This document shows, one piece after another, positions 1 to 36,876 of a DNA stretch of 36,876 nt (positions are counted from its first letter, which is position 1; the number at the start of each line of letters is the position of its first letter). The position numbers were made by a program, and so were the translations under genes. Below the pieces are notes generated by a model. It saw nothing but the letters and a program-made list of their open reading frames with translations. It had not been told where the DNA came from and searched no databases. Source of the DNA: Bacteroidales bacterium. GTDB taxonomy: Bacteria; Bacteroidota; Bacteroidia; Bacteroidales; UBA12077. The DNA lies in NCBI GenBank assembly GCA_027859205.1, contig JAQIBH010000005.1, forward strand, positions 1 through 36,876, read 5' to 3'.

Positions 1-665
1 ATCTTGATCGAACAATTTGGGATTTTGATAAAAATGCCATAGATACTTTTCAAGAGATTTATTCAAATTATGATTTGGAAAGAATCTTCACGTCATTTGA
101 GAATTTTTATAAATCATACGTTAAACACAATGATAATTTATGGAATGATTATCGTCTTGGGGAAATTAAAAAATCAATTTTAACTTATAAAAGATTTTCT
201 TTAACATTAGAAGAATATGGGGTTAAAGATGATGAATTAGCAAAAAAAATTGCCTCGGATTATATTACAATTAGTCCTACAAAGAAACAATTATTTCCTT
301 TTGCTCACGAAACTTTAGATTACTTATATAAAAAATATAAACTACATATAATTACAAATGGGTTTAACGAGGTGCAGTTTACTAAGCTGGAAAACAGCGA
401 TTTAAATAAGTACTTCTTAAAAGTTTTTACTTCTGAAGATGCTGGTGCTCAGAAACCAAATCCAAGAATTTTTGAACATGCATTAAAAAATGCAAATGCT
501 AAAAAGGAGGATAGTATTATGATTGGTGATGATCTTCAAGTTGATATTGTTGGGGCAAAAGATTTTGGCTTAGATCAAATCTATTTTAATCCAGAAAGAG
601 AAATACATTTCGAAAATATTACCCACGAAATTAACTCCTTAAAGGAATTACAAGAAATATTATAA
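1..665 (+). CDS. HAD-superfamily hydrolase, YjjG-type nucleotidase (5' end outside window)
   Basis: The reading frame is open from the first base of the window, so the gene begins upstream. The first readable residues, (D)LDRTIWDFD, are HAD motif I, whose leading Asp codon is split by the window edge. An internal TTG at position 75 is not a credible start because it would delete this catalytic motif. Motif II is seen as IITNG near position 350, motif III Lys in QKPNPRIFEHA, and motif IV as MIGDDLQVDIVGA. The size and the WDFD signature fit the YjjG subfamily (pyrimidine/noncanonical nucleoside 5'-monophosphatase, Mg2+-dependent, cytosolic). The exact substrate is inferred from family membership only. 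It converges on dnaB with a 10-base gap and no visible terminator hairpin. Confidence 0.88.
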   Translation, partial: LDRTIWDFDKNAIDTFQEIYSNYDLERIFTSFENFYKSYVKHNDNLWNDYRLGEIKKSILTYKRFSLTLEEYGVKDDELAKKIASDYITISPTKKQLFPFAHETLDYLYKKYKLHIITNGFNEVQFTKLENSDLNKYFLKVFTSEDAGAQKPNPRIFEHALKNANAKKEDSIMIGDDLQVDIVGAKDFGLDQIYFNPEREIHFENITHEINSLKELQEIL

Positions 666-675
666 CTATACTCCT

Positions 676-2223
676 TTAAAATGGAACTTCATTATCAAAA
701 TTTCTGTTACTACCAACATCGAACATATCGTCCTTGGATTTTTGAGATGCTTTTTCTTCAGCGTTCATTTTTGAGCCATATGTTTTAGCGCCTCCGTTTA
801 TATCATTCTCTACAGGAAACTCTCCTATATAATCTTCTTCTAAATCTTCAAACTTAGCCATTTCAGCCCTAAATCTAAGTTTAATATCGGCTAAAGCGCC
901 ATTTCTATGTTTTGCCATTATTATTTCAGCCATTCCAATTAAAGAATTTCCCTCCTCATCTTCAACAAATCCATACTTTTCAGGACGGTGAATAAACAAT
1001 ACCATATCTGCATCCTGCTCAATAGCACCAGATTCACGTAAATCGGATAATTGCGGACGTTTTGTACCGGAACGCATTTCAACAGAACGATTCAACTGAG
1101 ACAAAGCAATTATTGGTACATTTAATTCTTTTGCTATACCCTTTAATGATCGAGAAATCATACTTACTTCTTGTTCACGATTCCCTTTTGTTTCAGTAGG
1201 TCCTGTCATCAACTGCAAATAGTCAATTATAATAATATCAATTTTTTTCTGACTCATTAATCGACGACACTTTGCCCTTAATTCAAAAACAGATATCCCT
1301 GGAGTATCATCAATATAAATATCGGCATCGACTAAACGTTTAATTTTATATTCTAACTGTTCCCATTCGAAAGGTTCCAATCTACCATTTCTAATTTTAT
1401 CGGATGCCAGCTCGGTTTCGGCAACAATTAAACGATTTACTAACTGAACTGATGCCATTTCGAGCGAGAATAATGCTACACTTTTATTATGATCAATAGC
1501 CATATTTCGGGTCATGGATAAAACAAATGCTGTTTTACCCATTGATGGACGAGCTGCAATAATAACTAGATCGGAACGCTGCCAGCCTGAAGTAACTCTA
1601 TCTAATTTAGTATATCCCGAAGGCACACCACTTAATCCATCTTCACGTTTACCTGCCTCTTCAATCTGGCTAAGGGCATCCTTAATAATAAGATCAATCT
1701 TAGTAGTTTCCTTTTTTATATTTCCTTCTGCTACTTTAAATAATTCAGATTCAGAAAAATCAATTAAATCATTAACATCAATACTATCATCGTATGCTCT
1801 TCCTTGTATTTCGGTTGAAACACGTATCAGTTCACGTTGAATATATTTTTGAGCTACAATTCTTGCGTGATATTCAATATGTGCAGCAGATGATACTTTA
1901 CTTGCTAGTTGAGTGATATAAAAAGGACCACCTATCAAATCTAGCTCGTCTCTTTTTCTTAGTTCTTCGGTAACCGTTAAAATATCTATAGGTTGTAATT
2001 CCTGTGATAAATCCAGAACCGCTTTAAAAATTTTCTGATGTACTTCTTTGTAAAAACTTTCTGGCTGAATAATATCCATTACTGCAATAATTGCGTCTTT
2101 TTCGAGCATTATTGCACCAAGAACTGCTTCTTCAAGATCCAGAGCCTGTGGAGGTATATTCCCATAATCAAGTGACTGATCTATATTGATTTTTTTTGGA
2201 TATTTTTTTGTATTCCCAACCAT
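676..2223 (-). CDS. dnaB: Replicative DNA helicase DnaB
   Basis: Hexameric 5'-3' helicase that unwinds DNA at the replication fork. The N-terminal domain (about residues 20-125) is followed by a RecA-fold domain with Walker A ARPSMGKTA at about residues 224-232, Walker B IDIIIIDYLQLM and the H4-type segment SDLRESGAIEQDADMV. No intein interrupts these motifs. The frame runs upstream to a TTG at 2268, but the ATG at 2223 (MVGNTKKYPKK) is preferred. A TAnnTTTG -7 box lies at 2245-2252, between the two codons, so the longer form would begin upstream of the likely transcription start. The resulting 515 residues match the family. It is divergent from ispE. Confidence 0.95.
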   Translation of the reverse strand: MVGNTKKYPKKINIDQSLDYGNIPPQALDLEEAVLGAIMLEKDAIIAVMDIIQPESFYKEVHQKIFKAVLDLSQELQPIDILTVTEELRKRDELDLIGGPFYITQLASKVSSAAHIEYHARIVAQKYIQRELIRVSTEIQGRAYDDSIDVNDLIDFSESELFKVAEGNIKKETTKIDLIIKDALSQIEEAGKREDGLSGVPSGYTKLDRVTSGWQRSDLVIIAARPSMGKTAFVLSMTRNMAIDHNKSVALFSLEMASVQLVNRLIVAETELASDKIRNGRLEPFEWEQLEYKIKRLVDADIYIDDTPGISVFELRAKCRRLMSQKKIDIIIIDYLQLMTGPTETKGNREQEVSMISRSLKGIAKELNVPIIALSQLNRSVEMRSGTKRPQLSDLRESGAIEQDADMVLFIHRPEKYGFVEDEEGNSLIGMAEIIMAKHRNGALADIKLRFRAEMAKFEDLEEDYIGEFPVENDINGGAKTYGSKMNAEEKASQKSKDDMFDVGSNRNFDNEVPF

Positions 2224-2244
2224 TTTTATTCTAAATTTGGAAAC

Positions 2245-2252
2245 CAAAGGTA
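2245..2252 (-). promoter_or_regulatory. Candidate -7 element of dnaB
   Basis: On the minus strand this reads TACCTTTG, matching the Bacteroidota TAnnTTTG -7 consensus. It lies about 21 bases upstream of the ATG at 2223. No well-spaced -33 TTTG is visible (the nearest CAAA on the plus strand is 13 bases away). It supports the downstream ATG as the start. Confidence 0.45.
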
Positions 2253-2346
2253 ATAATACAAAGCTCAAATTACATACTATATCCTATTTTCTTTTTGTGA
2301 TTTTTGTTAACTAAAGTTATTAACAATTGTTAATTAATTTTTATTA

Positions 2347-2375
2347 TTTGGTTTAATTCTAAAATAGTAATTTTG
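2347..2375 (+). promoter_or_regulatory. Candidate promoter of ispE
   Basis: TTTG at 2347-2350 and TAATTTTG at 2368-2375, 17 bases apart, fit the Bacteroidota TTTG / TAnnTTTG promoter. The ispE ATG follows 23 bases after the -7 box. Confidence 0.6.
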
Positions 2376-2398
2376 CTTTTTATACTAATTAAAATTCG

Positions 2399-3211
2399 AT
2401 GATTTTATACCCGAATGCCAAAATCAATATTGGCTTAAATATTACCAAAAAAAGGGCTGATGGATTTCATAATATAGAAACTATCTTTTATCCTATAGGA
2501 TTATCAGATATCTTAGAAATTAATATCTCCAATGATAAAATAAAATTTGAAAACACCGGTCTAAGTGTTGAAAACAAAAAATTTAAATCAAATATTTGTT
2601 ACAAAGCTTATAAAGAACTAAATAATGATTTTTCTTTAAAACCACTCAATATTCATTTACATAAAATTATTCCTTTTGGTGCTGGTTTAGGAGGTGGGTC
2701 GTCCGATGCTTCATTTACTTTAAAAGCAATCAATTCAATAATGAAACTTAATATTGATGATAATTCTTTACTAAAGCATGCTGAAGAAATTGGAAGTGAT
2801 TGTCCTTTTTTCATAATAAACAAACCCACTTTTGCAGAGGAAAAAGGTAATATTTTCAAGCCAATTGATTTAAAATTAAAGGGATACTTTCTCGTAATTA
2901 TTTATTCTGATATTCATATAAATACAGCTGAAGCTTATGAAAGAACTATTCCTAAAAAGCCTAAAACAAGTCTTTTAGAATTAATAAAACAACCAATCGA
3001 ACACTGGAAAGGAACTATTAAAAATGATTTTGAAGATTCTGTTTTTAAAGATTATCCTGAATTAAAAGATATAAAAGATCAATTATATAATCTTGGAGCA
3101 ATTTATGCATCCATGTCGGGAAGTGGATCTGCTATTTTTGGACTTTTCGAAAATAAAATTGATATTCCAAATAATTTTGAAAAAGATTTTAAATGGACTG
3201 AAATGTTATAA
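2399..3211 (+). CDS. ispE: 4-diphosphocytidyl-2-C-methyl-D-erythritol kinase IspE
   Basis: GHMP kinase of the non-mevalonate (MEP) isoprenoid pathway; it phosphorylates the 2-hydroxyl of CDP-methylerythritol using ATP. The N-terminal motif PNAKINIGLNI is the IspE signature. The ATP-binding GHMP loop PFGAGLGGGSSDAS is near residues 92-105, and the C-terminal glycine-rich motif ASMSGSGSAIFG is near residue 237. At 270 residues it is of normal length. The ATG at 2399 immediately precedes the first conserved residues. It is a single-gene unit with its own promoter, ending at a hairpin shared with the convergent biotin carrier gene. Confidence 0.95.
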   Translation: MILYPNAKINIGLNITKKRADGFHNIETIFYPIGLSDILEINISNDKIKFENTGLSVENKKFKSNICYKAYKELNNDFSLKPLNIHLHKIIPFGAGLGGGSSDASFTLKAINSIMKLNIDDNSLLKHAEEIGSDCPFFIINKPTFAEEKGNIFKPIDLKLKGYFLVIIYSDIHINTAEAYERTIPKKPKTSLLELIKQPIEHWKGTIKNDFEDSVFKDYPELKDIKDQLYNLGAIYASMSGSGSAIFGLFENKIDIPNNFEKDFKWTEML

Positions 3212-3213
3212 AA

Positions 3214-3251
3214 AAACATCCGAAACAAATTATCCCGGATGTTTAATTATT
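3214..3251 (-). terminator. Intergenic hairpin terminator between ispE and the biotin carrier gene
   Basis: A perfect 9-bp stem AAACATCCG (3214-3222) / CGGATGTTT (3236-3244) with a 13-base loop lies between convergent genes. Read on the minus strand, the stem is followed at once by a run of T (plus-strand A run around 3210), so it is best placed to end the carboxylase operon. It may also serve ispE. Confidence 0.65.
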
Positions 3252-3254
3252 AGA

Positions 3255-3626
3255 TTATGTCAATTCGATCATTAAGTGTCCCTTCGGTACTTTCTCCTCA
3301 TCCGAAATATAAATTTTCTTTACAATTCCATCCATTGGGCAATAAATCTTATTCAGCATTTTCATTGCCTCAAGAATCATCACTAAATCTCCTTCTTTAA
3401 CTTCCTGTCCCTCTTTAACATGAATTTTAACAACAGTACCAGGTATTACAGATAATATTTTTCTAAAATCTGGCTTTTCCCATTTTTTTCTGTTTTTATA
3501 TTTTTCAGTTAAAAAAGTTTTATAGTTTTTACCATGTACAGTTGAAATTGTGCTTAAACGAGTTTTTGCATCCTCATTTATATTTGAAGTCGTAGTTTTT
3601 TTTACTTTTGTTTTTTTAAATGCCAT
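3255..3626 (-). CDS. Biotin carboxyl carrier protein of an acyl-CoA carboxylase/decarboxylase
   Basis: A 123-residue protein whose C-terminal 75 residues form a biotinyl domain. The biotinylated Lys lies in ILEAMKML, and a paired beta-hairpin half begins at DGIVKKIYISD. The N-terminal ~50 residues are Lys/Thr-rich and look like a flexible linker. It carries carboxybiotin to the carboxyltransferase encoded immediately upstream in the same operon (11-base gap). The family includes carriers of methylmalonyl-CoA decarboxylase and of propionyl/acetyl-CoA carboxylase, and the sequence alone does not separate them. Neither a biotin carboxylase nor membrane decarboxylase subunits are adjacent. Confidence 0.88.
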   Translation of the reverse strand: MAFKKTKVKKTTTSNINEDAKTRLSTISTVHGKNYKTFLTEKYKNRKKWEKPDFRKILSVIPGTVVKIHVKEGQEVKEGDLVMILEAMKMLNKIYCPMDGIVKKIYISDEEKVPKGHLMIELT

Positions 3627-3637
3627 GATCTTAATAT

Positions 3638-5185
3638 TTAAAATGGAGGAATTCCATGTTTCTTATATGGCTTTTTATCAACCTTATCTTGAGATCCTTC
3701 AATTGCATGAAGTAAAAGCTTTCTTGTTTCTTCAGGTTCAATTACTGAATCAACATAACCTTTAGCCGCTGCTACATATGGATTAGCAAATTTCTCTTTA
3801 TATTCCTTAACTTTTTGCTTACGCATTTTATTAGGATCCTCAGCTTCCATTATTTCTTTTCTAAAAATAATATTAGCAGCACCTTCAGGTCCCATTACAG
3901 CAATTTCTGCTCCAGGCCATGCAAATACAAAGTCGGCATTTAAGTGACGTGAATTCATTGCAATATATCCACCACCATAAGCTTTACGAAGTATAACTGT
4001 AATTTTTGGTACAGTTGCTTCTGAATATGCATAAAGTATTTTAGCACCATGACGAATAACACCCGCATGTTCTTGATCTGCTCCGGGAAGATATCCTGGT
4101 AAATCAACCAATGTTACAATTGGAATATTGAATGCATCACAATAACGTATAAAACGTGCAGCTTTATCCGATGAATCAACATCAAGAACACCTGCAAGTA
4201 CTAATGGCTGATTACAAACAAAACCTACTGTTTGACCATCCATTCTACCAAAACCAATAACCATATTTGCAGCCCAAAGCTCCTGTATTTCAAGAAAATC
4301 AGAATCATCGGTAATTGCTCGTACAACATCACGAACATCATATGGTTCTTTTGGATTACCCGGTACAATTTCATCAATTTTATATTGATCAACTTTTGGC
4401 TCCTTTGTTCCCACTGACTGTGCCTTCTTGCTATTATTCCAAGGTATATAAGCTATCAACTTTTTAATTTGATCGAAACATTCAATTTCACTTTCTGCAA
4501 AGAAGTGTGCATTTCCGGTCATTTCACTATGAACTCTAGCCCCACCTAAATCTTCCATAGAAATTTCTTCGCCAAGAACAGTTTTTATAACCTCAGGTCC
4601 GGTAATAAACATCTTAGAAATCTTGTCTACAACAAATACAAAGTCAGTTAATGCTGGTGAATACACCGCACCTCCCGCACAAGGACCTAATATTACAGAA
4701 ATTTGAGGAATAACTCCCGAAGCAGTAGTATTACGATAGAAAATCTCACCGTAACCTGCCAAAGAATTAACACCTTCTTGAATACGAGCACCTCCAGAAT
4801 CATTAATTCCAATAATTGGAACTCTCATTTTCATGGCATGATCCATAATTTTGGTAATTTTTCGAGCGTGCATTAAACCTAAGGATCCACCTGCAACAGT
4901 AAAATCCTGAGCATAAATACAAATTGGAGCACCGTAAATAGTCCCTGTACCAATAATTACACCATCACCATGAAGAACCTTAGTAGCCATACCAAAATCA
5001 CGAGCTTCATGTTCTACGAACATATCATACTCATGAAAAGAGTTTTCATCCAATAAAGTAATAATTCTTTCTCGAGCGGTCATTTTCCCCATAGCAACTT
5101 GCTTCTCTACAGCTTTTTCACCACCGCCCTGAAGCACTTGTTCCCGCTTTTTTTGAAGTTCAAGAATTTTTCTTTTCAAAGACAT
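3638..5185 (-). CDS. Acyl-CoA carboxylase carboxyltransferase subunit (propionyl-/methylmalonyl-CoA type)
   Basis: A 515-residue crotonase-fold carboxyltransferase with both halves complete. The N-terminal acyl-CoA half has GGSLGLMHARK, GGARIQEGV and the oxyanion segment GPCAGGAVYSPA. The C-terminal carboxybiotin half has GYLPGADQEHAGVIRHG and RKAYGGGYIAMNSRH. It moves a carboxyl group between biotin and propionyl-CoA (or a similar acyl-CoA). In Bacteroidota such a subunit is either the alpha subunit of the Na+-pumping methylmalonyl-CoA decarboxylase or the beta subunit of an ATP-dependent carboxylase. The lack of oadG/oadB-like genes and of a biotin carboxylase gene beside it leaves this open. 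It is the first gene of a two-gene operon with the biotin carrier. Confidence 0.88.
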   Translation of the reverse strand: MSLKRKILELQKKREQVLQGGGEKAVEKQVAMGKMTARERIITLLDENSFHEYDMFVEHEARDFGMATKVLHGDGVIIGTGTIYGAPICIYAQDFTVAGGSLGLMHARKITKIMDHAMKMRVPIIGINDSGGARIQEGVNSLAGYGEIFYRNTTASGVIPQISVILGPCAGGAVYSPALTDFVFVVDKISKMFITGPEVIKTVLGEEISMEDLGGARVHSEMTGNAHFFAESEIECFDQIKKLIAYIPWNNSKKAQSVGTKEPKVDQYKIDEIVPGNPKEPYDVRDVVRAITDDSDFLEIQELWAANMVIGFGRMDGQTVGFVCNQPLVLAGVLDVDSSDKAARFIRYCDAFNIPIVTLVDLPGYLPGADQEHAGVIRHGAKILYAYSEATVPKITVILRKAYGGGYIAMNSRHLNADFVFAWPGAEIAVMGPEGAANIIFRKEIMEAEDPNKMRKQKVKEYKEKFANPYVAAAKGYVDSVIEPEETRKLLLHAIEGSQDKVDKKPYKKHGIPPF

Positions 5186-5374
5186 AAATTGTTAATTTAG
5201 TTAATAAATTACCTATGATAACCTGTTTATTTTATAAGCATTCTCTAAAAGAATTGCAACATTACATAATCAATCTTATTTATTAAAATTAAATTATAAC
5301 TTATAAAACATATAAAAGACCAACACATTATGTATAGCCTAATAAATTAATCCCAAATGATTTAGATTCATTAG

Positions 5375-5382
5375 CAAAGTTA
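5375..5382 (-). promoter_or_regulatory. Candidate -7 element of the carboxyltransferase operon
   Basis: Minus strand TAACTTTG matches TAnnTTTG. It is in the 223-base gap upstream of the carboxyltransferase but about 190 bases before its start, so the leader would be long. No -33 TTTG is seen. Nothing else recognisable is in this gap. Confidence 0.3.
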
Positions 5383-5408
5383 GGAAATTTTAGCACACCA
5401 TATATACA

Positions 5409-6500
5409 TTATTTCGGTGCTAAGCGATACAGGTAGATGCCAATAATGGTATAGATAAAGTTAGGCATCCATACTGCGATAAATGGATTCATACTGCCAC
5501 TTATAGCAAACATTGTTGTAAAACGCATAAACAATATATATGAAAAGCTCAATGCCAAGCCAAGCCCAATATGCATACCAATTCCTCCTCGAACTTTCCG
5601 TGACGACAATGAAACACCAATTAAAGTTAAAATAAAGGTTGAAAATGGGTATGCAAATCTTTGATATTTATCAATTAATAACTCAACAACATTATCGGCT
5701 CCTTTCATATATTGTTGCTCAATATACTCATTTAACTGGGGTAATGTCATCGTTTCCGTGAAGTTTTGCATACGCTTAAATTCCTCAGGAAACATATATA
5801 ATACTGTATCTATTTTAGCTCCAGAAGTAATTTTTTCACTCAAACTATCAATATCTCTTATATAATAATTTCTTATTGTCCATTTTGAAATTGATGTATC
5901 CCATTTAATATAATCCGAAATTAGTTTAGATTTTAAAACACCTTCTTCGAATTTTTCAATAGAAAATTTATACCCTATATCGTTCGATGTATTATAACTT
6001 TTCATATAAATAAAAACTCCGGGTTTTATTTGCCTATGTATATCTTTATCAGTATTCCGAACCGGGTTTTTAATATATTTATATTCAAAATTTTTTCTAA
6101 CTACATTTGCAGGAGGAATGATGTAGGCCATTAATAAAAAAGATATTAAAGCAATAACAAGTGCTGAAATAAAATAAGGATACATTAATCTTTGAAAACT
6201 AACTCCACTACTAAGAATTGCAATAATTTCAGTATTTGCTGCTAATTTTGATGTAAAAAAGATGACAGCAATAAATGTAAATAATGAACTAAAAAGATTC
6301 GCAAAATAAGGAATCCAATTCAAATAATAATCAACTACAATTTCTCCAAAAGGAGCCGATTTCTCCAAAAAATCTTCAACTTTTTCAGCAACATCAAATA
6401 CTATAGCAATACTAATTATTATTATAATAGCAAAGAAATAAGTCCCTAAGAACTTCTTTATTATATAAATATCAATTTTTTTAAGTCCTAAAAAACTCAT
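5409..6500 (-). CDS. LptF/LptG-family lipopolysaccharide export permease
   Basis: A 363-residue inner-membrane protein of the YjgP/YjgQ family. With an LptB ATPase these permeases extract lipopolysaccharide from the inner membrane and feed the periplasmic Lpt bridge. Visible are an N-terminal amphipathic start and TM1 (about residues 15-35), further membrane segments at about 55-85 and 100-128 ending in AYIIPPANVVRKNFEYKY, a periplasmic beta-rich domain (about 130-275), and three C-terminal TM segments from FAYPFSTFILTLIGVSLS onward. The RYAYP-like motif after the periplasmic domain fits LptG as well as LptF, so no symbol is given. Its start overlaps the tgt stop by ATGA, indicating translational coupling. 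Confidence 0.87.
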   Translation of the reverse strand: MSFLGLKKIDIYIIKKFLGTYFFAIIIIISIAIVFDVAEKVEDFLEKSAPFGEIVVDYYLNWIPYFANLFSSLFTFIAVIFFTSKLAANTEIIAILSSGVSFQRLMYPYFISALVIALISFLLMAYIIPPANVVRKNFEYKYIKNPVRNTDKDIHRQIKPGVFIYMKSYNTSNDIGYKFSIEKFEEGVLKSKLISDYIKWDTSISKWTIRNYYIRDIDSLSEKITSGAKIDTVLYMFPEEFKRMQNFTETMTLPQLNEYIEQQYMKGADNVVELLIDKYQRFAYPFSTFILTLIGVSLSSRKVRGGIGMHIGLGLALSFSYILFMRFTTMFAISGSMNPFIAVWMPNFIYTIIGIYLYRLAPK

Positions 6501-7627
6501 AATCTCACTGATAAAATTTGCACCATTTCATTTTTCCATGTATAAAATGTGCCGTCTAGTATTTTTTGTCTGGCTTCACCAACCAACCAAAGATAGAAAC
6601 TTAAATTATGTAAACTAGCTATCTGTCCACCTAATAGTTCTTTTGAAATAAATAAATGTCTTAAATATGCTTTTGTGAATTTTGTGTCCACAAAAGAAGC
6701 GCCATTTTCTTCAATTAAGGAAAAATTGTTCTTCCATTTAACATTTTTTATATTTATTATCCCATTACGTGTAAACAACATTCCATTTCTTCCATTACGT
6801 GTAGGCATCACACAATCAAACATATCAATTCCTCGTGCTATTCCTTCAAGAATATTCACAGGAGTACCCACTCCCATTAAATATCGAGGCTTATGCTCAG
6901 GTAAAATTTCATTAACAACTTCAATCATATCATACATCTCCTCAGCAGGTTCGCCAACAGATAATCCACCAATAGCATATCCATCTCTGTCATGTGAAGC
7001 TATATTTTTTGCTGATTCTATTCTTAAATCCTTATAAACACTCCCTTGAACAATTGGGAAGAATGTTTGCTTATGTCCATATAAAGAATCAGTTTCGTCA
7101 AATCTTTTCAATCCTCTCTTTAACCAGCGATGAGTTAATTCCATTGATTTTTTTGCATAATCGTAATCACAAGGATATGGTGTACATTCATCAAAGGCCA
7201 TAATAATATCAGCCCCAATTATACGCTGAATATCAACAATATTCTCAGGAGTAAAAATATGTTTTGAGCCGTCGATATGTGATCTGAAATGAGCTCCTTC
7301 TTCTTTCAATTTTCTATTTGCAGACAAGGAAAATACCTGATAACCACCGCTATCTGTTAAAAGTGGTCGATCCCAATTCATAAATTGATGTAATCCACCG
7401 GCCATTTGCATGGTTTCCATTCCCGGTCGCAAATATAAATGATATGTATTACCTAATATTATTTGAGCTTTAACATCATCGACTAAATCGCGTTGATTAA
7501 CTCCTTTTACACTACCAACCGTTCCAACTGGCATAAAAATTGGAGTTTGGATTTTTCCATGATCAGTTGATAACTCCCCAGCTCTTGCCTTTGTATTAGT
7601 ATCTTTTGCAAATATATTAAATTTCAT
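6497..7627 (-). CDS. tgt: tRNA-guanine transglycosylase (queuine tRNA-ribosyltransferase) Tgt
   Basis: Exchanges guanine-34 of GUN-anticodon tRNAs for the queuosine precursor preQ1. The general-acid/base Asp is in LTDSGGYQVFS (D92), and the nucleophile is D271 in MFDCVMPTRNGRNGM, with the GGLSVGEP and YLMGVGTP motifs between. The usual CxCxxC zinc ligands after the nucleophile are absent: the last Cys is C272, although the partner His survives in ASLHNLSFYL (H340). I recall the same from other Bacteroidota Tgt proteins. The frame extends to a TTG at 7648, but that codon lies inside a TAnnTTTG box. The ATG at 7627 gives 376 residues, the normal family length. It is cotranscribed with the Lpt permease. 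Confidence 0.94.
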   Translation of the reverse strand: MKFNIFAKDTNTKARAGELSTDHGKIQTPIFMPVGTVGSVKGVNQRDLVDDVKAQIILGNTYHLYLRPGMETMQMAGGLHQFMNWDRPLLTDSGGYQVFSLSANRKLKEEGAHFRSHIDGSKHIFTPENIVDIQRIIGADIIMAFDECTPYPCDYDYAKKSMELTHRWLKRGLKRFDETDSLYGHKQTFFPIVQGSVYKDLRIESAKNIASHDRDGYAIGGLSVGEPAEEMYDMIEVVNEILPEHKPRYLMGVGTPVNILEGIARGIDMFDCVMPTRNGRNGMLFTRNGIINIKNVKWKNNFSLIEENGASFVDTKFTKAYLRHLFISKELLGGQIASLHNLSFYLWLVGEARQKILDGTFYTWKNEMVQILSVRL

Positions 7628-7645
7628 AAAGCTTAATTTTCGTGG

Positions 7646-7653
7646 CAAAGATA
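7646..7653 (-). promoter_or_regulatory. Candidate -7 element of tgt-lpt operon
   Basis: Minus strand TATCTTTG matches TAnnTTTG and lies 18 bases before the ATG at 7627. The alternative TTG start sits in this box, which argues against it. Confidence 0.45.
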
Positions 7654-7752
7654 AAAAATGTGAATAAATAATTCATTTCTTCGAATCACAATTCTTGTTT
7701 AAGCGAAAAATGTTTAATAAAATTGCCAAGAACAATATAAACTCAAAGAACC

Positions 7753-8895
7753 ATGGAATATCTGGATTTTATTCTGGCAAATCCAATTTACACTTTACTT
7801 GTTGCATTTGGTTTAAGCTTATTAATTCAATTGTATTATTATTTTTTCTACTATTCGAGAATCCTTTTTTTAAGAAAAAAACGAGACCAAAAGCAAATTA
7901 AGGAGCCAGTCTCTATAGTTATTTGTGCTCGTAACGAAAAAGAAAATCTAGAAAAATATCTTCCCAGTATATTAACTCAAGATTATCCAAATTATGAAGT
8001 AATTGTTGTTAATGATTGTTCAGAAGATGAATCGGAATTTGTTCTTGAGAGATTGCAAAAAAAATACAAAAACCTTAAAGTAACAACTATTAAGCAAGAC
8101 GAAAAATTTTATCACACAAAGAAACTTGCTTTAACAATTGGGATTAAAGCTGCAAAAAACGATTTATTGCTGTTAACAGACGCTGATTGCACAGCCTATA
8201 GTAATAAATGGATTGAAAAAATGCAGGCTAATTTCACAGATAAAACTGATATTGTTCTTGGTTATGGAGGATACATCAGAGAAAGGAAATTAGTTAATAA
8301 TATTATCCGTTTTGATACTTTATTTATTGCACTACAATATTTAACTTTTGCATTAGGCAAAAAAACATACATGGGTGTTGGTAGAAATCTTGCATATCGC
8401 AAATCCATATTTTTTAAAAACAAAGGGTTTGCTAGTCACAACCACATAGAATCCGGGGACGATGATCTCTTTATTCATGAAGTTGCCAACAAAAAAAATA
8501 CAAAAATAGAAATCTCTCAAGAATCTATTACCAGATCGAAGGCTGAATCAACCTTTTCAGCTTGGTTTAAACAGAAAAAAAGACACATTACTACAGGAAA
8601 ATTATATAAATTCGGAACAAAATGGCGTTTATTTTGTGAGAATACTAGTAGAATTTCCTTTTACATTCTTTTTGTATTATCGCTAATGTGGTTTAAGGAT
8701 TTATACATATATATTTTAGGCGCTTTTGCATTTAGAATGATAATACAATTAATTGTTTATAAAGTTACTATGATACGTTTTCATGAAAGAAATTTGTTAA
8801 TATCTTCTATTCTTTATGATTTTTTAATGCCATATTTAAATTTTTCTTTTATTTTAGCCAACAGCTTCACTTCAAAAAGAAATAAATGGAAGTAA
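7753..8895 (+). CDS. Membrane-anchored family 2 glycosyltransferase
   Basis: A 380-residue GT-A-fold glycosyltransferase. One N-terminal TM segment (about residues 12-37) is followed by the catalytic domain starting PVSIVICARNEKENL with QDYPNYEVIVVNDCS. The metal-binding DxD is LLTDADC at about residue 140, the acceptor-side acidic motif is SGDDDLFIHE, and KQKKRH is the QxxRW-like position. Three C-terminal hydrophobic segments follow. The architecture matches inner-membrane transferases that add sugars to lipid or polysaccharide acceptors; donor and acceptor are not known. Its stop overlaps the ECF sigma factor start by 10 bases, so the two are translated together. Confidence 0.86.
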   Translation: MEYLDFILANPIYTLLVAFGLSLLIQLYYYFFYYSRILFLRKKRDQKQIKEPVSIVICARNEKENLEKYLPSILTQDYPNYEVIVVNDCSEDESEFVLERLQKKYKNLKVTTIKQDEKFYHTKKLALTIGIKAAKNDLLLLTDADCTAYSNKWIEKMQANFTDKTDIVLGYGGYIRERKLVNNIIRFDTLFIALQYLTFALGKKTYMGVGRNLAYRKSIFFKNKGFASHNHIESGDDDLFIHEVANKKNTKIEISQESITRSKAESTFSAWFKQKKRHITTGKLYKFGTKWRLFCENTSRISFYILFVLSLMWFKDLYIYILGAFAFRMIIQLIVYKVTMIRFHERNLLISSILYDFLMPYLNFSFILANSFTSKRNKWK

Positions 8896-9488
8896 ATTCG
8901 AATCTATCAGAAAAAGGCAAACATGACTACATGCTTGTGAAACTTGCCATTGCAGGTGATCAAAAAGCATATGCTGAACTCCTGGGTAGATACAGAGATG
9001 CAATTTATTTTATGCTACTAAAAATGGTTAACAATAAAAGCGATGCTGAAGATTTAACCATTGAGGCTTTTGGAAAAGCATTTAAAAATATTAGTCAGTA
9101 TACTCCCAATTACGCTTTTAGTACGTGGTTATTTAAAATTGCAACAAATAATTGTATCGATTTTATTCGTAAGAAAAAAGCAAATCTTATTTCATTAGAT
9201 CAATCATCGGTCGATAATGAAAACCTAGGAACACCTTTGCATGCAAACACTCCCGATCCGGAAGAAGATATGATTAAGAGTCAGCGCATGGCACTAACGC
9301 GTAGTATTGTTGAAAAACTTAAACCTCGTTACAAAACATTAGTTGAATTAAGATATTTTAAAGAATTCTCCTACGAAGAAATTGCAAACGAGCTCAATTT
9401 GCCAATTGGAACAGTTAAAGCCCAGCTATTTAGGGCTCGCGAATTACTTTACAATATTTTAAAAAATAACAATCCAAATATCAAATAG
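8886..9488 (+). CDS. ECF-type sigma-70 family RNA polymerase sigma factor
   Basis: A 200-residue alternative sigma factor. Region 2 spans about residues 25-95 (YRDAIYFMLLKMV, then AEDLTIEAFGKAFKN and STWLFKIATNNCIDFIRKKK). A linker is followed by region 4 at about 140-195, with helix-turn-helix FSYEEIANELNLPIGTVKAQL. There is no anti-sigma gene beside it; it sits between a glycosyltransferase (10-base overlap) and rsmG (8-base gap). The same class of sigma factor is a constitutive general component in many Bacteroidota, so it need not be stress-inducible. Its regulon cannot be deduced here. Confidence 0.9.
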   Translation: MEVNSNLSEKGKHDYMLVKLAIAGDQKAYAELLGRYRDAIYFMLLKMVNNKSDAEDLTIEAFGKAFKNISQYTPNYAFSTWLFKIATNNCIDFIRKKKANLISLDQSSVDNENLGTPLHANTPDPEEDMIKSQRMALTRSIVEKLKPRYKTLVELRYFKEFSYEEIANELNLPIGTVKAQLFRARELLYNILKNNNPNIK

Positions 9489-9496
9489 CCTGCAAT

Positions 9497-10117
9497 ATGG
9501 AAATAATCCTAAAATACTTTCCCGAATTAACGGAAAAGCAAAACAGGCAATTTCATCAATTACAAGAATTGTACGAAGAATGGAATAATAAAATCAATGT
9601 TATTTCTCGTAAGGATATTGATCAGCTTTACGAAAGGCATGTTCTACATTCATTAGCTATTGCTAAAATAATTCAATTTAAACCCAATACTGAAATTCTT
9701 GATGTTGGAACCGGCGGAGGTTTCCCAGGAATACCATTGGCAATACTTTTCCCCGAATGCGATTTTCATTTAGTAGATTCTATTGGTAAAAAAATAAAAG
9801 TAGTTAAAGAAGTTTCGGCTGCTTTAGGTCTTGAAAATATTAGAGTTGAACAAATAAAAGCCGAAAAAATAAAAAACACTTACGATTTTATTGTAAGTAG
9901 AGCAGTTACTGCCTTTCCTATATTTTATAATTGGGTAAGAAAAAATGTAAAGCAGGAATCACAAAACAAACTACAAAATGGAATATTATATTTAAAAGGA
10001 GGCAATCTCCACAAGGAATTAAAAAAATTTGAATCAAGAATTAGCTCCTTTGAAATCTCTGAGTTCTTTACAGAATCGTTTTTTGAAACAAAAAAAGTCA
10101 TTTATCTTCCAATTTAA
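9497..10117 (+). CDS. rsmG: 16S rRNA (guanine-527-N7)-methyltransferase RsmG
   Basis: SAM-dependent methyltransferase that makes m7G527 in 16S rRNA. The 206-residue length is typical. The N-terminal region carries NKINVISRKDIDQLYERHVLHSL, a GidB signature. The SAM-binding glycine motif is ILDVGTGGGFPGIPLA at about residues 70-85, followed by HLVDSIGKKIKVV and the catalytic-region VSRAV. It is the last gene of the glycosyltransferase-sigma-rsmG operon. No clear terminator follows; the rpmH promoter begins 24 bases later. Confidence 0.94.
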   Translation: MEIILKYFPELTEKQNRQFHQLQELYEEWNNKINVISRKDIDQLYERHVLHSLAIAKIIQFKPNTEILDVGTGGGFPGIPLAILFPECDFHLVDSIGKKIKVVKEVSAALGLENIRVEQIKAEKIKNTYDFIVSRAVTAFPIFYNWVRKNVKQESQNKLQNGILYLKGGNLHKELKKFESRISSFEISEFFTESFFETKKVIYLPI

Positions 10118-10140
10118 TTTAATATTATTACTCAAATCAT

Positions 10141-10170
10141 TTTGCAGGAAAGAAAAAATCATTACTTTTG
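10141..10170 (+). promoter_or_regulatory. Promoter of rpmH
   Basis: TTTG at 10141-10144 and TACTTTTG at 10163-10170 with an 18-base spacer: the best match to the Bacteroidota promoter consensus in the window, 44 bases upstream of the rpmH ATG. Confidence 0.75.
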
Positions 10171-10214
10171 CAGTTCTAAAAATAAAAGTAAAAACATTGT
10201 AAAAATATTTTGAG

Positions 10215-10373
10215 ATGAAAAGAACATTTCAGCCTTCGAACACAAAAAGAAAAAACAAGCACGGATTCAGAGAAAGAATGGCGTCTGTTGGTGGTAGAAA
10301 AATATTAGCTAGAAGAAGAGCTAAGGGTAGAAAACAATTAACTATATCTGACGAATTCAATTCAAGGAAATAA
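10215..10373 (+). CDS. rpmH: 50S ribosomal protein L34
   Basis: A 52-residue, very basic protein beginning [18 protein letters not shown] and continuing [20 protein letters not shown], the near-invariant L34 sequence. The C-terminal extension ISDEFNSRK is typical of Bacteroidota. It is a structural component of the large ribosomal subunit near the exit-tunnel region. It is transcribed alone, between a strong promoter and a strong terminator. The common rpmH-rnpA neighbourhood is not present here: no rnpA or yidC follows. Confidence 0.97.
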
Positions 10374-10393
10374 TTAATAACTGTATATAATTT

Positions 10394-10431
10394 AAGTAAG
10401 GAATAATTCATTTTATTCCTTACTTTTTTTT
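10394..10431 (+). terminator. Rho-independent terminator of rpmH
   Basis: Perfect 13-bp stem AAGTAAGGAATAA (10394-10406) / TTATTCCTTACTT (10413-10425), 6-base loop, followed by a T run to 10431. Confidence 0.85.
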
Positions 10432-10470
10432 ATTTACTAAAAGTCAACTTGCCTCCACTCCTTCCTTTTA

Positions 10471-10499
10471 TCAAACAATATCTTCTTTTCATTGTTTGA
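10471..10499. repeat. Inverted repeat upstream of mqnE
   Basis: TCAAACAAT (10471-10479) and ATTGTTTGA (10491-10499) form a perfect 9-bp inverted repeat with an 11-base centre, ending 26 bases before the mqnE -7 box. It could be an operator or a secondary hairpin after rpmH; there is no adequate T run to call it a terminator. Confidence 0.4.
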
Positions 10500-10524
10500 T
10501 TTCCTAAAAGAATTAAAATTCTCT

Positions 10525-10532
10525 TATTTTTG
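10525..10532 (+). promoter_or_regulatory. Candidate -7 element of mqnE
   Basis: TATTTTTG matches TAnnTTTG, 20 bases upstream of the TTG start of mqnE. No TTTG at normal -33 spacing. Confidence 0.45.
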
Positions 10533-10552
10533 TAAGCTAAAATTTTAACAAA

Positions 10553-11665
10553 TTGATACAAGAGGTACTTTCAAAAGGACAATTGAGTGATTTGCACGAA
10601 AAAATTACTAATAATATCCTTCAACAGCAAAGATTAACTGTTGATGAGGGAATAGAATTATTTAACTTCGATTTAGGAATACTCGGAATTATTGCAAGCT
10701 TTCAAAACAAAAAAAAGAATCAAGACAAAGTATTCTTCAATAAAAATTTTCATATAGAACCAACTAATATTTGCATCTACGATTGTAAGTTTTGTTCTTA
10801 TCATAGGAAAGTAAACCAAGAAGGAAGCTGGGAGTATTCCATGGATGATATTCTAAAAAAAGCTGAATCATATAAAAACACAGGAGCAACCGAAGTTCAC
10901 ATTGTTGGTGGAGTGCATCCAAATCGCGATTTACATTATTACGGCGAGATGATTCAACAAATTAAAGAGATCTTACCAGATATTCATGTAAAAGCTTTCA
11001 CTGCAGTTGAATTGGATTTTATGATAAAAAAAGCTCATATGAATCTTGAAGAAGGGCTTCTTAAACTAAAAGAATACGGACTAGATAGTATTCCTGGCGG
11101 AGGCGCTGAAATTTTCGAGCCCGAAATCAGAAAGCAAGTATGTCATGAAAAATCAACAGCTGAACAATGGTTAAATCTACATGAAACTGCGCATAAAATT
11201 GGACTTCCCTCTAATGCAACTATGCTTTATGGTCATTTGGAAAATAACCGCCACAGAATTGAACATCTCGATAAATTAAGAGAACTACAAGATCGAACGA
11301 AGGGGTTTAATACTTTTATCCCTTTAAAATTTAAGAAGGCGAATAATTCATTATCCTATATTGGAGAAGTTAACACCTTTGAGGATCTTAAAATGTTTGC
11401 AATCTCAAGAATATATCTTGATAATTTTGATCATATAAAAGCTTACTGGCCAATGCTCGGTAAAGATATTTCACAAATCTCTTTATCTTTTGGAGTCGAT
11501 GATATTGATGGAACTATTGATGATTCAACAAAGATTTATTCTATGGCAGGTGCAAAAGATCAAATACCAACTATGACTACCAATGACCTAGTTGAATTGA
11601 TTAAAGCAGCCGGCAAAAAACCAATTGAAAGAGATACCATTTACAACACATTTAAGGAGTATTAA
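10553..11665 (+). CDS. mqnE: Aminofutalosine synthase MqnE (radical SAM)
   Basis: Radical SAM enzyme of the futalosine menaquinone pathway; it adds a SAM-derived adenosyl radical to the enolpyruvyl benzoate precursor to give aminofutalosine. The [4Fe-4S] motif CIYDCKFCSY (CxxxCxxC) is near residue 75. GGVHP and IPGGGAEIFEPEIR lie in the barrel, and the C-terminal SFGVDDIDGTI...MAGA pattern distinguishes MqnE from MqnC. The start is a TTG at 10553: the in-frame stop at 10538-10540 leaves no upstream ATG or GTG, and no internal Met precedes the conserved domain. The 370-residue length is normal. The partner mqn genes are not in the window. Confidence 0.88.
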   Translation: MIQEVLSKGQLSDLHEKITNNILQQQRLTVDEGIELFNFDLGILGIIASFQNKKKNQDKVFFNKNFHIEPTNICIYDCKFCSYHRKVNQEGSWEYSMDDILKKAESYKNTGATEVHIVGGVHPNRDLHYYGEMIQQIKEILPDIHVKAFTAVELDFMIKKAHMNLEEGLLKLKEYGLDSIPGGGAEIFEPEIRKQVCHEKSTAEQWLNLHETAHKIGLPSNATMLYGHLENNRHRIEHLDKLRELQDRTKGFNTFIPLKFKKANNSLSYIGEVNTFEDLKMFAISRIYLDNFDHIKAYWPMLGKDISQISLSFGVDDIDGTIDDSTKIYSMAGAKDQIPTMTTNDLVELIKAAGKKPIERDTIYNTFKEY

Positions 11666-11713
11666 CTGATTAATTTTACATTAGATTAATTTTAGTTTGT
11701 GCTTACATAATTT

Positions 11714-11721
11714 TATATTTG
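11714..11721 (+). promoter_or_regulatory. Candidate -7 element of the PASTA-rluD operon
   Basis: TATATTTG matches TAnnTTTG and precedes the ATG at 11765 by 43 bases. A TTTG at 11696-11699 lies upstream with only 14 bases between, shorter than usual. Confidence 0.4.
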
Positions 11722-11764
11722 TCTCATCGTTAATAATATTAATGATTTAACAGCACAAATAATA

Positions 11765-12595
11765 ATGACTCTATTTAAATACCTAAGCAGCAAATATTTT
11801 TACAAACATTTAGCTTATGCTATTGGCGGCGTTACTGGGTTAATAATTTTCATTTTCTTAATCTTGAAAGTTTATACACACCACGGACAAGCTTTATCTG
11901 TTCCTGATTTTAAAGGATTAACAATAGAAGAAGTGCACAAAAAAGCTAAAAAGAGTAAAATGCGGATTGAGGTATCCGACTCAGTATTTAATAATAACTT
12001 ACCTAAGGGAACTGTAATAGAACAAAATCCGATTGTAGGATTTAAGGTAAAAAAAAATCGTCGAGTATTTGTTACAGTTAATGCTTTAAATCCTGAAAAG
12101 GTAAAAATGCCTAATATTGTTGGGGTTTCGCACCGACAGGCAGAAGCTGTACTAAAAAATGCAGGATTAGAAATCGGTAGATTAATTCATATTCCTGATA
12201 TTGCAATAAACAATGTATTAAATCAAAAATTTAATGGTGAAGAAATTAAAGAAGGATTTATGATTCCCAAAGGATCAAAAATTGATTTAGTTTTAGGTAT
12301 GGGTTTAAGCAATCAAAAAACTCAAATCCCCGATCTTGATCATTATTCGCTGGAGAGAGCTAAAACAAGAATTTTACGATCAGCATTAAATTTAGGAGCA
12401 GTAATTTATGGTGAATCAATTCTTACAGGAGAAGATTCCACTGAAGCAAAAGTATGGAGACAATATCCATCTTTCAAGGAAAACAAATTAATAAGATTGG
12501 GTTCCACCATTGACATATGGTTAACTGTTGACTCAACAATTCTTTATCCGGAAATGCAAGTTGAGTTAATAGATACATTAATCAATAATGAATAA
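11765..12595 (+). CDS. Membrane-anchored PASTA-domain protein
   Basis: A 276-residue protein: a short cytoplasmic N-terminus, one TM segment at about residues 18-36 (GLIIFIFLILKVYT), then three PASTA domains facing the periplasm at about 38-106 (LSVPDFKGLTIEEV), 112-178 (VKMPNIVGVSHRQA) and 184-258 (TQIPDLDHYSLERA). PASTA domains bind peptidoglycan or muropeptides in Ser/Thr kinases and PBPs, but here no kinase or transpeptidase domain is attached. The 3' end overlaps the next gene by 8 bases. The neighbourhood with an RluD-type enzyme and, further on, Ddl resembles an arrangement I recall from other Bacteroidota and hints at a cell-wall role. Confidence 0.86.
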   Translation: MTLFKYLSSKYFYKHLAYAIGGVTGLIIFIFLILKVYTHHGQALSVPDFKGLTIEEVHKKAKKSKMRIEVSDSVFNNNLPKGTVIEQNPIVGFKVKKNRRVFVTVNALNPEKVKMPNIVGVSHRQAEAVLKNAGLEIGRLIHIPDIAINNVLNQKFNGEEIKEGFMIPKGSKIDLVLGMGLSNQKTQIPDLDHYSLERAKTRILRSALNLGAVIYGESILTGEDSTEAKVWRQYPSFKENKLIRLGSTIDIWLTVDSTILYPEMQVELIDTLINNE

Positions 12596-14567
12596 AACAT
12601 TACTTTTGAAAAACGTTAAATTCTATATAGCTAGTTTAATTCTGCTTACTTGTATAACTTCCTCTAAAGCACAGGAAACAATAACGGGTTTGCAAACAAA
12701 CCCCACAATCAAGCAACTATATTCAAACAATTCAAGAACCAAAACCGTTCAAACAAAAGCTCTTTTGGAACTTCCATTTATTGATGATTTCGCTAAAACA
12801 ATAGGTTTCACCGACGAATTATTATGGCAAGATAAAAATGTTTTTGTAAACCAAACTTATGCATTCGATCAATTAAGTATTGGCGTTGCTACTTTTGATG
12901 CAATAGACGAAACTGGAGCCATACACTCAAATGCAAGCATTTTACCTTTTAGTGCAGACACCCTAACTTCTAATATTATAAATCTTAATTACCCGGGAAA
13001 CAACACTATATTTTTAAGTTTTTACTATCAACCGGGAGGTTTAGGAGATACACCTGATATTAAAGATTCCTTAATTTTAGAGTTTTGCTATTCCGATACT
13101 GTTTGGAATAAAAAGTGGAGCGTTATTTTTAACGAAACGGATTCTATATTATCTGAAAAACACTTTTATGCAGATACAACTAATAAAACTATTAATGGCG
13201 ATACGATAACCGATCTGAAAAGAGTTTTCCAACAAGTTTTAATTCCTGTAAATGAAGCTCAATATCTAACCGACAGTTTCCAATTCAGATTTAGAAATTA
13301 TGCCAGTTTATCTGGGAATGAAAGCGCCGAAAGCAAAGCAAGCAATGCTGATCATTGGCATATCGATTATGTAATTCTCGATAAAGATCGAAGCATTAAC
13401 GATACTTTTATTGTTGATATTGCAATTTGTGAACCAATGGGTTCTCTTTTAAAAAACTATGAAGCCATACCTTGGAAACACTTCGACAGAGCAAGTGCAT
13501 ATGAAATGGGAGATACCATTCAAATTACATTTCGTAACCTTACAGACACCATTGTAAATCCCAAAAAAACATTCGAAATAGAAGACTTGTTAGGTTTTAC
13601 AGGAACAACTCCTTTTGAACGCACTCAAGAACCTGAAATGCAACCACAAACAAAATACACGTATGAAAGATCTATTGATTATCTATTCCCTTATAATCCA
13701 TCTATTGATTCCGCCTTGTTTGAGATACGAAGTTTTTTTGATGAAAATGATATAGAAGAAGCTCCTTTCCAATGGAATGATACATCACGTTTTTTGCAGA
13801 AATTCTACAATTATTATGCTTACGATGACGGTACCGCAGAAAGCGGCTATGGTATTATTGGAGAAGGAACAGAAAATGCAATGGTTGCAATGCGTTATAA
13901 CACCTATAAAAAAGATACTTTAAGAGCTGTTCAAATCTTTTTTAATCAGACTTTAGGCGATGTGAATCAATACTCGTTTAAGCTTCATGTTTGGAAAGAT
14001 GATAATGGGAAACCGGGAAAAATAATTTATACCAAAGAAGGACTTAAACCACAAAAAGAAGATGAAATTAATAAATTTGCCACTTATATTATTGATTCAA
14101 CTTTAGTTCTTGAAGGAAATTTTTACATCGGTTGGCAAAAAGTTAATACTCCAGAAATGCTTAATGTAGGCTTCGATGTAAATAAAATTAATAACGATAA
14201 ACTTTTTTATAGATTCTCGAATTCCTGGGTGCAATCAAAATTTGAAGGAACAATAATGATTCGTCCTTTATTTGGAGAAGAATTAAATTTCTCAACAAGC
14301 ACAAATACTACGACATTAGAAAATCATTCTCCTGATTATACGATTTATCCAAATCCTGCAAATGACCAATTGAATATAAACATCGACGATCAATTTACAA
14401 CAGATTACCGATATACGATATTTGATATTTATGGAAGAATATTTATTGATTCGAATGAAAATCAATCAAATATTGATATATCCGGATTAAATTCGGGAGT
14501 ATACTTTATTCGAATATCAAATCCATATGGAGCAAATACAACCAAAAAGTTTATGATAGTTCGTTAA
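12588..14567 (+). CDS. Secreted protein with type IX secretion C-terminal sorting domain
   Basis: A 659-residue protein with a Sec signal peptide (hydrophobic stretch at about residues 13-24, SSKAQ cleavage site near 29). A large beta-rich body follows without a domain I can name. A C-terminal domain from about residue 583 begins YTIYPNPANDQLNI and ends with the Bacteroidota pattern ISGLNSGVYFIRI...KKFMIVR. That C-terminus directs export by the type IX secretion system and surface anchoring or release. No catalytic motif was recognised. It is inserted between the PASTA gene (8-base overlap) and the RluD-type gene (9-base gap), so it is part of the same operon. Confidence 0.85.
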   Translation: MNKTLLLKNVKFYIASLILLTCITSSKAQETITGLQTNPTIKQLYSNNSRTKTVQTKALLELPFIDDFAKTIGFTDELLWQDKNVFVNQTYAFDQLSIGVATFDAIDETGAIHSNASILPFSADTLTSNIINLNYPGNNTIFLSFYYQPGGLGDTPDIKDSLILEFCYSDTVWNKKWSVIFNETDSILSEKHFYADTTNKTINGDTITDLKRVFQQVLIPVNEAQYLTDSFQFRFRNYASLSGNESAESKASNADHWHIDYVILDKDRSINDTFIVDIAICEPMGSLLKNYEAIPWKHFDRASAYEMGDTIQITFRNLTDTIVNPKKTFEIEDLLGFTGTTPFERTQEPEMQPQTKYTYERSIDYLFPYNPSIDSALFEIRSFFDENDIEEAPFQWNDTSRFLQKFYNYYAYDDGTAESGYGIIGEGTENAMVAMRYNTYKKDTLRAVQIFFNQTLGDVNQYSFKLHVWKDDNGKPGKIIYTKEGLKPQKEDEINKFATYIIDSTLVLEGNFYIGWQKVNTPEMLNVGFDVNKINNDKLFYRFSNSWVQSKFEGTIMIRPLFGEELNFSTSTNTTTLENHSPDYTIYPNPANDQLNINIDDQFTTDYRYTIFDIYGRIFIDSNENQSNIDISGLNSGVYFIRISNPYGANTTKKFMIVR

Positions 14568-14576
14568 ATAATAATA

Positions 14577-15617
14577 ATGAAAGAAGAAGAAATTAGAGAA
14601 AATGAGGAGCAGGAATTATTCGAACATCATAGAATTGAAGTTGATGCTGGGCAAAAACCTTTAAGAATAGACAAATTCCTTGTAAACAGAATTGAAAATG
14701 CATCGAGGAATAAAATTCAAAGTGCAGCCGATGCCGAAAATATCTTAGTTAATACTAAGCCGGTAAAATCAAATTACAAAGTAAAGCCAAACGATATAAT
14801 TTCCATTGTAATGGCTTATCCACCTCGTGAAATTGAATTAATACCAGAAGATATTCCTCTCAATATTGTTTATGAAGATGATCAGTTGGTAATAGTAAAT
14901 AAAGAACCTGGAATGGTTGTTCATCCATCGTATGGACATTATAACGGCACTTTGGTTAATGCAATGATGTACCATCTTAAAGATCTTCCTTTATATAACA
15001 CAGGTGTTTTGCGTCCTGGATTAGTACATAGAATAGATAAAAACACTTCGGGACTATTGGTGCTTGCAAAAACAGAACAAGCCTTAAATAAACTTGCCAA
15101 GCAATTCTTCGATAAAACTACAGAAAGAAGATATTACGCATTGGTTTGGGGAACATTCGAAGAAAAAGAAGGAACAATCACAGGTCATGTGGGCAGGAAT
15201 ATTAAAAACAGAAAAGTAATGCATGTATTCCCAGATGGCGAGCAAGGGAAACATGCTGTTACACATTATAAAGTGTTACAAGAATTAGGATATATTACTT
15301 TGGTGGAATGTAGACTCGAAACAGGTCGAACACATCAAATACGCGTACATTTTAAACATATTGGTCATCCCCTTTTTAACGATTTTGAATATGGAGGCGA
15401 TCAAATCCTAAAAGGAACCACTTTTACAAAATACAAACAATTTGTTCAGAACTGTTTCCAAATATTACCTCGTCAAGCTTTACATGCAAAAACATTAGGT
15501 TTTACCCATCCAACAACAGGAGAATACATGCGCTTTGATTCGGAAATACCCGATGACATGATTCAAGTTATTGAAAAATGGAAAAGATATTTAACAGGTC
15601 GAGAATCAAATGAATAA
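14577..15617 (+). CDS. RluA/RluD-family 23S rRNA pseudouridine synthase
   Basis: A 346-residue enzyme that isomerises uridine to pseudouridine in RNA. An S4 RNA-binding domain lies at about residues 27-75 (LRIDKFLVNRI...SRNKIQSAADAENILVN). The catalytic domain has the nucleophile Asp154 in GLVHRIDKNTSGLLVLAKT, plus VVHPSYGHYNGTLVNA and RLETGRTHQIRVH. S4 plus this core is the RluD arrangement (positions 1911/1915/1917 of 23S rRNA in E. coli), but RluA/RluC paralogues share it, so the target is inferred. It is cotranscribed with the PASTA and T9SS genes. Confidence 0.9.
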   Translation: MKEEEIRENEEQELFEHHRIEVDAGQKPLRIDKFLVNRIENASRNKIQSAADAENILVNTKPVKSNYKVKPNDIISIVMAYPPREIELIPEDIPLNIVYEDDQLVIVNKEPGMVVHPSYGHYNGTLVNAMMYHLKDLPLYNTGVLRPGLVHRIDKNTSGLLVLAKTEQALNKLAKQFFDKTTERRYYALVWGTFEEKEGTITGHVGRNIKNRKVMHVFPDGEQGKHAVTHYKVLQELGYITLVECRLETGRTHQIRVHFKHIGHPLFNDFEYGGDQILKGTTFTKYKQFVQNCFQILPRQALHAKTLGFTHPTTGEYMRFDSEIPDDMIQVIEKWKRYLTGRESNE

Positions 15618-15674
15618 ATTTTAAACCTTTTGATAGTTTCATCGTAAAAATTTGTAATTCTTAATCGATACGTA

Positions 15675-16535
15675 ATGAGAAAACATTCAAATAGTCTACT
15701 TTCATTAATACTGATTTTTGTTACTCTAAGTTTTAATTCAATAGCGCAAACCACAGGCCCGGAATCTGGAACTCTCCTAATAATTGGAGGAAATGCCGAT
15801 GACAGTCTTTTTATTCCGATGTTTAAAGAATTAGCGGGTGGAGATAGTGCTGAAATAGTAATCATTCCTACTGCTCGCGATGACGAAAGCCTTTCGAAAG
15901 ATCCTGATTTTAAAAAGTTAATTAGCAGATTCGAAAAATATAATTTTAAACAAATTAATGTTTTACACACACGAAATCCAGAAGTAGCTAATTCTCCCGA
16001 ATTCGTTGAAGCTTTACATACTGCTACGGGTGTTTGGTTTCAAGGTGGTAGACAATGGCGTTTGGCAGATTCGTACTTAAATACATTAGCACATTTAGAT
16101 ATATATGGAGTTTTGCACAGAAACGGAGTTGTTGCAGGTTCTTCGGCTGGAGCAACAATCCAAGGTTCGTATTTAGCACGAGGTGATACAAAAACAAATA
16201 TAATAATGATGGGCGATCATGAAGAAGGATTATCACTAATTAAGAATATTGCAATTGATCAGCATCTATTGGCACGCAACAGACAATTTGATATGTTCGA
16301 TATAATTAATAATAAGCCTGAATTATTAGGAATTGGTTTAGATGAAAACACAGGAATATTAGTCAAAAAAAATACTTTTGAAGTTGTTGGCGAACATTAC
16401 GTTGCAATCTACGACAGAACCCGATGGTCAGCAGACCAAGATACAATTTTCCAATTACCAAAAAACAGCAAAGAATTTTATTTTTTAAAAAAAGGTGATA
16501 AGTACAATATGTTCGAAAGAAAAATTATCGAATAA
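15675..16535 (+). CDS. Secreted cyanophycinase-like (peptidase S51) protein
   Basis: A 286-residue protein with a signal peptide (LILIFVTLSFNSIAQ, cleavage near residue 24). The mature part begins GTLLIIGGNADDS, as in cyanophycinase and S51 peptidases. The nucleophile elbow is AGSSAGATIQGS with Ser157 the likely nucleophile; it is preceded by GVWFQGGRQWRLAD and followed by GLGIGLDENTGILV. Cyanophycinases cleave beta-Asp-Arg dipeptides from cyanophycin; related S51 enzymes are alpha-aspartyl dipeptidases. The signal peptide means it acts outside the cytoplasm, so scavenging of peptides is more likely than breakdown of an internal store. It follows the RluD-type gene after 57 bases. Confidence 0.82.
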   Translation: MRKHSNSLLSLILIFVTLSFNSIAQTTGPESGTLLIIGGNADDSLFIPMFKELAGGDSAEIVIIPTARDDESLSKDPDFKKLISRFEKYNFKQINVLHTRNPEVANSPEFVEALHTATGVWFQGGRQWRLADSYLNTLAHLDIYGVLHRNGVVAGSSAGATIQGSYLARGDTKTNIIMMGDHEEGLSLIKNIAIDQHLLARNRQFDMFDIINNKPELLGIGLDENTGILVKKNTFEVVGEHYVAIYDRTRWSADQDTIFQLPKNSKEFYFLKKGDKYNMFERKIIE

Positions 16536-16671
16536 CAAGGTTTGTTCTTTCACTTAATACAATTTACTTTTTTCTTCTTTAATTTAACAATGCACTAACG
16601 ATAATTATAAATCAACTTAGTTCATCAGCACGCATATCAAATTAATACGTGTTAAATGTTCATTAATCATC

Positions 16672-16685
16672 AAAAACGCCACATT
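16672..16685. repeat. Left copy of 14-bp inverted repeat flanking the NUMOD4 gene
   Basis: AAAAACGCCACATT is the exact reverse complement of bases 17368-17381 downstream of the NUMOD4 gene, inside its terminator. The rest of the 234-base gap upstream of the gene shows no recognisable promoter. Confidence 0.5.
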
Positions 16686-16769
16686 CATCATAACGTTTAA
16701 ACTTATTGAAATTCTCTCCGTAATTAAGCTTAGAAACACGAATTCAATACGTTATTTATAAAGAATTTA

Positions 16770-17333
16770 ATGATGACTGAGCGAAATTTAAGGAAATTGG
16801 AAGATGAAATTTGGAAAGAGATTCCAATTGCTGATAAAAAATACGAAGTAAGTAATTATGGCCGCGTAAAAAGCTATTGTTATGATAAAACTAACGGGAA
16901 AATTTTAAGACCAGGTTTAACTAAAGGCTTTCATACCGTAACTTTTAAAACTAACGATAAAAAGAAGACTTTTCTAGTTCATAAATTGGTTGCTATGGTT
17001 TTTGTTCCCAAAGAAAATGAAGATGAAATTATCTCAATACACCTTGACTGGAATAAGCGAAATAATCATTACAAAAATCTACAATGGGTTACTAAAAAAG
17101 ACGCTTACGCACGAATAATGCCCCGATTACAAGCAATCAATAAAATTAAAAATAAAGGAATTGTTCGGAATTCTAAATTAAAACCCGAAGATGTTATGGT
17201 TTTAAAAGGAATGCTCGAAAAAGGAATTAAACAAAACGTTATCGCTAAGCTATTTTCAATTAGCGAAATGCAAGTTACCAGAATTAAGAGAGGGGAAAAT
17301 TGGAATAAAATTAAAGCAGCTGTCGAGGTATAG
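16770..17333 (+). CDS. NUMOD4/HNH-like DNA-binding protein with C-terminal HTH
   Basis: A 187-residue protein. The N-terminal NUMOD4-like motif (EIWKEIPIADKKYEVSNYGR) is followed by an HNH-type region: FLVHKLVAMVFVP, then IHLDWNKRNNHYKNLQWVT at about residues 90-108. The usual NHxDGxKxNN reads IHLDWNKRNN: His91 stays but the preceding Asn is replaced by Ile, so nuclease activity is uncertain. About residues 130-175 hold a helix-turn-helix (KQNVIAKLFSISEMQVTRIKRG) as in phage and intron-associated HNH proteins. There is no intron, phage or IS context around it. It may be a stand-alone homing nuclease or a domesticated regulator. The start could be either of the two adjacent Met codons. Confidence 0.75.
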   Translation: MMTERNLRKLEDEIWKEIPIADKKYEVSNYGRVKSYCYDKTNGKILRPGLTKGFHTVTFKTNDKKKTFLVHKLVAMVFVPKENEDEIISIHLDWNKRNNHYKNLQWVTKKDAYARIMPRLQAINKIKNKGIVRNSKLKPEDVMVLKGMLEKGIKQNVIAKLFSISEMQVTRIKRGENWNKIKAAVEV

Positions 17334-17350
17334 TCTCGCTTCACCTTGTT

Positions 17351-17383
17351 AAAACGCTGCATTGCTCAATGTGGCGTTTTTTT
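17351..17383 (+). terminator. Rho-independent terminator of the NUMOD4 gene
   Basis: Stem AAAACGC-TG-CATT (17351-17363) with AATG-TG-GCGTTTT (17368-17380), including two G-T pairs and a 4-base loop, followed by T to 17383. Its 3' arm is one copy of the flanking 14-bp inverted repeat. Confidence 0.75.
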
Positions 17384-17494
17384 ATATACAGTTATATCAC
17401 AACCTACCTTACACATTTCTTAAAATATTATGAATAAACATCCTATAAGTTTAATATTTTTAAATAGTTCTTATCACATTAAAAGTATTAATCT

Positions 17495-17502
17495 TATTTT
17501 TG
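17495..17502 (+). promoter_or_regulatory. Candidate -7 element of ddl
   Basis: TATTTTTG matches TAnnTTTG, 42 bases upstream of the ddl ATG. No -33 TTTG at normal spacing. Confidence 0.4.
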
Positions 17503-17544
17503 ATAATTAATAGAAACTCATGGCTGAAATAAATATTAAGTAAA

Positions 17545-18534
17545 ATGAAAAAAAAAATAGCAATAGTTGCAGGAGGCGATTCATCTGAATATATAGTTTC
17601 AATTAACAGTGCAGATCAAATTGCTAAAGTTTTGGATAAAGAAAAATATGATGTTTATACTGTAATTATTAAAGATACTGAGTGGATCGTAAAAAGCGAT
17701 ACAGTTTGCGATTTAATTGTTAATAAAGATGACTTTAGCTTTTCATTAAATAATCAGAAAACTAAATTTGATTGTGCTTTGATTATTATTCATGGTACAC
17801 CTGGTGAAGATGGAAAACTGCAAGGTTATTTCGATACATTAAGAATTCCATATACAACTTCCAGCACATTAGCATCTGCATTAACGTTTAATAAGATTTT
17901 CAGTAAAAACTATTTAAAATTATTCGATATTTCATTAGCAAAATTTGTTTCAATTAAAAAAGGGAATAAAATTGATAAAGATGAAATAATTGCGACTACA
18001 GGTCTACCATGTTTTGTTAAACCAAACTGCGGAGGATCAAGTTTTGGTATAAGCAAGGTTAAAGCAAAAGAAGAACTCGGCAAAGCTATTGAAATAGCAT
18101 TTAAAGAAGATCATGAAATATTAATTGAAGAATTTTTGGACGGAAGAGAATTAACATGCGGCCTTGTTAAAACTACAAATGAATCATTTATATTTCCGCT
18201 AACGGAAATCATAAGCAAAAATGAATTTTTCGATTACGAGGCCAAGTACACCGAAGGTATGGCCGAGGAAATTACACCAGCTCAAATTCCCGACAAACTA
18301 ACAAAAGAAATTCAGAGTCTATCATCTCAGATATACGACATATTCCAGTTAAATGGCCTAGTCCGTATTGATTTCATCGTGGCAAATAACAAGCTATATT
18401 TCATTGAAGTTAATACAGTGCCCGGAATGAGTAAAACGAGCTTAGTTCCGCAACAAATTAATGCAGCCAATATAAATATTAAAGATATCTTAAGTTTAAT
18501 TATTGAAGATTCAATTCTTCGATTTACTTCATAA
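17545..18534 (+). CDS. ddl: D-alanine--D-alanine ligase
   Basis: ATP-grasp enzyme that makes the D-Ala-D-Ala dipeptide for peptidoglycan precursors. The N-terminal domain starts IAIVAGGDSSEYIVSINSA, with IIHGTPGEDGKLQG. The ATP-grasp core has CFVKPNCGGSSFGISKV, IEEFLDGRELTCG and YEAKYTEGMAEE (the Tyr expected for D-Ala rather than D-Lac specificity). The C-terminal metal and substrate motifs are RIDFIV and FIEVNTVPGMSKTSLVPQQ. At 329 residues it is full length. It is transcribed alone after the NUMOD4 terminator. Confidence 0.94.
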   Translation: MKKKIAIVAGGDSSEYIVSINSADQIAKVLDKEKYDVYTVIIKDTEWIVKSDTVCDLIVNKDDFSFSLNNQKTKFDCALIIIHGTPGEDGKLQGYFDTLRIPYTTSSTLASALTFNKIFSKNYLKLFDISLAKFVSIKKGNKIDKDEIIATTGLPCFVKPNCGGSSFGISKVKAKEELGKAIEIAFKEDHEILIEEFLDGRELTCGLVKTTNESFIFPLTEIISKNEFFDYEAKYTEGMAEEITPAQIPDKLTKEIQSLSSQIYDIFQLNGLVRIDFIVANNKLYFIEVNTVPGMSKTSLVPQQINAANINIKDILSLIIEDSILRFTS

Positions 18535-18714
18535 TATATATAAAGAATTTAAGAATATAATAATGCTTACTCAATAAATTTCCAGAAATTCATTTTCTTT
18601 GTTGAAGATAAAAATTGAGTTCATACACATACCAACAAAAATTCACTTTCTGTTCACTTAAAAAATAACTACTTGTAAATCAAAAAAAAATAGGGTAAAT
18701 TAGGTTTACATAAT

Positions 18715-18733
18715 CTTGTATATGAAATACAAG
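18715..18733. promoter_or_regulatory. Dyad upstream of the MG2/plug gene
   Basis: CTTGTAT (18715-18721) / ATACAAG (18727-18733), a perfect 7-bp dyad with a 5-base centre, 16 bases before the earliest ATG. It could be an operator or a leader hairpin. No TAnnTTTG box was found in the 215-base gap upstream. Confidence 0.35.
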
Positions 18734-18749
18734 TTGCTTTATTTTCAGG

Positions 18750-21467
18750 ATGAGAATTATTAACCTTAAAATAATGAAAATGAAAAAAATTAGCCCTTTT
18801 TTGTTTAAAATTTCTATTTACTTTCTATCTCTTTTTATCTCAAATACATTCTCACTAACCGGATTTAGTCAAGATCAAAAAATATATCCCGATTTTGAAG
18901 AGATCTATATTCACACCGATAAAGATATCTATACTCCTGGTGAAGATATCTGGTTTAAAGCTTACATTCTTGATGATGAATATCATATACCTTCCGGTAA
19001 AAGCAAATTATTATACATAAATATTGTAGATTTTGAAGGAAACAATATACTTTCTGAAAAACTCCCTATTCAAAGTGGATTTTCAAACGGTGATTTTCAA
19101 TTACCAGACACACTTAAAAAAGGGAACTATCAAATTGTAGCATATACTGAGAATATGAAAAATAATTCTTCAGCTTTTTGGTATCATTCTGAAATAACAA
19201 TTAACCCCTCTTCTATCGACTTGTGGAAAATAAATTACTATCCCAAATTAAGCAAATTAAGCAAATCTGTAATAGCCGGTGAAATTAATTGCACTTCTTA
19301 TTCTAATATGCCCATCACTGACGCAACAATTCAATTCGCAATTACATCTGAAAGCAAGAAAATATATTCAAAAACACACAAAACATATTCCCTGGGTGTA
19401 GCCAAAATTAGTTGGGAAATCCCTGATAATTTTATAAACGATGAAATTGTTATTGAAATAGAAGCTAAATACCTGAATAAAAAGAAAGATTTGAAAATAA
19501 ATATTCCCTTTCAAAAAAAAGGAATTGATTTAAAATTCTTCCCAGAAGGAGGATCAATAGTGCAAGGATTATTAAACCAGGTTGCTTTTAAAGTTAATGA
19601 CAACTATGGATCTCCCATTGATATTAAAGGAATTCTTTTAAATCAGAAAGGTGAGCAGCTTAAAAAAATCAAAACAACCTATCAAGGTTTGGGAATATTT
19701 TCGTTTACACCAAATCCGAATGAATCATACTATGTAAAAATTAAAAATCCGAATTTTGGTGATTCTTTATATGCCTTACCTAAAGCAATTAAAAGTGGGT
19801 ACATATTATCTGTTGGACAAAATGATAAATCAATTATCTCGCTACGAATAAGCATGACTCCCGACATGAAAGGTAAAAAAGTAAAATTATCCATTTCTAA
19901 TGGTGTAGAATATGAAAACATTTTTGAATCAATACTAAACGATGAAAAGCGTTTCTCATTTTTAACATCTTCATTGCCTGTTGGAATATCAACAATAACA
20001 TTATTTTCTGATGACATCCCGACTTCTGAACGATTAATCTTTTTGAATAAGCATAAAAAAATGCAATTATCAATTGAGACTGAAAAGGAAATATACGATC
20101 CCAGAGAAAAAGTTGAAATACAAATAAAAGCTCTCGATTTTGAGGGAAATCCTACATCAGCAAATCTCTCTTTAGCTGTTACCGAAAAAAACAAACTAAT
20201 GAGTGAACAACAAAATATTGCTTCCTGGTTACTTTTAGGATCAAAACTAAAAGCTATTACCGGAGATCTATCATATTATCTAAAAGATACCGAAGCGGCT
20301 GACTCTGCGCTTAACATTTTACTTATGACTCATGGCTGGAGTAAAATTGAAAGGATTGAAGAATATTCAAAAATCATTGTCAACTCTGAAAATATACCAG
20401 GAATACGGGGAACAGTGTATACAAAGAAAAATAAACCGGCGAAAAATGCACAAGTACAAATAATAGACACAAAAACGTGGCAAGTTATAAGTACCGAAAC
20501 TAATGATTTTGGAAGATTTTCTATTCCAATTGAAGATTATATTTCAGTGGCTACTAACAATGATTTGTCCATTAGTGCTACTCTCCCAAATAAATCGAAA
20601 ATATTAACAATAGTATTAGATCAAAATATTAATAATGATATTTTAGCTAAATTTAAAATAAACGAAGATATTATTTTAGCCTACAATCTACCCGAAAAAA
20701 GAAGACCCATTAAAAATAATACAGCAACTGAATACACAAATTTTGATAAAACAACAGAATTTATTGATGAGGTTGTTGTTACCGGAAAAAGGTTTGATCC
20801 TGTTTATGACGAAGCAAGAAAAAACGTTTATGCAGTTCAAAAATTAGAGGGAAAAGAAATGGAATTATTAAGAAAAATGGGCGAACCCAAAAACAGTTTA
20901 TTAACTTTGATTAGAAGCGCTGGGGCTACATTCAAAGTAATAAATGGTAGAGTTATATTCAGATCAAGATCATCATTAGTTACCGCTTACGAAACTGGCG
21001 CTCTTATTGTGGTTGATGGTGTACCTATGGGTGATAATATCTCAAATTTTAGCTGGATTAGCCCGATTAATGTAAAAGAAGTAAAAGTTACCACAAGTCC
21101 CGGCTCTGCACTTATGTATGGAAGCAGTTACAAAGGTCTAGTTGAAATAACAATGTTAAAAGGGAACGAAAATATAAACAAACAAGTTAATATTAAGAAT
21201 GATGAAAATCTTTCTGTTATTAAAGGATATAAAATAAGTAAACAATTCTATTCGCCGGATTATTCTAAAGAAATTGAAAATAATGAAAAAACATTTGACT
21301 CTAGATCAACACTGTATTGGAATCCCAATTTAATTCTTGACAATTCGGGAGAACAAACAATCTCGTTTTTTAATGGCGATAAAAGAACCTTCTTTCAATG
21401 TAAGGTCGTTGGTACTGATGGTGCAGGTTTATTGGGATGTTCAGAAATAACAGTGAGAGTTAATTAA
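18750..21467 (+). CDS. Surface MG2 / TonB-plug-domain protein
   Basis: A 905-residue exported protein. The start is one of three in-frame ATGs (18750, 18774, 18780); a signal peptide follows (ISIYFLSLFISNTFSLTGFSQ). The N-terminal region (about 45-140) is macroglobulin MG2-like: IYIHTDKDIYTPGEDIWFKAYI, then GNYQIVAYTENM. Further Ig-like segments include a second MG2-like KEIYDPREKVEIQIKA and a carboxypeptidase-regulatory-like PGIRGTVYTKKNKPAKNAQV. Around residues 675-805 is a TonB-receptor plug-like segment (IDEVVVTGKRFDP, ALIVVDGVPMGDNI, INVKEVKVTTSPGSALMYG). No 22-strand barrel follows; the protein ends with a short beta-domain. Function is unknown; such proteins are common in Bacteroidota and may be periplasmic or surface partners of transporters. 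Confidence 0.78.
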   Translation: MRIINLKIMKMKKISPFLFKISIYFLSLFISNTFSLTGFSQDQKIYPDFEEIYIHTDKDIYTPGEDIWFKAYILDDEYHIPSGKSKLLYINIVDFEGNNILSEKLPIQSGFSNGDFQLPDTLKKGNYQIVAYTENMKNNSSAFWYHSEITINPSSIDLWKINYYPKLSKLSKSVIAGEINCTSYSNMPITDATIQFAITSESKKIYSKTHKTYSLGVAKISWEIPDNFINDEIVIEIEAKYLNKKKDLKINIPFQKKGIDLKFFPEGGSIVQGLLNQVAFKVNDNYGSPIDIKGILLNQKGEQLKKIKTTYQGLGIFSFTPNPNESYYVKIKNPNFGDSLYALPKAIKSGYILSVGQNDKSIISLRISMTPDMKGKKVKLSISNGVEYENIFESILNDEKRFSFLTSSLPVGISTITLFSDDIPTSERLIFLNKHKKMQLSIETEKEIYDPREKVEIQIKALDFEGNPTSANLSLAVTEKNKLMSEQQNIASWLLLGSKLKAITGDLSYYLKDTEAADSALNILLMTHGWSKIERIEEYSKIIVNSENIPGIRGTVYTKKNKPAKNAQVQIIDTKTWQVISTETNDFGRFSIPIEDYISVATNNDLSISATLPNKSKILTIVLDQNINNDILAKFKINEDIILAYNLPEKRRPIKNNTATEYTNFDKTTEFIDEVVVTGKRFDPVYDEARKNVYAVQKLEGKEMELLRKMGEPKNSLLTLIRSAGATFKVINGRVIFRSRSSLVTAYETGALIVVDGVPMGDNISNFSWISPINVKEVKVTTSPGSALMYGSSYKGLVEITMLKGNENINKQVNIKNDENLSVIKGYKISKQFYSPDYSKEIENNEKTFDSRSTLYWNPNLILDNSGEQTISFFNGDKRTFFQCKVVGTDGAGLLGCSEITVRVN

Positions 21468-21510
21468 TAAAACTGTAAAATATTTTTGCTTTCATCTTTT
21501 GACTTATATT

Positions 21511-21552
21511 AAATATAAAGAGCAGATTCAAATGAATCAGCTCTTTATATTT
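21511..21552. terminator. Bidirectional terminator between MG2/plug gene and small Cys-rich gene
   Basis: A long hairpin: 19-base arms 21511-21529 and 21534-21552 pair with a single A-A mismatch around a 4-base AAAT loop. The arms are A-rich then T-rich at the ends, so either strand yields a hairpin followed by T. It lies between convergent genes. Confidence 0.8.
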
Positions 21553-21571
21553 AAGAAATAATATATTTTTC

Positions 21572-21778
21572 TTATTTTCTTTCCTCTTTTGTCTCTTCTT
21601 TTTTCTCAGCAGCTTTCTTTTCGCAAGCGCTTGGACATTTCTTTGACTCTTTTTTTGAGCAACATCCTTTTTCAGTTTTTGCTTTAGTAGCTTTTTTTTC
21701 TGGTTCTTGAGCGTTAGTTGAGAAAGAGATAACTGCAACAAATGCTATACAAGATAATAATGCTAATACTTTTTTCAT
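21572..21778 (-). CDS. Small secreted Cys/Lys-rich protein of unknown function
   Basis: A 68-residue protein with a clean Sec signal peptide (KKVLALLSCIAFVAVISFSTNAQ, cleavage after residue 24). The mature 44-residue peptide is highly charged, with about 15 Lys, 10 Glu and four Cys arranged CC...C...C (CCSKKESKKCPSAC). No lipobox is placed correctly for a lipoprotein. The Cys pattern could bind metal or form disulfides. It is divergent from, and only 139 bases away from, a histidine kinase whose sensor domain also has four Cys. A functional link is inference. I do not recognise the family. Confidence 0.72.
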   Translation of the reverse strand: MKKVLALLSCIAFVAVISFSTNAQEPEKKATKAKTEKGCCSKKESKKCPSACEKKAAEKKEETKEERK

Positions 21779-21810
21779 AACTTCTTTTTATTTCGTTTTT
21801 AAATATAAAA

Positions 21811-21818
21811 CAAATATA
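21811..21818 (-). promoter_or_regulatory. Candidate -7 element of the small Cys-rich gene
   Basis: Minus strand TATATTTG matches TAnnTTTG, 32 bases before the ATG at 21778. Confidence 0.45.
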
Positions 21819-21904
21819 ACAATTGAACTTATACATGCATGTTATTATGTGGTTAATTCATGTTAACAGGATGTTAAAAATGTGCAAATCATTCATTTTC
21901 TAGT

Positions 21905-21912
21905 TACATTTG
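21905..21912 (+). promoter_or_regulatory. Candidate -7 element of the histidine kinase gene
   Basis: TACATTTG matches TAnnTTTG and ends only 5 bases before the ATG at 21918. If real, the transcript would have almost no leader. No TTTG -33 is visible. Confidence 0.4.
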
Positions 21913-21917
21913 TATCA

Positions 21918-23171
21918 ATGAAAAATCGGAAATTACAAATTGGATTAATTACTCTTACTATACTAAGTCTTATTGCTTTGCTTGGAATTCAAGTAAGCTG
22001 GATAATTAAAGCAGCAAACATGCAGGAGAGGCAATTCAGTCACAGTGTAAAACTTGCCATTAATCATGTTGTAGAACAAATGGCTGATGACCAATCTATG
22101 TGTAAGGAAGTTGCTAATTGTATGGGCGCGTCAGAAGCTTCTTCATGTTCAAAAAGTTTGTACAATAATATTAATTGGTCTAAAGTTGATTCCTTAATTA
22201 AAAATGCATTGAATCAATATCATATCAACATAGATTATGAATTTGATATAGTTGATACGCAAAAAGACGATCATTTTAATGTTTGTAATAAATCATACTT
22301 TTCAGATAATCTTGAAAATGTTATTCTTCAAAACGCTATTGAGTTAAAAATTCGATTTCCAAAAAAAAGTGAATTCATTGTCGCTCAAATAGGTTTAATG
22401 TTTATAAGCTCAATAATACTGATAGTGTTAATTAGTTTTTCTTTTATTTTAATTTTGAAATATTACATGCGTGAAAAAACTTTATACAAAGGCACTCGCG
22501 ATTTTATAAACAATATTACACACGAATTTAAGACACCAATTACTAATATAGCTTTAGCTAATAGTATGATTTCAAAAAATAAAAAAATTATTAATGATGA
22601 GAAATTAAATCAATATTCTAATATTATTAAGGACGAGCAAAAGAAACTCAAAAACAGAGTAGAGGGCCTGCTTGCTATAGCTAGAATTGAAGATGGGAAT
22701 AATAAAAATTATGAAATTATAAATATTTGTGATTTTATTCAATATACCGTAGACTCATATAAAGTGCAAATACAAGAATTAAACGGCACAATTAAATACG
22801 AAAAACTCTCTGATAAATGTACTGTGCATGGCGATAAAGAACAATTCCAAACTGCTATCTCAAACTTAATTGATAATGCAATTAAATATTGCGAGAATAA
22901 ACCAGAGATAATTATTAAAGCTTATAATAAAGGAGAAAATATTTTTATTGAAGTTGAAGATAACGGAATAGGAATAAAAAATGAAAATATAAAACAAATC
23001 TTCGAGAAATATTTTAGAGTACCTACGGGTGATGTTCACAATGTAAAAGGCTTTGGAATTGGGTTATCAACCGTAAAAACAATTGTGGATTCTTTGAATG
23101 GAGAAATAAGCGTTTTAAGTAAACTTGGGAAAGGTTCAATTTTTATAATTAAATTACCTTATTGTTGTTAA
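21918..23171 (+). CDS. Two-component sensor histidine kinase, RprX-like
   Basis: A 417-residue inner-membrane kinase. TM1 spans about residues 8-31, a periplasmic sensor about 32-154 holds four Cys (62, 68, 77, 123), and TM2 spans about 155-180. The phosphoacceptor is His202 in FINNITHEFKTPITN. The ATPase domain has N-box NLIDNAIKYC, G1 VEDNGIGI and G2 GFGIGLSTVK. The frame extends back to a GTG at 21882, but the ATG at 21918 (MKNRKLQIG) directly precedes TM1 and follows the -7 box. It resembles the Bacteroides RprX-type kinase and is followed 9 bases later by its regulator. The signal is unknown; the Cys cluster suggests metal, redox or disulfide sensing (inference). Confidence 0.86.
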   Translation: MKNRKLQIGLITLTILSLIALLGIQVSWIIKAANMQERQFSHSVKLAINHVVEQMADDQSMCKEVANCMGASEASSCSKSLYNNINWSKVDSLIKNALNQYHINIDYEFDIVDTQKDDHFNVCNKSYFSDNLENVILQNAIELKIRFPKKSEFIVAQIGLMFISSIILIVLISFSFILILKYYMREKTLYKGTRDFINNITHEFKTPITNIALANSMISKNKKIINDEKLNQYSNIIKDEQKKLKNRVEGLLAIARIEDGNNKNYEIINICDFIQYTVDSYKVQIQELNGTIKYEKLSDKCTVHGDKEQFQTAISNLIDNAIKYCENKPEIIIKAYNKGENIFIEVEDNGIGIKNENIKQIFEKYFRVPTGDVHNVKGFGIGLSTVKTIVDSLNGEISVLSKLGKGSIFIIKLPYCC

Positions 23172-23180
23172 TAATTTAAA

Positions 23181-23879
23181 ATGAAAGAAGGTAAATCAAA
23201 AATATTACTTGCTGAGGATGATACAAATCTTGGGTTTCTTCTATTGGAATTTTTAGGAACAAATGGATTTGATGTAAAATTATATCGTGATGGTATTTCT
23301 GCTCTAGCCGGTTTTACAAACTCAATTTTTGATTTTTGTATTCTTGATGTTATGATGCCATTAATGGACGGGTTTACGCTTGCTGAAAAAATCAGAATTC
23401 AAAACAAAACAGTGCCAATTGTTTTTCTTACTGCCCGATCAATGAAAGATGATAAACTAAAAGGTTTCCGAATTGGTATTGATGATTATATTACTAAACC
23501 TTTTGATGAAGATGAACTTTTATTTAGGGTTCAATCAATTCTAAAAAGAGTAAATCCAGATCAAGCAAACAAAAACAGACTGATCTACAAATTAGGAATT
23601 ATCAGTTTTGATGTTAAAAACCAGGAACTTAAAATCGAAAATAAATCACAAAGACTAACATCAAAAGAAAGTAAGATTTTAGCTATTCTAGCCAAATCAA
23701 AAAATAACATTATTAGCCGCGATGATATAATGAAAGAAGTTTGGGGCGAAACCGATTATTTTATTGGACGTAGTCTTGATGTATTTATTTCAAAACTTCG
23801 CAGACATTTGAGTGCTGAATCGAAAATTAAAATAGAAACGATTCCTACCGTAGGAGTTATTCTAAGTATTAAAGAATAA
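23181..23879 (+). CDS. OmpR-family response regulator, RprY-like
   Basis: A 232-residue regulator paired with the upstream kinase. The receiver domain (about 1-120) starts ILLAEDDTNLGFLL, with phospho-acceptor Asp in CILDVMMPLMDGF, switch Thr in VFLTARSMKDD and Lys in DDYITKPFDEDEL. The C-terminal winged helix (about 135-230) includes SKESKILAILAKSKNNIISRDDIMKEVWG and SLDVFISKLRRHL. The LAEDDxNLG start and KPFDEDELL are like Bacteroides RprY. Targets are unknown; the divergent Cys-rich gene is the natural first candidate. Confidence 0.9.
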   Translation: MKEGKSKILLAEDDTNLGFLLLEFLGTNGFDVKLYRDGISALAGFTNSIFDFCILDVMMPLMDGFTLAEKIRIQNKTVPIVFLTARSMKDDKLKGFRIGIDDYITKPFDEDELLFRVQSILKRVNPDQANKNRLIYKLGIISFDVKNQELKIENKSQRLTSKESKILAILAKSKNNIISRDDIMKEVWGETDYFIGRSLDVFISKLRRHLSAESKIKIETIPTVGVILSIKE

Positions 23880-23888
23880 ACTTCATTC

Positions 23889-23918
23889 TTGCTATTTTAT
23901 CCTAATATGTTAATTTTG
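23889..23918 (+). promoter_or_regulatory. Candidate promoter of the small membrane protein gene
   Basis: TTG at 23889-23891 and TAATTTTG at 23911-23918, 19 bases apart, fit the Bacteroidota consensus; the ATG follows 25 bases later. Confidence 0.55.
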
Positions 23919-23943
23919 AATACTAATTATTTAACTTACAACA

Positions 23944-24198
23944 ATGAGTACAATTGATATTATAGGATTTGTAGGAATATCGATTATATTGATAGCCTAT
24001 CTTCTTATTCTTACCAACATTATTTCAAGTAAAGGCTTTACCTATATTTTCATGAATTTTATTGGAGCCGGTATAGCTTGTTACGCTTCAATATTATTAA
24101 AATATGTGCCATTTATTATTTTAGAGGCCGTTTGGACGGCAATATCCCTAATTGCATTACTAAATATTTTCAAAGCAAAACTAAAACTCCCCAAATAA
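23944..24198 (+). CDS. CBU_0592-like small integral membrane protein
   Basis: An 84-residue protein that is almost entirely three hydrophobic helices (about residues 4-26, 30-50, 54-76), matching the CBU_0592-like domain family by its start DIIGFVGISIILIAYLLIL and the central MNFIGAGIACYAS. Function is unknown. It has its own promoter, and its last codons form the 5' arm of the shared terminator hairpin. Confidence 0.75.
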   Translation: MSTIDIIGFVGISIILIAYLLILTNIISSKGFTYIFMNFIGAGIACYASILLKYVPFIILEAVWTAISLIALLNIFKAKLKLPK

Positions 24199-24213
24199 TA
24201 TGGGGAGCTTAAT
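24187..24213. terminator. Hairpin between the small membrane protein and TPR-ATPase genes
   Basis: CTCCCC (24187-24192) / GGGGAG (24202-24207) with a 9-base AT loop, between convergent genes. The 5' arm overlaps the end of the small membrane protein gene. There is no long T run, so strength is uncertain. Confidence 0.5.
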
Positions 24214-24226
24214 TAGTTCAATATTT

Positions 24227-27200
24227 TTATTCTCTTTTATCAAGTACTGCCTCCCTAAATAATTTACGCTCTTCTTTACTCAGTTTAAAAATATCATTTT
24301 TCACCTCATTTTTTAAATAACTTACGCCAATCCTGAACATTTTTAGCGGGATCACACTTTCATTATATTCAGCAAGTATTTCGGTTAGCGTTTTTTCAAT
24401 ATTATTTAATCTTTTATTTTCATAATCCTCAATGCTTATCAAAATATCAAATAAAGAATCAGGCAGGGATTTCCAAAGTTGCTTATCTTTTTTCTCTTTT
24501 TGTAATAACTTTATTATAAAATCAAAGTATGATTTAATAAATGCTTCAGAGCCAAATCTAAAAAGATTATAAAAAATATCTTCAATTAACGAAACTGTCA
24601 ACAAATCATTATCAATATTTTTAATGAGTTTAATTATAAGTTCTTTACTTTTATTTTGGTCATTTATCCTTAAATAAGCACCAAGTAAACTAAAGTTTGT
24701 GAACATATTCTCAGAATTTATTTCCAGTCCATTATGAAAGGCATCAAACGCACTTTCAATTTTGTCTGCTTTCAAGTAACTTAATCCTAGACTGTTGTAT
24801 CTATCATCTTTTTCAGGATTAAGCTCAATTGCCTTCCTATAACTTTTTATTGCTTCTTCGTATTGTTTCAGATTTGAAAATAAAATCCCCAATGCGTAAA
24901 AAGCTTCATCATTTTCAGGATTAATTTCCACTACTTTTTGGTTTGCTTCTATGGCTTCTTTATATTGTTCTAGGTTTAAAAAAGCAATTCCAAGTCCGTG
25001 AAAAGCAACTTCATTTTCAGGATTAATTTCCGCTGCTTTTTGGTACGCTCCTACAGCTTCTTTATATTGTTCTTGGCTTAAAAATGCTATTCCTAAGCCT
25101 TGAAAAGCAACTTCATTTTCAGGATTAAGCTCAACTGCTTTTTGGTACGCTCCTATGGATTCTTTATATTGTTTTAGATTTAGAAACGCGAAACCCAGAT
25201 CGTTAAAAACATTTTCATTTTCAGAGTTAAGCTCAATTGCTTTTTGGTAAGCTCCTATGGCTTCTAAATATTGTTCCAGATTTGAAAATGAAATTCCAAG
25301 TCCGTGAAAAACCACTTCATTTTCAGGATTAAGCTCAGCTGCTTTTTGGTAAGCTTCTATAGCTTTTTTATGTTGTTTTAGCTTTAAGAACAGAATTCCC
25401 AGCCCATTTAAAGCCCTTTCATTTTCTGAGTTAAGCTCAACTGCTTTTTGGTAAGCTTCTATAGCCTTTTTGTTTTTTCCTAGATTCTCAAGAGCAAGAC
25501 CTATATTAAAATAAGCGGTGTCTATATCCGGTTTAAGCTCAACTACTTTTTGAAAACTTTTAAGGACATCTTCATGTTTTCCAAGTTTGCCTTGAGCAAT
25601 CCCTATTTGATAAAAATAATTATCGTCTTTCGGATTTATTTCTGCAGCTTTTTGGTATGCTTCTAAGGCATCTTTATATTGTTTCAGTTCTGAAAATAAA
25701 AATCCCAACTCGTGAAAAGCCCAATCATTTTTAGGATTAAGCTCAACTACTTTTTGGTAAGCTTCTATGGCTTCTTTATATTGTTTTAGGTTAAGAAATG
25801 CAATACCCATATTAGCATAAGCGGTTTCGTTATCTGGTTTAAGATCAACTGTTTTTTGGAAATTTTTCAAAGCATCTTTGTGTTTTCCAAGATTACCTTG
25901 AGCAAGACCTATTTGATAAAAATAATTATCACCTTTCGGATTAATTTCTGTGGCTTTTTGGAATGCTTCTATGGCCGCTTTATATTGTTTTAGATTTAAA
26001 AATGTGTTTCCTAGCCCGTTAAAAGCTCCATCATTTTCGGGATTAAGCTCAACAGCTTTTTGGTAAGCTTCTATAGCTTTTTGGTATTTTTCAAGATTGC
26101 TAAAAGCAGTACCCATATTAATATAAGCTGTGTCATTATCTGGATTAAGTTCGATTGCCTTTTGAAAATTTTTCACGGCATCTTCATGCTTTCCAAGGTT
26201 ACCGTGAGCAATTCCTATGTTATAAAATAGATCATCGTTTTCAGGAAAATGTTTTACCGCTTTTTTATAGTGCTTAATAGCTTCTTCGTATTGGTTTTCT
26301 TCAATAAAGACATTTCCCTTTTTAAAACTCTCATATGACAAGTCTATTTGTTTAAGAGGCCCTGTGTTGGGCGAATGAATTATACTATCCAATTCTTTAT
26401 AATTATCAATTCTATCTAAAACTCTATGAGAAAATGAATTTTTCTCTCGTTCCAGCTCACTTAAAACTAAACCATACATCATTGCTTCATTTTCGAATTT
26501 ATCTTTTATCTCCTTACATTGAAACTTTGCTCCGTATTTAAACTTTAAGTATTGTTCCTTCAAAATTCTTCCATCATAATAGGCACTTAAGAAATCAACG
26601 AACAAACTTGAAATTCCATTAGGATTTTCACTAATTTCAAAACATATTCGCATCAAGGGTTCCTTTAACTCATAATAAACATCTTTACCTGACTTATTCT
26701 TATCAATCATACCCTTATTAAAGAGCAAAGATAATTGCTTACTAATAACATTAGGTTCAATAAAACATGCTACAGCTATTTCTTTTCCGCTTATTGCACC
26801 ACGATTCAGGCTTAAATATTTTACAATTTTTTGTTGTAGTGGTGGCAGGTCATTAATAAATTGTTCATAATATGGCTTTAAATCGTTCATTACTTTTATA
26901 AAAATACCCGAAAGTTCAGATTTGAAATCTGCCTTTAAAAAGCTATAAAATGTAACAAGTAAACGATGGTTGCCTTCTGTAAGTTCGTAAATCGCCTTAA
27001 GCTTGCCCTCTAATTCGTTCTCTTTAATTACACTTGCGAGTTCATCATTGCCTTCGGTTTTTGCAATTACGCCCAAAAACCTTACGGTTTCTTCAAAGTT
27101 GAGTTTTTCAAGTTGAGAAATATTAAAGAAATTATAGAACGGACTTTTACTATCCTGAAGATTAGCTATTAAGTTTTGACTGGTTGCAATTATAGTAAGG

Positions 27201-27739
27201 TTATTGTAAAGATGAATAAAATCACGAAGACTTCTTTCACCCTGAGAACCCAGTGCTTTAAGGATTTTATCAAAATTTTCTATAAGAAGAATGACGATCC
27301 GTTTATTAGCAAAATTTAGAAGAATATCTTTTACAAATATTGTTCTTTTGTCGAGATTTTTTATTAAGGATGCTTCTGAGATTTGAGACTCAAGTGTCTC
27401 GCTTCCTGATTCTCCATACCTTACGAAAGCCCTTATAATACTAACCATGAGGTCTGTAAAATTGGCAATCCCCACTTCGTCTTCCGACATGTAAGCAATT
27501 ACGGACTTATTAGATATTTCTTTGTTTTGTTTCAAACGATTATACAAAACTTTAATAAGATGTGTTTTACCACTACCTCTTGGAGCAATTACAAGCGATT
27601 GCCATGTTGCTGATTTGCTGATTTTATTTACGCAGTTTTTCTCAATCTCATCTACAATCTTTGCCCTTACAGTTAAAGTTTGCTCGAGAATTTTAGGATC
27701 AACGCTCTTAGCTCCAAATGTTAAAAGTGAATTTATCAT
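24227..27739 (-). CDS. P-loop NTPase - winged helix - 16-TPR protein (STAND-like architecture)
   Basis: A 1170-residue protein. The N-terminal AAA/STAND-type ATPase (about 1-290) has Walker A APRGSGKT at 52-59, Walker B IVILLIEN at 148-155 (Glu-Asn in place of Asp-Glu), sensor-1 IIATSQN and a sensor-2-like GNHR at 256-259. A winged helix spans about 297-370 (LPPLQQKIVKYLSLNRGAISGKEIAVACF). A helical stretch is followed by sixteen uninterrupted 34-residue TPRs at 468-1011, then a helical tail to 1170. Repeats 2-10 are three copies of a three-TPR unit. NTPase-winged helix-repeat order is that of STAND switches, but no effector domain is recognised. It is encoded 1 base after the upstream ATPase gene. 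Role unknown. Confidence 0.82.
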   Translation of the reverse strand: MINSLLTFGAKSVDPKILEQTLTVRAKIVDEIEKNCVNKISKSATWQSLVIAPRGSGKTHLIKVLYNRLKQNKEISNKSVIAYMSEDEVGIANFTDLMVSIIRAFVRYGESGSETLESQISEASLIKNLDKRTIFVKDILLNFANKRIVILLIENFDKILKALGSQGERSLRDFIHLYNNLTIIATSQNLIANLQDSKSPFYNFFNISQLEKLNFEETVRFLGVIAKTEGNDELASVIKENELEGKLKAIYELTEGNHRLLVTFYSFLKADFKSELSGIFIKVMNDLKPYYEQFINDLPPLQQKIVKYLSLNRGAISGKEIAVACFIEPNVISKQLSLLFNKGMIDKNKSGKDVYYELKEPLMRICFEISENPNGISSLFVDFLSAYYDGRILKEQYLKFKYGAKFQCKEIKDKFENEAMMYGLVLSELEREKNSFSHRVLDRIDNYKELDSIIHSPNTGPLKQIDLSYESFKKGNVFIEENQYEEAIKHYKKAVKHFPENDDLFYNIGIAHGNLGKHEDAVKNFQKAIELNPDNDTAYINMGTAFSNLEKYQKAIEAYQKAVELNPENDGAFNGLGNTFLNLKQYKAAIEAFQKATEINPKGDNYFYQIGLAQGNLGKHKDALKNFQKTVDLKPDNETAYANMGIAFLNLKQYKEAIEAYQKVVELNPKNDWAFHELGFLFSELKQYKDALEAYQKAAEINPKDDNYFYQIGIAQGKLGKHEDVLKSFQKVVELKPDIDTAYFNIGLALENLGKNKKAIEAYQKAVELNSENERALNGLGILFLKLKQHKKAIEAYQKAAELNPENEVVFHGLGISFSNLEQYLEAIGAYQKAIELNSENENVFNDLGFAFLNLKQYKESIGAYQKAVELNPENEVAFQGLGIAFLSQEQYKEAVGAYQKAAEINPENEVAFHGLGIAFLNLEQYKEAIEANQKVVEINPENDEAFYALGILFSNLKQYEEAIKSYRKAIELNPEKDDRYNSLGLSYLKADKIESAFDAFHNGLEINSENMFTNFSLLGAYLRINDQNKSKELIIKLIKNIDNDLLTVSLIEDIFYNLFRFGSEAFIKSYFDFIIKLLQKEKKDKQLWKSLPDSLFDILISIEDYENKRLNNIEKTLTEILAEYNESVIPLKMFRIGVSYLKNEVKNDIFKLSKEERKLFREAVLDKRE
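25319..26236 (-). repeat. 306-bp higher-order tandem repeat (three copies) in the TPR gene
   Basis: Units 26236-25931, 25930-25625 and 25624-25319 each encode three TPRs (102 residues). Each unit opens with a distinctive TPR (FYNIGIAHGNLGKHEDA, FYQIGLAQGNLGKHKDA, FYQIGIAQGKLGKHEDV), then TAYxNxG and a third TPR. Units 2 and 3 both begin DNYFYQIG. This indicates recent three-TPR block duplication rather than single-repeat slippage. Confidence 0.8.
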
Positions 27740-27740
27740 T

Positions 27741-28922
27741 TTAATATGCTTTATTTCTTTTCCACCATAATTTTAATAAAGAGTACTTAAAACCATAAGC
27801 TCTTTCCTCTTCTTTACTTTCACGAAATAGATATCCATCGTTTTTTAGCCTTTCAATTTCTTTATTAATTTCAATTCGGTTAATTTCTGTTGTATGTACT
27901 AGCACATTATTGGCAATTTCAGCCTCTGTTACGAGCATAGTGCTTTTACTTACGAAATTTAAAATATAAATTGAAATTTCAAGTCTAGGATAATAATGCT
28001 CAATCCTGTCATAGAAATGTTTAATACTTGCCTTACCTTTGGTATCATTCACTATTTCCTCAAATGCATCTTCTATTTTTTCTAATTCAGTATTTTTCTT
28101 TGATTTTGTTATTTTATCAAATACAATATCTATGAAATAAGGAATATTGTCTGACCTTTCACATATCATCTTTATTAATTCATCGGCCAAATCTAAATCG
28201 CAGCCTAGATTAAGACATTTTCCAAAATAAATGGCATTTTCATCAGTGAACGTCTCAAGCTCGTACAGATCCATATGATTTAAGGGATCTCCAATATTGT
28301 GTCCAGTCCTTTTTATTTTGTCCAGTACTAAATCGATACCAATTGAACCGCAGTAAACAAATCTTATCTTTTTGAATTCATTTTCAAAAGTAATATTTCT
28401 AAAAAACCCAATTATTACAGAAGCCTCATCATTTGGTAATTCATCAAGGAATATTGAGAACTCATCCAGCATTATTATAATCAACTTATCCTTTTGCTTT
28501 TCAATCAGCTTTTTAAAGAGATATAATAACTTTTTCTGCCATGAGTACTCTATCTTTTTTAATTTAACACCTGGCACTTCTTCAACCACATTAGTTGCTT
28601 TGTTGTAAAAATATTCAATCTTCTTTGATACTCCTTCGTCTATAAGATCCATTTCTTTTACTCTGTCAAGTAAAACTGATGCCAAATTTTCCGGAGAGGA
28701 AACTCCCTCAATAGGTTTATAAATAGAAACAAATCCATCTTGTCCATCAGCATCCATTTTTCTTAATATTGAACTTTTACCAAAGCGTCTTTCTGCAAAA
28801 AAAGCAACACCTTGTTTCTCAAGAATGCTCCAAAGGTCAGATATTTCTTCATCACGACCAACAACATCTCCTGTTGCAACTGCCCCACCAGTACTGGGCG
28901 TAATAGGAATAATTTCTTTCAT
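27741..28922 (-). CDS. Archaeal-ATPase-like P-loop NTPase with winged-helix tail
   Basis: A 393-residue protein. A GRDEEI motif at about residues 22-27 precedes Walker A AERRFGKSS (43-51, lacking the first Gly of GxxxxGKS). Walker B is LIIIMLDEF (147-155), sensor 1 is around FVYCGSIGID, and SDNIPYFID resembles the sensor-2 region of archaeal-type ATPases. The C-terminal ~90 residues form a winged helix ending YSLLKLWWKRN. The apparent TTG start at 28940 lies in the -7 box; the ATG at 28922 (MKEIIPITPSTGG) is preferred. It is the first gene of a two-gene unit with the TPR-ATPase. No nuclease or other effector domain is visible; function is unknown. Confidence 0.8.
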   Translation of the reverse strand: MKEIIPITPSTGGAVATGDVVGRDEEISDLWSILEKQGVAFFAERRFGKSSILRKMDADGQDGFVSIYKPIEGVSSPENLASVLLDRVKEMDLIDEGVSKKIEYFYNKATNVVEEVPGVKLKKIEYSWQKKLLYLFKKLIEKQKDKLIIIMLDEFSIFLDELPNDEASVIIGFFRNITFENEFKKIRFVYCGSIGIDLVLDKIKRTGHNIGDPLNHMDLYELETFTDENAIYFGKCLNLGCDLDLADELIKMICERSDNIPYFIDIVFDKITKSKKNTELEKIEDAFEEIVNDTKGKASIKHFYDRIEHYYPRLEISIYILNFVSKSTMLVTEAEIANNVLVHTTEINRIEINKEIERLKNDGYLFRESKEEERAYGFKYSLLKLWWKRNKAY

Positions 28923-28937
28923 TATACAATTTTTATA

Positions 28938-28968
28938 CAAATATATAACTTTATTTGACGTGCGTCAA
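28938..28968 (-). promoter_or_regulatory. Candidate promoter of the two-ATPase operon
   Basis: On the minus strand a TTG (plus 28966-28968) and TATATTTG (plus 28938-28945) are separated by 20 bases, matching the Bacteroidota consensus. The ATG at 28922 follows after 15 bases. The first 16-bp repeat lies across the spacer and the -33 TTG. Confidence 0.55.
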
Positions 28969-29001
28969 GTTTTGCGTACGTTATTTTTGACGTGCGTAAA
29001 T
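28954..29001. repeat. Three tandem 16-bp repeats, putative operator
   Basis: Copies start at exactly 28954, 28970 and 28986 with shared pattern TTTnnCGTnCGTnA. Copy 1 (TTTGACGTGCGTCAAG) contains the near-palindrome TTGACG-TG-CGTCAA, copy 2 is TTTTGCGTACGTTATT, and copy 3 is TTTGACGTGCGTAAAT. The CpG-rich core stands out in an AT-rich gap. The position over the candidate promoter suggests repression by a multimeric DNA-binding protein. Confidence 0.75.
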
Positions 29002-29348
29002 AAATAGACTATTAAAAAATGCTACTGTTTCAAATAAAATCGTTGAAGTAGTTATTGTAAGTACAATAAAACAAATCTATAAACACTAAAAAGATTGATA
29101 AAAGTTTTGCCTGCCTAAGTATTTTAGACTAAAGACTTAGCATGTATTTTTGAATATTTTTCAGGAATTTCGAGATATTTCTCATATTTCTGTACGTTGA
29201 AATAATTTCCATTTTCAAGACAAAATCGACTCCTCTAATTATTAGGACAGTATGACAAGTAGCATATGCATAACACACTTCGATAAACTCAGTGTGACAA
29301 ACTAATCTAGAGAAATATCTTATATTGGCTCAAAAAATAAAATTAAAA
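29002..29348. other. Gene-free stretch between the operator repeats and gcvP terminator
   Basis: About 350 bases with no credible open reading frame, tRNA or promoter-gene pair. A weak dyad (CTAAGT 29115-29120 / ACTTAG 29135-29140) and the short palindrome at 29274-29296, listed separately, are the only structures seen. Confidence 0.5.
29274..29296. repeat. Short palindrome resembling a dispersed REP-like element
   Basis: CACACT (29274-29279) / AGTGTG (29291-29296) around TCGATAAACTC. The sequence ACTTCGAnnnnCTCAGTGTGACA resembles a short palindrome I recall as dispersed in intergenic regions of many bacteria. Only one copy is seen in this window. Confidence 0.35.
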
Positions 29349-29379
29349 AATCCCGAAACGTTTAACATGTTTCGGGATT
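29349..29379 (-). terminator. Rho-independent terminator of gcvP
   Basis: Perfect 11-bp stem AATCCCGAAAC (29349-29359) / GTTTCGGGATT (29369-29379), 9-base loop, followed on the minus strand by a T run. Confidence 0.85.
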
Positions 29380-29398
29380 CCAATTTATTTAAGTTTTA

Positions 29399-32293
29399 TT
29401 ATTTTATTGTTTTAAAACTTATTGTACCGTCTCTATAATCATCAATTGGAGCACAAGAACAAATTAAGTTTCTATCGCCATAACCATCATCAATTCGGCT
29501 TACACTTGGCCAGAATTTATTTTCACGAATCCAGGCTAGTGGGAAAGCAGCTTTTTCTCTATCATAAGTACGATCCCAGTTATTTGCGATAACTACTTCT
29601 TGAGTATGTGGTGCATTTCTTAAAACATTTTTCTCCGGATCTGCTTTACCATCTTTAACTTCAATTATTTCATTGTAAATTGAAATCAATGACTCAACAA
29701 AACGATCAAGTTCTTGTAATGATTCACTTTCTGTTGGTTCAACCATTAATGTACCATGAACAGGGAAAGATAATGTTGGTGCATGGAAACCATAATCCAT
29801 TAAACGTTTTGCAATATCAGCCTCGGTGATATTCGCCATTTCTTTAAAATTTCGACACTCTACAATCATTTCATGAGCTACAAATCCAGTCTCACCAGTA
29901 TAAAGAATATCATAAAATCCTTTTAACGAAGCGGCCAAATAATTAGCATTTAAAATCGCCATTTTACTAACGCTTGTTAACCCATCGCCACCCATCATTT
30001 TAATAAATGCGTGAGATATAGTAAGAACACTAGCACTTCCCCAAGGAGCAGCAGAAATTGCTTTAATTGCTTTTTCACCACCAATATTAACTACCGGACT
30101 AGTTGGTAAATAAGGCTTTAACTGCTTAGTTACACCAATTGGCCCAACTCCCGGACCTCCACCACCATGAGGAATGGCAAACGTTTTATGTAAGTTTAAG
30201 TGACAAACATCTGCTCCAATACTTGCTGGATTTGTTAATCCTAATTGAGCATTCATATTTGCACCATCCATATATACCAGTCCACCATTTTTGTGAACTA
30301 TTTCGTTCATTTCTTTTATTTTGCTTTCGAACACACCATGTGTCGATGGATAAGTTACCATCCATGCAGCTAAATTATCTTTGTGTTCTTCTGCTTTCTT
30401 TTGTAAATCATCGATATTGATATTTCCATTTTCCTCACATTCAACAACAACAACTTCCATCCCAGCCATTACAGCACTTGCCGGATTAGTTCCGTGTGCC
30501 GATGATGGAATTAATGTAATATTCCTATGTCCCTGGCCTTTTTCAATATGATATTCACGAATTACCATTAATCCTGCATATTCGCCTGCTGCACCTGAGT
30601 TAGGTTGAAAAGAAATAGCATCGAAACCGGTAACTACTTTTAAATCTTCTTCAAGCTCATTGAATAACTGATGATAACCTTCAGCTTGATCAACAGGAAC
30701 AAATGGATGCATACCACCAAATTCCGGCCAGCTTATTGCAAACATTTCTGTTGCAGCGTTTAATTTCATTGTACAAGAACCTAAAGAAATCATCGAGTGA
30801 GTTAATGAAAAATCCTTTCTTTCGAGTTTCTTGATATAACGCATCATTTCTGTTTCTGAATGATAACGATTGAAAATCTCTAAGTTTAGGAATTCACTAG
30901 TACGTTTAAATTTGTCATTAACAAAAACTTCATTATTTATATTATTTATAGCTTCAGCTTTTTTACCTGCTGCTTGAGCAAAAATACCTACTACATTATT
31001 TAAGTCTTGAATTAATGTTGTTTCATCGGTACTAATACCAATTGTATTATCATCGATATAATTAAAATTGATTTCCTTTGCCAGAGCCAATTTCTTAATT
31101 TCGGATGCTTTAACACTTCCCAAATTAACTTTTAAAGTATCAAAGAAGTTCTTATTTTCTTGCTTATAACCTAAAGCTTGTAAGTTTTCATTTAATGTAA
31201 CAGCCATATTGTGCGCATGCAGTGCGATTCGTTTTAATCCTTCTGCCCCATGATACACAACATACATTCCTGCCATTGTAGCCAATAACGCTTGTGCTGT
31301 ACAAATATTTGAAGTAGCTCGTTCACGCTTAATATGTTGCTCTCGTGTTTGAAGAGACATACGTAAAGCAAGTTTATTTTGAGAATCTTTAGAAATTCCA
31401 ATTATTCGGCCCGGAATATTTCTTTTATACTTTTCAGTTGTTGCAAAATAACCTGCATGAGGACCGCCATAACCCATTGGAATACCAAAACGTTGAGTTG
31501 TACCTACTACAACATCAGCACCCCATTCTCCAGGAGGAGTTAAAAGTACTAAACTCATAATATCAGCGGCAACGGCAACAGCAGTTCCATTTTCATGTGC
31601 TTTATCTACAAATTCTTTATAATCAATTACTTTACCATCGCCAGCAGGATACTGAACAATGGCTCCAAAAACCTTATCATTTAAAGCAAAATCTTTAAAA
31701 TTCCCTTTTACTATTTCTATTCCCAATGGTACAGCACGGGTCTCTATAACATCAATTGTTTGAGGAAACATATTTTCATCAATAAAGAAAATATTTGCTC
31801 CTGCTTTAGCTTGTGCTCTTGGTCGTCCATTGTACAACATTATCATTGCCTCAGAAGCTGCTGTTGCTTCATCTAACAAGGATGCATTTGCTAATTCCAT
31901 TCCTGTTAAATCCATTACAACAGTTTGAAAATTCAACAATGCTTCTAAACGACCTTGAGAAATTTCAGCTTGATAAGGAGTATATGAAGTATACCAACTA
32001 GGATTTTCTAAAATATTACGCTGAATAACTGCAGGTAAAATTGTATCATAATATCCTAAACCAATAAATGATTTAAAAAGTTTATTCTTTGCTGCTATTC
32101 TTCTTAGCTTCTTTGAATATTCGAATTCACTAATCCCTTTACCAATAGCCATTGGTTTGTCGAGACGAATTGCTTTGGGTACTGTTTTATCAATTAGTTC
32201 ATCGAGACTTGAAACTCCAATTTTTTTGATCATTTGATCAATTTCATGATCTCGAGGACCATTGTGACGTTTAATGAAATTATCTAATGCCAT
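29399..32293 (-). CDS. gcvP: Glycine dehydrogenase (decarboxylating), P-protein
   Basis: PLP enzyme of the glycine cleavage system: it decarboxylates glycine and passes the aminomethyl group to lipoylated H-protein. At 964 residues it is the fused single-chain form (both the GcvPA and GcvPB halves). It starts with FIKRHNGPRDHEIDQMI, has the N-half motif YTPYQAEISQGRLEALLNFQ, and in the C-half the PLP lysine K703 in CHLNLHKTFAIPHGGGGPG. C-terminal motifs TLMVEPTESES and IRENKFWPSVSRIDDGYGDRNL are conserved. gcvT and gcvH are not adjacent. A single-gene unit with its own terminator. Confidence 0.96.
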   Translation of the reverse strand: MALDNFIKRHNGPRDHEIDQMIKKIGVSSLDELIDKTVPKAIRLDKPMAIGKGISEFEYSKKLRRIAAKNKLFKSFIGLGYYDTILPAVIQRNILENPSWYTSYTPYQAEISQGRLEALLNFQTVVMDLTGMELANASLLDEATAASEAMIMLYNGRPRAQAKAGANIFFIDENMFPQTIDVIETRAVPLGIEIVKGNFKDFALNDKVFGAIVQYPAGDGKVIDYKEFVDKAHENGTAVAVAADIMSLVLLTPPGEWGADVVVGTTQRFGIPMGYGGPHAGYFATTEKYKRNIPGRIIGISKDSQNKLALRMSLQTREQHIKRERATSNICTAQALLATMAGMYVVYHGAEGLKRIALHAHNMAVTLNENLQALGYKQENKNFFDTLKVNLGSVKASEIKKLALAKEINFNYIDDNTIGISTDETTLIQDLNNVVGIFAQAAGKKAEAINNINNEVFVNDKFKRTSEFLNLEIFNRYHSETEMMRYIKKLERKDFSLTHSMISLGSCTMKLNAATEMFAISWPEFGGMHPFVPVDQAEGYHQLFNELEEDLKVVTGFDAISFQPNSGAAGEYAGLMVIREYHIEKGQGHRNITLIPSSAHGTNPASAVMAGMEVVVVECEENGNINIDDLQKKAEEHKDNLAAWMVTYPSTHGVFESKIKEMNEIVHKNGGLVYMDGANMNAQLGLTNPASIGADVCHLNLHKTFAIPHGGGGPGVGPIGVTKQLKPYLPTSPVVNIGGEKAIKAISAAPWGSASVLTISHAFIKMMGGDGLTSVSKMAILNANYLAASLKGFYDILYTGETGFVAHEMIVECRNFKEMANITEADIAKRLMDYGFHAPTLSFPVHGTLMVEPTESESLQELDRFVESLISIYNEIIEVKDGKADPEKNVLRNAPHTQEVVIANNWDRTYDREKAAFPLAWIRENKFWPSVSRIDDGYGDRNLICSCAPIDDYRDGTISFKTIK

Positions 32294-32377
32294 ATTATAT
32301 TGTTTTTAAAAGGTAAATATTTATTTGTTTAATTATTTTAAGTTCAAAATTTAACATAAGATTTTGAATAATCCTTA

Positions 32378-32385
32378 CAAATATA
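32378..32385 (-). promoter_or_regulatory. Candidate -7 element of gcvP
   Basis: Minus strand TATATTTG matches TAnnTTTG, 84 bases before the gcvP ATG. The leader would be about 75 bases, too short for a known glycine riboswitch, and no such fold is seen. Confidence 0.4.
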
Positions 32386-32456
32386 ATTTTATTTTCTAAA
32401 CAGTTGTGACTTAAAACAGTCATTTATAAACATTGCTCTTGATAAGTCTTTCGAAT

Positions 32457-33092
32457 TTAAAAGAATGGATTATCACTCTTTTCATTGCCAATAGTAGTAC
32501 TCTCGCCATGACCAGGATATACTATAACCTCATCGTTTAATGTGAAAAGTTTTTTATTAATACTTGCAATTAAAGTATCATAGTCTCCACCTGGCAAATC
32601 TGTTCTTCCAATCCCACCCTTAAATAAAACATCACCAACTATAACGAATTTCTCATGCTCATTATACAAAGCAATACTTCCAGGCGAATGTCCGGGAACA
32701 TGCTTTACTAAAAGAATGGTATTACCGAATTTAATTTCCTCACCTTCATTTACAAATCGACTCGGAATTGGAGGTTCTTGGATATCAAGTCCAAAAGCCG
32801 CTGCCATATCATTTGAACGTTCAAGCAAAGGCAAATCCTCTTTGTTTGCAATCGATTCAACACCATATTTATTTACTAAATATGCATTCCCCAATATATG
32901 ATCGATATGACAATGTGTATTTATAATAAATTTTAAGGTTAAGTTGTTTTCTGAGATGAAATTATTTATTTGATGAAACTCCTTCTCATTATTGCAACCT
33001 GCATCTATTATTATACATTCATTTGATTCATCGTAAAGTAAAAATGTATTTTCCTGAAACGAATTAAATACAAAAATTTTAATCTTAGTCAT
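32457..33092 (-). CDS. Metallo-beta-lactamase-fold hydrolase, glyoxalase II-like
   Basis: A 211-residue binuclear metal hydrolase. The HxHxDH motif is THCHIDHILGN (about residue 57). Further metal ligands are in VPGHSPGS (His), VIVGDVLFKGGIGRTDLPGG (Asp) and YPGHGEST (His). The compact size without a C-terminal helical domain and the GIGRTDL motif match the YcbL/GloB-like group that hydrolyses thioesters such as hydroxyacylglutathione or analogues; the substrate is not certain. It begins 14 bases after pcm, in the same direction, so they form a two-gene operon. Confidence 0.88.
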   Translation of the reverse strand: MTKIKIFVFNSFQENTFLLYDESNECIIIDAGCNNEKEFHQINNFISENNLTLKFIINTHCHIDHILGNAYLVNKYGVESIANKEDLPLLERSNDMAAAFGLDIQEPPIPSRFVNEGEEIKFGNTILLVKHVPGHSPGSIALYNEHEKFVIVGDVLFKGGIGRTDLPGGDYDTLIASINKKLFTLNDEVIVYPGHGESTTIGNEKSDNPFF

Positions 33093-33106
33093 GATATAAT
33101 TTTAAA

Positions 33107-33748
33107 TTATTGTTTTCCTTTTAACATTGGTACAAAAGCAAAAGCACCATGTTCTGTTTTCTCGAACTCATCTTCTCCTATTCTATCAACAGAAATCATT
33201 AATTGACCGTTGCTTCCTCCAACCGGAACGATCATCCTTCCTCCTATTTTCAATTGCTTTAACAATTCATTTGGTATTTCGGGTGCTCCGGCTGTAATAA
33301 TAATTTTATCGAAAGGAGCATGATTTGGAAGGCCCTGATATCCATCACCATAAAAAAAGTATGGCTTATATCCCATCTGTGTAAGTAAGGATCTCGATTT
33401 TAAGTAAAGCTCTCTATGACGCTCAATAGTAAATACTTTTGCTCCAAGTTCTAGCAAAATAACACATTGATAACCAGAACCAGTTCCAACTTCAAGAATT
33501 TTATCGTGTTTTTTTAGGTTTAAAAGTTCTGTCTGAAAAGCAACAGTATATGGTTGAGATATTGTTTGTCCTGATCCAATCGGAAATGCCTGATCTTTAT
33601 ATGCAAATTCAACGAATCCACTATCCATAAAATAATGACGAGGAACTTTTGCCATAGCTTCAAGGATTCTTTTATCTATAATACCCTTACCAGCAACAGT
33701 ATCTATAAGTTTTCTTCTTAGCCCCTTATGCCTATACGAATCAGTCAT
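33107..33748 (-). CDS. pcm: Protein-L-isoaspartate O-methyltransferase
   Basis: SAM-dependent repair enzyme that methylates isoaspartyl residues in damaged proteins. 213 residues. Signatures are VPRHYFMDSGFVEFAYKDQAFPIG, the active-site GQTISQPYTVAFQTELL, and SAM motif ILEVGTGSGYQCVILLEL at about residues 83-100. IIITAGAPEIPNELLKQLKIGG and VPVGG follow. First gene of the pcm-hydrolase pair. Confidence 0.94.
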   Translation of the reverse strand: MTDSYRHKGLRRKLIDTVAGKGIIDKRILEAMAKVPRHYFMDSGFVEFAYKDQAFPIGSGQTISQPYTVAFQTELLNLKKHDKILEVGTGSGYQCVILLELGAKVFTIERHRELYLKSRSLLTQMGYKPYFFYGDGYQGLPNHAPFDKIIITAGAPEIPNELLKQLKIGGRMIVPVGGSNGQLMISVDRIGEDEFEKTEHGAFAFVPMLKGKQ

Positions 33749-33778
33749 TTAAAAATTTTGAAATAAAAATAGTTCTCA

Positions 33779-33786
33779 CAAATATA
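33779..33786 (-). promoter_or_regulatory. Candidate -7 element of pcm
   Basis: Minus strand TATATTTG matches TAnnTTTG, 30 bases before the ATG at 33748. A 14-bp perfect palindrome TATCAATGTTGATA (33804-33817, TATCAA-TG-TTGATA) lies just upstream of it and could be an operator. Confidence 0.45.
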
Positions 33787-33981
33787 ACAGAACAATTCAC
33801 AAATATCAATGTTGATAAAATAATAAATCATTTACTTGATATCGTCTACAAAATTCACAATACGCTGAATATCTGCATTTTAAATCACATGCCTTGTACT
33901 AATTATTTTAATACAGGGTTATCAACATAATTTAGTTAATAAATAGACTGCTTGAACTACTCTGTAATTTTTTAAAACATT

Positions 33982-33989
33982 TAAGTTTG
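33982..33989 (+). promoter_or_regulatory. Candidate -7 element of the Gfo/Idh-like gene
   Basis: TAAGTTTG matches TAnnTTTG, 19 bases before the ATG at 34009. No clear -33. Confidence 0.4.
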
Positions 33990-34008
33990 TATAAATAATC
34001 CTTCAGAT

Positions 34009-34923
34009 ATGAAAATCGGACTAATTGGAATACATAAATTAAATCAAAAAGAACATTTCCAGTCAATACACCAATCTTTAGATAAAAATTTATATGGAAT
34101 ATACTCACATTCCGAAGAAATTTTACCAATCTTTTCAAGCTTTCCTATTAAGCTTTTTAGATCTACAAATGAATTATTTGAAAATGTAGATGCTGTTTAT
34201 TTTGCTAACTCGTTAAAACCAAATATCGATTTTGCTATAAATGCGCTTAAAAATTCTTGCCATTTATTTATTGAAGATATCTCTGAAATATCAATACAGA
34301 AAATAAGAGAATTATATAAAGTTGCTTTTGAAGCAAGCGTTACAATCCAATTAAAACTAACAAAATCATTCTCACCAGAATATGTACAAGCAAGCGATTA
34401 CTTATCTAATCCAAAGTTAATAGACATTAATGCAAAATTTTCAAAACGACTTAGAAAAGATGACTATTTTTCTGAGATTTTAAATAATCTTTTCATAGCA
34501 AATAAAGAGATCCAATCTGCTATAAAAAAAATATCTGCACTTGTACTTCCTATTGGAAGCAACCATTTTAGCCTTATTCATATTAGATTAGATTTCGACA
34601 ATGGAGCTATTGTAAATATGAAATTTAACAATGTATCAAATGAAGACGACAACATATTCATGTTTCATAATAAAGAAAATGTTGTGGATATTAATTTCAG
34701 AAAGCATTTTACCACAATTTATAAGTTTGAAGAAGGACAAGTAATAAGAGAAGAATTAAACATATCAAAAGATACAGCCTCAAGTTCCGAAATAAAAAGT
34801 TTTATTTTAGCATACAAAGACACTAAAAATCAAAATATATCAGACTCACCCGAAGAACTAAAAATAATTCAAGCTACTCATGAAATCATAGAGCGCTTAA
34901 ATCAATCGACAAGTTCTGTTTAA
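34009..34923 (+). CDS. Degenerate Gfo/Idh/MocA-like protein
   Basis: A 304-residue protein whose start MKIGLIGIHKLNQ and segment ELFENVDAVYFANSLKPNIDFAINALKN follow the Gfo/Idh/MocA Rossmann pattern, including the helix after a beta strand in place of the usual NxLH. The dinucleotide GxGxxG is missing, and the normal EKP active-site triplet reads EDI at about residue 90, so NAD(P)-dependent oxidoreductase activity is doubtful. The C-terminal part keeps an alpha/beta sheet fold typical of the family. It is 108 bases upstream of a sugar phosphotransferase in the same direction, so a role in nucleotide-sugar or polysaccharide metabolism is inferred. Confidence 0.6.
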   Translation: MKIGLIGIHKLNQKEHFQSIHQSLDKNLYGIYSHSEEILPIFSSFPIKLFRSTNELFENVDAVYFANSLKPNIDFAINALKNSCHLFIEDISEISIQKIRELYKVAFEASVTIQLKLTKSFSPEYVQASDYLSNPKLIDINAKFSKRLRKDDYFSEILNNLFIANKEIQSAIKKISALVLPIGSNHFSLIHIRLDFDNGAIVNMKFNNVSNEDDNIFMFHNKENVVDINFRKHFTTIYKFEEGQVIREELNISKDTASSSEIKSFILAYKDTKNQNISDSPEELKIIQATHEIIERLNQSTSSV

Positions 34924-35031
34924 CTAAAATTACAATATCTGATTATAAGCTAAAATTGTTTTTTATTAGCAACAATTTTATTTCTTTTACGTTTTTATTG
35001 ATACTCTTTGATTATCCAATTATTGTATTGA

Positions 35032-36447
35032 ATGAATAAACAATTACACACCTTTAAATATCTATCTTTCGATTTTCTAACTGCTTTCTTTAGTTGGAAT
35101 TTATTTTACATTTACAGAAAAACATTTATTGAACCTCTGGAACAAGGATACAAAACACCTATTGAATTTAGTCATAAATATTTTATCGGTATAATTATCA
35201 TTCCATGCTTTTGGATATTTCTTTATTATTTAAGTGGATATTATAAAGATATTTATAGAAAATCGCGATTAAAAGAACTTGCACAAACGCTATTTACAGT
35301 TTTGTTAGGATCAATAATTATCTTTTTTGTAGCCTTACTTGATGATCAAGTTCAATATTATAAACAATACTATAAGTTATTCTCATCGCTTATTTTAATT
35401 CAATTTGCTGCCACATATATTCCTCGATTAATAATAACATCAATTACAAATTACAAAATCCATAGCCGTAAAATTGGCTTCAATACTTTAATTATTGGTG
35501 GAAATAGAAAGGCACTGGAAATTTATCAGAAAATTGAAAACCAAGCTCGATCGGTTGGAAATAAATTCATTGGCTTTTTAAGCCTCGTTGAAAAGGAGAA
35601 GTTTCTTATTGAGAAAGATTTAAAATGGTTAGGTAATATAAAAGATATAAGGGAAATTATTGAAACGTATAAGATCGAGGAAGTAATTATAGCGTTAGAA
35701 TCAAAAGAACATAAAGAGATTGAAAAAATCATAAACTATCTTGAAGATAAAAATGTTGTGATTAAAGTTATAGCTAGCATGTACGATATTTTAACGGGCA
35801 AAGTAAAAATGTCGCATATTTACAGCACTCCCTTAATTCAGATTTCACACAATTTAATGCCCACTTGGCAGGTACAAACAAAGCAATTAATCGATATTGG
35901 TATATCACTGGTTGCCCTTGTAATTTTTACTCCCTTTATTCTGTTTCTATCAATTGGTATAAAGTTAACATCAAAAGGGCCTGTATTTTATACTCATGAA
36001 CGTATAGGTCAATTTGGTAAGCCTTTTTCGCTTGTTAAATTTAGATCAATGTACATTAATGCCGAGAAAGACGGACCGGCATTGTCATCAAAAAATGATA
36101 ATAGAATAACACCTTTTGGTAAATTTATGAGAAAATCGAAGCTCGATGAACTTCCTAATTTTTATAATGTATTAAAAGGGGACATGTCATTGGTTGGGCC
36201 AAGACCTGAAAGAAAATATTTTATTGATCAGATTGTTGAAAAGGCGCCTCACTATTTACATTTACAAAAAGTAAAACCGGGAATTACTTCGTGGGGTCAA
36301 GTAAAATACGGATATGCCGAAAATGTTGATCAAATGACTGAACGCCTTAAATACGATATTTTATATATTGAGAACATGTCTGTTTATGTTGATTTTAAAA
36401 TAATGATTTACACCTTACTAATTATCCTAAAAGGCAGACATATTTAG
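35032..36447 (+). CDS. Polyprenyl-phosphate sugar phosphotransferase (WcaJ/WbaP-type initiating enzyme)
   Basis: A 471-residue membrane enzyme that transfers a sugar-1-phosphate from a nucleotide sugar to undecaprenyl phosphate, starting surface polysaccharide synthesis. Several TM segments lie in the N-terminal ~135 residues, followed by a Rossmann-like central domain (TLIIGGNRKALEIYQKIE). A further TM segment (about residues 286-310) is followed by the catalytic domain: GPVFYTHERIGQFGKPF, KFRSMYINAE, SKLDELPNFYNVLKGDMS and VGPRPERKYF. The motif ends KPGITSWGQVKYG, and the C-terminus is LIILKGRHI. The sugar is not known. It probably opens a polysaccharide locus, but the next gene (ThpR-like) is unrelated and on the other strand. 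Confidence 0.9.
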   Translation: MNKQLHTFKYLSFDFLTAFFSWNLFYIYRKTFIEPLEQGYKTPIEFSHKYFIGIIIIPCFWIFLYYLSGYYKDIYRKSRLKELAQTLFTVLLGSIIIFFVALLDDQVQYYKQYYKLFSSLILIQFAATYIPRLIITSITNYKIHSRKIGFNTLIIGGNRKALEIYQKIENQARSVGNKFIGFLSLVEKEKFLIEKDLKWLGNIKDIREIIETYKIEEVIIALESKEHKEIEKIINYLEDKNVVIKVIASMYDILTGKVKMSHIYSTPLIQISHNLMPTWQVQTKQLIDIGISLVALVIFTPFILFLSIGIKLTSKGPVFYTHERIGQFGKPFSLVKFRSMYINAEKDGPALSSKNDNRITPFGKFMRKSKLDELPNFYNVLKGDMSLVGPRPERKYFIDQIVEKAPHYLHLQKVKPGITSWGQVKYGYAENVDQMTERLKYDILYIENMSVYVDFKIMIYTLLIILKGRHI

Positions 36448-36451
36448 TCTC

Positions 36452-36593
36452 TGCAAGAAAACGCCAAATATTTCGTTACTCTTGCTTTGAAAACGGTCAT
36501 TCACAAAAGCGAACCCATGGTTTTCAAAACTTCAAAAGCCTTATCTTTGACGCTTTCTTATCAAAGACTTGAAAAATATTGAGTTTTCCTGCA
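36452..36593. repeat. Structured palindromic intergenic element
   Basis: Nested inverted repeats: an imperfect outer arm pair (36452-36474 with 36571-36593, including TGCA and GAAAAC), a perfect 9-bp pair TTTGAAAAC / GTTTTCAAA (36486-36494, 36520-36528) and a perfect 7-bp pair TCTTTGA / TCAAAGA (36544-36550, 36561-36567). No coding frame. It resembles intergenic repeats I recall from Bacteroidota containing GGTCATTCACAAAAGCGAA. A MITE-like element, a structured RNA or a terminator array are all possible. Confidence 0.5.
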
Positions 36594-36601
36594 AGCACTA
36601 T

Positions 36602-36876
36602 TTAACTCAGTTGAATCTTTGCTAATATTTCATAAATAGGTCCTTGAGGAGTCAATTTACTTTCATAAAAATAAACTTCACTTATTTTAAGTTTTTGTAT
36701 TTCGATATCTTTAAAATTATTAATCAGTCTTCTTAATCTATCTTTATCTTTTATAAACTTAGCTCTACCAATAGTTATGTGAGGCTTAAATTCTTTGTTC
36801 TCAAGGACAAACCCGTGCGAACTCATAGCTTTCTGAATTGCCAAATACATCTGATCAAGAGCTTTTGATTTTTCAA
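36602..36876 (-). CDS. thpR: RNA 2',3'-cyclic phosphodiesterase (2'-5' RNA ligase family), partial
   Basis: The frame is open to the right edge, reading EKSKALDQ before the Met at 36850, so the 5' part of the gene is outside the window and 36850 is not the start. The visible 90 residues contain the second HxTx catalytic motif in FKPHITIGR and the family C-terminus KISEVYFYESKLTPQGPIYEIL. ThpR/LigT proteins cleave RNA 2',3'-cyclic phosphates; the first HxTx lies in the missing half. Confidence 0.82.
   Translation of the reverse strand, partial: EKSKALDQMYLAIQKAMSSHGFVLENKEFKPHITIGRAKFIKDKDRLRRLINNFKDIEIQKLKISEVYFYESKLTPQGPIYEILAKIQLS

Follow-up and report, generated by a model that had tools for sequence, protein, structure and literature searches.

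A triple palindrome over the predicted promoter of a two-ATPase operon: a candidate autoregulatory operator that appears to travel with its genes

A small operon encoding two ATPases, P1 and P2, in the genome of a Bacteroidales bacterium is preceded by an array of three near-palindromic repeats with a period of 16 bp. The array appears to be unique in its genome and overlaps the predicted promoter; its position, copy number and period are conserved upstream of homologous operons, its word changes between clades, and the two proteins carry winged helices of different character. We put a probability of about 0.7 on the reading that the three repeats form a cooperative operator through which the P1-P2 operon would be negatively autoregulated by steric block, with P2 as the most likely reader. 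The array lies in a stretch of 36,876 nucleotides (contig JAQIBH010000005.1), the whole of which is referred to here as the window and of which a preliminary description had been made from the sequence alone.

The array and the promoter it overlies

The operon served by the array consists of two genes on the minus strand, P1 and then P2. P1 (27741-28922, minus strand) encodes a 393-aa ATPase related to PDB entries 2FNA and 2QEN, with a C-terminal winged helix, and most likely starts at the ATG at 28922 rather than at the TTG at 28940 given in the mechanical list of open reading frames. P2 (24227-27739, minus strand) starts 1 base after the P1 stop and encodes a 1170-aa STAND-like NTPase with a winged helix and tandem TPRs.

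Direct reading places the starts of the three repeats at 28954 (TTTGACGTGCGTCA), 28970 (TTTTGCGTACGTTA) and 28986 (TTTGACGTGCGTAA), giving start-to-start spacings of 16 and 16 bp, and the pattern TTTnnCGTnCGTnA fits all three copies with 0 mismatches. The preliminary description spoke of three exact repeats of 16-bp period; the period is indeed exact but the copies differ in sequence: 1 and 3 agree at 14/15 positions, and copy 2 is more diverged. The repeats are more aptly viewed as three near-palindromes of 14 bp (TTGACGTGCGTCAA and variants), with 16 bp from one centre to the next, which we treat as candidate operator copies without a strand: O1 (28955-28968), the near-perfect palindrome TTGACGTGCGTCAA; O2 (28971-28984), TTTGCGTACGTTAT, with a CGTACG core; and O3 (28987-29000), TTGACGTGCGTAAA. 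Within the 150-bp upstream region the array scores 91, and none of 10,000 dinucleotide shuffles scores as high (0/10,000; top shuffle 88). The loose single-copy pattern with 1 mismatch has 4 matches in the window, which is not significant given that 13/100 shuffles reach 4; significance in the window hence comes from the regular array and not from the single-copy pattern. The window's upstream region passes the triple-palindrome score used below and fails a simple lag test (below 17/24), so its case is carried by the palindrome-aware score.

The same array scattered elsewhere in the genome had been named beforehand as an outcome that would speak against a link to these genes, and pattern searches of the assembly (3,616,109 bases in 209 contigs, 95.5% complete) found it once. 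The exact 14-mer pattern occurs 7 times genome-wide, 3 of them within the array, and the two-copy pattern with <=1 mismatch gives 12 rows, 4 of which are this array on both strands and 8 of which are lone 1-mismatch matches elsewhere. No second such array was found in the 3.6-Mb genome by these searches, which would miss more diverged arrays.

On the minus strand, a candidate -33 element, TTG (28966-28968), which we take to be a Bacteroidota-type promoter motif, is separated by 20 bases from a candidate -7 element, TATATTTG (28938-28945), and both recur in relatives, the TTG 18-20 bases before a TAnnTTTG-like box. The promoter elements proposed in the preliminary description are thus present, whereas its placement of copy 1 merely between them has to be revised, because the O1 palindrome includes the TTG and the array overlies the predicted -33 element. 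The sites therefore sit over the candidate regulator's own promoter, as far as that promoter is correctly predicted. Among 25 Bacteroidota-type members with the CGTACG word, window included, which were checked for TAnnTTTG and its variants, 15 carry a TAnnTTTG-like box with a TTG 18-20 bases ahead of it, and this TTG stands immediately before an array core every time. The array lies just downstream of TATATTTG in four relatives (L068, L069, L126 and L130), and neither arrangement is seen in the remaining 6/25. Both placements would block initiation, and repression thus fits better than activation. The centre of the GTTATATAAC operator of the archaeal pairs (L135, L136 and L139) resembles a TATA box, and the same array architecture seems to work with archaeal promoters.

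These placements bear on the idea that the array is an activator site, bound cooperatively upstream of the promoter as by SARP-LAL or MalT-type STAND regulators. Two of the three window copies do lie upstream of the -33 element, and STAND-linked PimR activates through three heptameric direct repeats, as described in PMC5930380. One copy, however, covers the -33 element, the array is downstream of the -7 box in the four relatives mentioned, and none of the periods of 14, 16 and 28 bp amounts to a whole number of helical turns, all of which makes activation quite unlikely.

According to the autoregulatory reading, the three palindromes would be occupied by dimers of a winged-helix protein from the operon itself, most likely P2 and perhaps together with P1; the occupied array would cover the -33 region and keep RNA polymerase off the promoter, which would be freed by a signal acting through the TPR or NTPase parts or by a falling protein level. 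Three sites suggest cooperative dimers. As 16 bp correspond to 1.5 helical turns, O1 and O3 would lie on one face of the DNA and O2 on the other, and with neighbours on opposite faces the spacing is neutral on repression. The conserved array over the promoter supports the earlier interpretation of a multimeric binder that would block polymerase; binding by P2, repression as its effect and control by NTP state or a TPR ligand are what we infer here.

Conservation of the array and change of its word

Homologues of P1 are patchily distributed, occurring in 12/196 relatives and 21/393 genomes of the order, and in 71/395 genomes of the phylum (profile E<=0.001), where many are partial; the window's genome is counted in each of these figures. 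The phylum scan lists further, mostly partial, matches beyond the loci used here. A profile scan of the GTDB collection gave 35 named loci, which include Bacteroidota MAGs, Chryseobacterium and Mucilaginibacter isolates, cyanobacterial bins, Gordonia otitidis and three archaeal bins. The set of 65 upstream regions leaves out one that runs off its contig (L098), partial loci (L100-L105, L140 and L063), two near copies of L066 from Moraxella, one containing an IS (L074 and L075), and loci identical to earlier ones (L107, L110, L115, L120, L127 and L133), and single-gene relatives (L052-L054, L061, L062, L064, L072, L073 and L141-L170) were counted apart. L046, represented by its upstream region, lacks a whole P1 and is absent from the tree built from 64 P1 proteins.

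The nearest orthologues (68-77% identity: L044, L045, L046, L106, L108 and L109) have three CGnnCG-type copies at 16 bp, with one copy or another mutated. Across the whole set, 27/65 upstream regions reach 18/24 identity at lag 16, compared with 0.0 expected from shuffles and 0/229 upstream regions of other ORFs from the same loci; among the other lags from 8 to 40 the maximum is 6/65, reached at lags 27, 28 and 32. The triple-palindrome score identifies 48 of the 65 at p<0.01 and 53 at p<0.05, as against 2/229 and 9/229 of the controls, which is what chance predicts. The commonest best period is 16 bp (35/48 upstream regions with an array), and when the 64 P1 proteins are clustered at 60% identity, 29/37 clusters have at least one member at p<0.01. 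The upstream regions that miss p<0.05 (12/65) include two with a gene start that is wrongly set or lost (L137 and L045, the latter missing its array where the gene's 5' end is lost), five that show repeats by eye (L046, L069, L071, L079 and L114) and four with weak arrays (L080, L090, L092 and L096); L132, from a Pirellula bin that falls among the CGTACG loci of the tree, lacks both an array and P2. Two of the near orthologues are decayed: in L045 (near 5800-5860) the array and promoter run into about codon 41 of P1, and in L046 (57-1237) P1 is broken into two frames and the array persists.

The comparison of upstream regions that the preliminary description called for therefore shows that orthologous operons from other families, orders and phyla keep the spacing, and the P1-P2 ATPase pair seems to have an autoregulatory triple operator as a family trait.

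The array words, grouped by eye, match clades on the tree of the 64 P1 proteins. CGTACG at 16 bp is found in Bacteroidota, cyanobacterial bins and a Gordonia otitidis isolate, that is, in three phyla, the Gordonia isolate having four copies by eye. GTTATATAAC, also at 16 bp, is found in three archaeal bins and one Desulfobacteraceae bin, for which misbinning is possible as the locus is a 4.3-kb contig. GAATnnATTC has a 16 bp period and a clade of its own, as has CAAC-n6-GTTG with a 15 bp period, and CAAT-n6-ATTG has a period of 27-28 bp, with Moraxella plasmids carrying TAACTATAAAATTATAGTTA-like copies beside it in the tree. The site sequence thus follows the encoded protein rather than the host. 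A word that is constant across phyla and changes between neighbours is unexpected for a host-encoded reader and places the reader in the cassette: judged from these sequences, the reader is most likely encoded in the operon and travelling with it, and operator and reader would move and diverge together.

This pattern also weighs on the idea that the array belongs to a global regulator of the host, FNR/CRP-like or other. O1 reads TTGAC-N4-GTCAA, which resembles FNR/FixK boxes. Against such a regulator stand the change of the word with P1 clade, its constancy across hosts of different phyla and the single array detected in the genome, and we regard it as very unlikely. An FNR/CRP-type site was tried as a candidate and rejected: TTGACGNNCGTCAA occurs exactly only at 28955, allowing 1 mismatch adds O3 and four other places, and 2-mismatch counts are no higher than those of a reversed control pattern (74 vs 94 per strand).

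Two candidate readers

Both proteins of the operon have a winged helix. In P1 it comprises residues 314-378 (27789-27983, minus strand), as judged from the secondary structure of the model and from charge. The model, built from 31 sequences, has a mean pLDDT of 88.6 with the C-terminal winged helix visible; single-sequence AlphaFold was useless (pLDDT 34.7). P1 matches 2FNA by profile (E 5.6e-9) and 2QEN by Foldseek (E 2.6e-11), and its fold matches include ORC2/Cdc6-type ATPases that hold DNA and the MalT structure 8bob. Its winged helix has a mean net charge of -2.9 and is positive in 6/59 proteins, and there are no transcription factors among the 16 PDB profile matches of P1.

The winged helix of P2 (residues about 298-360; 26660-26848, minus strand), the proposed array reader, is ArsR/SmtB/MarR-like: its profile matches SmtB (E 9.6e-6) and other ArsR and MarR repressors, its mean net charge is +3.7, and it is positive in 51/59. 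The TPR region, a proposed sensor, follows at residues about 474-1010 (24710-26320, minus strand). The TPRs of the window's P2 exceed the Pfam cut-off, and all 25 families listed for it are TPR-type; its NTPase was assigned by alignment to relatives of P2, in four of which (L049, L068, L069 and L070) an NTPase of the AAA_16/nSTAND5/NACHT/ATPase_2 kind is above the cut-off. A P-loop NTPase is therefore followed by a winged helix and then by superstructure-forming repeats, the order that defines a STAND NTPase; across the P2 homologues the TPRs are usually, though not always, present.

A P-loop frame aligning with P2 lies downstream of P1 in 60/64 loci, with a direct sequence match to P2 for many of these frames and not for, e.g., L082-L087. 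No such frame is seen after P1 in L067, where opposite-strand frames follow, after the shortened P1 of L099, where the following frames look by eye like transposases, in L132 (a 389-aa frame with no match) and in L136, where the contig ends after 204 bases. Among close orthologues (window, L044, L106, L108 and L109), P2 is 1170, 1003, 870, 802 and 799 aa long and shares 71-79% identity in its N-terminal part, with the length variation apparently in the TPR part, as if the TPR repeats expanded and contracted quickly. In Chryseobacterium, a third gene of about 352 aa abuts or overlaps the end of P2 (L118 8448-9503, L122 8455-9510 and L129 8440-9498); its product matches RlaP in L118, and it is possibly an effector or partner in that lineage.

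P2 would be the better candidate reader, given that its winged helix is ArsR/SmtB-like and mostly basic, whereas that of P1 is mostly acidic and has no repressor match. For 45 pairs with arrays, operator distance is correlated with P2 winged-helix distance given that of P1 (partial r 0.237, p 0.0005) and not with P1 winged-helix distance given that of P2 (r 0.007, p 0.41); given only the recognition helix of P2, the P1 winged helix retains a small link to the operator (r 0.071, p 0.032). When the own ATPase domain is taken as background, neither winged helix explains operator distance (p 0.19-0.82), and the choice of P2 over P1 hence rests mainly on domain character. The earlier proposal that one of the downstream winged-helix proteins may be the autoregulator is in line with the clade-wise change of the word, which makes them candidates, P2 probably being the better of the two.

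The opposite assignment, in which the C-terminal winged helix of P1 binds the palindromes and P2 is only sensor or effector, has to be weighed against single-gene ATPase_2 relatives. These P1-like proteins have a winged helix and their own 14-bp-period arrays, e.g. of TTACGCATTTTGCG units: 16/30 show the repeat at lag 14, compared with 2/229 controls, and only 9/29 reach p<0.01 by the triple score. None of the 30 has a P2-profile match downstream on the same strand within the stretch covered, which is up to 1.5 kb. Arrays without P2, the DNA-holding ORC2/Cdc6-type matches of the P1 fold and the small link given the recognition helix of P2 alone all favour P1 as reader. The link is gone, however, given the whole P2 winged helix, the P1 winged helix is acidic on average with no PDB transcription factor matched by its profile, and the winged helix of the single-gene relatives fits the P2 profile (20/30 at E<=0.01, best 2.8e-8) better than that of P1 (10/30 at E<=0.01, best 2.1e-4). 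We consider P1 as sole reader rather unlikely. It had been the initial idea, suggested by the arrays of the single-gene relatives, and was dropped after the winged-helix comparison favoured P2.

The single-gene proteins (MNPF...GY.SPEYFCDRE type; L141-L170, L061, L062, L064 and L072) have tandem palindromes, often at a 14-bp period, with diverse words, e.g. TTACGCATTTTGCG, CTAACATTTTGTTA and CCTAAAATAGGTAA. A search with one of them gave matches in 85/198 genomes of the order, often several in each and a few of them P1 genes, and they form a separate, larger family of self-marked ATPases.

Genomic setting and known systems

The operon in the window is flanked by a CBU_0592-type gene and an RprY gene, beside gcvP. 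In 18 gcvP loci of the genus there is no P1 within 1.5 kb beside gcvP; five of them (L174, L178, L179, L182 and L188) have gcvP close to the CBU_0592-type and/or RprY gene with another gene or nothing between, and the other 13/18 have different neighbours or end too early. A place that is empty or otherwise filled in the genus indicates that the cassette was inserted here or lost elsewhere.

Such a place, the even spacing of the repeats and the fold match of P1 to ORC2 are what could be expected of a DNA-maintenance site, that is, of iterons or a centromere-like array for the ORC-like ATPase of an integrated element. The arrays, however, abut the P1 start and overlap promoter-like elements, and no replication, partition or integrase family is found among the scanned neighbouring proteins of the window, which leaves this reading extremely unlikely. 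An iteron-type origin was rejected as a candidate, with no replication initiator family beside the array and promoter-like elements overlapping it; the term iteron-like in the preliminary description is apt for the spacing and not for an origin, there being no replication gene among the neighbours scanned.

A plasmid search for P1 homologues found four distant ones, a search of viral contigs with one query protein, which reaches close relatives only, found no close homologue, and none was found in phage records. Plasmids of Moraxella osloensis carry a distant P1-P2 pair (L066 1557-9241; L075 2735-4771); on one it lies two to four genes from 7-cyano-7-deazaguanine synthase and qatD, and on another an IS5-family transposase sits within the P1 homologue. 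Triple sites with other words before the pair in remote bacteria and in archaea suggest that it carries its own on-off switch between species.

Of ten hand-picked neighbours scanned, seven are ordinary enzymes or surface proteins. Two look like defence genes (an Abi_C/AbiJ-like gene in Mucilaginibacter L124 and an SNF2 helicase in L051 matching ZorD and DpdE models), and RlaP of Chryseobacterium L118 is an uncertain case. In the window itself the operon has ordinary neighbours, no effector domain is among the families listed for P1 or P2, and PADLOC gives no match for P1 and TPR-driven or weak matches for P2. A defence role for the pair is only hinted at. A bolder reading, which we hold to be unlikely, is that an immune-type receptor rests docked on the promoter array, whose six half-sites template a P1-P2 assembly in its inactive state. 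The winged helix, which in NLR-type STAND proteins plays only a structural part, would here be a DNA-reading head; the TPR arm would meet an invader's product, and an NTP-driven rearrangement would make the assembly leave the promoter. Its departure would free an active receptor and open its own gene, an amplification loop in bacteria and archaea.

For the autoregulatory operator that we favour, the array offers a testable control logic for the ATPase pair, and a scattered and unnamed pair gains a signature: three palindromes at 16 bp, or at 27-28 or 15 bp in sister clades. With words that differ and an architecture that is constant, the arrays form a natural series for the change of DNA specificity of a winged helix inside a STAND NTPase, which bears on whether the NLR-like winged helix descends from, or can serve as, a DNA reader.

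No description of the P1-P2 pair or of such arrays was found in the literature searched, which lay mostly outside subscription journals, and none of an operator array for the archaeal Walker-type ATPases SSO1545 (presumably PDB 2FNA) and PAB2304 (2QEN), to which P1 is related by profile and fold. The winged helix of P2 is most similar to those of ArsR/SmtB and MarR repressors (SmtB, as above), families in which palindromic operators over promoters and autoregulation are common. Unlike in these repressors, the domain lies inside a large NTPase-TPR protein that has a partner ATPase, and the sites usually follow one another as a set of three. P2 also resembles MalT and PimR/SARP-LAL regulators in joining a STAND-type NTPase, a DNA-binding domain and helical repeats, as MalT does. 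SARP and LuxR DNA-binding domains are separate modules, whereas the winged helix of P2 lies between the NTPase and the TPRs. PimR binds cooperatively to a short array of three repeats, according to PMC5930380, but it activates another gene through direct heptamers, and the array described here consists of palindromes 16 bp apart at the operon's own promoter.

Another regulator of related composition is IniR of mycobacteria, in which an SSO1545-like ATPase is combined with a MalT-like repeat domain and a DNA-binding domain; according to PMC5760070, this DNA-binding domain is C-terminal and SdiA-like, and IniR is required for iniBAC induction. The strings "inverted repeat" and "autoregulat" are absent from the main text of PMC5760070. 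Both IniR and the P1-P2 pair thus join an SSO1545-like ATPase, repeats and a DNA-binding domain, IniR in one protein. Among defence and toxin-antitoxin operons, cassettes under their own regulator are represented by AbiE, WYL-type regulators and RptR, and the self-control of AbiE acts through inverted repeats, as stated in the abstracts (PMC7319586, PMC9122601 and PMC12255303). The repressor in those systems is an antitoxin, a WYL protein or a dedicated repressor, whereas the candidate here is the STAND NTPase itself.
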